Assembly (NCBI RefSeq): GCF_900205865.1
Contig: NZ_LT906662.1
Span: forward strand, 186,001-250,000
Direction: 5' to 3'
DNA from: Thermoanaerobacterium sp. RBIITD
GTDB lineage: Bacteria; Bacillota; Thermoanaerobacteria; Thermoanaerobacterales; Thermoanaerobacteraceae
DNA: 64,000 bases
In this document: positions 1 to 64,000 of the stretch, piece after piece
Layout of the letters: every line of letters starts with the position of its first letter
How positions within the stretch are numbered: position 1 is the first letter of the stretch
Notes under the pieces: model-generated
Databases searched by the model: none
Seen by the model: only the letters and a program-made list of their open reading frames with translations
What the model was told of the DNA's origin: nothing
Translations under genes and position numbers: made by a program

Positions 1-20
1 AGGGCCAAACGTACTACGGG

Positions 21-475
21 CTACCCCTTAAAGGGGTTCTCATATTCTTTTACACTCAATTTGTCCAACATGATATCTTGCTTTTCTTGCTCTTGGATGT
101 ATTTTTTTATCGTTGCCTCATTAAGTCCTACAGTGCTTACATAATATCCTTCCGCCCAAAAATGCCTATTCCCAAATTTATACTTTAAATTTGCATGTCT
201 GCCAAATATCATCAATGCACTTTTCCCTTTTAAGTATTCCATAAAACTAGACACACTAATTTTTGATGGTATTCTTACCAGCATGTGTACATGATCCGGC
301 ATTAGATGTCTTTCTATAATTTCCACTCATTTATATTGACATAGTTCTTTTAATATATCCCTAATACTTTCTTTGTATTGATTATATATTATTTTTCGTC
401 TATACTAAAAGTGAACACAATGTGGTACTTGCACATCTAATTTGTGCGTACCATTTCATCTCATTTATTAGCCAT
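21..475 (-). pseudogene. tnpA: IS200-type transposase TnpA, inactivated
   Basis: The intact 3' part (21-326) encodes 101 residues with the HUH motif (PDHVHMLV), the GYYVSTVG region carrying the catalytic tyrosine, and the usual C-terminus. Reading upstream, the expected N-terminal half is present as DNA, starting at an ATG at 473-475 behind a GGAAAGGTGATT ribosome site. It is broken by a TGA after MANK, by a TAG shortly after, by a one-base deletion in the stretch that should read FTPKYRRKIIY, and by a TGA in place of the glycine before VEIIE. No functional start precedes the 101-residue remnant. The protein would normally cleave and rejoin single-stranded element ends. The first three lesions are also in copy 2. 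Confidence 0.8.
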
Positions 476-476
476 T

Positions 477-539
477 AAATCACCTTTCCTTTTGTTATAT
501 AGTAGCTTGAACAACTCTATTATGAAGGAAAGGTGATTT
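477..539 (-). promoter_or_regulatory. RBS-sequestering hairpin of IS200 tnpA
   Basis: Perfect 15-bp inverted repeat: 477-491 pairs with 525-539. On the minus strand the 3' arm contains the GGAAAGGTGATT ribosome site just upstream of the tnpA start, so folding would hide it. IS200 elements are known to limit transposase translation this way. Copy 2 keeps the hairpin at 7273-7335. Confidence 0.7.
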
Positions 540-628
540 TTTGTATAACTTCTGTCTCGCACCCACATAGCGGGTGGTTTTTGTTTCAATCGCTATGCGA
601 ACTCAACAGGCTAAAGCCCATAATTAAA

Positions 629-660
629 AGCTGGTAAGGTAATATCCTACCTTACCAGCT
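629..660 (-). terminator. Terminator of the ECF/SAM hydrolase operon
   Basis: Perfect 13-bp inverted repeat AGCTGGTAAGGTA / TACCTTACCAGCT with a 6-base loop. On the minus strand it is followed by TTTTAATT, about 90 bases after the SAM hydrolase stop codon. The IS200 copy begins directly after the T-tract. Confidence 0.75.
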
Positions 661-751
661 AATGCCCTTGCGGTTACACACTGTTTACTTTATTGTACAA
701 TAATACTACCATTAGGTCAATAACTTAATTTTTCTATAAACTATTGTTTTT

Positions 752-1594
752 TTAAACAGACTTTATAAATTTAACAGTCCAATGTAATCCAAATCCTATA
801 TTATAAGCTTTGGCAAAATTGCCTTGATTTATAGCAATCGCCATCCTTAACAAAGAATTTACATATATAATTTGTTCACTTATATAAACGTCCATGAAAG
901 ATTTCCCAAAAGGGATCCTGTTATTATAAACAATTGTTGAACCATTTTTTATTATTACTTCAACTCTTTCACCATATTTAAATCCTAATGATAAAAATTC
1001 ATCTTTAGTTATATTAGTCCAAACATTTCCAAATCGGACATCTAATATATCTATATTACCTTTTATACTATTTTGAGTTTTAACTGTTTCTCTTGTTTCT
1101 AATTCAACTATACTTTCTAAAGGTACTTCTGGACCAACATCAATAAAATCTATCTGCCCCGAAGCCAATTTTGCACCTATATATGCATATATATCTCTTC
1201 CATGAAAGGTATGCGATTCTTCAGAATTAGGACGTCTATAAATGCTAATATCTATTTCCCTTACCTTTGTAATACCCGCAAACTTTTTTAAATGTGTTAG
1301 AGTCCCATTATCTGGAGTAACAATATAGTGTCCATCTTTAGTAAAAGCAACAATAGACTTCCTCGATGTCCCAACCCCTGGATCAACTATCGAAACAAAA
1401 ACTGTTCCTTCAGGCCAAAATGGAACTGTTTGAAATAATCTATATGAAGCTTCCCATATATTATATGGTGTTATATCATGAGTAATATGAGATATTTTAA
1501 GGTCTTTATGAACACCTAATGCTACTCCTAACATTGCAGCAACAGCACCATCAGCCATACCAAAATCACTTTGAAAAACTAAGAGCTTGTACAT
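752..1594 (-). CDS. SAM hydrolase (DUF62 / SAM hydroxide adenosyltransferase family)
   Basis: A 280-residue protein of the DUF62 family, which cleaves S-adenosylmethionine to adenosine and methionine using water. Family signatures are clear: an N-terminal QSDFG, DPGVGTSR at about 71-78, TPDNGTLT at 93-100, and FHGRD at about 130-134. Asp71, Arg78 and His131 match the conserved Asp-Arg-His side chains of this family. Length is typical. The start is ATG with an AGGGGTGG ribosome site. It is the last gene of the ECF transporter operon, 33 bases after ecfT, and ends before a strong terminator. The operon position suggests a role linked to the imported substrate, perhaps adenosine or methionine related, but this is inference. 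Confidence 0.85.
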   Translation of the reverse strand: MYKLLVFQSDFGMADGAVAAMLGVALGVHKDLKISHITHDITPYNIWEASYRLFQTVPFWPEGTVFVSIVDPGVGTSRKSIVAFTKDGHYIVTPDNGTLTHLKKFAGITKVREIDISIYRRPNSEESHTFHGRDIYAYIGAKLASGQIDFIDVGPEVPLESIVELETRETVKTQNSIKGNIDILDVRFGNVWTNITKDEFLSLGFKYGERVEVIIKNGSTIVYNNRIPFGKSFMDVYISEQIIYVNSLLRMAIAINQGNFAKAYNIGFGLHWTVKFIKSV

Positions 1595-1627
1595 TACTAT
1601 TTACCACCCCTAAAATAAAAAGTATTC

Positions 1628-2461
1628 TTAAATAAAAGGATTATAAAATCTACTATGATTTACAAATATAGAAATTAAAACTGCAATAACAAAAATAAGA
1701 AGTGAAACAAATATAGCAAAATAATCATCTATCCCCATTTTTTTCGTTGTATACCAAATACGAGTTTTATATTTACCAAAACCCCTTAAGTCCATTGCAT
1801 TGCTTATATGTTCTATCCTATCTAATGTTGAAAAAATTAAAGGAATTATAATAAATAACGCATTTTTAAATCGATCCTTAAATTTAGCTTTATAAGATAG
1901 GTCTATACCTCTTGCTTGTTGAGCTAAACTAATATCCATGTAGTCCCTCTGGACATCAGGAAAATATCTTAATGTAAGTGCTACTGCAAAAGATAATTTA
2001 TAATTTACACCGACTTTGTTCAATGAAGAAGCAAGTTCACTTGGATTAGTTGTTAATATAAATATTATACCTAATGGAATTACTGAGATATATTTAAAAA
2101 ATTTCGTTGTTTGATATAACAATTGCTCCAAAGTTAAATTATACCTACCATAAATTTGCAATATTACATGCCTTGTTCCATAGATTTTTACCCCTTCTTC
2201 GGGAGAAAACAAAAATGTTATTATTTCATTAAATATTAGAAAAATAAGAACATAAATTATCATTATTTTAATTTGTTCAAATTTTATTTTCGCAATTTTT
2301 AAAAGAGCAACAGAAAAAATAAGAATTGCTAAAACCACTCTTATGTCATATGAAAACATTACTGCTGATGTTAAGAATAAGAAACTTACCAATTTAGTAA
2401 GGCCGGAAAGTCTGTGTATAAAAGTATCCTCTATGTTATATAAAAATAGTTTACTTTGCAT
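1628..2461 (-). CDS. ecfT: ECF transporter transmembrane component EcfT
   Basis: A 277-residue integral membrane protein with clusters of hydrophobic helices near residues 20-60, 65-90, 130-150 and 240-265. The cytoplasmic part carries the two short helices that grip the ATPases: QQARGID at about 181-187 and AMDLRGFG at about 222-229, the two Ala-Arg-Gly-type motifs of EcfT. It is the scaffold that links the substrate-binding S component to the ATPase pair. Its ATG overlaps the end of the ATPase gene by 11 bases, so translation is probably coupled. The SAM hydrolase gene follows. Confidence 0.88.
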   Translation of the reverse strand: MQSKLFLYNIEDTFIHRLSGLTKLVSFLFLTSAVMFSYDIRVVLAILIFSVALLKIAKIKFEQIKIMIIYVLIFLIFNEIITFLFSPEEGVKIYGTRHVILQIYGRYNLTLEQLLYQTTKFFKYISVIPLGIIFILTTNPSELASSLNKVGVNYKLSFAVALTLRYFPDVQRDYMDISLAQQARGIDLSYKAKFKDRFKNALFIIIPLIFSTLDRIEHISNAMDLRGFGKYKTRIWYTTKKMGIDDYFAIFVSLLIFVIAVLISIFVNHSRFYNPFI

Positions 2462-3179
2462 TTACACTTCTCACCGACCTTTCATAATTAATAAAATTTT
2501 GTACAAATTTAGTTTCATCTTCAATTCCAATCATCTGTGACAAAGTATATAAGGACGTTTCCTTTAAATTTGCTTTCCTTATGACCTCTTTATCGGTTAA
2601 AATCACTGATGGTTTATCATCTGCAATTATTTCACCATCTGATAAAACTATAGTCCTATCAGTGTATTCTAACATCAAATGCATATCATGAGTTATTAGA
2701 ATAATTGTTGTACCTAATAAATTAATTTCCAGCAAAAAATCCATAATTTCTGAGTAGTGTTTATAATCTTGTCCAGCTGTAGGTTCATCTAATATTATAA
2801 TTTGGGGATTTAATACAAGGATAGAAGCAATAGTAACTCTTTTTTTCTGTCCATAACTTAGAGCGGAAACAGGCCAATTAAGAAAAGGTGATAAACCACA
2901 AATACTAGCAATCCTCTTTACTCTTTCTTCAATTTCGTTATTGCTTATTCCTCTTAATTTAAGACCGAGAGCTATTTCATCAAATACGATATTTTTTGTT
3001 ATCATTTGATTAGGATTTTGCATTACAAATCCAATAATCTCGGCTCTTTCTTTTATCGTTTTGTTAGCAATATTTTCGCCATTATAATAAATACTACCAC
3101 TATCTTCTTTTATAAAACCACATAAAACTTTTGCAAAAGTCGACTTGCCTGCTCCATTTTTCCCAACAATAGAAATCAT
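2451..3179 (-). CDS. ecfA: ECF transporter ATPase, second ABC half (split from the first by a frameshift)
   Basis: 242 residues starting directly at the Walker A loop (GKNGAGKST), so the usual first 30 or so residues of an ABC domain are missing from this frame. Signature LSYGQKKR and Walker B IIILDEPTAGQD are intact. The missing part is found in the upstream ORF, which ends ...VKNLSFSYEKKKH. If one A is added to the A10 run (3219-3228 on the plus strand), the frame continues through an ALKNINLEIYKGE stretch into this ORF. The two ORFs therefore look like one tandem-ABC ECF ATPase of about 570 residues. The ATG used here has GGAG three bases upstream, a poor site for independent initiation. 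Confidence 0.8.
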   Translation of the reverse strand: MISIVGKNGAGKSTFAKVLCGFIKEDSGSIYYNGENIANKTIKERAEIIGFVMQNPNQMITKNIVFDEIALGLKLRGISNNEIEERVKRIASICGLSPFLNWPVSALSYGQKKRVTIASILVLNPQIIILDEPTAGQDYKHYSEIMDFLLEINLLGTTIILITHDMHLMLEYTDRTIVLSDGEIIADDKPSVILTDKEVIRKANLKETSLYTLSQMIGIEDETKFVQNFINYERSVRSVNAK

Positions 3180-3211
3180 TTCTCCTTTATAAATTTCAAG
3201 ATTAATATTTT

Positions 3212-4183
3212 TTAATGCTTTTTTTTTTCATAAGAAAAACTGAGATTTTTAACTTTCAGCAAAGGATATACTTCTTTGCCTAAATCTTTATTTCCACTTT
3301 TATCTATATTTAAATAATACCAATCATAAACTTTTTTCTTTTCTGAAGAATTTAATTTTAAACTCCAAATATAACCAGGTAACATATCTTCTGAAACTTT
3401 TACACTTGAATATTTCAAAGCAGAAATATACAAAGGTTCTCTTATTCCTACATTACTAAGTATGGAACTTCCCATAAGTTGATGAGGATCAAGTTCAGCT
3501 ATAATTCTTCCTTCATGTATAACGATAATTCTATCAATTGGCCTGTGTAATACATCCTCAATCCTATGTTCTATTATAATAATAGTTTTATTCGTGTTTT
3601 GATGAATTTCATCTATAATTTCAATAGCTTTTTTGCCTGTTGCTGGATCTAAATTTGCCAATGGTTCATCAAATAGTAGAATATCAACATCATCCACTAA
3701 AACCCCAGCTAATGTAGTTCTTTGCTTTTGTCCTCCAGAAAGTTCAAAAGGGGAAAACTTCAAGAAATTTTCCATTCCTACCATTCTTGCAACTTCTTCT
3801 ACTCTTTTTCTCATTATATCTTGTGGAACATTTTGATTTTCTAAAGCAAATGCGATATCTTCCCCCACCGTTAAACCTATAAATTGCGAATCTGTATCCT
3901 GTAATACTGTACCAACATATTTTGATAGTTTAAATATATCCATGTCCCGTGTATCAAATCCTTTAACTTTTAAACTTCCTTCTATATCACCTTTATAAGC
4001 AAATGGAATTAAACCATTTAAGCAATGAGCTAAAGTACTTTTCCCGCTACCACTTGGGCCTAATATAAGAACCTTCTCACCAGGATATATTTTTAAATTT
4101 ATATTAAATAAAGTAGGTTCAGATTGAGTATAATATTTAAATGTAAAATTATTAAATTCGATTATTGGCTCACTTATATACAT
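3212..4183 (-). CDS. ecfA: ECF transporter ATPase, first ABC half
   Basis: 323 residues. A complete ABC ATPase domain: Walker A GPSGSGKST near residue 42-50, Q-loop, signature LSGGQKQR, Walker B ILLFDEPLANLDP and switch His in IIEHRIEDVL. After about residue 230 comes a linker, then the beginning of a second ABC domain (LLKVKNLSFSYEKKK) that stops at an A10 homopolymer. The rest of that domain is the next ORF. Together they resemble two-domain ECF ATPases that serve the EcfT/S-component pair encoded on either side. Start ATG has GGAGGAG. Whether the shift is a mutation, a sequencing slip or real slippage cannot be told from sequence alone. Confidence 0.85.
   Translation of the reverse strand: MYISEPIIEFNNFTFKYYTQSEPTLFNINLKIYPGEKVLILGPSGSGKSTLAHCLNGLIPFAYKGDIEGSLKVKGFDTRDMDIFKLSKYVGTVLQDTDSQFIGLTVGEDIAFALENQNVPQDIMRKRVEEVARMVGMENFLKFSPFELSGGQKQRTTLAGVLVDDVDILLFDEPLANLDPATGKKAIEIIDEIHQNTNKTIIIIEHRIEDVLHRPIDRIIVIHEGRIIAELDPHQLMGSSILSNVGIREPLYISALKYSSVKVSEDMLPGYIWSLKLNSSEKKKVYDWYYLNIDKSGNKDLGKEVYPLLKVKNLSFSYEKKKH
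3219..3228 (-). other. A10 homopolymer at the ATPase frameshift
   Basis: Ten consecutive A on the coding strand. Ten A closes the reading frame at CAT TAA. Eight or eleven A would join the two ABC halves. Runs of this length are prone to polymerase slippage. Confidence 0.75.
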
Positions 4184-4221
4184 AGAACTCCTCCAAATTT
4201 TGTTATGAAAATATAAACAAA

Positions 4222-4779
4222 TTAACTTCTCCCTATACTACCTTTTTTTGGCCTTGTGGCTGCATATGCAATTAATAATAATGTACCTATAACACCTGCA
4301 CTTATTGAATTCATAATTGCAGCAAAAATTCCCTGAACTACAACACGATTAACTGGTTCAGCATAAACTATAATATCAAGAGCTGGAGCAATTATTAACC
4401 ATGATATTACATTCCCGATAACTTGAATTACATTAAACTTTATAATATCTTTTGTCTTAAACTCTCCCTCTTCTACGTTAGTATTCTTATATCCAAAACC
4501 ATAAATAAATCCAACAACACCACTTGCTATTACCCAACTCCACCAAGGAGAACCATACTGCAATGCATCACTTAAGGCATGTCCAATAAAAGCAATGAGT
4601 CCTCCCGCAATAGGTCCAAATAAAACTGCAAAAAATGCATCAAAACCATACGCTGTTTGAAAACTTGTCTGTGGTATAGGAGATGGGATTTTAACATACA
4701 TAAATAGTAACATAAAAATTGCTGCCCCTAAACCTGTAGCTACTATTGTCCTAGTAGTAACTTTAAAATACTTTTCCAT
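4222..4779 (-). CDS. ECF transporter S component (UPF0397 / ECF-ribofla_trS family)
   Basis: 185 residues from the chosen start. A membrane protein with about five to six hydrophobic helices. The text IPSPIPQTSFQTAYG, followed by LFGPIAGGLIAFIGHALSD and GSPWWSWVIASG, is the hallmark of the UPF0397 family of S components, which databases name after riboflavin transport although several substrates are suspected. A longer ORF starts 14 codons upstream, but AGGAGG lies six bases before the methionine of MEKYFKV and overlaps the earlier ATG, so the shorter start is preferred. It is the first gene of the operon S-ATPase-EcfT-SAM hydrolase, behind a consensus promoter. The true substrate is unknown. 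Confidence 0.82.
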   Translation of the reverse strand: MEKYFKVTTRTIVATGLGAAIFMLLFMYVKIPSPIPQTSFQTAYGFDAFFAVLFGPIAGGLIAFIGHALSDALQYGSPWWSWVIASGVVGFIYGFGYKNTNVEEGEFKTKDIIKFNVIQVIGNVISWLIIAPALDIIVYAEPVNRVVVQGIFAAIMNSISAGVIGTLLLIAYAATRPKKGSIGRS

Positions 4780-4829
4780 TTTCATCCTCCTTAATATAAT
4801 ATTTAAAAAATTGAAATTCATTTAAAGAT

Positions 4830-4858
4830 ATTATATATATAACAACATTACATGTCAA
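4830..4858 (-). promoter_or_regulatory. Consensus sigma-A promoter of the ECF operon
   Basis: On the minus strand TTGACA (4853-4858), 17 bases, TATAAT (4830-4835): a perfect -35/-10 pair. Transcription would start near 4823, about 44 bases before the S-component start, leaving too short a leader for a riboswitch. An imperfect inverted repeat (GTGTC...TTAATT gtaa AATTAA...GACAC, 4880-4915) lies just upstream. Confidence 0.7.
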
Positions 4859-5070
4859 TAAAGATAAATTTGAGGTTCCGTGTCAAGAGGTTAATTGTAA
4901 AATTAAATGCGACACCAAAAAATCATAACCACCCGTCTAACGGGTGGTTTGGTCTGAGGCTATAAGCCTCTGTTACTAGCCAGCGTCTAAAGGCGCTGGC
5001 TTTCACTTTGTTCAAGCCACTATGCATTTGTCACTTTTGCTCGCCCCTAAAGGGCCAAACGTACTACGGG

Positions 5071-5422
5071 CTACCCCTTAAAGAGGTTCTCATATTCTTT
5101 TACACTCAATTTGTCCAACATGATATCTTGCTTTTCTTGCTCTTGGATGTATTTTTTTATCGTTACCTCATTAAGTCCTACTGTGCTTACATAATATCCT
5201 TCTGCCCAAAAATGCCTATTCCCAAATTTATACTTTAGATTTGCATGTTTGTCAAATATCATCAATGCACTTTTCCCTTTTAAATATCCCATAAAGCTCG
5301 ACACACTAATTTTTGGTGGTATGCTTACCAGCATGTGTACATGATCCGACATTAGATGCCCTTCTATGATTTCCACTCCTTTATATTGGCATAATTGTTT
5401 TAATATATCCCTAATACTTTCT
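5071..5422 (-). pseudogene. tnpA: IS200-type TnpA, 3' part (disrupted by ISLre2)
   Basis: The 101-residue 3' part (5071-5376) differs from copy 1 at only a few residues and keeps the HUH motif (SDHVHMLV) and the GYYVSTVG region. Unlike copy 1, the codon before VEIIE is GGA, so the frame stays open further upstream (SIRDILKQLCQYKGVEIIE) until it is cut by the ISLre2 insertion at 5423. The 5' part continues at 7160. It cannot make a full transposase. Confidence 0.8.
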
Positions 5423-7159
5423 TAGTGTATAATTTTAGTAGGCGGTAAAAAATAGAAAAAGGAAGGCATCCAAAAGATACCTTCCATTCACATGAATCAT
5501 CCGCTATAATGTTTAAATAGAAAAAACAAAAAAGCGTTATAGAGGTGATTACATGCTAGAAATAAGTTTAAACGAAAATGAAATAAATTTCAAGGATTTA
5601 GAAGTAGAAATTTACAAATTAGTCTGCGAAGAAGCTTGTAAAATAATGGCTCAAATCCTTATGAAAATAGATGATATGCTACTAGAAAAAAGGGACAAAA
5701 AAGAATATAGGTGTAAAGGTAAAAAGCATACAAACGTAAAGACAATTATGGGCACTGTTGAATTTGATAAAAGAATTTATGGACATATAAATAGTGAAGG
5801 TAAAAAGGAATATGTTTATCTTTTAGATGAGTATTTAAAAATGGATACAATAGGGCATATATCAACAAATCTTATTGAAAAAGTTGTAGAAAATGTAACA
5901 GAAATATCATATAGAGAAGCAGCGAAAAATATAGAATCATTAACAAATCAAAGCATAAGCCATACAACTGCATGGAATATAATACAAAAGATTGGAGAGA
6001 AAATAGCGGAATTAGAAAAACAAGATATAAAACTATTCAAAGAAAACAAATTAAGAGGAGAAAAAGAAACAAAAATGTTATTTCAAGAAATGGATGGATT
6101 ATGGTTATCTATGCAAGGCAAAGATAGACCAAAAGGCAAAAAAAGCAGAGGGAAGAAAGAAATAAAATTAGCAGTAGCATACGACGGATGGGTAAAAAGA
6201 AGCCCAGGAAGTAATGAATATATAACACATAATAAAATAGCATGTGCAGGATTTGCAAGCAGCAAAGAATTTAAAGAATTAGTAGATGCAACGATAGCAA
6301 AAGAATACAACATAGACGAAATAGAAATAAAGATAATAAATGGGGATGGAGCAAGTTGGATTAAAGAAAGCTTGGGAGAAGAAGGAGTATATTTTCAATT
6401 AGATCCATTTCATAAAAGCCAAGCAGTAATAAGGAATGTAGAGAACAAAAAAGATGCCCGCAAATTAATGAAAATGCTAGATGAAGGAAAAGCAGAAGAA
6501 AGCCTAGAATACATAGCAAAATTAATGATAGAGCAAAAAGATGATGAAAAGCAAATGAAGAAATTAGAAAAACTATATAACTATTTAGTAGCCAATAAAG
6601 AAGGGATAAAACCATACCAAAAGAGAGAAGAAATAAAAATACCAGAAGCCCCAGAAGGAATAGAATACAAACATTTAGGAACAATGGAAAACAATATATT
6701 TGACACATTAGCAAGCAGAATGAATGCAGGAAAAATGAGTTGGACAGAAAAAGGTGCAAACAATTTAGCAAAGATATTAGCCTTAAAGACAAGTGGAAAA
6801 CTTTATAGTGTAGTAGAAACATACTTCAATGTTATAATATCAAAAGAAAAATTAACAGAGATAAAAGAAGAAATAAAACTATCAGCAGCGGATGTAAACA
6901 AAAAGCAGAAAAAAGCAAAAACATATCGCATACAAAGAGGCGGTATGCCGTTTGAAGGTTGTGCAATGACAAACAGTCGAAAAGCAATAAGAGAAATACT
7001 CAGATACAAATGTTTAAGTGAATTAAAAGTCATATAAAAGGCGCAATATGAAGATAAGAATGGAGTAATAACAATTGCACGAAAATTCACAATACATTAA
7101 ACATTATGCGGATAAAATTTGAAGAAAAAAATTTGCCAACAACTACTTGACACAAACTT
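5423..7159 (+). mobile_element. ISLre2-family insertion sequence, complete
   Basis: About 1.74 kb with one long transposase gene. It is flanked by a direct repeat of the interrupted IS200: ATACTTTCT(T) at 5414-5423 and again at 7160-7169, matching the 9-bp duplications usual for ISLre2. Ends are imperfect inverted repeats: TAGTGTATAA..TAGTAGGCGG at the left; the right end, read inward, gives AAGTTTGTGTCAAGTAGTTG. Removing the insert and one repeat restores the IS200 sequence seen in copy 1. Confidence 0.8.
5553..7037 (+). CDS. ISLre2-family transposase (UPF0236)
   Basis: 494 residues, a typical length for this family. The N-terminal half has the KKYRCKGKKHTNVKTIMGTVEF-like stretch (here EYRCKGKKHTNVKTIMGTV) that precedes the catalytic domain. 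It continues with SYREAAKNIESLTNQSISHTT, an acidic LFQEMDGLWLSMQG motif, and a C-terminal RIQRGGMPFEGCAMTNSRKA stretch. The gene is complete, starts at an ATG with GAGGTG 6 bases before it, and shows no stop or frameshift, so this copy may be active. Long antisense ORFs inside it are products of the skewed codon use and are not annotated. Confidence 0.9.
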   Translation: MLEISLNENEINFKDLEVEIYKLVCEEACKIMAQILMKIDDMLLEKRDKKEYRCKGKKHTNVKTIMGTVEFDKRIYGHINSEGKKEYVYLLDEYLKMDTIGHISTNLIEKVVENVTEISYREAAKNIESLTNQSISHTTAWNIIQKIGEKIAELEKQDIKLFKENKLRGEKETKMLFQEMDGLWLSMQGKDRPKGKKSRGKKEIKLAVAYDGWVKRSPGSNEYITHNKIACAGFASSKEFKELVDATIAKEYNIDEIEIKIINGDGASWIKESLGEEGVYFQLDPFHKSQAVIRNVENKKDARKLMKMLDEGKAEESLEYIAKLMIEQKDDEKQMKKLEKLYNYLVANKEGIKPYQKREEIKIPEAPEGIEYKHLGTMENNIFDTLASRMNAGKMSWTEKGANNLAKILALKTSGKLYSVVETYFNVIISKEKLTEIKEEIKLSAADVNKKQKKAKTYRIQRGGMPFEGCAMTNSRKAIREILRYKCLSELKVI

Positions 7160-7271
7160 ATACTTTCTTTGTATTGATTATAAATTATTTTTCGTCTATA
7201 CTAAAAGTGAACACAATGTAGTACTTGCACATCTAATTTGTGCGTACCATTTCATCTCATTTATTAGCCAT
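7160..7271 (-). pseudogene. tnpA: IS200-type TnpA, 5' part (disrupted and mutated)
   Basis: Carries the ATG at 7269-7271 and the same early lesions as copy 1: a TGA after MANK, a TAG a few codons later, and the same one-base deletion before the YRRK stretch. It ends at the ISLre2 target duplication. The ribosome site is again locked in a hairpin (7273-7286 with 7322-7335). Confidence 0.75.
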
Positions 7272-7425
7272 TAAATCACCTTTCCTTTTGTTATATAGTA
7301 GCTTGAACAACTCTATTATGGAGGAAAGGTGATTTTTTGTATAACTTCTGTCTCGCACCGGCATAGCGGGTGGTTTTTGTTTCAATCGCTATGCGAACTC
7401 AACAGGCTAAAGCCCATAATAAAAA

Positions 7426-7445
7426 AACCGCAAATACTTGCGGTT
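7426..7445 (-). terminator. Terminator of tRNA-Pro
   Basis: On the minus strand AACCGCAA, a GTAT loop, TTGCGGTT, then a T-run that leads straight into the IS200 end. It lies about 15 bases after the tRNA CCA end. Confidence 0.8.
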
Positions 7446-7459
7446 ACTGGCTATTTAAA

Positions 7460-7535
7460 TGGTCTGAGTGACTGGATTTGAACCAGCGACCTCCAGAACC
7501 CCATTCTGGCGCGCTACCAGCTGCGCTACACCCAG
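7460..7535 (-). tRNA. tRNA-Pro (GGG anticodon)
   Basis: A 76-nt cloverleaf. Acceptor CTGGGTG pairs with CACTCAG (one G-U), D-arm GCGC..GCGC, anticodon stem CCAGA/TCTGG with loop ATGGGGT giving anticodon GGG (reads CCC/CCU proline codons), and a T-arm with GGTTCAAATCC. Discriminator A and an encoded CCA end. A strong promoter lies directly upstream and a terminator directly downstream, so it is a single-gene unit. Confidence 0.93.
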
Positions 7536-7552
7536 ACATTTTACGTTAATAT

Positions 7553-7581
7553 ATTATAAACCATCTTACTTAAAAAATCAA
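7553..7581 (-). promoter_or_regulatory. Sigma-A promoter of tRNA-Pro
   Basis: Minus strand TTGATT (7576-7581), 17 bases, TATAAT (7553-7558). It lies between the spoIVA stop codon and the tRNA. Confidence 0.75.
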
Positions 7582-7584
7582 GTA

Positions 7585-9063
7585 TTACAATATGATGCAG
7601 ATAATGCCTCCCCCCCCGTCATTAACAATACGTTCTAATGTATCTCTCAACTTTAAGCTGACATTTTCAGGTATTTTGCCTAATTTGCTCTGCATCCCTT
7701 CTTTCACTAAATCACTTAAGGATTTCCCGAAAATGTTGGATTCCCATATCTTATCAGGGTCATTTTCAAACTGATCTGTTATATATTTTACAAAGTCTTC
7801 ACTCTGCTTTTCAGTTCCAACAATCGGAGATACTTCAGTCGTTACGTCAGTCCTAAAGATGTGGAGGGATGGAGCTGATGCTCTAAGTCTTACTGCGAAG
7901 CTACCACCTTGGCGAACTATCTCAGGCTTTTCGAATTCCATATTATCGATGCTTGCAGGGACTACACCAACCCCTGTCTTTTTAGCATCTTCTAAAGCAT
8001 CCTTTAACTTATCATATTCTGATTTTGCATATGCAAGCTCTTTCATCATCTGCATTAAATCTCTATCGCCGCGAATCTGTAATCCGCATTCATCACTTAA
8101 AATCTTAAAGAATAGTCCTTCTTTCGTCTTGACTTCAATGTCAGCTATTCCTTGCCCAGGATTTATTTTTTTCACTACAACGTCTGCCATATTTTCATTT
8201 GATTTAATTCCATCAGCCGTTCTTTTTACGTCACGTAATCTAAATAATTCATTTATACTTTGCTTTATGGACTCCATTATGCTCTGCTTTAACCAGTGGT
8301 CATTCTCCAATACATCTACCCACCTTGGAAGGTCAATGTTCAATTCGGTGATAGGAAATTCAAACAATACTTTTTCAAGTATATTCTTAATATCATCGAT
8401 TTCCATCTTCAAAACATTTATAACTACAACAGGCACATCATATTTTTCTTCTAAATCTTTCCTTATTTTAATTGTCTCGGGGTCCTCTGGATGTGTCGTA
8501 TTTAAAAGGATTATAAAAGGTTTTTGTATATCTTTTAATTCTTTCACAACCCTTTCTTCGGCTTCTAGATAATTTTCCCTCGGTATATCTGTTATACTTC
8601 CATCTGTTGTTACTACAAGCCCAATTGTGGAATGGTCATTTATAACTTTCTTTGTACCTATCTCGGCTGCCTCTTCAAAAGGTATTTCATAATCATACCA
8701 CGGTGTAGTCACCATTCTCGGTTTTTCACCTTCAAGATAACCCATTGCACCTTTAACCATATAACCTACGCAATCTACAAGTCGTACACTAAACTTCGTG
8801 TTTTCATTTATTGCTATCTCAATGGCCTTTTCCGGAACAAATTTTGGTTCTGTCGTCATGATAGTTTTACCTGCCGCACTTTGTGGAAGCTCATCCTGTA
8901 CTCTTTCTCTTAGATTAACATTATCGATATTTGGTAATACTAAGATATCCATAAATCTTTTTATAAAAGTAGATTTCCCTGTACGTACAGGTCCGACTAC
9001 ACCTATATAAATGTCTCCTTCTGTTCTTTCAGCTATATCCTTATAAATATCGTAATTTTCCAC
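7585..9063 (-). CDS. spoIVA: Stage IV sporulation protein A (SpoIVA)
   Basis: 492 residues, the usual length. A morphogenetic ATPase that polymerises on the outer forespore membrane and forms the basement layer of the spore coat. N-terminal P-loop domain with Walker A GPVRTGKST at about 24-32, then the characteristic QSAAGKTIMTTEPKFVP stretch. The end GGGGIICIIL matches the glycine-rich, hydrophobic tail needed for coat anchoring in Bacillus. Start is GTG (GTG GAA AAT TAC) with AAGGAGGG in good position. A SigE-like promoter lies upstream and tRNA-Pro follows. It is probably transcribed alone in the mother cell. Confidence 0.95.
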   Translation of the reverse strand: MENYDIYKDIAERTEGDIYIGVVGPVRTGKSTFIKRFMDILVLPNIDNVNLRERVQDELPQSAAGKTIMTTEPKFVPEKAIEIAINENTKFSVRLVDCVGYMVKGAMGYLEGEKPRMVTTPWYDYEIPFEEAAEIGTKKVINDHSTIGLVVTTDGSITDIPRENYLEAEERVVKELKDIQKPFIILLNTTHPEDPETIKIRKDLEEKYDVPVVVINVLKMEIDDIKNILEKVLFEFPITELNIDLPRWVDVLENDHWLKQSIMESIKQSINELFRLRDVKRTADGIKSNENMADVVVKKINPGQGIADIEVKTKEGLFFKILSDECGLQIRGDRDLMQMMKELAYAKSEYDKLKDALEDAKKTGVGVVPASIDNMEFEKPEIVRQGGSFAVRLRASAPSLHIFRTDVTTEVSPIVGTEKQSEDFVKYITDQFENDPDKIWESNIFGKSLSDLVKEGMQSKLGKIPENVSLKLRDTLERIVNDGGGGIICIIL

Positions 9064-9120
9064 ATCATTTCCCTCCTTTTCGTGTAATCAAAATGTTAGA
9101 TTTTATATGCTTTAACACTA

Positions 9121-9150
9121 CATATATATGAGAGAAATGAGCAAATATGA
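9121..9150 (-). promoter_or_regulatory. Candidate SigE promoter of spoIVA
   Basis: Minus strand TCATATTTG (9142-9150) and CATATATATG (9121-9130), a spacing near the 13-14 bases usual for SigE, about 60 bases before the spoIVA start. spoIVA is SigE-dependent in Bacillus. The assignment rests on motif similarity only. Confidence 0.45.
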
Positions 9151-9169
9151 ATAAAAATAAGGACAAAAA

Positions 9170-10162
9170 TTATATATCTTCCATCTCATGTTTTTTGTTG
9201 CGAGTCATCAAAGAATGAACGGCTTTACGTGGGTCTTTTCCTTCAAATAATATTGAATATATCTCATTTGTAATAGGCATTTCAATATTGTGAATTTTCG
9301 ACAATTTATAAGCTGATTTTGTAGTATTAATTCCTTCAACAACCATTCCAATTTCATCTAGAGTATCGCTTAATGATTTCCCTTGTCCGATTTTAATACC
9401 AGCTCTTCTATTCCTCGAAAACATACTAGTACATGTTACAATAAGGTCTCCCATACCTGTAAGCCCTAAAAATGTCAAAGGATCTGAACCTAAGGCAACA
9501 CCAAGCCTTGTAATTTCAGCGAGACCTCTTGTCATAAGTGCTGCTTTTGTATTATCGCCAAATCCAAGTCCATCAGATATTCCGGCTCCAAGAGCAATAA
9601 TATTCTTCAATGAGCCGCCTAATTCAACGCCAATTAAATCTTTGTTTATATACAATCTAAAATTTTCGTCCATCATAACATCTTGAATATATTCACATGC
9701 TTTTATATCTATTGACGATAAAACGCATGCAGTTGGTATATGCCTACAGACTTCTTCGGCATGGCTTGGTCCAGAGAGCACAACAACATGATTATCTATC
9801 ATTTCATTGATAACTTCAGACATTCGTTTTAAACTGGTTGTTTCAATACCTTTTGCTAAATTTACGATTATTGCATCATCCTGAATGATATTTTTTATAT
9901 CTTCTACTACATTTCTGACAGCATGGGAAGGAACAGCTAAAATTATTATTTTTTTATTCTTTAAAGCATAACCTATATCATTAGTTATTTCAATTTCTTC
10001 CGGGACCATTACATCAAGGTATTTTTTATTGTACCGTGTTTTTTTTATCTCTTCCAATTGATTAGGATTTTTTGTCCATAAACATATATTATGCCCCATT
10101 GAGTTTAAATGTATAGCCATTGCCGTTCCCCAGCTTCCTGCACCTAAAATTGCTATATCCAC
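9170..10162 (-). CDS. gpsA: Glycerol-3-phosphate dehydrogenase [NAD(P)+]
   Basis: 330 residues, usual length. Reduces dihydroxyacetone phosphate to sn-glycerol 3-phosphate for phospholipid synthesis. N-terminal Rossmann motif [10 protein letters not shown] at 7-16, [16 protein letters not shown], and [13 protein letters not shown] with the catalytic lysine at about 186. Start is GTG with AAGGGTG 7 bases upstream. It follows plsY by about 15 bases, so the product-consuming acyltransferase and this enzyme are made together. Confidence 0.95.
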
Positions 10163-10176
10163 TTTTATTCACCCTT

Positions 10177-10776
10177 TTATTTAACTTTCGTTTTTTGTCC
10201 TAATTTCGATTCCGTACCATTTAGTAATCGTTTTATATTCGATCTATGTTGAAATATAGCAAGTATTGTCAGGATTATTGCAAAGATTAACATATTAACT
10301 GATTTAAAATATATAATATTTAATACTAGAAATGAGAGCGATCCTAGCATTGAACCAAGTGATACGTACTTGCTTATAGTAATTATAATAACGCCAATTA
10401 ATAAAGAATACAAAGCGATAATAGGATTAATGACAATTATAACACCAAGGCTTGTTGCGATGCCCTTTCCACCTCTAAATCCTAAAAATATGGGCCAGTT
10501 ATGACCACAAACAACAGCAATTCCGGCTACGAGTCCACCGATATCACCTGCTATTAATCTACCAAGTAATCCTGCTATGACACCTTTTAAAACATCAAAA
10601 GCAAAAACCGGCAAAGCTGCTTTTATGCCTAAAACCCTAAGGACATTTGTAGCTCCTGCATTTCCGCTACCAAATTTTCTTATATCTGTTTTTTTAATGT
10701 ATTTTGTAAATATATACGCATTATTTATACAGCCGATTAAATATGCTAATAAAAGAGCAACAAATATTTTCAACAT
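10177..10776 (-). CDS. plsY: Glycerol-3-phosphate acyltransferase PlsY
   Basis: 199 residues from the chosen start. An integral membrane enzyme that transfers the acyl group of acyl-phosphate to glycerol 3-phosphate, the first step of phospholipid synthesis. Five or so hydrophobic segments. Family motifs are [12 protein letters not shown] near residue 34-45, and [19 protein letters not shown] near 90-110. The ORF extends 8 codons further up, but AGGAGGTGACAAA sits just before ATG-Leu-Lys-Ile, so this start is preferred. It lies between der and gpsA with short gaps. Confidence 0.95.
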
Positions 10777-10789
10777 TTTGTCACCTCCT

Positions 10790-12109
10790 TCATTTCTCAC
10801 CTTTTTTTCTAACTTCCATTTTTATAGGTACACCTCTAAAGCCAAAATTTTCTCTTATGGTATTTTCTAAAAACCTCATATATGAAAAATGCATTATCTC
10901 AGGATCATTAACAAATACGGCAAATGACGGTGGTTTTATACCATATTGTGTGATATAATACACTTTCAATGGTCTTCCCTTATCTGCCGGTGGCGGATTA
11001 ATAAGTAAAGCCTCATTAATAACATCATTTAAAATTCCTGTTGCGATTCTTTTATTATATTCTTCCCATATGTCATTTATTTCCTCAAATAACTTGTTTA
11101 ATCTTTGCCCTGTTTTGGCAGAAATAAAAATTATAGGAACAAAATCAATAAATGAAAACTTTTCTTTTATAAGCTTTGTATATTCATTTACTGTTTCATT
11201 GCTTTTTTCTATCAAATCCCATTTATTAACGGCAATTATCAAGGCTTTTTTGTTTTCATAAGCGTATCCAACTATTTTTGTATCTTGTTCTGTAGGACCT
11301 TCTGTTGCATCAATTACAAGTATACATATATCAGATTTATCTATCGCTGCTAATGCTCTAATAACACTATAGCGCTCAATTTGATCGGTTATCTTACCCT
11401 TTTTTCTCATACCCGCCGTGTCTATAATAACATATTTTTTATCATCTTTTTCAAAATAAGTATCTATCGCATCCCTTGTTGTTCCAGGAATGTCGCTTAC
11501 AATGACCCTTTCTTCACCAACAATCTTATTTACAAGAGATGATTTACCCACATTAGGTCTACCTATAAATGATATCTTAATTGTATCTTCATCATAATCT
11601 TCAATGTATTCGGGTATGTTTTTTATTACTTTGTCAAGAAGGTCTCCTATGCCAAGTCCATTTGACGCGGAAATAGCTATAGGTTCTCCAAATCCCAAAC
11701 GCATTGAATCATAATATGAATTTGGCATTTCTTTAAAATTGTCTACTTTATTTAAAACAAGTATAACTTTTTTTCGAGATCTGCGCAGCATATTTGCAAT
11801 GTCCTCATCCGTTGGATTTAAACCTGCTTTTGCATCTATTACAAACAGTATTAAATCAACAGTTTTTAAAGCTGTTTCTACCTGCATGCGTATTTTTGAA
11901 AAAAATTCATCATCAGAGTTCGGTTCTAATCCGCCTGTATCAACTAAAACAAACTTCTTTCCAAGCCATTCGGTATTTACATATATTCTATCTCTCGTAA
12001 CACCAGGTTTATCTTCTACTATCGAAATCCTCTGACCTGATATTTTATTAAATAGAGTTGATTTTCCTACGTTTGGCCTACCTACAATTCCAACCATTGG
12101 ATATACCAT
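10790..12109 (-). CDS. der: Ribosome-assembly GTPase Der (EngA)
   Basis: 439 residues with two GTPase domains in tandem, the defining trait of Der. First domain: GRPNVGKST at the N-terminus, DTGGL, NKVD. Second domain: [31 protein letters not shown], followed by the KH-like C-terminal domain. It acts in 50S subunit maturation. The ATG at 12109 is preferred over an upstream TTG because GGAAGGTGAT lies just before it. That site overlaps the stop codon of the DUF512 gene, which suggests translational coupling. Confidence 0.95.
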
Positions 12110-12113
12110 ACCA

Positions 12114-13418
12114 TCACCTTCCAATTATCTTTCGTATAAACTCTTCACCATCTACTGGAGATACAATAACTTTAGTTTTTAGTTCATCTTCAAGGTCCTC
12201 AACTGTTGTATCATCAAGAAAAACATTTGTACCTTCTCTTAACATGCAATCCGGGATAACTAATATTTCATCATTTATTTTTTCTTTTATTTGATTTATT
12301 ATATCACGACCAGTGATAAGACCAGCGACTGTTATTTTATGACCAAAAAAATCATTAATTATAGGTATCACATTTATATTTATTCCTATGTCATTTAACC
12401 TATTTGCAAATTCTCTAATAAATTTATATGCAGAAACACCTGTTACAACACAATAATTATTATTATTTTTACTTATATTATTAATTTTTTTAAAATAATC
12501 GTCAAACTGCTTTTTAAACTTAGCCATTAGCCCTACACCATTCTCAATCTGTGGAAATCCTTCATAATGGCTATAATCAGGTATTGCCTTATTTGCTAAT
12601 ACATAAAATTCATCCGCAAGAAAGATAAAGGATGATCCTAATTCTTTCTTTAACTTATTCTGCCATTTACTAACTTGCTTAACTATACTATCGGCACTAA
12701 TCGCATCATATGGTTTCAATTTATAAAGACCTTCTCTATGGTCTGTAAGACCTACTGGCACTGCTGCAGCAGACTTTACTCCAGGGTATAATTTTGACAG
12801 ATCGCTTATTGTCTTATCTAATATTTCTCCATCATTAAGACCAGGACATAATACTATCTGACAGTGTACTTCAATTCCATTCTCAGTTAACTTTTTAAGC
12901 TTATCAAATATTCCTGAAGCATGAGGATTTTGCATTATTTTTTTTCTGACTTCATCATCTGTCGCATGTACTGATATATAAATAGGTGACATCCTATATT
13001 TGATAATTCTTAAAAAATCCTCATCATTTAAATTTGTCAATGTTACAAAATTACCTTGTAAAAATGAAAGACGATAATCATCATCCTTAAAAACCAAAGA
13101 ATTTCTAACTTTGTCGGGCAATTGATCAATAAAACAAAATACGCATTTATTTCTACAACGCTTTAACTTATCTATTATACCTGTTTCAAATATAAGTCCC
13201 AAATCTTCATCGTAATTCTTTTCTATATCATAAAGGTATTCTTCACCATTATCTTTCCTTATTAAAATATTGATAAAGTCACCAGAAATCTGATATTTAT
13301 AATCAATCAAATCAGTTATTTCATTACCGTTAACAGATATCAAAATATCGCCTTTTTTTATACCAAGCTCTTTAGCAATACTATTTTTTTTAACATCCTT
13401 TATTATGTGTTCAGCCAT
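12114..13418 (-). CDS. DUF512 protein: PDZ plus radical-SAM-like Fe-S protein
   Basis: 434 residues. The N-terminus (about 5-60) is PDZ-like (SIAKELGIKKGDILISVNG). Then comes a cysteine cluster CRNKCVFCFIDQLP at about 88-101, a CxxxCxxC pattern that resembles but differs slightly from the CxxxCxxC of radical SAM enzymes, and a barrel-like region with YRLSFLQGNFVTLTN and ISVHATD. The C-terminal third is the DUF512 domain. The family is common in clostridia, next to der, and its reaction is not known. Start ATG with AGGAGG. Confidence 0.85.
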   Translation of the reverse strand: MAEHIIKDVKKNSIAKELGIKKGDILISVNGNEITDLIDYKYQISGDFINILIRKDNGEEYLYDIEKNYDEDLGLIFETGIIDKLKRCRNKCVFCFIDQLPDKVRNSLVFKDDDYRLSFLQGNFVTLTNLNDEDFLRIIKYRMSPIYISVHATDDEVRKKIMQNPHASGIFDKLKKLTENGIEVHCQIVLCPGLNDGEILDKTISDLSKLYPGVKSAAAVPVGLTDHREGLYKLKPYDAISADSIVKQVSKWQNKLKKELGSSFIFLADEFYVLANKAIPDYSHYEGFPQIENGVGLMAKFKKQFDDYFKKINNISKNNNNYCVVTGVSAYKFIREFANRLNDIGININVIPIINDFFGHKITVAGLITGRDIINQIKEKINDEILVIPDCMLREGTNVFLDDTTVEDLEDELKTKVIVSPVDGEEFIRKIIGR

Positions 13419-13469
13419 TTATTTTCCTCCTATAAAATATCCACTAATATTATGAATTAATAGGAGAAC

Positions 13470-13934
13470 TTAGTCAAGCTCTTTTAACTTTGATTTTACA
13501 TTATTTACGAGGTCTATGAAATTTTTATATTTTCTTAAAATCCCATAAACTGTAAATGGCCTACCAACGGAAACTATTCTAAATTTTCGAGATGTCATAC
13601 CTCCAATTTTTGTCATTATCCCTATCGCAGGTAATGCATCTACAAACATTATTTCGTCTTTATCTATACCTGATTCTCTAAGAAAGCTATAAACCGCCCT
13701 AATCATTATTTTTCTTCCGTTTTTAGCACCTATTGCATATACATCATTGTCAAATTCATCAATTCCCATATAAAAGGGTATTCCGATCTGATTCCCATCT
13801 GTTGTATCATAATGTGGTAAAGATATAATTTCTTCATATGATGGAATCCTATCATTTTGAAGCAAACCTACATGAATAGATGCTGCTACTATAGAAGAAT
13901 GTGCACTACCATAACATATGTACGCTACAATCAT
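13470..13934 (-). CDS. DUF3189 family protein
   Basis: 154 residues, soluble. Starts MIVAYICYGSAHSSIVAASIH, the typical opening of DUF3189 proteins, which occur in spore-forming clostridia with no assigned role. The conserved YMGIDEFDNDVYAIGAKNG and the middle VDALPAIGIMTKIGG stretches are visible. The gene has ATG with GAGGG. A paralogue lies 80 bases upstream (14014-14481) and both sit between spoIIP and der, so a sporulation-related role is possible but unproven. Confidence 0.75.
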   Translation of the reverse strand: MIVAYICYGSAHSSIVAASIHVGLLQNDRIPSYEEIISLPHYDTTDGNQIGIPFYMGIDEFDNDVYAIGAKNGRKIMIRAVYSFLRESGIDKDEIMFVDALPAIGIMTKIGGMTSRKFRIVSVGRPFTVYGILRKYKNFIDLVNNVKSKLKELD

Positions 13935-14013
13935 AATTCCCTCTTAAATAATTTATATTTTTATTTCATATAATTTGTAATTGTCTATATAAAACACTAA
14001 ATAATAAGTTTAT

Positions 14014-14481
14014 TTATTTCTTATCATAAAAGGTGGTTTGACTTATTAAATTTTTCTTATTTAAAACAACAAAATCTTTTATTTTATAAAACCTTTTATT
14101 TAATAAAATATATAGCAAATAATCAATAACATTTTTTAATATAGATGTTCGTTCCAATGTCAAAAAAAGTTTAAGATATCTTGGCTCCAATTTATTTGTA
14201 TCTATAAAGATTAATTTTTCATATTCAAGGTTAAAAACTTTTCTTATTCCTTCAAGGGTTTTCTTAATATTATCGCTAAAGTTTTTCATACCCATTGTAT
14301 AAATTTCGCTGTAATTTTCATCTATGCCGATATATTTCATTTCTCCATAATCTATTTTTAAAATCTCTGGAATGCTTAAAAATTCATCCCATTTAATATA
14401 ATCTTTTATCAATTCCGTATGTATGTATGCGGCTATTACAGATGAATAGCACCCATAATAGCTATAATAAATAATCTTCAA
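14014..14481 (-). CDS. DUF3189 family protein, diverged paralogue
   Basis: 155 residues. Shares the opening (MKIIYYSYYGCYSSVIAAYIH), the MKYIGIDENYSEIYTMGMKN block and the (I/M)FVDA-like LIFIDTNK block with its neighbour, but is much more diverged and lacks the GIMTKIGG stretch; the C-terminus is basic and hydrophobic. Start is TTG behind GAGGTG. It looks like a tandem duplicate that is evolving fast. Function unknown. Confidence 0.65.
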   Translation of the reverse strand: MKIIYYSYYGCYSSVIAAYIHTELIKDYIKWDEFLSIPEILKIDYGEMKYIGIDENYSEIYTMGMKNFSDNIKKTLEGIRKVFNLEYEKLIFIDTNKLEPRYLKLFLTLERTSILKNVIDYLLYILLNKRFYKIKDFVVLNKKNLISQTTFYDKK

Positions 14482-14566
14482 ATTTCAATTCACCTCATAA
14501 ATTAATAGGCTTGTTAAATCAAGCCCTACAGTATACCTAAATATTGGTTTTCTGTATCAATATAAT

Positions 14567-15691
14567 TTACTTTTTATCTTTCTTAAAACGGCCCAAAAAA
14601 CTGGTAAATTCCTTTTTTGTACCGTTTTTAAACTTATAAATCAGCTCTCTTCCGCCAGTACTTAAAAACATAAATCCTGCAATGGAAAATACAGCGATGC
14701 CTATAAGAATCCATATTCCTCTTCCAGAGGCTCTATTTTGTGATGGTGTAGATTTTTGTGTATTTGTTAAATAACCAACTTGTTTTTTCTCATCAGACCC
14801 GTATACAGCTTTTGTAAGAACATCAGCCATAAATTTAGCAGATTCTTCCGCCCTTTGTCTCGTATGCGTATCTGTACCAAATTCTAGCAGTAATGAATTT
14901 GGCGTTAAATCCTGATTGTAATCACCACTACCATAAAAAATATCTTTAACAAGGTTAGGGTATTGCTTATCTGCTATTGCTTTTATTCTAAATGCCAAGT
15001 CTTGGTTTACTTTCATATTTGCATTTGTCCTACCAAGCACTAACCTTACACCTGTAGCATTTGTTCCAGCTATTTTTCTTATATAATCTTGATATGGTGC
15101 TGCGTCCCTGTGGACATCAAGTAATACATCAGGTCTATCATTTTTAAGTAACTTTATTGCTCCAACCCTTGACCTCCTGTATGCCATTGCATCATGTGGT
15201 AAGTATAAAGTTCTATCTACTATAGTTTTAATTCCTTTACCCTCTAATGCTTTGCTTAAAGATGAATCAACATGATATATACCACCATGACCGTATATAC
15301 TTGATGAACCATCTGTTGGTATATATGACTCATCGCTATGCGTTGAGTACATTGCAATTCGCCTTTCACCTGTTTTCTGGGCCATTACTTGTGATACTTT
15401 ATCTATATCAATATTAGGTAACTTTATCGTTTCAATATATTTTGCATAAGCTTTATCGTTCTTCTTATCAACTTTTATGATTTTATACATTTTATTATCA
15501 TGTGAAAGATATTGGTCATTCACATTCAAATCCCAAGATATTCGAAATAATATCTTATCTGTGTTATTTTCATATACAGTATAGTAACCGCCTTTTTTCC
15601 CGCTCCAATCATCCGCATAATTATATTTTATTGGTATTAATGTTAATAATATAAAAAGTAGAGCTATTATAAGTATTTTATTGTTCTTCAT
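14567..15691 (-). CDS. spoIIP: Stage II sporulation protein P (SpoIIP)
   Basis: 374 residues. A membrane-anchored peptidoglycan amidase/endopeptidase of the engulfment (DMP) machine. An N-terminal hydrophobic segment (about 5-25) is an anchor or signal. The central catalytic domain contains YSTHSDESYIPTDG (zinc-binding His and Glu), LDVHRDA and LLEFGTD, all conserved in SpoIIP. There is a second hydrophobic helix near residues 325-345 and a basic tail, not present in Bacillus SpoIIP but common in clostridial members. ATG at 15691 is preferred; a GTG three codons up is possible. The start overlaps the DUF1614 gene by 14 bases. Confidence 0.9.
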   Translation of the reverse strand: MKNNKILIIALLFILLTLIPIKYNYADDWSGKKGGYYTVYENNTDKILFRISWDLNVNDQYLSHDNKMYKIIKVDKKNDKAYAKYIETIKLPNIDIDKVSQVMAQKTGERRIAMYSTHSDESYIPTDGSSSIYGHGGIYHVDSSLSKALEGKGIKTIVDRTLYLPHDAMAYRRSRVGAIKLLKNDRPDVLLDVHRDAAPYQDYIRKIAGTNATGVRLVLGRTNANMKVNQDLAFRIKAIADKQYPNLVKDIFYGSGDYNQDLTPNSLLLEFGTDTHTRQRAEESAKFMADVLTKAVYGSDEKKQVGYLTNTQKSTPSQNRASGRGIWILIGIAVFSIAGFMFLSTGGRELIYKFKNGTKKEFTSFLGRFKKDKK

Positions 15692-16394
15692 CTTTATCAC
15701 TATCCTTTTTGCGGGATTTTTCTTTTATGTTTTTTACATCTTCTTCATTTAATAAGCTGCTTGTCAGATGTGGTTCCGTATCCTTTTTTGCTGTTCCACC
15801 CTGTAATTTTTCTCTTGTTTCGCCAAGGACCTCTGACAAAAGTACAGCAATTATCATTGAAATAACTACAGTATCAACTGCTCCTGCGCCACCAATTGAT
15901 ACTGTCCCAGGCCTTGCAGTAGCTATATTTATTACGCCTTGCACAATATCACTCAAAATTACCCCCATAACACCTGCAATAAAAGCACATCTCCTTGACC
16001 TTCCAAATAGATATGCAATTAATCCACTGACTATCCCATAAATATAATTTGGTTCAATAAACATTGCTTCTGGTTCGCTCGGCAAAAGCCTTCCTGCTAG
16101 AAACACAGCTGCTCCAGCCAATATAGATGCTATTATCCCATTGAATCTTTCGCGACTACTTTCAGCTTTAATGAATAAGTAAATTGCGACAGCTGCTGGT
16201 ATTATAGCACCACCTATATTTATAGAAACGTTTCTTCCGAGCGGTATCGAAGGCAGAAATGTACCTACAATCATTCCTATAATTATAATCAATGCCCATG
16301 TATCTGTCATCTTCATTCTGTCAAGGACTCTATGTGCAAATCCAAATAATATAAATAAGCCAGTTATTGATAAAATTATATAACTCAGCGGCAT
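15678..16394 (-). CDS. DUF1614 family membrane protein
   Basis: 238 residues with about six hydrophobic helices across residues 3-190 and a charged cytoplasmic tail. Family features are LGRNVSINIGGAIIPAAVAIYL and SIGGAGAVDTVVISMIIAVL, the glycine-rich membrane motifs of DUF1614. Function unknown. The start ATG-Pro-Leu-Ser is chosen because GAGGTGATAG precedes it. The gene overlaps spoIIP and probably forms a two-gene unit with it, which suggests a sporulation link in this lineage. Confidence 0.8.
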   Translation of the reverse strand: MPLSYIILSITGLFILFGFAHRVLDRMKMTDTWALIIIIGMIVGTFLPSIPLGRNVSINIGGAIIPAAVAIYLFIKAESSRERFNGIIASILAGAAVFLAGRLLPSEPEAMFIEPNYIYGIVSGLIAYLFGRSRRCAFIAGVMGVILSDIVQGVINIATARPGTVSIGGAGAVDTVVISMIIAVLLSEVLGETREKLQGGTAKKDTEPHLTSSLLNEEDVKNIKEKSRKKDSDKDEEQ

Positions 16395-16450
16395 ATCTAT
16401 CACCTCTTCGAGAAATAGCTTTTGCAGTTTTTTTAAAAAGTATACAAAAA

Positions 16451-16470
16451 AAACACCTATAAAGGTGTTT
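16451..16470 (-). terminator. Terminator of the pst-phoU operon
   Basis: Minus strand AAACACCT, loop, AGGTGTTT followed by a T-run, 15 bases after the phoU stop codon. Confidence 0.85.
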
Positions 16471-16484
16471 TTTAAATTTACTAT

Positions 16485-17141
16485 TCATTCATTTAAATCA
16501 ATATGCTGTCCATTATCTAGATAAATAACCCATTCACAAATATTTGTTGCATGGTCTGCAATTCTCTCAAGATAACGCGCAACAAACAAAAATTGTGCGG
16601 CCTGATTTATATTCTTTGGATCTTCTATCATATATGTCATTAATTCTCTAAATATTTGCTTATACAATCCATCAACGATGTCATCTTTCTGTTTTATGGT
16701 TTTTGCTAATTCTACATCTTGATTAACATATGAATCAAGTGAAAGCTTAACCATTTCTCTTACAACATCACTCATTCTCGGTATATCTATAAGAGGTTTA
16801 ATATATGTTTGATCAGCTATTCTAAGTGTAGTCTTTGCAATATCTACTGCATGATCAGCCATTCTTTCCAAGTCTGTATCGATTTTTAAACCAGTCAATA
16901 CAATTCTTAAGTCTTTTGCTAATGGTTGTTGTGTTACAATAATTCTTGAGCATCTATTGTCAATCTCGACTTCTTTTTCATCAATTATATCATCTTTATC
17001 AATTACATTTTGTGCTAATTCCGTGTCATGATTTGTCAATGATAAAATAGAATTCCCAATAGCTTCTTCCACAAGACCGCCCATTTTGAGTATGTCATAA
17101 TGTAAATCTTCTAACTCTTTTTCAAAATGTGTCCTGTTCAT
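16485..17141 (-). CDS. phoU: Phosphate signalling complex protein PhoU
   Basis: 218 residues, fully helical, with two PhoU three-helix repeats (about 10-105 and 115-210). Acidic metal-binding motifs are recognisable as DKDDIIDEKEVEID in the first repeat and KQKDDIVDGLYKQ in the second. It links the Pst transporter to the PhoR kinase and dampens Pho signalling when phosphate is plentiful. The ATG at 17141 has AAGGAGGTG and is preferred over a GTG two codons earlier. Last gene of pstC-pstA-pstB-phoU. Confidence 0.95.
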   Translation of the reverse strand: MNRTHFEKELEDLHYDILKMGGLVEEAIGNSILSLTNHDTELAQNVIDKDDIIDEKEVEIDNRCSRIIVTQQPLAKDLRIVLTGLKIDTDLERMADHAVDIAKTTLRIADQTYIKPLIDIPRMSDVVREMVKLSLDSYVNQDVELAKTIKQKDDIVDGLYKQIFRELMTYMIEDPKNINQAAQFLFVARYLERIADHATNICEWVIYLDNGQHIDLNE

Positions 17142-17153
17142 ATTCACACCTCC

Positions 17154-17903
17154 TTAACCGAATCTTCCAGTTATATAATCCTCTGTTCTTTTATCCCTAG
17201 GATTATAGAATATATCTTCTGTTCTTCCTGTTTCTACAATCTCACCATTTAAAAAAAATGATGTAAAATCAGAAACTCTTCCTGCTTGCTGCATATTATG
17301 CGTTACTATAACTATAGTATATTTATTCTTTAATTGATCAATTAGTTCTTCTATTTTCATAGTCGAAATAGGATCAAGTGCGGATGTAGGTTCATCCATT
17401 AAAATTACTTCTGGTTCAATTGCAAGTGTTCTTGCTATACACAATCTCTGCTGCTGACCACCAGATAAACCAAGTGCAGAATTATTTAGTCTATCCTTAA
17501 CTTCATCCCATAATGCAGCATCTTTTAAACTTTTTTCAACTATTTCATTTAATATTTTTTTATTTTTTTGTCCATGAATACGTGGTCCATAAGCTATATT
17601 GTCATAAACTGTCATCGGAAACGGATTTGGTTTTTGAAATACCATACCTACGCGTTTCCTTAATTCTATAACATCTACATCTTTATATATATCTTGATTA
17701 TCAAGCATTACAGTGCCCTTTATTGTTACACCATCTATAAGGTCATTCATTCTATTTAAAGTTCTTATAAATGTTGATTTTCCACATCCAGATGGACCGA
17801 TAAGAGCCATAACACTATTTTCTTCAATATCTATGTTTATATTTTTAAGTGCCTGCATTTCACCATAAAACAAATCAAGACCTTTAACTTCGATCTTTTT
17901 CAT
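17154..17903 (-). CDS. pstB: Phosphate import ATP-binding protein PstB
   Basis: 249 residues, a single ABC ATPase. Walker [11 protein letters not shown]-loop [19 protein letters not shown] typical of PstB, signature LSGGQQQR, Walker [14 protein letters not shown], and switch His in VTHNMQQA. It energises phosphate import through PstC/PstA. It is 12 bases upstream of phoU and 42 bases downstream of pstA. Confidence 0.97.
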
Positions 17904-17945
17904 GAACTAGGTTTCCCCTTTCTATATATAAAAAATTATACCACA

Positions 17946-18833
17946 TTATTTTCCACCTGTCATCCTATTGTATAAAGCATTTCCTAACCAACGCGATAAA
18001 AGATTGAAAACCAGTACTATGATAAGGAGAATAGCTGCAGATCCATCAGCAATCTGCCTTGCGTCTGGTGCAAGACCTTCACTATTAACCTTCCATATAT
18101 AAACTGCAAGGGTCTCTGCAGGCCTAAACGGATAAAATGGTGATGCCGGATTAACAGGATTTATAACATTAAAATTTAAAACAGGTGTACTCATTCCAGC
18201 TGTATAAAGTAATGCAGCAGCCTCGCCAAATATTCTTCCAGATGTTAAAATGACACCTGTTATAAGGCCTGGTAAAGCCGATGGCATCAGCACTTTTGTT
18301 ATTGTTTGCCATTTTGTAGAACCAAGTGCAAAACTTGCTTCTTTCAATGATCTTGAAACACTCCTTATAGCATCTTCGCTTACTCTAGCCATTACAGGCA
18401 AATTCAAAACCGTAAGTGCCAATGCACCTGAAATTAATGAATACCCCCAGTGCAGCATGTTCACAAAAATAAGTAATCCAAAAAGACCAACAACTATTGA
18501 AGGCAGTGAAGAAAGTGTCTCTGTCGATAATCTAATTATTTCAGTAATCTTTCCTGGTCTCGCATACTCTGACATATATATACCCGCTCCAATACCAATA
18601 GGAACAGAAATAATTAATGTTACTATTAAAAGCAAAAGTGAATTAAATATCTGTGGTGCTATACCTCCACCTTTTTCCATGAATTTTGGCGGTGTTAATA
18701 TAAAATGAAGATTTAATTCGCTTCTGCCTTGATACAGAATGTAACCAATTAATGCTAAAAGAAATAAAATTAAAATTATTGCTATTAAATAAAAATATAT
18801 TGTAGCAATTTTATCATAAACTCTTGATTTCAT
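17946..18833 (-). CDS. pstA: Phosphate ABC transporter permease PstA
   Basis: 295 residues with six hydrophobic helices. The ABC-permease motif EASFALGSTKWQTITKVLMPSALPG (residues about 165-189; shown in part as EASFALGSTKWQTI) docks PstB. FGEAAALLYTAG follows. Forms the membrane channel with PstC. Its ATG overlaps the pstC stop codon (ATGA), with GGAGGAG upstream, so the two permeases are translationally coupled. Confidence 0.95.
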   Translation of the reverse strand: MKSRVYDKIATIYFYLIAIILILFLLALIGYILYQGRSELNLHFILTPPKFMEKGGGIAPQIFNSLLLLIVTLIISVPIGIGAGIYMSEYARPGKITEIIRLSTETLSSLPSIVVGLFGLLIFVNMLHWGYSLISGALALTVLNLPVMARVSEDAIRSVSRSLKEASFALGSTKWQTITKVLMPSALPGLITGVILTSGRIFGEAAALLYTAGMSTPVLNFNVINPVNPASPFYPFRPAETLAVYIWKVNSEGLAPDARQIADGSAAILLIIVLVFNLLSRWLGNALYNRMTGGK

Positions 18834-19735
18834 TTATACATACTCCTCCTGCCCACAAGTCTTATTATAATTATAAAGCCTAATGATATTAATAGTAATA
18901 GCAATGCTAAAGACCATAATGCATTATTCCAGGTAGAACCAGTAACGGTATTTGCCATATCCATAGTTATTATAGACGTTATTGTCGACATTGGCTGAAG
19001 GAATGATAAAGGAAGTGCTGGTCTATTTCCTATAACCATTTGAACTGCTAAAGCTTCACCAAAAGCACGGGCAAGCCCTAATACAACAGCAGTCAAAATA
19101 CCTGATCTTGCAGCAGGTAAAACTACTTTTCTTATAGTCTGCCATCTTGTTGCGCCAAGTGCATATGATGCTTCTCTTATATCCCACGGTAAAGCTTTTA
19201 TTGCATCCGAACTAACGCTTGTTATAGTTGGAAGAACCATAATAGTTAATACAAGGATACCAGCTAATAAACTAAATCCAAGTCCGCCAAAATGTTTACT
19301 TATAAATGGTACTAAAACAGATAATCCAATCCAACCGTAAACAACAGATGGAATTCCAACAAATATTTCCATAGCAGGTTGCAAAAAGCTTTTACCAAAT
19401 TTTTTAGCTATCTCTACCATAAATATTGCAGATGAAATACTTAATGGTGTGCTTATTAAAATAGCAAAAACTGATACAAAAACTGAACCGAGTATAAATT
19501 GCAATGAACCTATCGCAGGTCCTCCTTGGTCATTTGCTCTATCAGGTTTCCATAAAGTACCAAATAGAAATTCTTTTATAGACTTCTTGTCAATAAAAAA
19601 TGTCGATAAACCTTTCGATGCTACAAAATAAAATATAGATATTGTAATAACAACTAATAAAAAAGCACATATAAAAGCATACAACATCCCGATATTATTA
19701 AATAATTTCCGCCTTTTATCAAAATTTCCTGACAT
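18830..19735 (-). CDS. pstC: Phosphate ABC transporter permease PstC
   Basis: 301 residues with six hydrophobic helices and the permease motif EASYALGATRWQTIRKVVLP near residue 205. It pairs with PstA. An upstream in-frame extension of 11 codons exists, but GGGGGATATC directly precedes ATG-Ser-Gly-Asn. The gene has its own promoter region with a four-repeat Pho box, so it can be transcribed apart from pstS and the chemoreceptor gene. Confidence 0.95.
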   Translation of the reverse strand: MSGNFDKRRKLFNNIGMLYAFICAFLLVVITISIFYFVASKGLSTFFIDKKSIKEFLFGTLWKPDRANDQGGPAIGSLQFILGSVFVSVFAILISTPLSISSAIFMVEIAKKFGKSFLQPAMEIFVGIPSVVYGWIGLSVLVPFISKHFGGLGFSLLAGILVLTIMVLPTITSVSSDAIKALPWDIREASYALGATRWQTIRKVVLPAARSGILTAVVLGLARAFGEALAVQMVIGNRPALPLSFLQPMSTITSIITMDMANTVTGSTWNNALWSLALLLLLISLGFIIIIRLVGRRSMYK

Positions 19736-19790
19736 ATGATATCCCCCACTATTAAGTTTTAACAACACTCTAATTATGATAACAATTTAA

Positions 19791-19840
19791 AATATAATGT
19801 TCATTAAGTTAATGTTAAATTTATGTTAAATTTATGTTAA
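19791..19840 (-). promoter_or_regulatory. Pho box and promoter upstream of pstC
   Basis: Direct repeats with an exact 11-bp period: plus-strand TGTTAA at 19813, 19824 and 19835, with a weaker CATTAA at 19802. On the minus strand this is TTAACATAAAT repeated, the PhoP-binding pattern. A -10-like TATATT (19791-19796) follows. Confidence 0.8.
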
Positions 19841-19852
19841 ATTATTTTAATT

Positions 19853-21532
19853 TCATACTTCAAACTTTTTTACAACCTCATTTAGTAATTCGGCATACTC
19901 TATCAAATCTTTTGTAGTTCTTTCAAGGTTAATAATCGTTTCATATTCTTCATCGACATTTTTTTCAACATCACTTGTGCTTTGGTTAAAACTTGTTGAT
20001 ATTTCCTTTACTATTAATGCTTCAGACATTATTTTGTCAATATGTCCTATAACTTTTTTTATTTGGTCTTCTAATTCGAATATATTTTCTTTTGTAATTT
20101 TTATGTTCTTATAAATATCTTTAAAATTGTCTTCTGCTTTTTCACTTATTAATAAGCCCCTTGTTACAGCATCCTTTTCTTTTTCTATTCTTATATTAGC
20201 ACCATTTATTTCATTCAATATCTCTGATAATAGGCCTGATGCTTGTCCAATCGCATTCTCAGAATCATTTGATAACTTTCTTATTTCATCAGCTACAACA
20301 CTAAAGCCCTTTCCATATTCATCAGCTCTTGCAGCTTCAATAGCGGCATTCAAAGACAGTAGATGTGTTTGTTTAGATATATTTTTAATAAGATCAACAA
20401 TGTCATTTATTTTTTTTGAATTATAGACTAGTCTTTTAAATAAATTATATGTGTCTTCAACGCTTAAATTAATTGCCTTCATATTTTCAGTCACATTTTC
20501 TATCGCCTGTAATCCTGTAAGTGCAGTATCGTTCATGACTTTTGCCGAACTTACGGTTTTCTCTATATTTGATATCATTGAATTGGCTACAGATTTTATT
20601 TTAAGTATATTGTTTGTTGTTTCATCAATTGTAACTTTTTGTTTCTCAGACCCAGTTGATATCTCTTTTATATGAGCAAATATCTCTTTTGTTTTAGCTA
20701 TTGAAATTGCGGAAACATTTTTAAAATCTTCACTATAAGTATTTAAACCGTTAATTATTCTATTAATTTTTATAATAATATCTCTTAGGTTTGTAACCAT
20801 ATTATTTACGCTATTTGAAATGTCAATTATTTCCGGGCTGCCCGCTTTTATATCAGATATTGTCCTTAAGTCACCTGTTGATATATTACTCAATATTTTT
20901 TGTAGTCTTATAAGTGGTTCTGTTATTCCTTTAGTACCTATCATAGACAACAAAAATGCGAGAATTAATGATAAAATACCTGTAAATATAGTTACATATC
21001 TAATTCGGGCAACAGGTTTTAAATAAGCATCTTCACTAACTATAATAACATAAAGCCAATCCTTTTCTATAATATATTTATAACTAATTAAAACATTTTT
21101 ATTGTTTAATTTAGTATGAATTAAACCATTATTTCTTGTAAACATTTTTGCTATTAAGGAATTATCAATTTTATTGTTTTTTTCCTTAGCAAGACTTCCA
21201 TCCTGCCATTTTATCGAATAAAATTGTTTATCAAATATATAAATCTGAGGTTCAAGACCTCTAATATCATAATCTGCTTTTTCGCTTTCAACAACATATT
21301 GCAATTTTGAGCCAAATTCTCTTGAATTATATGCTCCTACAAGAAGTGATATCTGATTTATCATTATTTTTGTAGAACTTAATAAGCTGTGTTCAATATC
21401 ATTAACTATATAATTTTTAGTAATTGTATATGTAGTATAGCCTACAATTGTTATTGATATTAATATAAGAATAGAAAAAAGAAGTAATACTTTTGTTTTA
21501 ATTTTTAAATTGGATATAATTAGCTTCCTCAT
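19853..21532 (-). CDS. Methyl-accepting chemotaxis protein inside the pst locus
   Basis: 559 residues. TM helix at about 13-35, an extracytoplasmic sensor of about 140 residues (36-178), TM helix at about 181-203, a HAMP domain to about 255, then a long coiled-coil signalling domain. The hairpin tip is recognisable near residues 385-430 (QTHLLSLNAAIEAARADE, then GKGFSVVADEIRKLS). No C-terminal CheR-binding pentapeptide is seen. The sensor domain is not recognisable by eye. The gene lies between pstS and pstC, and is bracketed by two Pho boxes, so it should be induced in phosphate starvation. It may sense phosphate or PstS, which is inference. Confidence 0.9.
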   Translation of the reverse strand: MRKLIISNLKIKTKVLLLFSILILISITIVGYTTYTITKNYIVNDIEHSLLSSTKIMINQISLLVGAYNSREFGSKLQYVVESEKADYDIRGLEPQIYIFDKQFYSIKWQDGSLAKEKNNKIDNSLIAKMFTRNNGLIHTKLNNKNVLISYKYIIEKDWLYVIIVSEDAYLKPVARIRYVTIFTGILSLILAFLLSMIGTKGITEPLIRLQKILSNISTGDLRTISDIKAGSPEIIDISNSVNNMVTNLRDIIIKINRIINGLNTYSEDFKNVSAISIAKTKEIFAHIKEISTGSEKQKVTIDETTNNILKIKSVANSMISNIEKTVSSAKVMNDTALTGLQAIENVTENMKAINLSVEDTYNLFKRLVYNSKKINDIVDLIKNISKQTHLLSLNAAIEAARADEYGKGFSVVADEIRKLSNDSENAIGQASGLLSEILNEINGANIRIEKEKDAVTRGLLISEKAEDNFKDIYKNIKITKENIFELEDQIKKVIGHIDKIMSEALIVKEISTSFNQSTSDVEKNVDEEYETIINLERTTKDLIEYAELLNEVVKKFEV

Positions 21533-21551
21533 ATGTTTCTCTCCTAAATAT

Positions 21552-21577
21552 AAGAGCCGGTATAAATACCAGCTCTT
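21552..21577 (-). terminator. Hairpin between pstS and the chemoreceptor gene
   Basis: Stem AAGAGC-GGTA / TACC-GCTCTT with one mismatch. On the minus strand it is followed by TTATATTT, a weak T-tract. It may be a leaky terminator or an mRNA-stabilising hairpin that keeps pstS transcript above that of downstream genes. Confidence 0.55.
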
Positions 21578-21602
21578 AGTAAAAATTATTCTTTTGTATT
21601 TT

Positions 21603-22520
21603 TTATTTAAGTTTCACTTGCATTTCATTTATGTTGATAAATCCGAGTTTAGCTGCTGGTCCTTTTTGAACTTCATCTGACATCATGAAATCTAAGAATG
21701 CTTTTACCACACCAGTTGGTTCACCTTTTGTATACATATGTTCATATGATGCGATAGGATACTTACCTGATATTACATTTTCTTTTGTAGGTTCAACACC
21801 GTTATATTTTAATGCTTTTACTGAGTCATCTACATATGAGAATGCAAGATAGCTTATTGCACCTTTCTTTTCAGCAACTGTCTTTCTAACTGTACCTGAT
21901 GCATCTTCTGTTAGTGCTATACCTTGTACTTCATCTTTACCGCCTAATACTATTTTCTTAAATGTAGCTCTAGTACCTGAGCTTGTTGGTCTATTTATAA
22001 CTACTATTGGTTCGTCTTGACCTCCAACGTCTTTCCAATTCTTTATTTTACCTGTGAATATATCAACTAGTTGCTGTTGTGTTAGACTATCAACAGTTAC
22101 ATCTTTATTTGCAACAACTGCAAATCCTACAACTGCTACCTGATGGTCTACCAATGCTTTAGCATCAATGCCTGATTTTTCTTCTGCAAATATATCTGAA
22201 TTTCCTATATCGGCTGCACCTTGTGATACTTGTGTTAAACCCGTACCACTTCCACCGCCTTGTACATTAATAGTTGCTTTAGGATATTTTTGATTAAATA
22301 ATGTTGCTGCTTGTTCAACTAATGGCTGTAATGCTGTTGAACCAACGGCCGTTGCAGTACCTGAAACATCCTGACTGCTTGAATTGTTTGTATCTGATGA
22401 TTGATTTGTTGCTGTACTGTTATCTGCATTATTTGATTTTGAACCACATGCAGAAAAAGCGAATACGCTGACAATCATCAATACCGCTAATAAAAGTTTT
22501 ACTGTTCTGCTTTTTAACAT
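21603..22520 (-). CDS. pstS: Phosphate-binding lipoprotein PstS
   Basis: 305 residues. Lipoprotein signal peptide with lipobox FSACGS (Cys about 26), then a Ser/Thr/Asn-rich linker to about 55. The mature domain shows GSTALQPLVEQA, VQGGGSGTGLTQVSQGAADIG and VINRPTSSGTRATFKK, the phosphate-binding loops. It captures phosphate outside the membrane and hands it to PstC/PstA. Start ATG with GGAGGTG. It has a separate promoter with a three-repeat Pho box just upstream. Confidence 0.95.
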   Translation of the reverse strand: MLKSRTVKLLLAVLMIVSVFAFSACGSKSNNADNSTATNQSSDTNNSSSQDVSGTATAVGSTALQPLVEQAATLFNQKYPKATINVQGGGSGTGLTQVSQGAADIGNSDIFAEEKSGIDAKALVDHQVAVVGFAVVANKDVTVDSLTQQQLVDIFTGKIKNWKDVGGQDEPIVVINRPTSSGTRATFKKIVLGGKDEVQGIALTEDASGTVRKTVAEKKGAISYLAFSYVDDSVKALKYNGVEPTKENVISGKYPIASYEHMYTKGEPTGVVKAFLDFMMSDEVQKGPAAKLGFININEMQVKLK

Positions 22521-22572
22521 AAAAGCACCTCCAAAATATTTTCTTTTCTGTACAAGTATATTTTAACAATCT

Positions 22573-22613
22573 ATTGTAAAGGGACTATTAAGAGAATGTT
22601 AAAATCATGTTAA
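22573..22613 (-). promoter_or_regulatory. Pho box and promoter upstream of pstS
   Basis: Three direct repeats with an exact 11-bp period (plus strand TATTAA 22586, TGTTAA 22597, TGTTAA 22608), reading TTAACA on the minus strand, followed by a -10-like TACAAT (22573-22578). There is no good -35 hexamer, which fits activation by PhoP. Confidence 0.8.
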
Positions 22614-22627
22614 ATACATAGATAATT

Positions 22628-23983
22628 TTAGCTTTTGGGAAGATTAATGGTAAATTTTGTCCCTCTGCCGACTTCACTTTCAACTGTAATATTCCCCTTC
22701 ATAGATTCTACTATATGTTTTACTATCGCAAGGCCAAGTCCTGTTCCGCCAAGTTTTCTCGACCTTCCTTTATCAATTCTATAAAATCTTTCAAATAGTC
22801 TTGGAATATTCTCTTTAGAAATACCTATTCCACTGTCTTCAACAGTTATTATTATTTCATCGTATGAATCTATAGTCGAAACTTTGACATAGCCACCTTC
22901 TTGAGTATATTTTATCCCATTGTCGATAAGATTTATTATCATCTGCCTAAGCCTGTCTCTATTTGTATTAATTTTTAACCCATCGCAGTTTAAGTCTTTT
23001 ATAAGCTTTATCTTTTTATCATTTGCAGATTTCTCCATGATATAAAATATTTCTTCAATCTCTTTATCAATTATAATATTCTCTGTTGCAAATCCTTCTT
23101 TTAAATTCTCTATTTCCGAAAGTGTCAATATATCGTTTATTAGTCTAGTTAACCTTTCTGTTTCAAATTCTATTATTTCAAGAAATTTATCACGAGCTTG
23201 TACATTATCAATTGCGCCTTCCCTCAGTGTTTCTACAAAACCTCTTATAGATGTCAAAGGGGTTCTAAGTTCATGTGAAACATTTGCAACAAAATCACTT
23301 CTTATTTTTTCAAGTTTTCTAACCTCAGTGATATCATTTATTATTACAACAAAGCCTAGTTTTTTCTGGGTAACCTGATGAATAATAGGACTTGAATATA
23401 TTTTAAGAGATTTGTTATATGTGTTTAGTTCAAGATTTTTGATGGTGTATTCTTTATTCTTTATGATATTTTCTAATATATCGTGAAATTTTGTGTTTCT
23501 CACTACATCGAGGATGTGTTTTCCTATAATATCATTTTCCTTAATATCTAAAATTGCTCTTGCTGAATCATTTATTAAAAGTATTTTTTCATTATCGTCA
23601 AAAGCTATGACACCATTTATTATACTTTTTAATATTGCTTCAAGTTTAGCATTTCTATCGTAAAGTTCATCTATCGTTTCCCTAAGCCTTTCTGACATTA
23701 TATTTATTGCTGACGATAGTTGCCCGATTTCATCAATGGATTTTATTTCTATCCTATGTTCATAATTACCCTTAGTTATTTCTTTTGCAACATCTGTAAT
23801 TTCATTTATTGGACTTACTATGCTTTTAACAAATCTATATCCGAAGATATTACTTATCAATAAGCCATGGAGTATTGCCAATAAAAATCTCAAGTTTGAT
23901 ACATACCCGATGAAAAATACTGAAGATATTAGAACACCTAGAAAACTTAATAGAAAATAGCTGTAGTAAAGTTTTTTAAGCAT
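22628..23983 (-). CDS. phoR: Phosphate regulon sensor kinase PhoR
   Basis: 451 residues. One or two hydrophobic segments at about 5-45, a HAMP domain (about 50-100), a PAS domain (about 110-210), HisKA with the phospho-accepting His in VSHELRTPLTS near 237, and HATPase with INLIDNGIKYT, DSGIGIS and GGTGLGLAIV. No large extracellular domain, as in many Firmicute PhoR proteins. The ATG at 23983 is preferred because AAAGGTG lies before it; a GTG three codons up also exists. It overlaps phoP by 8 bases. Confidence 0.9.
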   Translation of the reverse strand: MLKKLYYSYFLLSFLGVLISSVFFIGYVSNLRFLLAILHGLLISNIFGYRFVKSIVSPINEITDVAKEITKGNYEHRIEIKSIDEIGQLSSAINIMSERLRETIDELYDRNAKLEAILKSIINGVIAFDDNEKILLINDSARAILDIKENDIIGKHILDVVRNTKFHDILENIIKNKEYTIKNLELNTYNKSLKIYSSPIIHQVTQKKLGFVVIINDITEVRKLEKIRSDFVANVSHELRTPLTSIRGFVETLREGAIDNVQARDKFLEIIEFETERLTRLINDILTLSEIENLKEGFATENIIIDKEIEEIFYIMEKSANDKKIKLIKDLNCDGLKINTNRDRLRQMIINLIDNGIKYTQEGGYVKVSTIDSYDEIIITVEDSGIGISKENIPRLFERFYRIDKGRSRKLGGTGLGLAIVKHIVESMKGNITVESEVGRGTKFTINLPKS

Positions 23984-24683
23984 TGCTTTCACCTTTATCT
24001 CTTAGTTTATACCCGATTCCCCTAACAGTTTCAATGTAGATTGGTGATTTATCATCATCTTCTATCTTTTTTCTTAGGTGTCTTATATGAACATCAACGG
24101 TTCTGGTCTCGCCTGCGTATTCATATCCCCACACTTTATCGAGTAAATAATCCCTTGTAAGCACTTTCCCGATATTTTGTGATAATAATTTTAGAAGCTC
24201 AAATTCTTTTAAAGTGAGGTCAAGGATTTCACCGCTTTTATATACGATATGCTTCTCTGTATCTATCAATATATCTCCAAATTTTATTATTTCGTCAACA
24301 TCTTTGTCATTTTTAGATCTTCTTAAGACAACTTTAATTCTTGCCAATAATTCCCTTATACTAAAGGGTTTTGTAATGTAATCATCTGCACCAAGTTCCA
24401 ATCCAAGTACTTTATCAAATTCTTCACTTTTAGCAGTTAACATTATTATAGGTATATTTTTGAGCTGTTCATTTCTTTTAATATTTTTACAAACATCGAG
24501 GCCGTCTATATCCGGCAACATCAAATCCAAAAGCACAAGGTCTGGAGTATTTTCTACACATTTTTCAATCCCATCTTTTCCATTATCGGTTAAAATTACA
24601 TTATATCCTTGCGCCTCAAGATTATACCTTAAGAGTTCGAGTATATGTGCTTCATCTTCAATAACGAGTATTGTTTGTGACAT
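23976..24683 (-). CDS. phoP: Phosphate regulon response regulator PhoP/PhoB type
   Basis: 235 residues, OmpR class. Receiver domain (1-120) with acidic pocket ED and phospho-acceptor Asp53 in LVLLDLMLPD, and a C-terminal winged helix ending in the TRTVDVHIRHLRKKIEDDD recognition region. Likely binds the TTAACA repeats upstream of pstS and pstC. The start is set at ATG-Ser-Gln-Thr by GGGAGGTGC; a longer ORF of 11 more codons lacks such a site. Operon phoP-phoR. Confidence 0.93.
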   Translation of the reverse strand: MSQTILVIEDEAHILELLRYNLEAQGYNVILTDNGKDGIEKCVENTPDLVLLDLMLPDIDGLDVCKNIKRNEQLKNIPIIMLTAKSEEFDKVLGLELGADDYITKPFSIRELLARIKVVLRRSKNDKDVDEIIKFGDILIDTEKHIVYKSGEILDLTLKEFELLKLLSQNIGKVLTRDYLLDKVWGYEYAGETRTVDVHIRHLRKKIEDDDKSPIYIETVRGIGYKLRDKGESNA

Positions 24684-24727
24684 TATTGCACCTCCCATAT
24701 CATAGAGCATGTACACATTTTAAATAT

Positions 24728-25192
24728 TTATTTTTTCTCATTATCGTTTAACAACTTTTTTAGTTCGTCCATAAAGGTATTTATGTCTTTAAATTGTCTA
24801 TAAACAGAAGCAAATCTCACGTATGCAACTTCATCAACATTTTTTAATTTTTCCATAACCATTTCGCCAATTTCTGTCGATGTGATTTCCTTTTCATATG
24901 AATTATAAATTTCTCTTTCTATTTCGTCAGCAATTTCTTCTAACTTTTTAATTGGAACAGGCCTTTTTTCACAGGCTTTAATCATCCCCTTTAAAACTTT
25001 ATCTCTATCATAGGTTTCTCTACTTAAATCCTTCTTTATGACAAGTATCGGCACTTGTTCAACTTTTTCATATGTTGTAAATCTCTTTCCACACTTTATA
25101 CATTCCCTTCGCCGTCTTATTGATGTTGAATCATCAGTAGGACGTGAGTCAATTACCTTTGAATCCAAAAAGCCGCAAAAGGGGCATTTCAT
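24728..25192 (-). CDS. nrdR: Transcriptional repressor NrdR
   Basis: 154 residues. Zinc ribbon CPFCG...CIKCGKRF in the first 35 residues, then an ATP-cone domain (about 48-138). Represses ribonucleotide reductase genes when dATP is high. The Met of MKCPFCG at 25192 has GGAGGTTGT upstream. Located between ymxH and phoP, 44 bases before phoP, so readthrough into phoPR is possible. Confidence 0.95.
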
Positions 25193-25249
25193 TTTACAAC
25201 CTCCACATATCATTTACTAATAAAATTATAATAAACTTAATATAAATAG

Positions 25250-25501
25250 TCAAACATGTGTTACATTTTCATCTACATTTACTAAAATAACATCTGAACC
25301 TATTTTTTTGACTGCTTTCCATGGTATAAATATTTCTATATCTTTACTGAAGAGTCTAAATCCTTTTCCTTCACCTGGCAAAATAAAACCTTCTATTTTC
25401 CCTTCGCCAAGGTTAACCTCAATGTCTATCATATTGCCAAGCTTTTTACCTGTATTTATATCTATAATATCCTTATCCATTAATTCTGATGTTTTAAACA
25501 T
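25250..25501 (-). CDS. YlmC/YmxH family PRC-barrel sporulation protein
   Basis: 83 residues, a single small PRC-barrel. MFKTSELMDKDIIDINTGKKLG and the IPWKAVKKIGSDVILV end are typical of the YlmC/YmxH family, found in spore formers near sigG. Role unknown. Start ATG with AAGGGGG. It is separated from sigG by a terminator and about 190 bases. Confidence 0.85.
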   Translation of the reverse strand: MFKTSELMDKDIIDINTGKKLGNMIDIEVNLGEGKIEGFILPGEGKGFRLFSKDIEIFIPWKAVKKIGSDVILVNVDENVTHV

Positions 25502-25693
25502 TATAAAATCCCCCTTAAACCTTTTTTATATTATAATATATGAAAAAAATTTGTTTAGATTACATCCTTGTGAGAATAAAACAATTGAAATACATGTTTC
25601 CATATGGATAATAATATATGTAATATATAGCCTAATAATTCACCCACTTCAATACATCAATGTATGTGTTGAGTACAACTCTTTATATAAAAA

Positions 25694-25719
25694 ATAACTT
25701 GCCATTGATGGCAAGTTAT
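25694..25719 (-). terminator. Terminator of sigG
   Basis: Minus strand ATAACTTGCC, ATCAAT loop, GGCAAGTTAT, then TTTTTATA. The stem begins inside the sigG stop codon. Confidence 0.85.
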
Positions 25720-26486
25720 ATAAATTTTCTCATATGTGTTAATGCCGATTTTTCAAGTCTTGATACTTGAGCTTGAGAAATTCCTATTTCTTTCGCTACT
25801 TCCATTTGTGTTTTTCCTTCAAAAAACCTCATTGTTAGAATCATTTTTTCTCTATCATTTAACTTTCTAATTGCTTCTTTTAATGCAATCTGTTCGAGCC
25901 ATACCTCATCAACGTTTTTATCGTCCCCAATCTGATCCATGACATATATCGCATCACCGCCATCGTGATATATTGGCTCAAATAATGAAACCGGATCTTG
26001 GATTGCATCAAGTGCAAAAACTACTTCTTCTCTTGGTATATTTAATTCCTTTGCTATATCACCAACCGTTGGCTCCTTTGATTTTTCGTTTATCAATTTA
26101 TCTCTAACTTGTAGTGCTTTATATGCAACATCTCTTAATGATCTACTTACTCTTATGGAATTATTATCTCTTAAATAACGTCTTATTTCACCTATAATCA
26201 TTGGAACCGCATATGTTGAAAACTTCACATTTTGATTGAGATCGAAATTATCTATAGCTTTTATTAAGCCAATACAGCCTACCTGAAACAAATCATCTAC
26301 ATATTCACCGCGATTATTGAATCTCTGAATCACGCTTAATACAAGTCTCAAATTTCCATTGATAAATTCTTCTCTTGCATTTTTATCGCCATTTTTCATT
26401 TTTATTAAAAGCTCTTTTTGTTTAGCACCTTTTAAAACTGGCAGTTTTGATGTATTAACACCGCAGATTTCTACTTTGTTGTTCAT
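25716..26486 (-). CDS. sigG: RNA polymerase sporulation sigma factor SigG
   Basis: 256 residues, the usual size. Regions 2.1-2.4 (NLRLVLSVIQRFNNRGEYVDDLFQ and GLIKAIDNFDL, KFSTYAVPMIIGEI), region 3 and the 4.2 helix-turn-helix (MEVAKEIGISQAQVSRLEKSA, a conserved SigF/SigG-type end) are all present. N-terminal NKVEICGVNTSKLPVL is the SigG signature that binds CsfB/SpoIIAB. Drives late forespore genes. Start ATG at 26486 with GGAGGAAAGG. Directly downstream of sigE with its own forespore-type promoter candidate. Confidence 0.95.
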   Translation of the reverse strand: MNNKVEICGVNTSKLPVLKGAKQKELLIKMKNGDKNAREEFINGNLRLVLSVIQRFNNRGEYVDDLFQVGCIGLIKAIDNFDLNQNVKFSTYAVPMIIGEIRRYLRDNNSIRVSRSLRDVAYKALQVRDKLINEKSKEPTVGDIAKELNIPREEVVFALDAIQDPVSLFEPIYHDGGDAIYVMDQIGDDKNVDEVWLEQIALKEAIRKLNDREKMILTMRFFEGKTQMEVAKEIGISQAQVSRLEKSALTHMRKFI

Positions 26487-26518
26487 ACGCCTTTCCTCCA
26501 AATGTATTGCTTATTTTA

Positions 26519-26548
26519 AAGTATTACCTGCGGGATAAATTTTATTCA
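26519..26548 (-). promoter_or_regulatory. Candidate SigF/SigG promoter of sigG
   Basis: Minus strand TGAATA (26543-26548), 17 bases, AATACTT (26519-26525), close to the TGAATA-N17-CATACTA forespore consensus and in the sigE-sigG gap, where Bacillus has its SigF/SigG promoter. Confidence 0.55.
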
Positions 26549-26551
26549 ATT

Positions 26552-27277
26552 TTATACAAGTCTATTTATTTCTTTTTTTAATCTCTTTAAAATTCTTTTT
26601 TCAAGCCTTGAAATATAGGATTGAGATATGCCAAGCATATCTGCTACTTCCTTTTGTGTCTTCTCTGAGCCACCACCAAGACCGAACCTCAAGCCTATTA
26701 TTCTTTTCTCTCTATCAGATAGCTTTTTTATTGCTGATGAAAGTAATTGTTTGTCAACCTCATCTTCTATCATTTTATACACCAATTCATTGTCAGTGCC
26801 AAGTATATCTGAAAGCAAAAGTTCATTTCCATCCCAATCAATATTTAAAGGTTCATCAAATGATATTTCCATGCGAGTTTTATTATTTCTTCTTAAATAC
26901 ATTAATATTTCATTTTCAATGCATCTTGATGCATATGTTGCAAGTTTAATCTTCTTATGTGGATTAAAAGTATTAATAGCTTTAATAAGTCCAATTGTTC
27001 CAATAGATATTAGGTCTTCTATTCCAACACCAGTATTTTCAAATTTCTTTGCAATATATACAACAAGCCTTAAATTTCTTTCTATAAGCATTGACTTTGC
27101 GACATTATCACCATCTTCCATTTTTGATATAAGATATAGCTCTTCTTCGCTAGATAGCGGTGGTGGCAATGCCTCACTACCGCCAACATAAAATATTGAT
27201 TCTCTAAGATTAAGTTTTTCAAGAATCTTGATGATAATTAATTGCATAGAAATTTTTAATTTTGTTTTGAGCTTCAT
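26552..27277 (-). CDS. sigE: RNA polymerase sporulation sigma factor SigE (pro-form)
   Basis: 241 residues. The N-terminal ~30 residues are a basic amphipathic pro-sequence, followed by [12 protein letters not shown], the site where SpoIIGA cuts the pro-protein in Bacillus (between the residues before and at the Tyr). Regions 2 and 4 are very close to the family ([51 protein letters not shown]). The mother-cell early sigma factor. Start ATG with GGAGGAG; a longer ORF of 5 codons is less likely. Confidence 0.97.
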
Positions 27278-27291
27278 TTTAAACTCCTCCA

Positions 27292-28164
27292 CTATACAAG
27301 TAGTTCTGGCCCTATCAGTGCCTCATACTCCCCTGTTTTATTGAGCCTTTTTAAATAGATACCTATAATAACGTCTTTTAATGTTTTTTCATTATCATCT
27401 ATAATTACATTATCTGGCATAAAACCGACAAGCATTCCGTTATCATTTCCTACTGATTTAAATGGAACTACCCTAAATCTCTCTAACCATTCATCCTCTT
27501 TTATGACCTCTGGTATTTTAAATACATCATTTAGATTACCTTCTTTATATAAATTTTTGATTCCTTCTGGTAATATATCTTTTATTGCATTATATTCCAC
27601 AATAACAACGGGAAAATTTGATAAAGGGTCATATAATGTATTACCTGTATCAAGTACAGCCTTTATATCTTTTTTTAAATCTTTTATATTTATGTGTAGA
27701 ACATGAATAAGATTACTGTTGATGTTTTTCTTTACTATATAACCCCAATTTATATAAATTAAAAGAATAGATATAATTATAGATCCAATAATTATTTGCT
27801 TAAAATTGAAATTAACAAGATATATTAAAGCAAATGCCACACCTCCTATTATAAATGAAATCATATAAAAAATACTTAGAAGTTTTATAAATTCATATAA
27901 TTTTTTAATTCCAAATGTAATAATTATTATCAAAATTGATATAATTATTTTAAATGAAAATGAATAAAATATATCAGGTAAAGATAAAAAAATCATAACA
28001 ACATATAAAGCACCTATGAATGACCCAAAAAATAAATTTAAATTTCGTGTCTTTGCTTTTGAAAATCTCTTTGTTAAATATAAAATAATATAGTTTATAA
28101 TCAAATTTTCTAAAAATATAACATCAACATACAACTTGACCAGCCCCAATGCATAATGATCCAC
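27292..28164 (-). CDS. spoIIGA: Sigma-E processing peptidase SpoIIGA
   Basis: 290 residues. Five hydrophobic helices in the first 140 residues, then a cytoplasmic aspartic-protease domain with the single DTG motif [11 protein letters not shown] near 168-178, GFMPDNV and GIYLKRL ends. It activates pro-SigE in response to the forespore signal SpoIIR. It lies directly upstream of sigE. The start is uncertain: GTG at 28164 lacks a clear ribosome site, and a TTG at 28134 ([10 protein letters not shown]) fits the family N-terminus better. Confidence 0.9.
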
Positions 28165-28323
28165 CTAACTAAAATATATTCATATGATAAATCTTTATTC
28201 ATATTATAATAAAAAATTATCAATAAAAATGTTATATTATGGTATTTATCTATAGCTTATCACATAATTTTTTTATTGGTTTATATATTTTTTTGGTGCT
28301 TATTGTAATTATTTAAACATAAA

Positions 28324-28366
28324 AAAACACACCTCATATTAAATTATCAAAAAAGGTGTGTTTTTT
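28324..28366 (-). terminator. Terminator of the dcw operon after ftsZ
   Basis: Minus strand AAAACACACCT, a loop of about 19 bases, AGGTGTGTTTT and a T-run, 20-60 bases after the ftsZ stop. The remaining 28165-28320 stretch before spoIIGA is AT-rich; I found no convincing promoter or Spo0A box in it. Confidence 0.75.
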
Positions 28367-28382
28367 ATGTTTATTACGTTTT

Positions 28383-29474
28383 TTATTGTTTTTTACCTCT
28401 CCTTAAAAAAGTCGGAATATCAAGGTCGTCATTGTCTATTTTTATGTTTTCACTCATTTCTTTTATTTCGTTTTGTTGCTTATCACTTCTACCAATCTTA
28501 GTTTTTTTACTTTCAACATCTTTTTTCTCAAACCCAGTAGCAATTACTGTTATTCTTATTTGGTCTTCTAAACTTTCATCAATAACAGCACCAAAAATAA
28601 TATTAGCATCAGGATCTGCTGTTTCATATATGTAATTTGCGGCCTCATTTACTTCAAATATACTTAGATTAGATCCACCAGCAATATTTAAGAGAATTCC
28701 TCTTGCTCCTTCTATTGATGTCTCTAAGAGAGGACTTTGTACAGCCTGTTTTGCCGCTTCTGTTGCCTTATTTTCACCTGATGCAATACCAATACCCATA
28801 TGTGCAAGACCTGTTTCCATCATGATAGTCTTCACATCAGCGAAATCGACATTTACAAGACCAGGAACAGCAATTAAATCCGATATACCTTGTACACCTT
28901 GCCTTAACACATCATCAGCTATTTTAAATGCATCCAGCATTGATGTTTTCTTTTCAGCTACTTGTAAAAGTCTATCATTAGGGATAGTTACGAGTGCATC
29001 AACATGTTTTTTTAAATCACTGATTCCCATTTCAGCATGTGCCATTCTTTTTCTACCTTCAAATGTAAAAGGTTTTGTAACAACACCAACAGTCAAGATT
29101 CCAAGTTCTTTTGTAATCTCCGCAACAACAGGTGCGGCACCAGTACCAGTTCCGCCTCCCATACCAGCCGTAATAAAAACCATGTCTGCACCACTTATAA
29201 TCTTTTCAATTTCATCCTTGGTCTCTTCTGCCGCTTTCTTGCCAATTTCAGGATTCGCCCCTGCACCCAATCCCTTAGTTAATTTATCACCTATTTGTAT
29301 TTTGGTTTCTGCTTTTGACATATATAATGCTTGTTTATCTGTATTAATTGCAACAAATTCAACACCTTTAAGCCCCGCATCAATCATTCTATTGACAGCG
29401 TTTCCTCCACCACCACCTACGCCGATTACCTTGATATTTGCAAATTGCTCCATATCAGTTTCTATTCCTATCAT
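28383..29474 (-). CDS. ftsZ: Cell division protein FtsZ
   Basis: 363 residues, usual length. Tubulin-like GTPase that forms the Z ring. GTP-binding motif [15 protein letters not shown] near 104-118, N-terminal [15 protein letters not shown], and synergy loop [11 protein letters not shown] near 205-215. After a variable linker the C-terminal peptide [11 protein letters not shown] binds FtsA/SepF. Start ATG with AAGGAGGG. Last gene of the long dcw transcription unit, just downstream of ftsA. Confidence 0.98.
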
Positions 29475-29486
29475 GTGAAACCCTCC

Positions 29487-30719
29487 TTATACCCAAAAAT
29501 CATTAAATAACTCTTTTATTCTTAAAAATATCCCGTTTTTTTTCTTGTTTTTTTCTTTCGACTGTTCATTTTGTTTACCATACAGGTATTTACGATTTGC
29601 ATAAACATATCTTACGATACCTACACCTGCAGAATATACCGGAGTCGATACACCAATAACATCTGGTACACCTAATCTAACATTTTTGTCAAATATATTT
29701 TTCGCTAAGTCGATACTTCCTTTAATAAATGCTATTCCTCCTCCTGTTATTACTATATTAGTCGAAATTAAGTCAAACGTCTCAGATTTTTTTAATTGCT
29801 CATATGAAATAGTCAAAATTTCACTCACTCTTGCTTCTATAATATCTATTATATCATTTAATCTTATATCTTGGGAACTGCGATTTGCTATATTGGATAT
29901 CTTAATTACTTCGTCATTTTCGTCATTCAATTTTATTACAGAACCATACTTCTTCTTTATATTCTCGGCTTCTTCATAAGAAATCTTTAATCCAATTGAT
30001 AAATCATTAGTTATATGGTTACCACCAACCGGTATCAATGCAGAATATACAAGATTCCCTGAATTAAAAACAGAAATATCAGTTATTCCAGCCCCAATGT
30101 CTATAAGTGCCGCACCTAATTCCCTTTCATCCCTGGTCATTACGGCTTCAGCAGTCGCCAAAGGCTCTACTATTATTCCTGATACATCAATTCCGGCCTT
30201 TTTAATACACTTTTCCATATTCTGTACTGCCGTGAGGCTTCCTGTTACAATAGCAGCATCAACTTCAAGTCTTATACCTGCCATGCCAACTGGATCCCTT
30301 ATTTCACCATAACCGTCAACTATGTATTCAACAGGGATTAACTCAATTATTTGTTTATCAGAGGGGATTGCCATTATTTTAGCTGCTTGTAAAACCCTTT
30401 CAACGTCTTGCTTTGTTATTTCTTTGTCATCTCTTGTTACCGCCACAATTCCTTTATTTCTGTATATGTCTGTAAGTCCTCCTGGTATCTTAATATAAAC
30501 CGATGTGACCTTTTGATTAGCCATCCTCTCTGCCTGCTCAATGGATTTTTTTATAGAAAATGCAGTTGTTTCAATATCTACTACAACACCTTTTTTCATT
30601 CCATTGCATGGATAAAAACCTATTCCTATTATTCTAAGCTCTCCATTTTTGTCACACTGACCAATAATAGTACATACTTTTGATGTGCCAATATCAATTC
30701 CTGTTATGATATCACTCAA
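29487..30719 (-). CDS. ftsA: Cell division protein FtsA
   Basis: 410 residues, actin-like. GIDIGTSKVCTIIG at the N-terminus, the 1C domain (about 85-165), IDIGAGITDISVF, and GGGIAFIKGSIDLA are ATPase-fold motifs. The last residues (GIFLRIKELFNDFWV) form the amphipathic membrane-targeting helix that tethers FtsZ. Start is TTG with GGGGAGGAG. 12 bases upstream of ftsZ. Confidence 0.96.
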   Translation of the reverse strand: MSDIITGIDIGTSKVCTIIGQCDKNGELRIIGIGFYPCNGMKKGVVVDIETTAFSIKKSIEQAERMANQKVTSVYIKIPGGLTDIYRNKGIVAVTRDDKEITKQDVERVLQAAKIMAIPSDKQIIELIPVEYIVDGYGEIRDPVGMAGIRLEVDAAIVTGSLTAVQNMEKCIKKAGIDVSGIIVEPLATAEAVMTRDERELGAALIDIGAGITDISVFNSGNLVYSALIPVGGNHITNDLSIGLKISYEEAENIKKKYGSVIKLNDENDEVIKISNIANRSSQDIRLNDIIDIIEARVSEILTISYEQLKKSETFDLISTNIVITGGGIAFIKGSIDLAKNIFDKNVRLGVPDVIGVSTPVYSAGVGIVRYVYANRKYLYGKQNEQSKEKNKKKNGIFLRIKELFNDFWV

Positions 30720-30741
30720 TTAATTCTCCTCCCCTCGGAGA

Positions 30742-31089
30742 TTATTGCTTTTTTGTTAAATTATCTAAAATATATCTCCTAATATAAGCAAAATTGGTAA
30801 AAAGCCTACCACCAAATGCAAATATTGCCGCTAAATAAATAGGAACACCAAGTACGTCACCAATATATGCAAGGACAGCTGCAAGTATCGCATTTCCAAA
30901 AAATCCTGAAATAAATATAGCATTATTAAATTTATGTTCAAGGCCGGCACGTATTCCGCCAAAGACAGAATCTAGTGCAGCTAAGATGGCAACTGATAAA
31001 TAAGAAGTATAAGTAGGAGGCAAATTGATTGGTAAAAAGAAGCCAACCGCTAATCCTAAAAGTAAGCTTAAAAATATTATCAAAACCAT
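30742..31089 (-). CDS. sbp: Small basic family protein Sbp (DUF1290)
   Basis: 115 residues with three hydrophobic segments. INLPPTYTSYLSVAILAALDS and FGGIRAGLEHKF are the typical DUF1290 blocks. Known from the B. subtilis division cluster, where it is a membrane protein of unknown function located at the septum-related divisome region. Its start codon (ATG) overlaps the stop of the DUF881 gene upstream, with GGAGG. Confidence 0.9.
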   Translation of the reverse strand: MVLIIFLSLLLGLAVGFFLPINLPPTYTSYLSVAILAALDSVFGGIRAGLEHKFNNAIFISGFFGNAILAAVLAYIGDVLGVPIYLAAIFAFGGRLFTNFAYIRRYILDNLTKKQ

Positions 31090-31811
31090 TATTTATTTCC
31101 TCCCTCAGTATAAGGCTTAGCATATTTAAATGATATAACGCCATCGTATTTTTTAACAAGCACTTTATCAGACCTTTTGATACTTATTTGTATACCCCAA
31201 TTTGACAATGTATCAACTACACCGCCTTTGAGTTTTAAAGCTGCATCAAGCGTTTCGGGGTTACCAATAGCCCTAATAACATATGGTGCTGCATATCTAA
31301 CAGAATTGACGTTAACTGTTGGGCCAACGCACCTAATTTCCGACGTAGATATAAGTCTTTGATCGTTTAAAGATATCGCCTCAGCACCAGCTGCTCTTAA
31401 TTCATTCACGACTTTTAATAGGTCTTCATCATGGACAAGAAAAGCATTCTGATCCTGACCCGGCTGAAGCTGTTTATCACTATCATTTATTGTTACTATT
31501 ACGCCGGGACCTTCAACATCTGAAAGGCCTGCTAATTCTTTATATTTATCAAGTTCATCCTTTAGTGACTTTGTAACAGCACTAGTTTTAGATGCCGATT
31601 CTTCATATTTTGAAACCTTTGACTCAAGTTCGTTGATTTGTTTTTTTAATCCGTCTCTTTCTTTTTGGACTTCATTTAATTTATTCGTGAGTTCTTCAGC
31701 TCTTTGAATATTCACATTCCCACCATTTTTTACAGTTCTAAATTGAGTAGAAAACATTATTCCAAGCACCAAACATACAAAAGCTATAGATATAATTACA
31801 TTATTTTTCAC
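31089..31811 (-). CDS. DUF881 family protein (YlxW-like)
   Basis: 240 residues. An N-terminal transmembrane helix (about 3-22), a coiled coil (about 35-95), and the DUF881 domain (GPGVIVTINDS, DLLKVVNELRAAGAEAISLNDQR, RYAAPYVIRAIGNPE). Proteins of this family sit next to sbp and ftsQ in spore-forming Firmicutes; the role is unknown. GTG start with GGAGGAAATGTT. Confidence 0.85.
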   Translation of the reverse strand: MKNNVIISIAFVCLVLGIMFSTQFRTVKNGGNVNIQRAEELTNKLNEVQKERDGLKKQINELESKVSKYEESASKTSAVTKSLKDELDKYKELAGLSDVEGPGVIVTINDSDKQLQPGQDQNAFLVHDEDLLKVVNELRAAGAEAISLNDQRLISTSEIRCVGPTVNVNSVRYAAPYVIRAIGNPETLDAALKLKGGVVDTLSNWGIQISIKRSDKVLVKKYDGVISFKYAKPYTEGGNK

Positions 31812-31828
31812 AACATTTCCTCCATTTC

Positions 31829-32548
31829 CTATGGTGTATAAATCGGATTGCCATTTCTTTCAATTTGTACTTTACCACTATAATATCCTTTCTTTTCTAA
31901 ATCTTTTAATATAAGTTCTGAGAACTTAAGAGAATAATCAAGGTTATCAACATTATCTAATACAATGTTAATTCCAGTTTTGGTTTCTAGTATTATATTT
32001 TCCTTATTTACAACAATACTTTTATACATATTTTTATTATATATTAACATTAAAAGTTTTGCCATGTCATTATTTTCATATATTTCATTGATTTTTTTAC
32101 CTATCTCATATTTTGTTAAATTTAAACCATTTATAATAGGCAGATTTTTATTGTACCCTCCTGTATCCACTGCTACACCTTCAGTATCGACAAATATATA
32201 TTTATTATTGTTATATATCTGTGCCACAATTTTCCTCTCATCGATTTTAACTACAACTTTAGAAGGATACACAACGCTAACATTTACTTCCTTTATATAT
32301 GGATTCTTTTTTATAAGATTTACTACATTAGACTTATTTACTTTAAATATACTAATACCTTTAGTAAGACCTGACAAACTGACGATATCACTAGATGTCA
32401 GATATTTATTACCAACAACATCTATATTTTCTAATTTAAATATAGGCAACTGAAATAATATTAAATATAATATAAATGATAACAGTAATATTATAAAAAT
32501 TGCTACTCCAAATCTCTTTTTCATATTAACCGTTTTTTCTTCAGGCAT
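31829..32548 (-). CDS. ftsQ: Cell division protein FtsQ/DivIB
   Basis: 239 residues. Short cytoplasmic N-terminus, one transmembrane helix (about 12-32), then a POTRA domain (FKLENIDVVGNKYLTSSDIVSLSGLTKG) and the FtsQ beta domain. Part of the FtsL/DivIC/DivIB complex that activates septal synthesis. The Met of MPEEKTVN is chosen as start because GAGGTGATAAAA precedes it; the ORF extends 12 codons upstream. Between murA and the DUF881 gene. Confidence 0.9.
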   Translation of the reverse strand: MPEEKTVNMKKRFGVAIFIILLLSFILYLILFQLPIFKLENIDVVGNKYLTSSDIVSLSGLTKGISIFKVNKSNVVNLIKKNPYIKEVNVSVVYPSKVVVKIDERKIVAQIYNNNKYIFVDTEGVAVDTGGYNKNLPIINGLNLTKYEIGKKINEIYENNDMAKLLMLIYNKNMYKSIVVNKENIILETKTGINIVLDNVDNLDYSLKFSELILKDLEKKGYYSGKVQIERNGNPIYTP

Positions 32549-32606
32549 TTTTATCACCTCACTGCTTGTACAAATTATACTCAAATGTAAAACAGCCTAC
32601 GCTGTT

Positions 32607-33857
32607 TTACATAATTCTTTCGATATCTGCCCCAAGATTTTTTAGGTTCTCATCAAATTTATCATATCCCCTATCAATATGTTCAATATCCTCAACTATT
32701 GTAGTTCCAATTGCACCAAGACCCGCCAAAACTAGTGCAGCACCTCCTCTTAAGTCTCTTGCTACAACCGATGTACCTGTCAAATTTTCTACACCTTTTA
32801 TAACCGCAATGCGTCCATCTACTTTTATATCCGCTCCCATACGAACAAGTTCCTCAGTATACTTAAATCTATTATCAAATATGGTCTCTGTTACTATTGA
32901 GGTACCATCAGCTGTAGAAAGAAGCGATACCATCTGAGCTTGTAAATCTGTCGGGAAGCCTGGATATGGTAAAGTTATTATCATATCAACTGCCCTTGGC
33001 CTTACGCATGGTTCTATTCTAATAAAATCATTTCCAGTAACTATTTTAAATCCACTTTCACTCATCTTTGAAATAAGTGATTCAATATGTTTTTTTACAA
33101 CATTTGTGAGAACCACATCTCCTTTTGTAATTGCTGATGCTATGAGATATGTTCCAGCAACAATCCTATCTGGTATTATTGTATATTCTGTATCATGAAG
33201 TTCTTTAACACCTTTTATTATTATTGTATTTGTACCGGCACCTGTTATTTGAGCACCCATTGAATTTAAAAAATTTTGAAGGTCCTCTATTTCCGGTTCT
33301 TTTGCAGCATTACCTATAATAGTTGTTCCATCTGCCATAGATACTGCTAGCATGATATTTTCTGTTGCTCCAACGCTTGGAATATCAAGGTGTATTTCAC
33401 ATCCTTTTATTTTAGTACATTTACAGTGTATATAGCCAAACGACTCTTTTATATTTATGCCAAGTTTTCTAAGACTTTTAAGGTGTAAATCTATTGGTCT
33501 ATGCCCTATATCACATCCACCTGGAAAGCTTATCTGCGCTATATTGTTCCTAGATACAAGCGCACCCATTAAAAATATCGATGATCTCATTGTCCTCATA
33601 AGCTTATCAGGTATGTGGTAATCTATAACACCACTAGAATCAACAATTATGTCAGAACCACTAAACTCTACAGCACAGCCTAAGTGCTTTAAGATTTCAA
33701 TCATAGAAAATACATCCTTTAATTTTGGGCAATCATGTAAAACACTTGTTCCTTTGTTTAATAATGTAGCTGCAAGTATTGGCAATACAGAATTTTTAGC
33801 ACCGCCTATCCGTATTTCTCCATTTAACTTATTTCCTCCATTAATTCTATATTTCAT
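32607..33857 (-). CDS. murA: UDP-N-acetylglucosamine 1-carboxyvinyltransferase MurA
   Basis: 416 residues, usual length. Transfers enolpyruvate to UDP-GlcNAc, first committed step of peptidoglycan. PGGCDIGHRPIDLHL near residue 108-122 carries the reactive cysteine (C in PGGC, the fosfomycin target). Starts MKYRINGGNKLNGEIRIGGAKN. Ends LRGGAALVLAG... HIDRGY. Start ATG with AGGAGGTG about 9 bases upstream. Position in dcw between murG and ftsQ is usual in Clostridia. A GTAAAACAGC hairpin overlaps its stop codon without a T-run. Confidence 0.97.
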   Translation of the reverse strand: MKYRINGGNKLNGEIRIGGAKNSVLPILAATLLNKGTSVLHDCPKLKDVFSMIEILKHLGCAVEFSGSDIIVDSSGVIDYHIPDKLMRTMRSSIFLMGALVSRNNIAQISFPGGCDIGHRPIDLHLKSLRKLGINIKESFGYIHCKCTKIKGCEIHLDIPSVGATENIMLAVSMADGTTIIGNAAKEPEIEDLQNFLNSMGAQITGAGTNTIIIKGVKELHDTEYTIIPDRIVAGTYLIASAITKGDVVLTNVVKKHIESLISKMSESGFKIVTGNDFIRIEPCVRPRAVDMIITLPYPGFPTDLQAQMVSLLSTADGTSIVTETIFDNRFKYTEELVRMGADIKVDGRIAVIKGVENLTGTSVVARDLRGGAALVLAGLGAIGTTIVEDIEHIDRGYDKFDENLKNLGADIERIM

Positions 33858-33928
33858 CCCATTCTATCACCTCCTGTTAAGCTGTACACTTTATATTATG
33901 CAATATAAAAACAGGAGGTTACATATAG

Positions 33929-35023
33929 TCATTTAAGCTTATTTATGAGTTTATATATATCATTTGCCGCATTAACCTTAGACATTTTTTTAGCGCTTAC
34001 TTTCATCTTTTCAAGCAAAACGGGGTTTTTTAATATTGAATTAATTTTATCATATAAAATTTTCCCACTTAAATCTTTTTCAAGTATTATTAACGCCGCC
34101 CCGTTTTTCTCCAATACCCTTGCATTGTATTCCTGATGATTATGTGTTACATTTGGTGACGGTATTAAGATCGATGCAGTTTTGGTTGCCGTTAATTCTG
34201 CAAGCGTTATAGCGCCTGATCTGCATATCATAATATCAGCAACAGCATAAATATCCTCCATATTATAACAATATGGAATTATCTTAATATTATCCTTTAT
34301 TCCTATATCGTAATCTTTCATCATTTTTATTACAGTATCATATTGATTTTTTCCCGTAATTATTAATATTTGTACATCGTCATTTATGTATTTAAGTAAA
34401 TCTACCATACATTCATTAATCTTGGCAGCTCCCCTACTCCCACCAACAGATACAATCACCTTTTTGTCTTGAACTAATCCGAGTTTTTTTAAAGCTTGAT
34501 CTTTATTGACATTTAAAATTTCTAATCTCACGGGATTACCCGTAACATACACTTTATCTTTATTATGAAAATATTTTTTAGAATCTTCAAATGCAGTTGC
34601 AACTATATTTACAAATCTTGAGAGAATTCTATTTGTTATACCCGGAAAGGCATTTTGTTCATGTATTAATGTAGGGATATGTTTTAAAACTGCCATCATT
34701 ACTACGGGCCCACATACATATCCTCCAGTTCCTATGACTATATCTGGTTTAAATTCGTTTATTATTCTCCTTGCATCAAACAAACCATCAAAGGCTATTT
34801 TTACGGTTTTTATTGTATCCAAAGATATTTTTCTCTTAAACCCCTTTACTCTTATAGTCCTAAGCACATAACCTGATTTAGGTACAAGCTCCTTTTCTAA
34901 GCCTTTTTCTGTACCTACAAATAATATATCTGCATCATTCTCGTTTCTTCTTATTTCATTTGCTATTGCGATAGCAGGATATATATGTCCACCCGTACCA
35001 CCACCTGTCATTAAGTATTTCAA
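33929..35023 (-). CDS. murG: UDP-N-acetylglucosamine transferase MurG
   Basis: 364 residues. Makes lipid II from lipid I. N-terminal TGGGTGGHIYPAIAIA (glycine-rich loop), HEQNAFPGITNRI, VTGNPVR and GGSRGAAKIN are the GT28/MurG signatures; MICRSGAITLAELTA and HNHQEYNARVLEKNGAA form the donor-binding region. Start TTG with AGGAGTTG. Five bases downstream of ftsW. Confidence 0.97.
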   Translation of the reverse strand: MKYLMTGGGTGGHIYPAIAIANEIRRNENDADILFVGTEKGLEKELVPKSGYVLRTIRVKGFKRKISLDTIKTVKIAFDGLFDARRIINEFKPDIVIGTGGYVCGPVVMMAVLKHIPTLIHEQNAFPGITNRILSRFVNIVATAFEDSKKYFHNKDKVYVTGNPVRLEILNVNKDQALKKLGLVQDKKVIVSVGGSRGAAKINECMVDLLKYINDDVQILIITGKNQYDTVIKMMKDYDIGIKDNIKIIPYCYNMEDIYAVADIMICRSGAITLAELTATKTASILIPSPNVTHNHQEYNARVLEKNGAALIILEKDLSGKILYDKINSILKNPVLLEKMKVSAKKMSKVNAANDIYKLINKLK

Positions 35024-35028
35024 TTAAA

Positions 35029-36135
35029 TCAACTCCTGTCCATGTTTGCGTAGCGTGAAATATTTAATAATATCCCCATTGCTGCCATCATTATAATTGT
35101 AGATGTTCCACCATAACTAATAAATGGTAATGGAACACCTGTAGCAGGCATAGATGATGTTACAACAGCAACATTTATAAGTGTCTGTACACCAATAAGT
35201 CCTATAATTCCTGTAGCAGTCAAACATCCAAATACATCCGGTGCTTTTGCAGCTACCCTCAAGCCTCTAATTATTAAATATAGAAATAATAGTAAAATAG
35301 TAGCAGTACCTATTAATCCAAGTTCCTCGCCGATTATAGAAAAAATAAAATCATTCTGCGGCATAGGCAAATACATAAATTTTTGTCTACTTCGTCCGAG
35401 ACCTACTCCAAATAAACCACCCGAACCAAGTGCATACAATGATTGAACAATCTGATAACCATGCTGCCTTATGTCTTCCCATGGGTTTAAAAATGTAAAT
35501 ACTCTCTGTCTTATGTATTTAACGGTTGATATTATAATTAATGCAGCCGAACCTCCAAGTCCAAATAATGTCATCATAAAGGATAATCTTGCACCTGCTA
35601 CAAATAATAATATTATAGATATTATAAATATCGTACCAGCTGTACTAAAATTTGGCTGTTTCATTATTAGTACAAAGAAAATCCCTGCAAGAGTTAATAC
35701 AGGTAAGACACCCTTTTTGAAGCTTTTAGCATAGTCCGGATTCTTGTCAAAATATTTTGCAAAAAAGAGTATGATAGTGTATTTTGCAAACTCGGATGGC
35801 TGTATTGTGAGTCCACCTATTTCAATCCATCTAGTAGCATTATATCTTGTACTGCCAATACCTGGTAATAAAACAACTATAAGAAGCACTATCGATAAAA
35901 TTAGCAAAAAACCAGTTAATTTTTTTAACTTAGTATAATCAAAATTCATCATGAAAGTCATAGCAAGAAAACCTAGTATCACCCATATTAGCTGCCTTTT
36001 CAAAAAATAGAATGAATCATGGTATTCATAATAAGCATTTGCAGAACTTGCACTAAATACCATTATCACACCTATTGAAGCTAAGATTAAAACAGAAATT
36101 AATATATTGTAATCAACGGGATATTTCCTATTCAC
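35029..36135 (-). CDS. ftsW: SEDS glycosyltransferase FtsW (SpoVE-like)
   Basis: 368 residues with about ten hydrophobic helices. A SEDS peptidoglycan polymerase. MNRKYPVDYNILISVLIL, FLKRQLIWVILGF, YQIVQSLYALGSGGLFGVGLG and MPATGVPLPFISYGGTS are conserved in FtsW/SpoVE. No second copy appears in the window, so it may serve division and cortex synthesis alike. GTG start with GGGGGTAG. Confidence 0.93.
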   Translation of the reverse strand: MNRKYPVDYNILISVLILASIGVIMVFSASSANAYYEYHDSFYFLKRQLIWVILGFLAMTFMMNFDYTKLKKLTGFLLILSIVLLIVVLLPGIGSTRYNATRWIEIGGLTIQPSEFAKYTIILFFAKYFDKNPDYAKSFKKGVLPVLTLAGIFFVLIMKQPNFSTAGTIFIISIILLFVAGARLSFMMTLFGLGGSAALIIISTVKYIRQRVFTFLNPWEDIRQHGYQIVQSLYALGSGGLFGVGLGRSRQKFMYLPMPQNDFIFSIIGEELGLIGTATILLLFLYLIIRGLRVAAKAPDVFGCLTATGIIGLIGVQTLINVAVVTSSMPATGVPLPFISYGGTSTIIMMAAMGILLNISRYANMDRS

Positions 36136-36141
36136 TATGTA

Positions 36142-37506
36142 CTACCCCCTTAAAGAATTTACTTTATCTTTAAAGAGTTTACCTCTTTCCTCAAAATTGT
36201 TAAACATATCCCAGCTTGCACATGCAGGTGACAAAAGTACGTTATCACCGGGTTTTGCTATCTCATATGCTTCATCAACTGCTTCTTCTAAATTATTGAC
36301 CCTTATTATGTCATCTTTTGAAAAGCCATTTTTAATAGCTGATTCATATATCTTCTCTTTTGTCGCACCAAGAAGCAATAATTTACGAACGTGGCCATTA
36401 AAGTACTTAGTAAATTCATCAAAGCTTACACCTTTATCATAACCACCTGCAATTAGAACTATAGGTCCTTTCATAGCTTCAATTGCTTTAATTGCCGCAT
36501 CAGGGTTTGTACCTTTAGAATCATTATAATATTTAACACCATTTATATTTGTCACATATTCTATTCTGTGTTCTACGCCTTTAAATGTTTTTAATGTGTT
36601 TTCAATAATTGAAATATCAACACCTGCGAGAAAGGCCATTGAAGATGCGACAATTGCATTTTCAACATTATGCCCTCCAGGTATATAAATATCATCTGTA
36701 TTAATTACTGGATATTTATTTCCTTTGAAACTTATAACAATCTTACCATTCGCACAATATGCACCATGCTCTAAAACCCTAGTCCTGCTAAATGGAAATA
36801 CATTACATTTGGCAATTTTAAACAACGAAGCTATATTTTTATCATCATAATTAAGTACAGTATAATCATGTGAATCTTGATTTTTAAATATTCGTCCTTT
36901 AATATTTATATAATTGCTAAGTGTTTTATGCCTGTTCAAATGATCCGGTGTTATATTTATAATAGCACTTATTTTGGGCTTAAATTCCTTTATTGTCTCT
37001 AATTGAAAACTGCTTATCTCCGCAACAATATAATCTTCAGTTCCAGCTCTTAATGCCGCCTCAACCAAAGGGTATCCGATATTGCCTGCAGCATAAGTAG
37101 TCTTACCAGCATTTTTAAATATCTCTTCTAATAGAGATGTTGTCGTCGTTTTTCCATTTGTACCAGTTATCGCGTAAATAGGTGCTTTTGATATCCTATA
37201 TGCAAATTCAACCTCACCTATAACTTCTATACCTCTATTTATAGATTCTGTGACAATATCAGAATCAACTGGTATACCTGGGCTTACTATCGCTAATTCA
37301 GCATCTTTTAGCAATTCATCAGATACTTCTTTAAAATAATAATTTATGTTATAATCTTTAAGTTCATTTAATATATCCCTAAGTTCATTTTCGGATTTTG
37401 AATCATATGCGTATACAAATGCACCAAATTCCGTCAAAACCTTGCATAATGCTTTTCCGCTTAATCCAAGACCCGCTACTATTATCTTTTTCCCTTTTAA
37501 ATCCAT
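36142..37506 (-). CDS. murD: UDP-N-acetylmuramoylalanine--D-glutamate ligase MurD
   Basis: 454 residues. Mur ligase: N-terminal GLGLSGKALCKVLTEFGA (UDP-binding), ATP loop GTNGKTTTTSLLEEI near 114-128, NITPDHLNRH, and GVEHRIEYVTNINGVKYYNDSKGTNPDA (residues about 310-337) typical of MurD. LLSPACASWDMFNNFEERG is the C-terminal signature. Adds D-Glu to UDP-MurNAc-L-Ala. ATG with AGGAGG. Confidence 0.96.
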   Translation of the reverse strand: MDLKGKKIIVAGLGLSGKALCKVLTEFGAFVYAYDSKSENELRDILNELKDYNINYYFKEVSDELLKDAELAIVSPGIPVDSDIVTESINRGIEVIGEVEFAYRISKAPIYAITGTNGKTTTTSLLEEIFKNAGKTTYAAGNIGYPLVEAALRAGTEDYIVAEISSFQLETIKEFKPKISAIINITPDHLNRHKTLSNYINIKGRIFKNQDSHDYTVLNYDDKNIASLFKIAKCNVFPFSRTRVLEHGAYCANGKIVISFKGNKYPVINTDDIYIPGGHNVENAIVASSMAFLAGVDISIIENTLKTFKGVEHRIEYVTNINGVKYYNDSKGTNPDAAIKAIEAMKGPIVLIAGGYDKGVSFDEFTKYFNGHVRKLLLLGATKEKIYESAIKNGFSKDDIIRVNNLEEAVDEAYEIAKPGDNVLLSPACASWDMFNNFEERGKLFKDKVNSLRG

Positions 37507-37533
37507 TATTAATCCTCCTAATATAATTTCAAG

Positions 37534-38484
37534 TTAGCTTATACCATAAAATGATATAAAAACTGCTGCAAATGTTACTAACCAAAATACTGTTACTACC
37601 TTTGTCTCGGGCCACCCAGAAAGTTCAAAATGGTGATGCAACGGGCTCATCTTAAAAACCCTTTTCCCTGTGAGTTTAAATGAAATAACCTGAATAATCA
37701 CAGACAATGCTTCAGCTACATATATTATACCTACAAGCGGTAATATAACCGGTAGTTTAGTAAGTGTTGCTAATGCCGCTATAGCGCCTCCAATTGCAAG
37801 TGATCCCGTATCACCCATAAAAACTTCAGCAGGATACCTATTAAATTTTAAAAATCCCAAAAGTGCTCCAGTCAGTGCAGCACCGAAAATTGTCAATGAT
37901 GTATTGAACATAAATAATGCTATTAATGCAAAAAACGCAGTAACCATGAAAGAAACCCCTGTTGCAAGACCGTCAAGACCATCAGTTAGATTGACACTAT
38001 TGACAGTACCGACAACAACAAACATTATAAAAGGAATATAATAATATCCTATATTTATTTCTCTTTTAATAAATGGGATAATTACTTCTGTTCCAATAAA
38101 ATTTTTTGCAAAATATGCTAATATTATTGCGAGGATAAATTGACCCAATAGCTTTTGTCTTGCCGTAAGTCCCAATGACCTCTTATAATAGACTTTTAAA
38201 AAGTCATCCAAAAAGCCAATAAGTCCATACCCGATAGTAATGAAAAGGACTAATGCCATATATTTATCCCATTTTGAAAATATCATATCTGTTATAATCA
38301 GTGATAAAATAAATATAATACCGCCCATTGTCGGAGTCCCAGCTTTTTTTAGATGTGTTTTGGGGCCATCATTCCTAACATTTTGACCTAATTTTAGTTT
38401 TTTAAGCCATGGAATTATCAATGGTCCTAATAAAATACATACTAGAAATGATACTATTGTAGCAAATATCATCTTTTGCATCAT
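37534..38484 (-). CDS. mraY: Phospho-N-acetylmuramoyl-pentapeptide transferase MraY
   Basis: 316 residues, ten transmembrane helices. Makes lipid I from UDP-MurNAc-pentapeptide and undecaprenyl phosphate. KKAGTPTMGGIIFI, NSVNLTDGLDGLATG (catalytic Asp-rich loop), GDTGSLAIGGAIAA and SPLHHHFELSGWPETKV (magnesium/His motif) are all intact. ATG overlaps the murF stop (TAATG) with GGAGAG upstream. Confidence 0.97.
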   Translation of the reverse strand: MMQKMIFATIVSFLVCILLGPLIIPWLKKLKLGQNVRNDGPKTHLKKAGTPTMGGIIFILSLIITDMIFSKWDKYMALVLFITIGYGLIGFLDDFLKVYYKRSLGLTARQKLLGQFILAIILAYFAKNFIGTEVIIPFIKREINIGYYYIPFIMFVVVGTVNSVNLTDGLDGLATGVSFMVTAFFALIALFMFNTSLTIFGAALTGALLGFLKFNRYPAEVFMGDTGSLAIGGAIAALATLTKLPVILPLVGIIYVAEALSVIIQVISFKLTGKRVFKMSPLHHHFELSGWPETKVVTVFWLVTFAAVFISFYGIS

Positions 38485-39857
38485 TAAATAGCACTCTCCT
38501 GTAAAAATTTAACGATCTCTTCCATCTTCATACCCCTTGAACCTTTTATAAGATATACATCATTTTTCTTCATAATATTTTTTAATTTATCTATTGCTTC
38601 CTTGTTATCATTACATACAAATACATTAATAGATGACATTCCCTTTTTAAGTGCACCTTCAGCTATTTTTCTCGCAAGATCGCCAATGGTAATTAGAATG
38701 TCAATATTTGACTCTTTTACATATTCTCCTATTTCCTCATGGCCAATATTAGAATATTCGCCAAGCTCAAGCATGTTACCAAGTACAGCTATTTTTCTTC
38801 TATTATTAAAATATTTTAACACCGAAATAGCCGCTCTCATTGACCCGGGGTTTGCATTATATGCATCGTTAATGATCTTAATATTTTTAACATCAGTGAT
38901 ATTAAGCCTCATTGCTCCTGGTCTAAAATCTCTTAATGCCTCCTCTATATCTTCTTTATTGACACCAAATTTAATTCCTATACAAATAGCCGCTAATGAA
39001 TTATATACATTATGCCGACCCGGAATGCAAAGTTCAATGTCCATTTCATCATTATCAATTAAGGCTTTATATTTAACACCATTTTCCATGCTTACTATGC
39101 CATATGCCTTGTAATCTCCATTATTTATTCCATATGTGTAATATTCAACACCATTTTTATTTAATAGCTTTATTAGCATATCATCATCAGCGTTTAGAAC
39201 TATTGTATTTCCACATTTAAAGTCTTCGACAAGTTCAGATTTAGCTTTCAATATATTCTCCCTTGATCCTAATTTTTCTATATGTGCTACACCTATATTA
39301 GTATAGACAGCAATATCAGGCATCGCTATATTTTTTAGTTTCCTTATTTCGCCAAATCCGCTCATTCCCATCTCAACAACTGCTATACTATGCTCTTTTT
39401 TAAGTCTAAATATTGTCAATGGTAACCCTATTTCATTATTATAATTACCTTCCGTTTTTAGCACATTATACTTCTTTGATAAAACAGCGTATATCATATC
39501 CTTTGTAGTAGTCTTCCCACTGCTTCCTGTTATAGCTATAAACGGAATCTTAAACTTTTTTCTATAAAATGTTGCTAATTTATGTAAAGAATCTTTTGTA
39601 TCTCTTACGAGTATTATTGGTTTATCATATTTGCCTTTATTTTCAACTGACTCAGTTAAAGCAGCAGATCCCTTTTGAAGTGCTTTTTCTAAAAATTCCT
39701 CCCCATTAAATTTTTCACCCTTTAATGGTATGAAAAGTTCACCTTCTTTTATTGTCCTAGAATCAGTACTTATTCCATTTATTGTTGTGTTTAAATCTCC
39801 AGATAATAATTCACCATTTACGGCTTTAATTATTTCTTCTATTTTTAAATCTATCAA
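38484..39857 (-). CDS. murF: UDP-N-acetylmuramoyl-tripeptide--D-alanyl-D-alanine ligase MurF
   Basis: 457 residues. Mur ligase with STDSRTIKEGELFIPLKG at the N-terminus, ATP loop GSSGKTTTKDMI, EMGMSGFGEIRKL, INDAYNANPGSM and a closing GSRGMKMEEIV. Adds D-Ala-D-Ala. Start is TTG; the murE stop (TGA) overlaps it and GGAGATGG lies upstream, so it is coupled to murE. Confidence 0.95.
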   Translation of the reverse strand: MIDLKIEEIIKAVNGELLSGDLNTTINGISTDSRTIKEGELFIPLKGEKFNGEEFLEKALQKGSAALTESVENKGKYDKPIILVRDTKDSLHKLATFYRKKFKIPFIAITGSSGKTTTKDMIYAVLSKKYNVLKTEGNYNNEIGLPLTIFRLKKEHSIAVVEMGMSGFGEIRKLKNIAMPDIAVYTNIGVAHIEKLGSRENILKAKSELVEDFKCGNTIVLNADDDMLIKLLNKNGVEYYTYGINNGDYKAYGIVSMENGVKYKALIDNDEMDIELCIPGRHNVYNSLAAICIGIKFGVNKEDIEEALRDFRPGAMRLNITDVKNIKIINDAYNANPGSMRAAISVLKYFNNRRKIAVLGNMLELGEYSNIGHEEIGEYVKESNIDILITIGDLARKIAEGALKKGMSSINVFVCNDNKEAIDKLKNIMKKNDVYLIKGSRGMKMEEIVKFLQESAI

Positions 39858-41308
39858 TTCTTTCCATCTCCATTTAATATATCTCTTACTATTTCCCTTT
39901 CATCAAAATGAATTACCTTATCTTTCAATATTTGATATGTTTCGTGTCCCTTGCCGGCCAATATTACAACATCATTTTCCTTAGCAATAGAAAGTGCGTA
40001 TCTTATAGCCTCTTTTCTATTTTCTATAATTGTATATGGACAATTTGTCTTTTTAATTCCCTCTTCAATTTCATTTATTATTGTCATTGGATCTTCCGTT
40101 CGCGGATTATCTGATGTAATAATAGCATAATCCGCATACTCTCCTGCAATTTCACCCATGATAGGTCTTTTGCCCTTATCTCTATCACCACCGCAGCCAA
40201 ATAACAGTATTTTCTTACCTACTTCATACTCATCGAAAACTTTCATTAAATTTTCAATGCCATCTGGTGTATGCGCATAATCAATAACAACATAATATGG
40301 TTTATCTATGTCAAGAACTTCAAATCTTCCTTTTACTTGTATCTTGCTCAATGACATTTTAACCGATTGAAGAGGAATTCCAAGGATAAATGCTACGGAT
40401 ATAGCAGCTAATGAATTATATACACTGAATAAACCTGGTATCTTGAGCACTATATCTTCCCTTTTGTCCTCTATTTGCACTTTATATTTGGCACCTTTTA
40501 AGCTATTCTTTATATCTTTTGCAATAATGTAAGCATAGTCTTTGATACCATATGTAACAACTTTCGCGTTTGAGTTCTCAATCATTAATGATGAATAATC
40601 ATCATCAATATTTATTATACATGCTGTCTTTGCCATCCTAAAAAGCTTGGCTTTGGCATTCGCATAATTCTCCATCGTCTTATGAAAATCCAAATGGTCT
40701 TGTGTTAAATTTGTAAAGACAGCTATATCAAAGTCACACTCATCAACTCTGTCTAACGCTAAAGAGTGTGAAGAAACCTCCATAACTACGTATTTAACAC
40801 CTTCATCTACCATAAGCCTTAAGTACCTTTGTAAATCAAGTGATTCTGGTGTAGTATGTTCTGATTGAAAAACCTTATCGCCAATCATATTATGAATTGT
40901 TCCGATCAATCCCACTTTATTGTTTTGACTCTCCAGTATAGATTTTATCATATATGTAACAGATGTCTTTCCATTTGTGCCAGTTACCCCTATCAAAAAG
41001 AGTTGTTTAGATGGGTTTCCATAATAGTTAGCAGCTATTTTAGCTAAAGCTTTCCTACTATCATTGACTTTAACAACCGTTACATCATCACTGACAGTAA
41101 TATCTTGATCTAAGACTATTACATTAGCTCCAAGTTTTATAGCATCATTTATAAAATTTGTACCATCTACTTTAAATCCTTTAATTGCTACAAACATGGA
41201 GCCATCTTTACTGTTTCTCGAATCATAGCATATTCCTTTTATTTCAACATTTATATCACCTTTTACAATATTGTAGTCTATATCTTTCATCACATCTGCA
41301 AGTCTCAT
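39854..41308 (-). CDS. murE: UDP-N-acetylmuramoyl-tripeptide synthetase MurE (meso-DAP type)
   Basis: 484 residues. DSRNSKDGSMFVAIKGFKVDG, ATP loop GTNGKTSVTYMIKSIL, TNLTQDHLDFHKTMENYANAK. The motif DNPRTEDP identifies the enzyme that adds meso-diaminopimelate rather than lysine, so the peptidoglycan is probably of the DAP type. ATG with GGAGGCC. Follows the PASTA transpeptidase gene by about 87 bases. Confidence 0.95.
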   Translation of the reverse strand: MRLADVMKDIDYNIVKGDINVEIKGICYDSRNSKDGSMFVAIKGFKVDGTNFINDAIKLGANVIVLDQDITVSDDVTVVKVNDSRKALAKIAANYYGNPSKQLFLIGVTGTNGKTSVTYMIKSILESQNNKVGLIGTIHNMIGDKVFQSEHTTPESLDLQRYLRLMVDEGVKYVVMEVSSHSLALDRVDECDFDIAVFTNLTQDHLDFHKTMENYANAKAKLFRMAKTACIINIDDDYSSLMIENSNAKVVTYGIKDYAYIIAKDIKNSLKGAKYKVQIEDKREDIVLKIPGLFSVYNSLAAISVAFILGIPLQSVKMSLSKIQVKGRFEVLDIDKPYYVVIDYAHTPDGIENLMKVFDEYEVGKKILLFGCGGDRDKGKRPIMGEIAGEYADYAIITSDNPRTEDPMTIINEIEEGIKKTNCPYTIIENRKEAIRYALSIAKENDVVILAGKGHETYQILKDKVIHFDEREIVRDILNGDGKN

Positions 41309-41395
41309 AATAGGCCTCCTATTTCATTATATACATTAATAGTATAGCACAATAATGCAGTTTGCATATATAAAAAACTGCATATTGTGCTTGAA

Positions 41396-43471
41396 TTAAT
41401 TTTCCAGTGGCCTAAAATCAACTTCGACAGTTGTACCTTTACCAACTTGTTCACCCTTTTCTGGTTTCTGGCTTGCAGCAACACCAGTACCATTAATTTT
41501 AATCTTTAGTCCCAATGAATTTAGTAGTTCTGTCGCTTCAGTAATAGTCTTTCCTTTTAGGTCAGGTACTTTTACTTCTTGGATATTATTATATTCATTA
41601 AGATATAATACAACCGTAGTGTTTTCTTCCACCATTGCGCCCGGTTTTGGCATTTGGTCCACTACAGTATTTCCCATACCTTCTATCGCAAATTGCAGTT
41701 TCTCATTTAATAAGGTATTTTGTGCATCCATAAGATTCATATTTCTCACATTTGGTACTTTAACTTGTGATTTCATTTCTATTCCCTTAGGTTTAATATC
41801 TAAATATGTCAATGTATCATATAATATACTTTTTACAACAGGCCCAGCTAATGCACTTCCAAAATGTGTTTCTGCATTTGGTTCATCAATTACTACTAAT
41901 ACAATTACCTGAGGATCATCAGTTGGTACAAATCCTATATATGATGCTACATATTTACCCGGTGTATATTTTTCCGTTGTACCCGTCTTGCCACCTACAT
42001 CGTATCCTTCAATATATCCAGCTTTTCCTGTTCCTTCGGCAACAACGCTTCGTAGTATCTCTCTCATTGTTGCTGATGTCTTTTCAGATATAACCTGCCT
42101 TATAACCTTAGGTTTGAATTCTTTAACTGTATTTCCATTTGCGTCAACAATAGATTTTACTATACGCGGTTCCATCAACTTTCCGCCATTTGCAATTGCA
42201 GAAACAGCCCTTACCATTTGTAATGGTGTAACAGCTATACCCTGGCCAAATGCATTTGTAGCAAGTTCAACAGGTCCAACATTTTTTTCTTTCATTACAA
42301 GTCCTGATGCTTCACCTGGTAAAATTATACCCGTTCTTTCGCCAAACCCAAAAGCATGAATATATTTATATAATTTATCAACACCAAGTCTCTGCGAAAC
42401 AGTTGCAAAAACTACATTGCAAGAATTTTGTACGCCTTGTACAAAAGTTTCACTGCCGTGTGTTGCCCAACAATTAATCCTTTGTCCTGCAACCATAATA
42501 TATCCTGGATCATAAAAATGATCATTCGGACTTACAACACCTTCTTCTAATGCTGTTGAAGCAGTTACTGTCTTAAAAACAGATCCAGGCTCATACGAAT
42601 CAGATATAGCTTTATTCCTCCAATATTTAAACCATTGATCATTTGGACCTGCAAATGGATTATTCGGATCATAATCTGGCCTTGAAGCCATTGCCAATAT
42701 TTCACCTGTCTTAGGATTCATTACCAATGCTACTGCACCTTTAGTTGGCCTAGTATGAGCATAGCCTTCATCAAGTGCTTTTTCTGTAAAATGCTGTATA
42801 TTAGAATCAATCGTCAATACTACGTTATAACCATCAATAGGAGCAACATATTCTTCAGCCCCATCACTCATTTTCCTACCAATAGCATCAACTGGAGATG
42901 ATATCCTTCCGGGAATACCCCTTAAATAACTGTCAAATACTGACTCAACACCATCAAGTCCTTGATTATCTACACCCGTGAAACCAAGTATATGGGAGGC
43001 TAAATTTTTTTCAGGATAATATCTTTTTGTATCACCGGAAACTATTATGCTTGAAATATTTAATTTCCTAATCTCATTTGCCGTATCATCATCTACTCTT
43101 CTTGCTATCAAAACCTCTTGAACACTATTATTATTTAGCTTTTTTAATATGTCTTCTTTCTTTAATTTCAGTATTTCTGCAAGTTTTGTTACAACTTCAT
43201 CTCTTTGATTAGACTTCAATTCTTTTGGAATTATACTAATTTTATTTGAGCTGGCGCTTTCGGCAAGTGCTTTTCCATTTCTGTCTAATATTAAGCCTCT
43301 TTTGGGCGACACAGTAACATCAAGTGTCCATTGTGGAATAGCTAATTTTTGATATGCCTCACTTTTTACTATCTGAATCCAGAATAGTCTTATTATAAGT
43401 ACTAAAATTATGATTATGGTAAAAAACAATAAAAACAATATCCTTTTTTTAGTTGAAATGCTTGGTGATAT
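41396..43471 (-). CDS. PASTA-domain class B penicillin-binding protein (SpoVD/FtsI type)
   Basis: About 691 residues if begun at the AUA codon at 43469-43471. One N-terminal transmembrane helix, dimerisation domain, then a transpeptidase domain with the three catalytic motifs: EPGSVFK (Ser and Lys of SxxK), QNSCNVV (SxN) and GGKTGTTEK (KTG). Two PASTA domains follow (about 580-640 and 645-690). It is the septal or sporulation-specific transpeptidase partner of FtsW. No ATG, GTG or TTG lies between an in-frame stop upstream and a TTG at 43438 inside the membrane helix. AGGAGGG sits seven bases before AUA-Ser-Pro-Ser-Ile-Ser-Thr-Lys-Lys, the family-like N-terminus. See findings. Confidence 0.85.
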   Translation of the reverse strand: MSPSISTKKRILFLLFFTIIIILVLIIRLFWIQIVKSEAYQKLAIPQWTLDVTVSPKRGLILDRNGKALAESASSNKISIIPKELKSNQRDEVVTKLAEILKLKKEDILKKLNNNSVQEVLIARRVDDDTANEIRKLNISSIIVSGDTKRYYPEKNLASHILGFTGVDNQGLDGVESVFDSYLRGIPGRISSPVDAIGRKMSDGAEEYVAPIDGYNVVLTIDSNIQHFTEKALDEGYAHTRPTKGAVALVMNPKTGEILAMASRPDYDPNNPFAGPNDQWFKYWRNKAISDSYEPGSVFKTVTASTALEEGVVSPNDHFYDPGYIMVAGQRINCWATHGSETFVQGVQNSCNVVFATVSQRLGVDKLYKYIHAFGFGERTGIILPGEASGLVMKEKNVGPVELATNAFGQGIAVTPLQMVRAVSAIANGGKLMEPRIVKSIVDANGNTVKEFKPKVIRQVISEKTSATMREILRSVVAEGTGKAGYIEGYDVGGKTGTTEKYTPGKYVASYIGFVPTDDPQVIVLVVIDEPNAETHFGSALAGPVVKSILYDTLTYLDIKPKGIEMKSQVKVPNVRNMNLMDAQNTLLNEKLQFAIEGMGNTVVDQMPKPGAMVEENTTVVLYLNEYNNIQEVKVPDLKGKTITEATELLNSLGLKIKINGTGVAASQKPEKGEQVGKGTTVEVDFRPLEN

Positions 43472-43482
43472 ATAAATCCCTC

Positions 43483-43914
43483 CTATCTCACCAGCAGTCC
43501 TAATATCCTCGCAAAAAAGTTTTTATTTTTACCATTATCATTTGTTTTATTTACCATAGTTTTATTAGTTTTACCTACATTGATATAAACAATTTGTCCC
43601 TTTTCAGGTTCAACCATACCCAATTTATTTTTCGCTACATCTTCAATCTTCTGTAAATCTGATAGTGATGCAATTTTAACTTTTAACTGCTGGTTTTGAT
43701 TTTCAATTTCACTGACTTTTGACTCCATCTTGCTTAAAGCAACAGACTTTTGATATATTAATGCATATCTAAACAATAAGGTAATACTTAGAGAACCTAT
43801 AAAAAAAATTAGCATGAGATTTTTTAACTTTTTGTTTCTTTTTGGTTTTTTAGATTTTTCTTCTTCATAATATGGTTTATAATCATAACCATAATTGTTA
43901 TTCTCCAATACCAA
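43483..43914 (-). CDS. ftsL: FtsL-like division protein
   Basis: 143 residues. A charged cytoplasmic N-terminus (YGYDYKPYYEEEKSKKPK), one transmembrane helix (about 33-55), a leucine-zipper-like coiled coil (about 58-92), and a short extracytoplasmic end with the ..IEDVAKNKLGMVEPEKGQIVYI stretch typical of clostridial FtsL. Works with FtsQ and DivIC. TTG start with AGGAGGAAG. Its stop codon overlaps the ribosome site of the transpeptidase gene. Confidence 0.85.
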   Translation of the reverse strand: MVLENNNYGYDYKPYYEEEKSKKPKRNKKLKNLMLIFFIGSLSITLLFRYALIYQKSVALSKMESKVSEIENQNQQLKVKIASLSDLQKIEDVAKNKLGMVEPEKGQIVYINVGKTNKTMVNKTNDNGKNKNFFARILGLLVR

Positions 43915-43928
43915 TTTATTCTTCCTCC

Positions 43929-44870
43929 TTATACTTTAGAACTATGTAGTTTTTCAGCTATTCTTAACTTAGCACTTCTTGCTCTTGGATTTATCTCAAT
44001 TTCATTTTTTTCAGGTGTAATGGGTCTTTTTGTAATAATTTTTATTACCGGCTTCTTACCACATGTACATGGCATTTGTGGTGGACATGTACATGGATTT
44101 TCGAGTTTCCTGTATGTATTCTTGACAATCCTATCCTCTAAGGAATGAAATGTAATTATTGCAATTCTGCCCTCAGGTTTTAACACGTCTATCATGTCAG
44201 ATATTGCATTATCAAGTCCCTTTAACTCGTCATTCACTTCAATTCTTATAGCCTGAAATGTTCGTTTAGCAGGATGTGGTCCTTTCCTTCTTGCTGAAGC
44301 AGGTATTGCATTTTTAATTATGTCAACAAGTTGAAATGTTGTTTTTATAGGACTTTTTTCCCTTTCATCAACTATAAACTTTGCAATTCTTTTAGCCCAT
44401 TTTTCCTCACCATAATCATTTAATATTCTTGCTATATCATCTTCAGAATATTTATTAACAATATAATCTGCAGTAAGCTGACTTTCCTTATCCATTCTCA
44501 TATCAAGTGGGGCATCATGCATATAAGAAAAACCACGTTTTGCTTTGTCAAGCTGATATGACGAAACGCCGAGGTCAAGTAAGATACCATCGACATTGGC
44601 AATATTAAACTTCTTTAAAATATCTTTAATATTTTTGTAATTATCATGTACGTATACAACATTGTTAAATTCCTTAAGTTTTTCTGACGCCGCACTTATC
44701 GCATCCATATCCCTATCAATTGCAATTAACTTACCCTTCTCAATTAACTTTAATATTTCATATGAATGACCACCACCGCCCAACGTTCCATCAACATAAA
44801 TACCGTCAGGCTTTATTTTTAGATATTCAATTGTTTCTTTTAACAATACACTTTTATGTTTAAATTCCAT
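43929..44870 (-). CDS. rsmH: 16S rRNA m4C1402 methyltransferase RsmH (MraW)
   Basis: 313 residues. SAM-dependent methylase: [31 protein letters not shown] (SAM loop), [17 protein letters not shown], and a C-terminal [12 protein letters not shown]-rich [12 protein letters not shown] zinc-like stretch near 262-273 is usual in this family. Methylates C1402 of 16S rRNA. ATG with AAGGTG, nine bases after mraZ. Confidence 0.96.
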
Positions 44871-44879
44871 AAGATCACC

Positions 44880-45311
44880 TTATATATTTAAATCATCAAG
44901 GTGTTCTGCAACATCTTCAAATGAAATGTCAACATTATTTGAATAATCGTTCCAAACTTCTTTACTCCAAATTTCGACTCTCGAAGAAACACCTATTATA
45001 ACAACCTCTTTATCGATTTTTGCGTACTCTCTTAAATTAGTCGGTATTAATACTCTTCCCTGTTTATCTATTTCACATTCAGTGGCACCAGCAAGAAAAA
45101 ACCTTGTAAATGCCCTTGCATCCTTTCTGTTAAGTGGTAGTGATTTAAGTTTCATCTCTATATTTGACCATTCCGCTAATGAGTATACAAAAAGACAGTT
45201 ATCAAGTCCTCTTGTCAACACGAATTTATCACCAAGTTCCTCTCTAAACTTGGCAGGTATGATTACTCTGCCCTTTGCGTCTATTGTATGGTCGTATTGT
45301 CCCATTAACAT
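44880..45311 (-). CDS. mraZ: Transcriptional regulator MraZ
   Basis: 143 residues, with two SpoVT/AbrB-like half-domains each having the DxxGR motif ([16 protein letters not shown] near 11-26; [16 protein letters not shown] near 82-97). It represses the dcw operon by binding repeats upstream of its own gene. Such repeats are present here (45343-45368). ATG; a second ATG (MGQYDH) two codons later is also possible. First gene of the dcw cluster. Confidence 0.95.
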
Positions 45312-45338
45312 ATTAATACACCCATTTCCATTTCACAT

Positions 45339-45370
45339 TAAACCACTTTGCACCACTTTAAACCACTTAT
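45339..45370 (-). promoter_or_regulatory. MraZ box: three 10-bp direct repeats
   Basis: Plus-strand CCACTT at 45343, 45353 and 45363 with exact 10-bp spacing; on the minus strand AAAGTGG repeated. Matches the repeated AAAGTG/TGGG-type operators known for MraZ. Located between the -10 element and mraZ, so binding would block transcription start. Confidence 0.8.
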
Positions 45371-45377
45371 TATGTTT

Positions 45378-45406
45378 ATTCTATATAAAACTTAAAAATC
45401 CTTCAA
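45378..45406 (-). promoter_or_regulatory. Sigma-A promoter of the dcw operon
   Basis: Minus strand TTGAAG (45401-45406), 17 bases, TAGAAT (45378-45383), immediately upstream of the MraZ box. Confidence 0.65.
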
Positions 45407-45434
45407 AAATAATAAAATTTTTTCAAAAAAAAAT

Positions 45435-45451
45435 AACGAGTTAAACTCGTT
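45435..45451 (-). terminator. Terminator of the yfmF-yfmH unit
   Basis: Minus strand AACGAG, TTTAA loop, CTCGTT, then a run of nine T after one A. It lies 25-40 bases after the yfmH stop and directly upstream of the mraZ promoter. Confidence 0.8.
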
Positions 45452-45474
45452 TTACAAAATATGTAATACTTAAC

Positions 45475-46743
45475 TTAAGGTTTTATAACAGATAATACAC
45501 AATTTTCTTCATTAAAGTGATTTTTAAATCTGTCTAAGACATCCTTATATGTTACCACATCAATAACTGAAGGATAATCAAGTATATTTATGTCCCTCAT
45601 ATAGTATGAAATAAAGCTATGTGATATACTTTCAACAGAATTAAATGCCCTCAAAAATCTTCCCGTTATTTTTTTCTTAATCCTATCAAAATCATCTTCG
45701 GTTATCTCATCCACTTTTTTTAATTCATCTATAATCTTTTCTTTCACTGATAATGGATCCTTTGATTGACCACCAATTATTGAATATCCATGATCAACTT
45801 CACCAACATATTCTGTTTCAAATGTAGTATCGATAAGACCTTCGTTATAGAGTTTTTCATAAAGATCCGAGCTTTTGCCCGCCAAAAGTTCCAGACATAT
45901 CTGAGTAACAATGTCTTTTTTAAGAAGTTTCAAACCACCATAACCAATGTCCTTGTCTTTAAACCCAATATTAAACAAAGGCATTGAAACAGCCATTTTT
46001 TGCTCAACATATCTATTACATAAAGACTTAGGCTCGTCTGGATAAATTCTTTTGATTTCGCCTTGTTTTGTCTTTTCTTTTATGTTTGAGTTGACAATGT
46101 CAATAACTTCTTTATAATCTATATCACCAGTTACAAACAAAACCATATTTGATGGGTGATAGAAAGTTTTATAACACTTGTATAAAATATCCTTATCTAT
46201 TTTTGAAATTGACTCAACAGTACCAGCTATATCAACTTTTACAGGGTGAACATTGTACAATCCACCAAGCATGTTAAAATATGACCTCCATGCAGGGTCG
46301 TCCTCATACATTTTAATTTCCTGTGCAATTATGCCCTTCTCTTTTTCTACATTCTCATCTGTAAAGTATGGATGCTGAACAAAATTTAAAAGAAGTTTTA
46401 AGTTCTCATAGAATTTGTCAGTGCTTGCAAAAAGGTAAGCGGTAGTTGTAAAATTTGTATATGCATTTGCAGAAGCACCTTCCTTAGAAAACTCCTCAAA
46501 TATACTACCTTTTTCCTCTTCAAACATTTTATGCTCTAAAAAATGTGCTATGCCATCAGGAACATGTGTTACATCTGCTTCACCTGGTACAATAAATTTG
46601 CTATCATTGGATCCATAATGTGTTGCAAACATGGCATACTGTTTAACAAATCCTGTTTTTGGCATTATATATACCTTCAAGCCGCTTTCATGCTCATAAT
46701 AGTACATCATTTCGCCTATTATTTTGCTGTATAGCTCTTTCAT
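45475..46743 (-). CDS. M16 metallopeptidase YfmH-like (active partner)
   Basis: 422 residues. Zinc site HFLEH at about 67-71, with a downstream Glu in KGIIAQEIKMYEDDPAW near 147. The second half is the non-catalytic M16 domain. Such proteins occur as pairs with an inactive partner directly upstream and have been named for a link to EF-P 5-aminopentanol modification; the substrate is not known. ATG with GGAGGG, overlapping the yfmF stop (ATGA). Confidence 0.85.
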   Translation of the reverse strand: MKELYSKIIGEMMYYYEHESGLKVYIMPKTGFVKQYAMFATHYGSNDSKFIVPGEADVTHVPDGIAHFLEHKMFEEEKGSIFEEFSKEGASANAYTNFTTTAYLFASTDKFYENLKLLLNFVQHPYFTDENVEKEKGIIAQEIKMYEDDPAWRSYFNMLGGLYNVHPVKVDIAGTVESISKIDKDILYKCYKTFYHPSNMVLFVTGDIDYKEVIDIVNSNIKEKTKQGEIKRIYPDEPKSLCNRYVEQKMAVSMPLFNIGFKDKDIGYGGLKLLKKDIVTQICLELLAGKSSDLYEKLYNEGLIDTTFETEYVGEVDHGYSIIGGQSKDPLSVKEKIIDELKKVDEITEDDFDRIKKKITGRFLRAFNSVESISHSFISYYMRDINILDYPSVIDVVTYKDVLDRFKNHFNEENCVLSVIKP

Positions 46744-48014
46744 TTTTGAGTCCCTCCTTCTTTATTAGTCATAAAATATACAGTATCTAACTCTATCTTT
46801 TTTGAAACATCAACAACATCATTTATAGTCACTTCATTTATTTTATGTAAAAATTCGTCTATATCATAATCCAAATGTGCCAAATTCTGTGACAAATAAA
46901 AATCAGAAATCTGTGTTGCATTATCTTTTATAGAATTCATCGATGTATTTAATGCCTTTAATGTTGAATCAAATTCATAGTCAGTTATATTACCGTTTTT
47001 TATTTCTTCAATTTGTTTTAATATAATATCTAAAGCCTTCTGATAATTTTTTATTTCTATACCTGACATTATAAGCATAAGGCCTTTAAATCTTTCAAGC
47101 CTTGAATGCGCATAATATGCAAGACTCGCCTTTTCCCTAACATTCATAAATAATTTTGAAAATGGACCACCACCAAGAACCCCACTATATACAAGAAGCG
47201 GGAAATATTCGCTATCACTCGGTTTTACATTTGTTCTAAATCCTAATGTCAATTTACCTTGTGTAACATCTAATTCTTCTCTTACATAATTAACTTTTTC
47301 TATTTTCTTATATATCGGAGTATCCGGTATATCGATGATATTATCTCTATTGATATTAAAATATTTTTCGAAAAAATATTTGATTTTCTCTTTGTCAACA
47401 TTCCCTGTTACATATATGTCAATTGGCAATGTCCTTATACATTTTTTATAATATTCATAGAGATTAGATTCATCAATTTTGTCGAGGTAATCTACATTGC
47501 CAAGCTCGTATATAGAATAATTCTCATCTTTGCACATTTCTTCTATACACCTATCGACAGCATATTTTGTCTTTTCATTTATCCTTGAATTTATTAAATT
47601 TCTTTGTATTTCTTTTTCCTGGTCAACGTATATTTTATTAAACCCATTATTCACAACTAATGGATTCAATAATATATCTGCTAAAAATTTAATTCCTTCT
47701 TCTGTAATATCATCTTTAATGTAGTTACTATCGGCTATCTCTAGTCTAAATTGTCCTATCTGCCTTTCACCTTTTTTATATACTGAAAACAATAATGTAG
47801 CACCATATAAACCCTCTAGATATTTAGTTATTTCTTTATATGTTTTAATATTCTTACTTCCTCTTTTTAATACTGAAGGTAACAAAGCAAATTCTGTGGC
47901 GTCATCTCCAAGCTTATTATGTATATAAATGTTTATCGTAATTGTTTTAAATTTTTTCATTTGATTTATGTAGAGATTTATACCATTACTAATTTTATCC
48001 TTATAAATGGACAT
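46740..48014 (-). CDS. M16 peptidase-like YfmF-like protein (inactive partner)
   Basis: 424 residues. M16 fold with GGGPFSKLFMNVREKASLAYYAHS, but no HxxEH zinc motif in its first 100 residues, so it is expected to be catalytically dead. It likely forms a heterodimer with the YfmH-like product, encoded next with a 4-base overlap. ATG with AAGGAG. Confidence 0.82.
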   Translation of the reverse strand: MSIYKDKISNGINLYINQMKKFKTITINIYIHNKLGDDATEFALLPSVLKRGSKNIKTYKEITKYLEGLYGATLLFSVYKKGERQIGQFRLEIADSNYIKDDITEEGIKFLADILLNPLVVNNGFNKIYVDQEKEIQRNLINSRINEKTKYAVDRCIEEMCKDENYSIYELGNVDYLDKIDESNLYEYYKKCIRTLPIDIYVTGNVDKEKIKYFFEKYFNINRDNIIDIPDTPIYKKIEKVNYVREELDVTQGKLTLGFRTNVKPSDSEYFPLLVYSGVLGGGPFSKLFMNVREKASLAYYAHSRLERFKGLMLIMSGIEIKNYQKALDIILKQIEEIKNGNITDYEFDSTLKALNTSMNSIKDNATQISDFYLSQNLAHLDYDIDEFLHKINEVTINDVVDVSKKIELDTVYFMTNKEGGTQK

Positions 48015-48089
48015 ATTTTATCACTCCTTCTATAATAATCCAATTGACCTTAATTATATTTCAAATATTATTTTGTGTCAACAAAATAT

Positions 48090-48111
48090 AAACCCGGGTT
48101 TCCCCGAGTTT
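48090..48111 (-). terminator. Terminator of the YhcN-like gene
   Basis: Minus strand AAACTCGGG, GAAA loop, CCCGGGTTT, then ATATTTTG. Three to ten bases after the stop codon. Confidence 0.7.
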
Positions 48112-48114
48112 ATC

Positions 48115-48648
48115 CTATGCACTTGGTGTGATTCTCTTTAAAATCTCTGCAATCTGTTTAGTAAATTCTGATAATGGCCTGCCAGCGGCTATACCTTTTG
48201 CAATATTATTGAGTCGTGTATATAGATCTGGATCCGATGTAGTTGAAACATGTTTTATTCCCTTATCAGTATCTCTTACAATCTTTTCAACCTTCTTCTT
48301 AACTTCAGTCTCATGTGCACCTTGTACCTTTGATTTCATATCAATACCGACAATAGCAGTGTTACCCGATATTACGACTGTCGCTTTATTTACTTCCGGT
48401 ATTTTAGCAACATTTGTCGCAATTCTTGCTGCTCTAGCACTTTCAGGTGCCGGTCTTCTTGCCGGTACCGGAGTTGTTGGTGCAGGTGTTGTTGGCGTCC
48501 TTTGCGGTGCCGGTGTTGTCATCCTTGGTGCAGGTGGTGTATATCTTGTAGGACTGGGTCTTTTAGCAGGCTTACAACCTGTTAATGATATAGTTAAAGC
48601 CATTATCAAAGCTAATAACATTAAAAAAAAGTTTCTTGCCTTTTTCAA
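48115..48648 (-). CDS. YhcN/YlaJ family sporulation lipoprotein
   Basis: 177 residues. Signal peptide with lipobox SLTGCKP (Cys about 25), then a Pro/Thr/Arg-rich linker (about 28-75) of low complexity, then the YhcN/YlaJ domain (ARAARIATNVAKIPEVNKATVVISG, AIVGIDM, near 75-165). Such proteins are found in spore membranes or the cortex-associated compartment. TTG at 48648 with GGGAGGTG is preferred; a GTG three codons upstream also exists. Stands alone between a terminator and ychF. Confidence 0.8.
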   Translation of the reverse strand: MKKARNFFLMLLALIMALTISLTGCKPAKRPSPTRYTPPAPRMTTPAPQRTPTTPAPTTPVPARRPAPESARAARIATNVAKIPEVNKATVVISGNTAIVGIDMKSKVQGAHETEVKKKVEKIVRDTDKGIKHVSTTSDPDLYTRLNNIAKGIAAGRPLSEFTKQIAEILKRITPSA

Positions 48649-48735
48649 TTCAAACACCTCCCATAAATATTTTGCTCACATAAATGTAATTTATTATTAT
48701 ACCATATGTATATTTTTGGTATATCTCAATATCAT

Positions 48736-48764
48736 TTGAACTTTTATCATATTTCATATATAAT
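48736..48764 (+). promoter_or_regulatory. Sigma-A promoter of ychF
   Basis: TTGAAC (48736-48741), 17 bases, TATAAT (48759-48764), on the plus strand, about 65 bases before the ychF start. Confidence 0.7.
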
Positions 48765-48829
48765 TCTATTTGATGCAATTTGTAAAAATTTTTATACATA
48801 AAATTTTAAAACATCACGGAGGAATATAG

Positions 48830-49921
48830 ATGGAAATAGGTATAGTAGGATTACCTAATGTTGGTAAAAGTACAATTTTTAATGCTATAACACAGGCCGG
48901 TGCTGAATGTGCGAATTATCCTTTTTGTACAATAGAACCAAATGTCGGAATTGTATCAGTTCCTGACAATAGACTTTATGAACTTGCTAAAATAGTAAAT
49001 CCACAGAAAATAATTCCAGCAACTATTAAATTCGTGGATATAGCGGGGCTTGTAAAAGGTGCAAGTAAAGGTGAAGGACTTGGAAATAAGTTTTTATCAC
49101 ATATAAGAGAAGTTGATGCGATACTAAATGTAGTAAGGTGTTTTGAAGACAGCAACATTACGCATGTGGAAGGTAATATAGACCCAATAAGAGATATAGA
49201 AATTATAACACTTGAATTAGTGCTTGCAGACTTGGAAGTTATAGAAAAGCGCATTGCAAAAACCTCAAAGTATGCCAAAAATGATAAAACTGCTGCGTTC
49301 GAACTTAATATATTAGAAAAAATTAAAAATGTACTAGATGCTGGTAAACCTGTACGTAATATCGATTTTGATGAAGAAGAACAGGCTTTTGTGAATCAGC
49401 TTATGTTATTGACATCAAAACCTGTAATGTATGCTGCAAATATATCTGAAGACGACCTTATATCAGGGGAAGAAAATGAATATGTGAAAAAACTTAAAGA
49501 ATATGCATCAAATGAGAAATCCGAAGTAATAGTTATATCAGCGAAAATTGAAGAAGAACTATCATCATTACCAGATGATGAAAAAAGCGAACTACTTTCT
49601 GAATATGGTTTAAAGGAACCAGGACTAAATAATATAATAAGGCACGGATATTCTTTGCTCGGTCTTATTACATTTTTCACAGCCGGCCCAAAAGAAGTAA
49701 GAGCTTGGACAATAAAAAATGGTACAAAAGCACCGCAAGCGGCTGGAAAAATCCATACAGACTTTGAAAAGGGATTTATAAGAGCTGAAGTAATATCGTA
49801 TAAGGATTATGTTGAATCCGGCTCTGAAACAGCAGCAAAAGAAAAAGGATTAATGCGACTCGAAGGCAAAGATTATGTTATGGAAGATGGAGATGTTGTT
49901 GTATTTCGGTTTAATGTATAA
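48830..49921 (+). CDS. ychF: Redox-regulated ATPase YchF
   Basis: 363 residues, usual length. Obg-related P-loop protein: GLPNVGKSTIFNAIT at residues 7-21, FVDIAGLVKGASKGEGLGN, and a NxxE-type altered G4 motif (YAANISEDDL) that makes the family prefer ATP. C-terminal TGS domain with KAPQAAGKIHTDFEKGFIRAEVISY. A ribosome-binding stress protein. One of the few plus-strand genes. Start ATG with GGAGGAAT. Confidence 0.95.
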   Translation: MEIGIVGLPNVGKSTIFNAITQAGAECANYPFCTIEPNVGIVSVPDNRLYELAKIVNPQKIIPATIKFVDIAGLVKGASKGEGLGNKFLSHIREVDAILNVVRCFEDSNITHVEGNIDPIRDIEIITLELVLADLEVIEKRIAKTSKYAKNDKTAAFELNILEKIKNVLDAGKPVRNIDFDEEEQAFVNQLMLLTSKPVMYAANISEDDLISGEENEYVKKLKEYASNEKSEVIVISAKIEEELSSLPDDEKSELLSEYGLKEPGLNNIIRHGYSLLGLITFFTAGPKEVRAWTIKNGTKAPQAAGKIHTDFEKGFIRAEVISYKDYVESGSETAAKEKGLMRLEGKDYVMEDGDVVVFRFNV

Positions 49922-49967
49922 AATAGCTAAATGATTTTCTTACAGGGTTTTTAATTTTAAAATTTTA

Positions 49968-49997
49968 GCCCATGGATCGTAAATATTATCCATGGGC
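49968..49997 (-). terminator. Hairpin downstream of the DUF4097-like remnant
   Basis: Perfect inverted repeat GCCCATGGAT / ATCCATGGGC with a 10-base loop. On the minus strand it is followed by TAAAATTTT; on the plus strand there is no T-run, so it better fits as a terminator of the minus-strand DUF2089 unit. It could also end ychF weakly. Confidence 0.55.
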
Positions 49998-50080
49998 CGA
50001 TGCTGTAGCTCCTTTAGTGATAGTCAATGATATCAAGCTTTTACGTTAGATATTAATTTATATCATAGCATTTCTTTTCA

Positions 50081-50332
50081 TCATCTATTTATGAAACCTC
50101 CTTTAATTATATTAATATTAGCGTTTGATGTTAATGCAACTATCTCGACCTTTTTATTAGATAACTCATAATTTTCTGTTTTACCTTCTGCATAATTTCC
50201 GCTTCTATTATCTAAATACAATGCAGGAAAATCAACCTTACATCTTCCATTTGTTGTATTCAGATTAAAAGAAATTCCACATCCTTTTTCAATGTTGCCT
50301 ACATTAATAGAAGAATTAGAAGTCCTTAAATC
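50081..50332 (-). pseudogene. Remnant of a DUF4097-like beta-helical protein
   Basis: An open frame of 83 codons without a start: it begins DLRTSNSSINVGNIEKGCGISF, then NLNTTNGRCKVDFPALYLDN, and ends NANINIIKGGFINR. The repeated short beta-strand pattern resembles the C-terminus of DUF4097 (adhesin-like) proteins. These normally follow a DUF2089 gene and begin with MNEE-. Here a short MIREAYMNEEI peptide lies after the DUF2089 stop and is closed by TAA, so the gene appears to have lost its middle part. Confidence 0.5.
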
Positions 50333-50357
50333 TCTTCATTCATATATGCTTCTCTAA

Positions 50358-50720
50358 TCATTCTTCTTTTAATAATTTCAGTGCTTCTTGTGCCGTTATC
50401 TCTCCGATTTCCAGCCTTTCTAACACTTCTTTTTTATTTACAGTCGGCCTTTCCTCAACTTTATAACCTAAAGCAATTATAAGATTGTCAAGCTTAGTTC
50501 TTATTGTTGGATATGAAATGCCAAGCTCCTTTTCCATTTCTTTAATATTGCCTCTGCATTTTATAAAGACTTCCATAAAGTCTCTCTGTTCTTTTGATAA
50601 ATAACAGAATTTGCACATCTCAAAATCACCTTCCATAGATGTGCCACATTTAGGACAGGTAAGTTTTGTAACAGTGAATTTTTCATTGCATATAGGGCAT
50701 CTTCCAATTACTTCATTCAA
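50358..50720 (-). CDS. DUF2089 family protein (zinc ribbon plus HTH)
   Basis: 120 residues. Zinc ribbon with four CxxC-type cysteines (CPICNEKF.., CPKCGTS.., CKFCYLS) in the first 45 residues, then a helix-turn-helix-like region (KEMEKELGISYPTIRTKLDNLI) and a short SHOCT-like end (GEITAQEALKLLKEE). Likely a DNA-binding regulator. The TTG at 50720 (LNEVIGRCPIC) follows GGTGGTGAT and fits the family N-terminus. Followed by the DUF4097-like remnant, its usual partner. Confidence 0.8.
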   Translation of the reverse strand: MNEVIGRCPICNEKFTVTKLTCPKCGTSMEGDFEMCKFCYLSKEQRDFMEVFIKCRGNIKEMEKELGISYPTIRTKLDNLIIALGYKVEERPTVNKKEVLERLEIGEITAQEALKLLKEE

Positions 50721-50732
50721 ATATATCACCAC

Positions 50733-50984
50733 CCAAAATTTCTTCTTTTTGTATCAATTTTTTATTGTTGATTATATTATAACACATGTATCAATATATT
50801 CAATATTTATTTCAATATATTTTATAATATTTTGTTTAATATTTAATTATTTTAATTTTTATTTTCAATATATTAATCTTTTCTTAAAACAATGTTGTAT
50901 AAAAGTATAAAATAAAATTAAAAATAAAATATTTTTTAAGCAATTTAATAAATTAGTGATCTTAATATTCAAATTCATACAACG
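50733..50984. other. AT-rich gap upstream of the DUF2089 gene
   Basis: About 250 bases of very AT-rich sequence with repeats of ATATT. I see no ORF, RNA gene or convincing promoter beyond possible TATAAT-like stretches. Confidence 0.4.
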
Positions 50985-51014
50985 AATAAGGGTTCGATTT
51001 ATCGAACCCTTATT
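50985..51014 (-). terminator. Terminator of iscS-thiI
   Basis: Perfect inverted repeat AATAAGGGTTCGAT / ATCGAACCCTTATT with a two-base loop, 15 bases after the thiI stop. A shorter relative with the same GGTTCGA core lies at 53425-53447. Confidence 0.75.
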
Positions 51015-51028
51015 ACAATAATTAATAT

Positions 51029-52177
51029 TCACTCAGGTTTTATTTTAATTTGCTCTACGTTTAGATTATCAATATAATATTGATAATCTAAATTTTTCTC
51101 GCCTTCAATTACATCCTCTAGTACAGGTTTTATAAGAGGATGTTTAGGTACAAATATAGTACAGCAATCTTCATAAGGCCTTATTGATATGTCATATGTT
51201 CCAATTTTTTGCGCTAACTCTACAATTTCACTCTTATCCATACCAATTAAAGGCCTAAAAACGGGCATTTTCACTACTGCATTTGTGCAGTAAAGACTCT
51301 CAATTGTTTGGCTCGCAACCTGTCCTAAACTTTCGCCTGTGACAAGTGCCATAGCGTCATATTTCCTAGCTATATTTTCGGCTACTCTCATCATCATTCT
51401 TCTCATTATTATAGTTGTCATTTTGGGAGGACATTTATCATAAATAGCGAGCTGAAAATCTGTAAAATTAACTACATGAAGATATATTATTTGACCGTAC
51501 TCAGTCAATGTCTTGCACAAATCAATAACTTTATCCTTAGCTCTTTCCTGCGTATATGGTGGACTGTGAAAGTAAATAGCTTCTACTTCAACGCCTCTCT
51601 TCATCATCATCCATGCAGCAACAGGGCTATCAATTCCACCTGATAAAAGCACCATCGCTTTTCCATTTGTACCAAGTGGCATACCTCCAATGCCGTCTAT
51701 AACACCTATATATAAGTAAGCCCTTTCACGTATCTCAATATTTAAAATAACGTCGGGATTATGAACATCAACATAAATATTGTCTACATTTTCTAACACC
51801 TTTGCTCCAACCATACGGCTTATTTCCATGCTCTCATAGGGAAATGATTTATTTGGTCTACGAGTCTCTACTTTAAAGCTCTTTCCTGAATGCTCTCTCA
51901 TTATATCAATGGCGGTTTTATATATTGTTTCAATGTTTAAATCAACTTTTTTAGCAATCGTAATACCGACTATACCAAAAACCTTTTTTAATTTATCAAT
52001 GATATCATTCACATTTCCTGGATATTCAATATAAATTCTGCCGTGAGTTTTCTCCACTTTTATATCTTCATATCCATTTAATGCATTTTTTATATTTTTT
52101 ACAAGTTTGTTTTCAAAATATGTCCTATTGTCACCTTTTAATGCTAATTCACCATATTTTACTAAGATTAAATCCAT
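51029..52177 (-). CDS. thiI: tRNA 4-thiouridine synthase ThiI
   Basis: 382 residues. N-terminal ferredoxin-like and THUMP domains (about 1-165), then the PP-loop LLSGGIDSPVAAWMM with SGGIDS at about 179-184, and AMALVTGESLGQVASQT. It lacks the C-terminal rhodanese domain found in E. coli (482 residues), as usual in Firmicutes, and the paired cysteine desulfurase probably delivers sulfur. ATG with AAAGGAGG, two bases after iscS. Confidence 0.94.
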   Translation of the reverse strand: MDLILVKYGELALKGDNRTYFENKLVKNIKNALNGYEDIKVEKTHGRIYIEYPGNVNDIIDKLKKVFGIVGITIAKKVDLNIETIYKTAIDIMREHSGKSFKVETRRPNKSFPYESMEISRMVGAKVLENVDNIYVDVHNPDVILNIEIRERAYLYIGVIDGIGGMPLGTNGKAMVLLSGGIDSPVAAWMMMKRGVEVEAIYFHSPPYTQERAKDKVIDLCKTLTEYGQIIYLHVVNFTDFQLAIYDKCPPKMTTIIMRRMMMRVAENIARKYDAMALVTGESLGQVASQTIESLYCTNAVVKMPVFRPLIGMDKSEIVELAQKIGTYDISIRPYEDCCTIFVPKHPLIKPVLEDVIEGEKNLDYQYYIDNLNVEQIKIKPE

Positions 52178-52179
52178 TT

Positions 52180-53334
52180 TTACCTCCTTTTATACTTTCT
52201 TAAAAGATTAACTTTTTCTTTTAGGGTATCAATCGTATAGTCAATTTCATTTTCTGTATTAAATAAACCAAGTGAAAATCTAATAGCACTTTCAATAAAA
52301 TCATGGCTTAGTCCAATTGATTTCAAAACGTGACTTTCAGTTTCTTTATGTGATGAACAAGCAGAACCCGTTGAAACATATATACCTTTTTCTTCCAAAG
52401 CATGTAATAGCACTTCACCTCTTACGCCCAAAAAAGACACATTTAATATTTGCGGTGCGCCATTATCAATATCGGGACCATTCAAATGAACATCAGTTAT
52501 CTCACTAATAATTCCGTCATATAACCTCTTTTTTAGGGCCATTAGTTTTGATGTATAAGTTTTAAAATTTTCGCTTATTAATTTACATGCTAATCCAAGG
52601 CCTGCAATACCCGGCAAGTTTTCTGTACCTGATCTAAGATTGCGCTCTTGCCCACCACCATATATTATAGGTTTTATTTTAGTACCTTTTTTTATATAAA
52701 GCGCACCAATACCCTTTGGGCCATGTATCTTGTGACCACTTATTGATAATAAATCTATATTTTGATCCTTTACATTTATATCAATTTTACCGATAGCTTG
52801 TACACCATCTACATGATAATAAGCTATATTTGATTTTTCTTTTAATTTAGCTATCATATCAATAGGTTCGATTGTACCTATTTCATTATTTACACCCATT
52901 ATCGAAATGAGTATGGTTTTATCGTTTATAGCTTGTTCAAGCTCTCCTAAATTAATTTTGCCATTTTTATCTACATTAAGATATGTAACATTATACCCCT
53001 CTTCTTCTAATTGTTTCATGACATTTAAGACAGATGGATGTTCGATTTTTGAGGTAATAATATGATTTCCCATCCTCTTCATTCCATATGCTATACCACG
53101 TATGGCAAAATTATTTGATTCTGTACCACCGGACGTAAAAACTACATTATCTTTCTCAGATTTTATTAATTTTGCTACACTATCTCTTGACACATCAAGG
53201 ATCTTTTCAGCTCTATATCCTTTTAAATGTATCGATGAAGGATTGCCATATTCATTATCCAATACATCAACCATTTTATCAATTACTTCTTTTCGAACTC
53301 TCGTTGTTGCGCTATTGTCGAGGTACACTTCCAT
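52180..53334 (-). CDS. Cysteine desulfurase (IscS/NifS family, ThiI partner)
   Basis: 384 residues. PLP enzyme: YLDNSATTRVRKEV at the N-terminus, SGHKIHGPKGIGALY with the PLP lysine near 204, and the active-site cysteine loop STGSACSSHKETESHVL near 322-338. The adjacent thiI suggests it supplies sulfur for tRNA thiolation, like NifZ in Bacillus, rather than general Fe-S assembly. ATG with GAGGATTG. Confidence 0.93.
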   Translation of the reverse strand: MEVYLDNSATTRVRKEVIDKMVDVLDNEYGNPSSIHLKGYRAEKILDVSRDSVAKLIKSEKDNVVFTSGGTESNNFAIRGIAYGMKRMGNHIITSKIEHPSVLNVMKQLEEEGYNVTYLNVDKNGKINLGELEQAINDKTILISIMGVNNEIGTIEPIDMIAKLKEKSNIAYYHVDGVQAIGKIDINVKDQNIDLLSISGHKIHGPKGIGALYIKKGTKIKPIIYGGGQERNLRSGTENLPGIAGLGLACKLISENFKTYTSKLMALKKRLYDGIISEITDVHLNGPDIDNGAPQILNVSFLGVRGEVLLHALEEKGIYVSTGSACSSHKETESHVLKSIGLSHDFIESAIRFSLGLFNTENEIDYTIDTLKEKVNLLRKYKRR

Positions 53335-53424
53335 TTATACCAATCCTCACATATTTTCTATATTTAACATATATATTATATGTTAATGTCAGCTTATATT
53401 TCAACTCTAAAAAGAAAATTAAAA

Positions 53425-53447
53425 GGTTCGACAAATCGAACCCCTAT
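53425..53447 (-). terminator. Terminator of the hfs operon
   Basis: Minus strand GGTTCGA, TTTG, TCGAACC followed by TTTTAATTTTC. Between hfsD and the cysteine desulfurase gene. Confidence 0.65.
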
Positions 53448-53515
53448 GATAAACATATTAATACTTATACTTTTATTTAAAAAGAGAAAGTTTTGATTCT
53501 CTTTTTAAGCTTCTT

Positions 53516-55015
53516 TCAATGATTTATTTGTATTTTTTTTTCGTGTGGCACATGAAAATCAACTTCATCTGTATCGAGCTGGTCAATTCTTTCTTTTATA
53601 TTTTTGTATGTCGATGTATCACCAAATTTATTTACTGCTAACTTTGCTTGATTTACATTGTTATTGATAACACCAGCACCTCCAATGCATCCGCCAATGC
53701 ATGCCATTCCTTCTACAAAATTATTGGGAAGTTTTCCCGCTTTCATTATTTTTAAAGTTTTATTGCATTCCTCAAGTCCATTGCAAATAACTGGATTAAG
53801 TTCTATATCAACGTCCATTTCTTTTATTGCTTCTTTCACAGCTTCTAATACGCCGCCAGACCTTGCAAATTTTCTTCCAAACAGTGTTGCATCCTCAACT
53901 TTCATGTCTTCCTGCTCTTTGATATCTATTTCCGCTGCATCAAGTACAGCCACCATTTCTTCAAATGTCATGGCATAATCCGTTATTCCTTTAATTTCAT
54001 CTCTCATGATTTCTGATTTTTTGGCGGTACATGGACCTATAAAAACAGTTAATGCAGCAGGATCAAACTTTTTAATGTATTTTGAGATAGCCGTCATAGG
54101 TGATACTGTTGTCGATACATTTTCAGCAAGTTCAGGATAGCTTTTCCTAATATGTGTCACAAATGCAGGGCAGCATGAGCTTGTCATGACTTTTATATCA
54201 CCTATTTTTTCGCTAAATTCTTTTGCCTCTTCTGTTGCAACAAAATCAGCTCCAAGTGCAACTTCTATAACATCTGTGAATCCTAATTTCCTTAAAGCAG
54301 ATTTAACTTGCCCTACTGTTGCATCTTTAAATTGAGATGCTATAGCAGGTGCAATTAATGCATAAACCTTTTTTCCGCTTTTTATAGCTCTTATTATGCC
54401 TACGATGTATGATTTATCTGTTATAGCACCAAATGGGCATGCCAATGTGCACGCTCCACATGAAGTACATTTCTCATAATTAATAGCCGCTTTTAATTCT
54501 TCATCCATAGTTATTGCTTTCGCTGTACAAGAGCGTATGCATGGTCTTAAAGTATCTGATATCGCATTATATGGACATGCATCTTTACATCTGCCACATT
54601 CAATACATTTATCATAATCTATATGACTTCTCTTATCTATAATAGATATAGCACCTTTCGGACAAACCTCTGTACATTTATGTGTTAAACAGCCACGACA
54701 TGCTTCTGTAACCCTGTATCTTTTGATAGGACATTCTTCACAGGCTATATCTAGTATTTGTATAATGGGTTCCTCGCCTTCGATGGCATATTTCATAGTT
54801 CTTTTTAAATTTTTACCCATCGCTACTTTTATTCTCTGCTCGAGGATAGCTCTTTCTTTATACACACAGCATCTAAATCTAGGTTTTGTGCCAGGAATTA
54901 TTTCGTATGGTATTTCATCATATTCTTCATCCAGCTTATCTTCTAATGTTAATTTTGCTACTTTGTATAATACCTCATACTTTAACATCTGAATATCGGA
55001 ATTAAATTTAAACAA
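53516..55015 (-). CDS. hfsD: [FeFe] hydrogenase, catalytic type (HfsD-like)
   Basis: 499 residues. An N-terminal domain of about 90 residues, then clusters of ferredoxin-like cysteines (residues 92-123, 137-147, 183-193), then the H-cluster domain. H-cluster loops are intact: SSCCPAFV with Cys281 and Cys282, GPCTAKKSE with Cys329, and EGMACIGGCIGG with Cys439 and Cys443. Both cysteines of the first loop (proton relay and cubane ligand) are kept, so this is likely the hydrogen-forming enzyme. Start TTG with AGAAGGGG. Last gene of hfsABCD, which from memory was shown to be the main hydrogenase locus in T. saccharolyticum. Confidence 0.85.
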   Translation of the reverse strand: MFKFNSDIQMLKYEVLYKVAKLTLEDKLDEEYDEIPYEIIPGTKPRFRCCVYKERAILEQRIKVAMGKNLKRTMKYAIEGEEPIIQILDIACEECPIKRYRVTEACRGCLTHKCTEVCPKGAISIIDKRSHIDYDKCIECGRCKDACPYNAISDTLRPCIRSCTAKAITMDEELKAAINYEKCTSCGACTLACPFGAITDKSYIVGIIRAIKSGKKVYALIAPAIASQFKDATVGQVKSALRKLGFTDVIEVALGADFVATEEAKEFSEKIGDIKVMTSSCCPAFVTHIRKSYPELAENVSTTVSPMTAISKYIKKFDPAALTVFIGPCTAKKSEIMRDEIKGITDYAMTFEEMVAVLDAAEIDIKEQEDMKVEDATLFGRKFARSGGVLEAVKEAIKEMDVDIELNPVICNGLEECNKTLKIMKAGKLPNNFVEGMACIGGCIGGAGVINNNVNQAKLAVNKFGDTSTYKNIKERIDQLDTDEVDFHVPHEKKIQINH

Positions 55016-55030
55016 GATTATCTACCCCTT

Positions 55031-56191
55031 CTAAAAATAATTAACTTCTATATTTTTATTTAACTTGTATAATAAATCAATAAGTTCTTCTACGATTTTA
55101 ATCTTTATCCTTAAATCTGTAGGAAAATCAGGATTTTGGTGTGCACTATTAACGGCTTGACCGACTAAAAAATTAATATCCGTAGAATAATTTAATATCT
55201 TAAATAATTTTGTTGCGCCATCTTTTTTAGAATATTTAAGTAAATCTACATTATTATTTTCAATGTAATCCTTAAAAAGTTCTACAACCCTTCTTAGAGT
55301 TAGCACACCTTCTGTTACTAAATCAATACCATCTATCTTAGCAATAGGAGGTATATCAGGGTCAATATAATCAGTTGTAGTCAATACTTTTTTATTTAGT
55401 ACTCTTCCTACAATTTTTGCAGCAGTACCACCACATACTACTTTCAATCCTTCACTTTTTACCAGTTTCTTAACAACCCATTCGTCCATATTTTTAAGAA
55501 TTGGCGGTCCTATCATAACTGTAACTTTTTTAGATTCATTTGCTTTAATCACTATAGCAGTAGCATCATCACCAGGCTTATTTCTATACAAATTTTTACA
55601 CGTTGTTATAAGTTGGTAACATATATCTGAAGAGTCATCTAACACCTTTATAGTTTTCTCTAAATACTGTGATACATTTTCCCATTGCCAACCGAGATTT
55701 AAGATGCCTCCAACACCGGCATGTATAACCCCGTCTGATACAAGTACTAAAGTATCATTTAACTCTAGCTTAAATGAACTTTCGTATATCTTCTTATCGC
55801 CTATGACTATTAAATCCTTATTAATTTTTTTAGGAAGGCCATTTTTAAAATAAAATACTGAAGGATTATCATATTCAACAATATGAACATTATCACCTTC
55901 TATCGATACTACTGTAAATGTAGAATATGCTATATTTCTTTCGCTACATATTGGTAAAGTATGTGCCACTGTATCAACAACATCAGATAATTTAGAGCCC
56001 ATATCAAGCATCTTTGATACAATTCTAGATGTAAGTGTTGATAAAATGTTAGCTTTTACTCCACTACCAAGGCCATCTGCGAGTACTGCCATGACATAAT
56101 CTTTTTTACGTATAATTTGTACACTATCACCGCACAATTCTTCACCATATTTATTCAGTGAAGCATGTGCAACATCAATATAGTAACTCAT
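55031..56191 (-). CDS. hfsC: SpoIIE-type serine phosphatase (HfsC-like)
   Basis: 386 residues. N-terminal PP2C/SpoIIE phosphatase domain (about 1-220) with metal-binding ADGLGSGVKAN, VLVSDGVIHAG, and PGDDATAIVI. The C-terminal 160 residues (from VTVMIGPPILKNMDEW) are found in phosphatases tied to sensory hydrogenases and have no clear enzyme motif. Likely acts on an unknown phosphoprotein downstream of the HfsB sensor. ATG overlaps the hfsB stop by four bases. Confidence 0.82.
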   Translation of the reverse strand: MSYYIDVAHASLNKYGEELCGDSVQIIRKKDYVMAVLADGLGSGVKANILSTLTSRIVSKMLDMGSKLSDVVDTVAHTLPICSERNIAYSTFTVVSIEGDNVHIVEYDNPSVFYFKNGLPKKINKDLIVIGDKKIYESSFKLELNDTLVLVSDGVIHAGVGGILNLGWQWENVSQYLEKTIKVLDDSSDICYQLITTCKNLYRNKPGDDATAIVIKANESKKVTVMIGPPILKNMDEWVVKKLVKSEGLKVVCGGTAAKIVGRVLNKKVLTTTDYIDPDIPPIAKIDGIDLVTEGVLTLRRVVELFKDYIENNNVDLLKYSKKDGATKLFKILNYSTDINFLVGQAVNSAHQNPDFPTDLRIKIKIVEELIDLLYKLNKNIEVNYF

Positions 56192-57906
56192 TCGTTATCA
56201 CCTTGATTCAATAGCATATCCTTCATCCTTGTCAATATCACTTTCGTTTCTGCTGTTGTCTCTCCAAGAAGGCTTGCTATCTCCTGAGCTACTTTCATTT
56301 GTCTGTCTATAACTTGCTGTGCAAGTTCGTAATTCTCTTTTTTTACCTTAGAAAGAGCATCTTTCTGCTTTTCAATTTTGGTTATGTCTGTAAAAATTCC
56401 AATTGCAATTTTATATTCCTCTAAATAATAAATACTCTCTATTGCAACTATGCCATAATTCTTAAAGGATACTTTTTTGTTATATATATTTTTCTTATTT
56501 TCTATGACATCTTTAAAATCTGATATATCAATTATTAATGACAAATCCTCGTTTTTAAGCATAGCAGAATTTACAAGAAACATCTTTTCAAATGCCCTAT
56601 TCATGTCTTGTATTTCATATTTATTGTTAATAGCAATTATAGCATTAGGTGTAGAACCGATGATAATATTCGATAATGTTTCGGCCCTTCCTCTCATGTA
56701 TGGCATACACATATAGGGTTCAGCCATACCGTTATATACTGCAATAGCTTTTTCACGACATGTATCATATCCACATGCACCGCAATTTAATTCATCGTCT
56801 TTTGTAAATTTACCAATCCGTGACAATATATTTTTTATATCATCTTCAGATGGTACTTTCCATTTATCGCTTAAATTAATAAATTTTCTTGTAAGGTCTG
56901 GTATTGAATCTATATTTAAAGTATTTTTAGCATGGTACTGACTTTTTAATTTTGAATAATTCAATACTTCTTCTCTTCTTTTGACAATGCTTTTATTTAT
57001 TTTACCAAATGCTGGACCATTGATACAACTGCCATTACAAGTATTCGCTTCTATCCAGTATCCATGCAAAACACCAGACTTTATATCATTTAGCAAACCC
57101 CTAATTTCATCAATAGAAGAAACCGAAACAACATTACGTATATTCAAATCTACATCCATACAGTCGATTGTTTTACCTTCAATTGGATATAATTCAAAAG
57201 GAATATCTACATCGTTAAAATCCCTATAATCATCAAGACTCTCTACATCAATTTCTTCTTCTTTTAACCAGTCATTAATTTCCTCAAAAGTAAGAACTGC
57301 ATCAATAGCATTTTCACAACTAAAATCATTCATTTCAACTTTTTTAGCAAGACACGGTCCTATAAATACAACTTTTGTTTTATCACCATAGATTTTCTTT
57401 ATTGTCCTTCCAATAGCTATCATTGGTGACACAACAGGTACAAGACAATTTATTAATTCTGGATAATATTTTTCGACTAAATAATTTACTGATGGACATG
57501 ACGTAGTAATCAAATTGTCATATGACAAATCGTTATAGTATTTTTCATACTCTTTTGTTATTAGCTTAGCACCAATGGATGTCTCCAAAATCAAATCAGG
57601 TCCTAACATTTTAAGAGCATTAATAAATTTAAATGAATTCTCATAGCCTACAAGTGCTGGATACGAAGGTGCTACAGTAAAGATAACTTTCTCCCCTTTA
57701 TTCAAAAACATCTTAACCGTTTCGATATCCGAGCGCACTGTTTTAGCATTTTGCGGGCATACATTTAAGCATCTTCCGCAAGCGATACACATGTAATCAA
57801 CTATTTCCGCTTGTTCATTATTAACTTTTATAGCTTTTACAGGGCAATATCTTATACATTTATAGCAGTTTCTACAGTTGGCTTTCTTAAAATTAATAAC
57901 GCTCAT
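56188..57906 (-). CDS. hfsB: PAS-containing [FeFe]-hydrogenase-like sensor (HfsB-like)
   Basis: 572 residues. Two ferredoxin clusters (C11-C21 and C40-C50), an H-cluster-like domain (about 70-310), a four-cysteine Fe-S motif CGACGYDTC..C (375-400), a PAS domain (about 415-520), and a coiled coil to the end. H-cluster loops are TTSCPS (Cys137), GPCLAKKVE (Cys185) and NTCNGSC (Cys290, Cys294). The first loop has one cysteine where catalytic enzymes have two: the retained one aligns with the cubane ligand and Ser136 replaces the proton-relay cysteine. A sensory role is therefore likely. No transmembrane helix or kinase domain. ATGA overlap with hfsA. Confidence 0.85.
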   Translation of the reverse strand: MSVINFKKANCRNCYKCIRYCPVKAIKVNNEQAEIVDYMCIACGRCLNVCPQNAKTVRSDIETVKMFLNKGEKVIFTVAPSYPALVGYENSFKFINALKMLGPDLILETSIGAKLITKEYEKYYNDLSYDNLITTSCPSVNYLVEKYYPELINCLVPVVSPMIAIGRTIKKIYGDKTKVVFIGPCLAKKVEMNDFSCENAIDAVLTFEEINDWLKEEEIDVESLDDYRDFNDVDIPFELYPIEGKTIDCMDVDLNIRNVVSVSSIDEIRGLLNDIKSGVLHGYWIEANTCNGSCINGPAFGKINKSIVKRREEVLNYSKLKSQYHAKNTLNIDSIPDLTRKFINLSDKWKVPSEDDIKNILSRIGKFTKDDELNCGACGYDTCREKAIAVYNGMAEPYMCMPYMRGRAETLSNIIIGSTPNAIIAINNKYEIQDMNRAFEKMFLVNSAMLKNEDLSLIIDISDFKDVIENKKNIYNKKVSFKNYGIVAIESIYYLEEYKIAIGIFTDITKIEKQKDALSKVKKENYELAQQVIDRQMKVAQEIASLLGETTAETKVILTRMKDMLLNQGDNE

Positions 57907-58148
57907 TTTATATTTGCCAAAATATTTTCTTTAAAAAATTTTTGAACTAGATTTGATTTAATAGAAAGACATTCACCATTATTTATTTTAATAGAAACTG
58001 CCCTCATGCAATTGCCCATACAAAAATCTGCTTTTAGCTCCACTTTGCCCTCAAGATTATAATCCTTTATATATCTTTTTAGTATATTGATAACGTCATA
58101 TGAACCTTTAAGATGGCATGAGCTTCCAACACAAACAGTAATAGTCAT
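57903..58148 (-). CDS. hfsA: Small thioredoxin-like [2Fe-2S] protein (HfsA-like)
   Basis: 81 residues. Thioredoxin-like ferredoxin fold with four cysteines: CVGSSC near 6-11 and CMGNC near 43-47, the spacing of the NuoE/HydA-associated 2Fe-2S proteins. Probably shuttles electrons to HfsB or HfsD. Start ATG with GGGGGATTTTT. First gene of the operon; the stop overlaps hfsB. Its leader carries a GTATACTGTATAC palindrome and the promoter carries a Rex-like site. Confidence 0.8.
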   Translation of the reverse strand: MTITVCVGSSCHLKGSYDVINILKRYIKDYNLEGKVELKADFCMGNCMRAVSIKINNGECLSIKSNLVQKFFKENILANIK

Positions 58149-58159
58149 AAAAATCCCCC

Positions 58160-58172
58160 GTATACTGTATAC
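58160..58172 (-). promoter_or_regulatory. GTATACTGTATAC palindrome in the hfs leader
   Basis: A perfect double palindrome, GTATAC-T-GTATAC, 12 to 24 bases upstream of the hfsA start and near the expected transcription start. Could be an operator for an unknown regulator. No known consensus recognised. Confidence 0.4.
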
Positions 58173-58189
58173 AATAATCTTACTACAAA

Positions 58190-58226
58190 ATTATATTTAC
58201 GTACATAATAGTTAAATTATTAACAA
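58190..58226 (-). promoter_or_regulatory. hfs promoter with Rex-like operator
   Basis: Minus strand TTGTTAA-TAAT-TTAACTA (58209-58226), one base from the TTGTTAA-N4-TTAACAA Rex consensus. A TATAAT -10 element follows at 58190-58195, so the site covers the -35 region. Rex represses fermentative and hydrogenase genes when NADH is low. Confidence 0.65.
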
Positions 58227-58242
58227 ATAAACACGTAAAAAA

Positions 58243-58458
58243 TTAATCTTCTTCAAATACATCTTCCATTAATTTTTTCAATTTACGTGCCCTTTTAACT
58301 GTTTCTTCTTTATTTACATTTAAAGAGATGTCAATAACGTCCCCTTCCATAACATTGCTAGGAAGATATTTTACAGGAATATTTATTTTCTTTTCATCGT
58401 CAAGTACAACAACAGCTACATCATCTTCAATTCTATCAACAACACCATGAACCCTCAT
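58243..58458 (-). CDS. DUF3006 family protein
   Basis: 71 residues, acidic. The whole is a DUF3006 domain: VHGVVDRIEDDVAVVVLDDE, then INIPVKYLPSNVMEGDVI. Small beta-barrel-like domain of unknown role, common in clostridia. The ATG at 58458 is preferred over an ORF extended by 17 codons, because GAGGTG lies six bases before it. Sits alone between hfsA and the DUF1858 gene. Confidence 0.8.
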   Translation of the reverse strand: MRVHGVVDRIEDDVAVVVLDDEKKINIPVKYLPSNVMEGDVIDISLNVNKEETVKRARKLKKLMEDVFEED

Positions 58459-58535
58459 GTGAAACACCTCTTTCATAAATATTATACATCTTTTATAATA
58501 GATTATCAATATTATTAAATATCTTTAACAATTTT

Positions 58536-58565
58536 AATAGGGTTTGAAAAAAATCAAACCCTATT
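58536..58565. terminator. Hairpin between the DUF1858 and DUF3006 genes
   Basis: Perfect stem AATAGGGTTTGA / TCAAACCCTATT with a 6-base loop. No long T-run on either side, so terminator activity is uncertain. Confidence 0.45.
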
Positions 58566-58575
58566 AGACATAAAC

Positions 58576-58773
58576 CTAATCTTGATTAATTTTATTATTT
58601 AGATCTTTTAATAAATTTTCTAAGTTTACCCCATACATTCGAGCGGCCCGCTCGATACTCATGTAGAGTGCACCACCTCATCCAAAGCATCTTATACCAT
58701 TATTTTTAAATACATTTTCGAGCTTTGGATATTTCTCTAGTACATCAAATACAATCATATCCTTACTAATCAT
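58576..58773 (-). CDS. DUF1858 redox-disulfide protein, in-frame TGA (candidate selenoprotein)
   Basis: 65 codons counting the TGA. Reading through gives MISKDMIVFDVLEKYPKLEN then VFKNNGIRCFG-(TGA)-GGALYMSIERAARMYGVNL and a final LENLLKDLNNKINQD. It aligns along its whole length with the small DUF1858 (hybrid-cluster-associated redox) family, and the TGA (58678-58680) falls exactly on the second cysteine of the CxxC motif. A GC-rich hairpin follows: stem TCGAGCG/CGCTCGA (58639-58655) with loop GGC, plus an outer stem TACAT/ATGTA. The loop G is about 30 bases after TGA, inside the range of bacterial SECIS elements. Start ATG with AAAGGAGGGTG. A nonsense mutation is the alternative. Confidence 0.65.
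58639..58655 (-). promoter_or_regulatory. SECIS-like hairpin in the DUF1858 gene
   Basis: Upper stem of 7 bp with a GGC loop. An outer 5-bp stem (TACAT/ATGTA) with a 5-base bulge on the 5' side extends it to 58634-58665. The strong GC content stands out from the AT-rich surroundings, within coding sequence just after the TGA. Confidence 0.5.
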
Positions 58774-58788
58774 TTGTCACCCTCCTTT

Positions 58789-58810
58789 ACCCCCCTTATA
58801 TATAGGGGGT
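58789..58810 (-). promoter_or_regulatory. CsoR-like operator upstream of the DUF1858 gene
   Basis: Inverted repeat ACCCCCC-TTATATATA-GGGGGT. Paired C/G tracts around an AT centre are the pattern bound by CsoR/CstR-type repressors. It overlaps a -10-like TATATA and ends 16 bases before the start codon; the csoR-family gene lies directly upstream. Confidence 0.6.
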
Positions 58811-58851
58811 GGTAACTTTATTATATAATAGGACTTTATTATATTCAACTA

Positions 58852-59118
58852 TTATTTAAGAAATTTAACTAATAAATTAACTACACTTTGCATATCCTCA
58901 AATGATATTTTGCCATCTTCATTTGAAAGAAGACATTCCTGTGCATGTTCATTGATAATAGACAATCCAACCTTTTCAAGTGATGACCGAACAGCAGCAA
59001 TTTGCAAAAGCACATCAGAACATCCTTTGTTTTCTTCAACCATTTTCTCTATTCCTGCTATATGGCCTTTTATTGTCTTCAATCTCAGCAATATATCATC
59101 TTTTATATTTTCACTCAT
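58852..59118 (-). CDS. CsoR/CstR-family metal- or persulfide-sensing repressor
   Basis: 88 residues, all helical. The sensing residues are present as Cys in NKGCSDVLLQIAAVR (about 32) and His and Cys in NEHAQEC (about 57 and 61), an x-C-H-C pattern as in copper sensors. Copper, another metal or sulfane sulfur could be the signal. Start ATG-Ser-Glu with GAAGGGTG; the ORF extends six codons further. It overlaps nothing but the glycosyltransferase gene upstream ends 15 bases before it. Likely represses the DUF1858 gene downstream through the operator at 58789-58810. Confidence 0.85.
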   Translation of the reverse strand: MSENIKDDILLRLKTIKGHIAGIEKMVEENKGCSDVLLQIAAVRSSLEKVGLSIINEHAQECLLSNEDGKISFEDMQSVVNLLVKFLK

Positions 59119-59132
59119 AATTAACGCACCCT

Positions 59133-60248
59133 TCAATTTATTTTTATCCCTTTATTTAGTTTTTCATAAATGATTTTCATTTCTTTTTTGAAAATTTCGT
59201 TCCAATCATATGATATCGCCAATTTTCTACCATTTTGTCCACATATCATCATTTTATTTTTTCCATTGATTAATTCTATGGTTTTTTCAATATAATCAAT
59301 AATATTATACTCTATTGTTATACCACATTCATTATTTTTTATCAAATCACCAAGATCCCCTATATCAGTTGCAATAACAGGCAACCCTGATGCCATATAT
59401 TCTATCGCTTTTAAAGGAAAAGAATATTTTATTAGTTCCGTCGGAAATAAAGTGCATAATCCAATATCCGCTTTTTTAAAATAATTTGGTAAATCATTGT
59501 ATTTTACTATTCCATTAAAATGTACATAATCATCTACCATATAATCCCTTGCCAATTTTCTAAGTGTAGGTTCATATTTACCTCTACCAATAATTTCAAT
59601 ATATACATTTCCACACTCTCTTCTTAAAATTGGTAATGCTTTTATAGGCAATTCCATTCCAGACCAATGTTCCAGAGAACCACTGAATATGAGACAAATA
59701 CCTTCATGTATTGCTTTTTCATTTTTAAAGATTTCGTAATTAACACCATTTGGTATGTAATATGGTGTAATCCCAGTCATATGTTCCCTCAGTTCTACTA
59801 AATGTTGATTAACACTAAATGTTACATCAGAGTTTTCTATGCAGTATTTTTCCATGTATTTAGTCCTATTATAAACATCTTCATATTCAAAGAAAGCTGG
59901 AAAATAGTCGATGTCCTCATAGGCCAAAAAATTTATTTTTCCTGCCTTGAGAAGTTCTACTGCTGTTATGCCTGCCCATGGACCTTGTGCAATACATACA
60001 TCGTATTTTTCACTATCAAGTTCAATATAACTTTTATAAAGTGTCATCGGACTAAAAAGACTCGCAAATTTTACTGGTATACCTATATATTTTATCATTT
60101 CATCCTTCTTCTTTAATATACCTAAGTCATCATAACGGCAGAATACTACAGTCAAATCATATTTACCTTTTAGAAATTCTATAATATGGTGGCTCCTTTG
60201 TGGCAACGAATTTAATATATCTATAAAAGTTATAAATAATATCTTCAC
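59133..60248 (-). CDS. Glycosyltransferase family 4 protein
   Basis: 371 residues. GT-B fold: N-terminal MKILFITFIDILNSLPQRS, and a C-terminal Glycos_transf_1 domain with IFSGSLEHWSGM, IIGRGKYEP, FNGIVKYNDLPNYF, and the donor-binding FPLKAIEYMASGLPVIATD with E-x7-E spacing. Substrate unknown. GTG start with AGGAGGGG. It stands alone upstream of csoR with a 14-base gap and could share its transcript. Confidence 0.8.
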   Translation of the reverse strand: MKILFITFIDILNSLPQRSHHIIEFLKGKYDLTVVFCRYDDLGILKKKDEMIKYIGIPVKFASLFSPMTLYKSYIELDSEKYDVCIAQGPWAGITAVELLKAGKINFLAYEDIDYFPAFFEYEDVYNRTKYMEKYCIENSDVTFSVNQHLVELREHMTGITPYYIPNGVNYEIFKNEKAIHEGICLIFSGSLEHWSGMELPIKALPILRRECGNVYIEIIGRGKYEPTLRKLARDYMVDDYVHFNGIVKYNDLPNYFKKADIGLCTLFPTELIKYSFPLKAIEYMASGLPVIATDIGDLGDLIKNNECGITIEYNIIDYIEKTIELINGKNKMMICGQNGRKLAISYDWNEIFKKEMKIIYEKLNKGIKIN

Positions 60249-60273
60249 AATACCCCTCCTAAAGCATTTATGT

Positions 60274-60299
60274 AAAAAGCCAGCTTTTGCTGGCTTTTT
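60274..60299. terminator. Bidirectional terminator
   Basis: Stem AAAAAGCCAGC / GCTGGCTTTTT with a TTTT loop and T-runs on both strands. Ends the 60312-60980 gene on the minus strand. Confidence 0.85.
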
Positions 60300-60311
60300 T
60301 GTTCATTATTA

Positions 60312-60980
60312 TCAATATGGTGAATACGGAGCTTTTTGCGGTGGGAATATCGGTGGGAATGGTCTTGACATAAACTCATCGCAAACATTTGTAGGAAATT
60401 CTTCACATTCAGGCGGTACAGGACAGAATCCATATGATGGAACAAGCAACTGTACATCCATTGCTGATTTTATTATAATCCATACACCTATAATTACTTC
60501 AACTGTTGTTGGCGTTCCAACATTTACTCTTCCAAATAAGCATTCAGCAACCGCCTCGTATTTCATAATTGCAGTCGCAGGTTCCGGTACATAAAGTACT
60601 ATATCTTTTGAAAATGTAGTTGTTAATCCTGTTAATGTTTGAACATCACCAGATGCATTTGTAATAATAACATCATATGTTACTTGGAATGTTGCCTGTA
60701 CCCTTGCAAATCCTGGTCTTTCAGGAATAGGTGTAATAGTAAATCCAGGAGGACTTACGAGTGTTACAGTAACATTCTCACAGCGACCAAATGTCGGATT
60801 TGTAATAGTCGGGACAAATGGTATTGGTGGTATATTGTCAAGGCATAATCTTTGTGAGCAAGCATCGTATATCTTTGTAACTTCTATGCAAGTTATTTCT
60901 GTCGGTTCTGGAAGTTGGCCTGGTTCAACAGGACCTGGTCCTACTTCTTGCTGTCCAATTAATTTTTTAGCAAATGCCAT
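60312..60980 (-). CDS. Cysteine-containing protein of unknown function (possible spore coat-like)
   Basis: 222 residues. I do not recognise it firmly. It has no signal peptide, a beta-strand-rich character, eight or so cysteines (ITCIEVTKIYDACSQRLCLD at 29-48, GRCENVTVTLVSPPG, CPVPPECEEFPTNVCDEF near the end) and a proline-rich tail ending FPPIFPPQKAPYSPY. The KIYDACSQR text recalls SPOCS/DUF3794-type spore proteins, but the match is weak. Start ATG with AAGGGGG. Divergent from the plus-strand gene at 61106, with 125 bases between them. Confidence 0.6.
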   Translation of the reverse strand: MAFAKKLIGQQEVGPGPVEPGQLPEPTEITCIEVTKIYDACSQRLCLDNIPPIPFVPTITNPTFGRCENVTVTLVSPPGFTITPIPERPGFARVQATFQVTYDVIITNASGDVQTLTGLTTTFSKDIVLYVPEPATAIMKYEAVAECLFGRVNVGTPTTVEVIIGVWIIIKSAMDVQLLVPSYGFCPVPPECEEFPTNVCDEFMSRPFPPIFPPQKAPYSPY

Positions 60981-61105
60981 TTTATTTCCCCCTTAGATTT
61001 ATTTTAATTGATATTGAAGATTTCGTTTTTCTAATTACAATATACGTAGTACCCATAATATTTGTTACAAACTATGAATATATTTTAATTGAAAGGAGGT
61101 ATTTT

Positions 61106-62473
61106 ATGGACAAGGTTTTAATAGATAAAGATGGCAGAAAATATATTCTCAACATAAAAAATAATAATATCACTATCAATTCTCTTGATGAAGCATCTAA
61201 AGAAATAAACATAATAGATAATGTTAATAGTGATTTTGACGCTTCATTTGATTCAAATAAAGATCTTTATATAGTTTACTTTAGTAAAGAACAAAATTTA
61301 GTAATTGTTTCGTATAAAGATAAAAAAGTGACAAAAAGTGTAATATATCATTATAATGAGAATAACATCTTTATTGATAATTTAAGATTATTTATTGTAA
61401 AAAACGAAATTCATGTCTTTTTTATGGAGCATAATAAATCAAGTTCGAGAAATATAAGACTTAAACATTATTGCTTTAATAATGTATGGAAAATCAACGA
61501 AATAGCTGTAATCAAAAGTAGTTTGAAGCCATTTTATAATGTCGATGTCGATAATTACGGAATATTGCATGTAGTGTATATTACAAATGAAAATATTTGT
61601 AGAATTTATTATACTACGTATATAAATGATATTTGGGCGCAAAAGACAATTATATCTGAAGCTGTTTCTATATCTTATCCAAATATAAAAATAGATGATA
61701 AAAGAAATATTCACATATGTTGGGTAGAAGAAAACATTATTAAAGAATTAAAATACAGAAAAAAAGTTGATGGAGGTTGGCCAAAGGGTTCTTGGGATAA
61801 AAAAATTACACTTTCATTTTCTGACAATATAATTAACCCTTATATGCGCATAATAAATAATAATTTATGGTGTACCTGGATACAGCAAAATTCGTTTTAT
61901 AATGCTATATCATCTGACGGCGGCAATAGTTTCAGCAAACCCTTTAAATTAGCAGAAAAACCTTTGAATTATGAATTCATTAAAAAAATCGATCCAACAT
62001 GCGAAAAAATATCTTATGTAAATTTAAATGGTGAGGATATACCTTTAGCAGAAGAAACTACAGGAATATCATACGATAAAGAAAGTTATTTTACTTTTTA
62101 TATCAAGGAGGTTCAAGAGTACCTTAATGCCTTATCTAAAAAAATAGAAAATCTGCAAAAAGAGAAAATACGCCTTGAAAGGAATTTAAGTCAGAGAAAC
62201 TATGAGGTTTCATTAAAAAATAGAAGTATAGAGGAATTAAAAGATAATTTAAAAAAAATTTATGAAGACAAAGCTAAATATTCTTCAAAAGTCGATAATT
62301 TAAATACAATGTATAATGGTGTTCTCTCAGAAAATGAAAGATTAAAAAAGCAGATAAAAGATCTGCAAAATAAAATAATCATATTAAATTCGAAGTTAAA
62401 TGAAAAAATGGAAATGGGTACAATTGACAAATTAAAATCAATATTTTTTGGTAAATCTAACGAACACCTATGA
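61106..62473 (+). CDS. Protein with beta-propeller-like repeats and a C-terminal coiled coil
   Basis: 455 residues. I do not recognise the family. About 300 N-terminal residues form repeated strands with recurring aromatic turns (FYNVDVDNYGILHVVYITNE, SYPNIKIDDKRNIHICWVEE, SSDGGNSFSKPFK), as in BNR/sialidase-type propellers. From about 320 to 440 it is a highly charged coiled coil (EVQEYLNALSKKIENLQKEK then KNRSIEELKDNLKK). No signal peptide. Start ATG-Asp-Lys with AAAGGAGG; the ORF runs 44 codons further upstream without a ribosome site. Convergent with the DUF3343 gene, overlapping by 17 bases. Confidence 0.7.
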   Translation: MDKVLIDKDGRKYILNIKNNNITINSLDEASKEINIIDNVNSDFDASFDSNKDLYIVYFSKEQNLVIVSYKDKKVTKSVIYHYNENNIFIDNLRLFIVKNEIHVFFMEHNKSSSRNIRLKHYCFNNVWKINEIAVIKSSLKPFYNVDVDNYGILHVVYITNENICRIYYTTYINDIWAQKTIISEAVSISYPNIKIDDKRNIHICWVEENIIKELKYRKKVDGGWPKGSWDKKITLSFSDNIINPYMRIINNNLWCTWIQQNSFYNAISSDGGNSFSKPFKLAEKPLNYEFIKKIDPTCEKISYVNLNGEDIPLAEETTGISYDKESYFTFYIKEVQEYLNALSKKIENLQKEKIRLERNLSQRNYEVSLKNRSIEELKDNLKKIYEDKAKYSSKVDNLNTMYNGVLSENERLKKQIKDLQNKIIILNSKLNEKMEMGTIDKLKSIFFGKSNEHL

Positions 62474-62714
62474 CATTATAACCATAATATGTTTTTTCAA
62501 CCTCATATATCCCTTTATAAGGGATATTTATTCTTTGTATGATTATTTTTACAACTTCTACGAACTCTAATCCAAATTTTAAAGAGTGACTGCAGCTGTT
62601 CATTATAGACCTCGGTGTTGGAATAAACTCAACTGGTATATTATTTTGTCTTAAGATTTTCTCACATAATACAGCATGTTGATATGAATAGAATACCAAA
62701 ATAGCATATCTCAT
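62457..62714 (-). CDS. DUF3343 family protein (Se/S-carrier-like)
   Basis: 85 residues. MRYAILVFYSYQHAVLCEKIL and the IPTPRSIMNSCSHSLKF stretch match the DUF3343 family, described in databases as putative selenium/sulfur-carrier-like; the conserved cysteine in SCS fits. ATG with GAGGAGGTG. Its presence 3.7 kb from the candidate selenoprotein is noted but may be coincidence. Confidence 0.8.
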   Translation of the reverse strand: MRYAILVFYSYQHAVLCEKILRQNNIPVEFIPTPRSIMNSCSHSLKFGLEFVEVVKIIIQRINIPYKGIYEVEKTYYGYNVIGVR

Positions 62715-62837
62715 TTGAGCACCTCCTCTTTTTTAATATATTCAATTACATCATAAATTGATAAAAATTCCTCTATGTCCACATATTACTTGAAGGTTTT
62801 TCATGATGTTCGTCGAATATATGTATAAGCAAATAAA

Positions 62838-62864
62838 AAAAATCGGGATTAACCCGGTTTTTTA
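62838..62864 (-). terminator. Terminator of the M18 aminopeptidase gene
   Basis: Minus strand AAACCGGG, TTAAT loop, CCCGATTT then TTTTTATT. The stem begins in the stop codon region of the aminopeptidase gene. Confidence 0.8.
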
Positions 62865-64000
62865 CTTGCTTTCAAGGAATGATTTATATGCTTTATATCC
62901 CATGTAAAGGTCTAGTTTTGATGATAACTCATAGGGTGAATGCATACTTAAAAGTGCGACACCGCAATCAACAACATCCATGCCATAACTTGCAGCATAC
63001 TGTGCTACTGTTCCGCCGCCACCTATATCAACTTTTCCTAGTTCACCTGTCTGCCATATAACGTTATTTTCGTTGAATATTCTTCTTACTTTTGCAACAA
63101 ATTCAGCATTTGCGTCATTTGAACCAGCTTTTCCGCGAGCTCCAGTATATTTTGTTAAGCATATGCCATTCCCAATATAAGCCGTATTTAGTTTTTCGCT
63201 TACATCCGGATATAAAGGATCAAAAGCAGAACTAACATCAGCAGATAGTAACTCAGAATTTTTCATTGTCTTTCTCAGTTTTATATCCGTAGTTCCCTCA
63301 TGTTTCTCGAGAATTTCTGCTATTGCATTTTCAAAAAACCTTGATTGCAATCCGGTATTGCCCATACTTCCGATCTCTTCTTTATCAGCAAAGATAGCAA
63401 CTGCGGTTTTTTCTGGATTTTTCACATCAAGTATTGCTCTTAGCACACTATATGCGCAAATTCTATCATCCTGTCCATATGCACCAATCATACTTCTATC
63501 AAAACCTATGTCCCTTGGCTTATATGCCGGTACAAGCTCCAATTCCGAGCTCAAAAAATCAGATTCAACTATACCATACTTCTCATTTAAAAGTTTCAAC
63601 AAATTAGGTTTTACTGAAATTTCATCAGATAAAGGTATACTGCCAATTATTGGATTTAATGCCTCACCTGTTATTGCATCAGCCATTTTCTTTTCCATCT
63701 GTTCTTTCCCGAGATGTGGTAATAAATCTGTTATGTATAGAATAGGATCCTTCTCATCTTCACCAAGTTTGAAAGTAATTTTATCACCATTTTCTTTTAC
63801 AACTACTCCATGTAATGCGAGTGGTATTGTAACCCACTGATATTTCTTAATACCACCATAATAATGTGTTTTAAATAATCCAAGTCCACCATCTTCGTAC
63901 AAAGGATTTTGTTTTAAATCAATCCTTGGTGAATCAATATGTGCAGCAGATGCTTTAAATCCCGTCTGCATCGATTCATTTCCTATTACTGCCATAACTA
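62862..64000 (-). CDS. M18 family aminopeptidase (N-terminus beyond window)
   Basis: 377 or more residues seen; the family usually has about 430-470, so roughly the first 80 residues are outside the window. Zinc site motifs are AAHIDSPRIDLK (His-Asp), ADKEEIGSMG (Glu-Glu) and SMHSPYE (His), all intact. GAYGQDDRICAYSVLRAI is typical. A dinuclear zinc aminopeptidase that works on N-terminal residues of peptides. Whether an internal ATG near 63995 is used cannot be judged. Confidence 0.88.
   Translation of the reverse strand, partial: VMAVIGNESMQTGFKASAAHIDSPRIDLKQNPLYEDGGLGLFKTHYYGGIKKYQWVTIPLALHGVVVKENGDKITFKLGEDEKDPILYITDLLPHLGKEQMEKKMADAITGEALNPIIGSIPLSDEISVKPNLLKLLNEKYGIVESDFLSSELELVPAYKPRDIGFDRSMIGAYGQDDRICAYSVLRAILDVKNPEKTAVAIFADKEEIGSMGNTGLQSRFFENAIAEILEKHEGTTDIKLRKTMKNSELLSADVSSAFDPLYPDVSEKLNTAYIGNGICLTKYTGARGKAGSNDANAEFVAKVRRIFNENNVIWQTGELGKVDIGGGGTVAQYAASYGMDVVDCGVALLSMHSPYELSSKLDLYMGYKAYKSFLESK

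Follow-up and report, generated by a model that had tools for sequence, protein, structure and literature searches.

A predicted CxxU selenoprotein of the DUF1858 family, with a SECIS-like hairpin in its gene, in Thermoanaerobacterium sp. RBIITD

Results

The DUF1858 gene and its in-frame TGA

The window (the whole stretch of 64,000 nucleotides that was analysed) includes a short gene of the DUF1858 family that contains an in-frame TGA codon. The features of this locus, and one from elsewhere in the same genome that served as a positive control, are the following.

58576-58773, minus strand: predicted selenoprotein gene of the DUF1858 family (65 codons and a stop) with CxxU at residues 29-32 (translation, PF08984, TIGR03980)
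58678-58680, minus strand: UGA codon, very probably read as selenocysteine (Sec, residue 32); in alignments it falls on the second CxxC cysteine (same codon in 23 relatives; Cys in 2k53 and 2k5e)
58639-58655, minus strand: SECIS-like hairpin of a 7-bp stem and the loop GGC, with 29 nt between the UGA and the loop (conservation and covariation)
58789-58810, minus strand: inverted repeat ACCCCC-N10-GGGGGT upstream of the DUF1858 gene, possibly an operator
58852-59136, minus strand: CsoR-family repressor gene (PF02583, 83 bits), next upstream, a possible regulator
Source genome at about 2.9636 Mb (locus L071, 4612-4614): in-frame TGA of selD, followed by a 10-bp hairpin

A preliminary description of this DNA had claimed, without giving a strand, a 65-codon frame broken by a TGA alone, at the second cysteine of a CxxC motif. 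This was confirmed by translation of the minus strand, where the sole break of the frame (58773-58576) is a TGA at 58680-58678 within C-F-G-TGA. When the TGA is read as Sec, the product has 65 residues, with C-F-G-U at residues 29-32. The likeness to DUF1858, which had been said to continue past the TGA, extends over the full length of both family models: the read-through product matches PF08984 with 58.7 bits (cut-off 32.2, profile positions 1-59 of 59) and TIGR03980 with 62 bits (cut-off 44.95, whole profile covered). In an alignment of homologues, which the preliminary description had proposed as a check, the TGA stands opposite a Cys, including in the solved proteins 2k53 and 2k5e. A profile search of the source genome (3.40 Mb) gave this gene, with one TGA inside, as the only DUF1858 match. 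The sequence AAAGGAGGGTG is found directly 5' of the ATG and is likely the ribosome-binding site.

Relatives in the family, the class and the phylum

In the family of the source genome (G000), DUF1858 is present in 2 of 20 genomes, G000 included, and both of them (G000 and G001) have the TGA. Sixteen of 37 genomes of the class encode DUF1858; three of these have the TGA (G000, G001 and G036, all in one order) and 13, all from another family, are free of a stop. The other DUF1858 genes that were found in the order, those of G001 and G036, thus have TGA and not Cys at the site. In the wider phylum, PF08984 was matched by 238 of 398 genomes. A profile from the three order members matched 222 of the 398, and among the matches listed 25 contained one TGA. 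Together with G001 these gave 26 loci that were read. The second CxxC cysteine is the one replaced by the TGA in 24 of them, i.e. in this gene and in 23 relatives, from 24 genomes; coming from the matches listed, this makes at least 24 Sec-type genes in the phylum sample. A single-protein scan of the named genome collection identified one distant relative, with Cys.

Among the Sec-type genes, that of G001 (L069, 8336-8497) encodes Y-x-x-U, i.e. the partner Cys is replaced by Tyr, so that Sec is kept and the resolving Cys is lost. The remaining two of the 26 loci differ in their TGA. In G039 it is the terminal stop only, and in G395 (L116, 3517-3714) it stands at the first Cys and is followed by only a weak hairpin that conforms to the rules given below (-3.5); selA is present in this genome, and we are unsure whether its TGA encodes Sec.

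A tree of 60 rows and 66 columns was examined, its Sec rows being all in-frame-TGA matches read and its Cys rows G039 and 34 controls. Its layout has one Sec group, plus G158 among the Cys rows, and the Sec label takes 2 changes as against a mean of 19.4 in shuffles; the starred branches force only one change. With rows chosen as above and many forks open, the clustering is no more than a lead. The hairpin of G158 (L121, 3321-3503) is found at 32 nt and not at 29. Its place among the Cys rows suggests that G158 may represent a separate, independent Cys-to-Sec conversion.

Genomic context of the DUF1858 gene

The CsoR-family gene and the DUF1858 gene are separated by the inverted repeat. In an alignment with the solved CsoR 4m1p, Cys39, His64 and Cys68 of the CsoR-family protein stand opposite Cys, His and Cys, respectively. 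The same residues are common to a CsoR-like protein of G036 (46% identity). In that genome the csoR-like gene is followed by a thioredoxin-like one, identified by eye through its WCGPC motif, and then by DUF1858-Sec. We take this Cys/His/Cys trio to be the mark of a copper CsoR. The exact 22-mer of the inverted repeat occurs once in the window with three mismatches allowed, and its pattern was not found in the 120 bases that precede each of the remaining 25 loci. A CsoR-family neighbour is present in 2 of the 26 loci; near the other 24, where several contigs end close by, neither a CsoR nor a thioredoxin relative was found. CsoR was therefore rejected as a general partner; the link is local, and its meaning is conjectural. 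As for the CsoR-like operator of the preliminary description, the DUF1858 gene is indeed preceded by a CsoR-family gene and by an inverted repeat of C and G that may be an operator, but this neighbour is rare.

One operon common to the phylum was not seen; 10 neighbouring ORFs from 5 genomes looked different between groups when compared by eye, and some related genomes have similar ORF layouts. Nor does the name of the TIGR03980 model point to a local partner, because the hybrid cluster protein gene of the source genome (796.1 bits) is at 1.28 Mb and the DUF1858 gene at 0.24 Mb.

Several further genes of the window were noted. The next one downstream of the DUF1858 gene encodes a small DUF3006 protein (58243-58509, 70.7 bits). 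The region 53516-58148 encodes an [FeFe] hydrogenase of the group B1 type (630 bits), a protein with a SpoIIE-type phosphatase domain, a second hydrogenase-like protein that does not reach the B1 cut-off, and a short protein resembling NuoE; this cluster could be a hydrogen-sensing unit. An ORF of 222 residues at 60312-60980 had no NCBIfam or Pfam match at 0.001.

The upstream context bears on what such a protein might do. Its main task could be that of a sensor or carrier in copper, persulfide or NO stress, under CsoR-family control, and not general disulfide reduction. The csoR-like gene and the repeat directly upstream would fit such a role, as would the order csoR, thioredoxin, DUF1858-Sec in G036 and a Cys-type DUF1858 gene that a table row of PMC6710368 places within a denitrification regulon. 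With 24 of the 26 loci read devoid of a CsoR relative in their flanks, several of which are short, and the repeat unseen upstream of the other loci, we regard this as an unlikely main function.

Selenocysteine machinery

The reading of the TGA as Sec presupposes a dedicated decoding system. The preliminary description had proposed a search for its components, and all four were identified in the source genome: a tRNA-Sec with anticodon tca (75.1 bits, over the cut-off), selA (615.4 bits), selB (362.1 bits) and selD (388.1 bits, with one in-frame TGA), all within 2.963-2.975 Mb. The hairpin that follows the UGA of selD has a 3-nt loop, GTT, 33 nt past the UGA; an alternative fold has 9 bp and the loop GGTTC, 32 nt past it.

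In order to see the distribution of the machinery, selA was scored across the genomes examined. It is over the cut-off in 24 of the 25 genomes with an in-frame TGA in DUF1858, namely G000, G001, G036 and 21 of 22 others, among them G395; the sole one in which selA was not found, G265, is 75% complete. The corresponding counts are 18 of 30 other genomes of the same phylum survey, 3 of 21 family and order genomes that have no DUF1858, and 0 of 4 genomes whose DUF1858 is of the Cys form. Of the 8 other members of the genus, none has DUF1858 and none has selA over the cut-off; two of them have weak selA matches below it (one of these two genomes is 89% complete).

A SECIS-like hairpin downstream of the UGA

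A hairpin about 30 bases past the TGA, GC-rich, with a 7-bp stem and a GGC loop, had been claimed and was confirmed: TCGAGCG-GGC-CGCTCGA is located at 58655-58639 of the minus strand, with a spacing of 29 nt from the TGA to the loop. An additional TACAT/ATGTA stem, also claimed, can form here but is not conserved. Over the 24 Sec-type genes it is paired in 51.7% of cells and exhibits no two-sided change, and it was left out as a part of the SECIS.

Rules for bacterial SECIS elements given in a figure legend of PMC13188914 include a loop of 3-9 nt, an upper stem of 4-16 bp, a position 16-37 nt after the UGA, a G within the first two loop positions and an MFE of at most -7.5. The hairpin described here lies within all of these limits (7 bp, loop GGC, 29 nt, -9.2 kcal/mol). 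When the same peptide was recoded synonymously, 4 of 5000 recodings yielded a rule-conforming hairpin of equal or greater stability. Taken by itself, the energy of folding the segment is not exceptional (z of -0.81 to -0.95 against plain shuffles) and is uninformative as proof of a SECIS.

The Sec-type genes were compared with 34 Cys homologues. This control set comprised the loci of L025-L100 with a G[LMIVHYF]xCxGC motif near the middle, identical peptides being counted once; loci that lack the motif dropped out and Sec loci were excluded by hand. All 24 Sec-type genes but none of the 34 Cys homologues have a stem of 6 bp or longer whose loop has at most 5 nt and lies at 28-32 nt, a placing derived from the Sec genes themselves. 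A 3-nt loop at exactly 29 nt was found in 22/24 and 0/34, respectively. The energy of the bare hairpin is -7.5 kcal/mol or lower in 14 Sec-type genes, this gene included, as against no Cys homologue, and -6.5 or lower in all 24 as against two of the 34. The small loop contains a G in every Sec-type gene. The conservation of the hairpin, which the preliminary description had left to be checked, thus extends to all 24 genes. The residue that closes the stem also differs between the two sets: every Sec form (24/24) has R, Q or L there, and 21 of the 34 Cys forms have M or A.

Covariation of the stem

The seven stem pairs were followed through the 24 Sec-type genes, which align without gaps, and compared with 500 shuffles. 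Standard pairs occupy 94.6% of cells (shuffles, 88.2%), 17 cells are changed on both sides (shuffles, 5.0) and the covariation score is 0.316 (shuffles, 0.182); none of the 500 shuffles reached any of these three values. Two measures were weaker: three of the seven pairs have two-sided changes, a number reached by 15 of 500 shuffles, and 7 further pair types occur, which 62 of 500 reached. Slid versions of the stem pairing left 22.6-42.9% of cells paired. The two-sided changes are found at pairs 27-41 and 29-39 in 9 and 7 genes, respectively, and at pair 32-36 in the source-genome gene alone.

The stem lies within the codons of a conserved protein motif (I/V-E/G-Q/R-G/A-A), its conservation is partly protein-driven, and three of its seven pairs are invariant across the 24 genes. 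The hairpin might thus be a by-product of these codons and no SECIS, whether the TGA encodes Sec or ends translation. However, the Cys homologues, which have a related motif, form no such hairpin (0/34), and in the Sec forms synonymous third-position changes are matched by amino-acid changes on the opposite side, at the residue that is always R, Q or L. We consider a by-product highly improbable. A pseudogene, i.e. an ordinary CxxC gene with a nonsense mutation or a sequencing error, as the lone TGA and the lack of any ORF of at least 60 amino acids at the locus in standard gene finding might suggest, was rejected as scarcely credible, since 23 relatives, each in another genome, have their TGA at this very codon, the frame is conserved past it and the hairpin covaries; the earlier remark that a nonsense mutation would hardly be expected to leave a matching hairpin agrees with these relatives.

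Discussion

We conclude, from sequence comparison, that Sec is very probably inserted at the UGA of this DUF1858 gene. The selenoprotein reading, already put forward in the preliminary description, is supported by the machinery, by the TGA codon shared among 24 genes, and by the conserved, covarying hairpin. By analogy with established bacterial biology, SelB and Sec-tRNA-Sec would bind the hairpin and decode the UGA, giving the 65-residue CxxU protein. With less certainty, Sec32 and Cys29 may form a reversible selenenylsulfide that would take part in redox reactions of thiols, disulfides or reactive sulfur, the protein may be recharged by thioredoxin, and the gene may here be controlled by the CsoR-family repressor. 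A redox role is predicted with moderate confidence, selenol/thiol chemistry being our best guess; the thioredoxin gene between csoR and DUF1858-Sec in G036 was counted in its favour.

DUF1858 (PF08984) selenoproteins with CxxU are already tabulated, with WP_012065717.1 as an example, in the reviews PMC9312934 and PMC13188914, and the gene described here is a further member of this recognised family. It has in common with the tabulated protein the domain and the CxxU motif, a likeness based on the table description and not on the sequence of WP_012065717.1; the CsoR-family neighbour and the inverted repeat described here were seen in few loci. A full-text literature search for DUF1858 together with selenoprotein found only these two papers. 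The main text of PMC5029168, one of two primary papers that PMC9312934 cites for the DUF1858 family, does not include the term DUF1858, and neither 'DUF' nor pfam08984 occurs in the main text of PMC2398784, the other primary paper cited there.

The Cys-type DUF1858/TIGR03980 proteins 2k53 and 2k5e belong by sequence to the same fold family (2.6e-10 and 5.6e-9) and have the same CxxC site, but here the site carries the predicted Sec, and the Cys homologues lack the SECIS-like hairpin. The relation to the N-terminal domain of ScdA (PF04405) is weak (20.4 bits, below the cut-off of 32.5). The protein matches the solved ScdA 9r7j with an E of 4.5e-5 (9j47 is another solved ScdA), yet it is far below the cut-offs of the ScdA models and its 65 residues include no further ScdA domain. 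Passages of other papers mention DUF1858 in nitrate respiration (PMC6282519), in a comparison with ScdA in a peroxide-regulator study (PMC8638851), and in fusion to SufT (PMC4982691).

A bolder proposal is an order-level unit of csoR, thioredoxin and the CxxU protein that is under CsoR-family control and whose chemistry depends on Sec alone. We think it quite doubtful. If true, it would explain how the partner Cys could be lost in G001 and would link the use of selenium to stress from copper or reactive sulfur.

Ordinary annotation would label the DUF1858-Sec gene as truncated or as a pseudogene. The comparison shows that the phylum holds a substantial group of Sec-type DUF1858 genes whose SECIS geometry hardly varies (a 3-nt loop at 29 nt in 22/24), and in which the RNA seems to dictate a residue of the protein, the R, Q or L that closes the stem. 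The natural variants in G001, G158 and G395 would allow the role of Sec to be tested in an uncharacterised domain.
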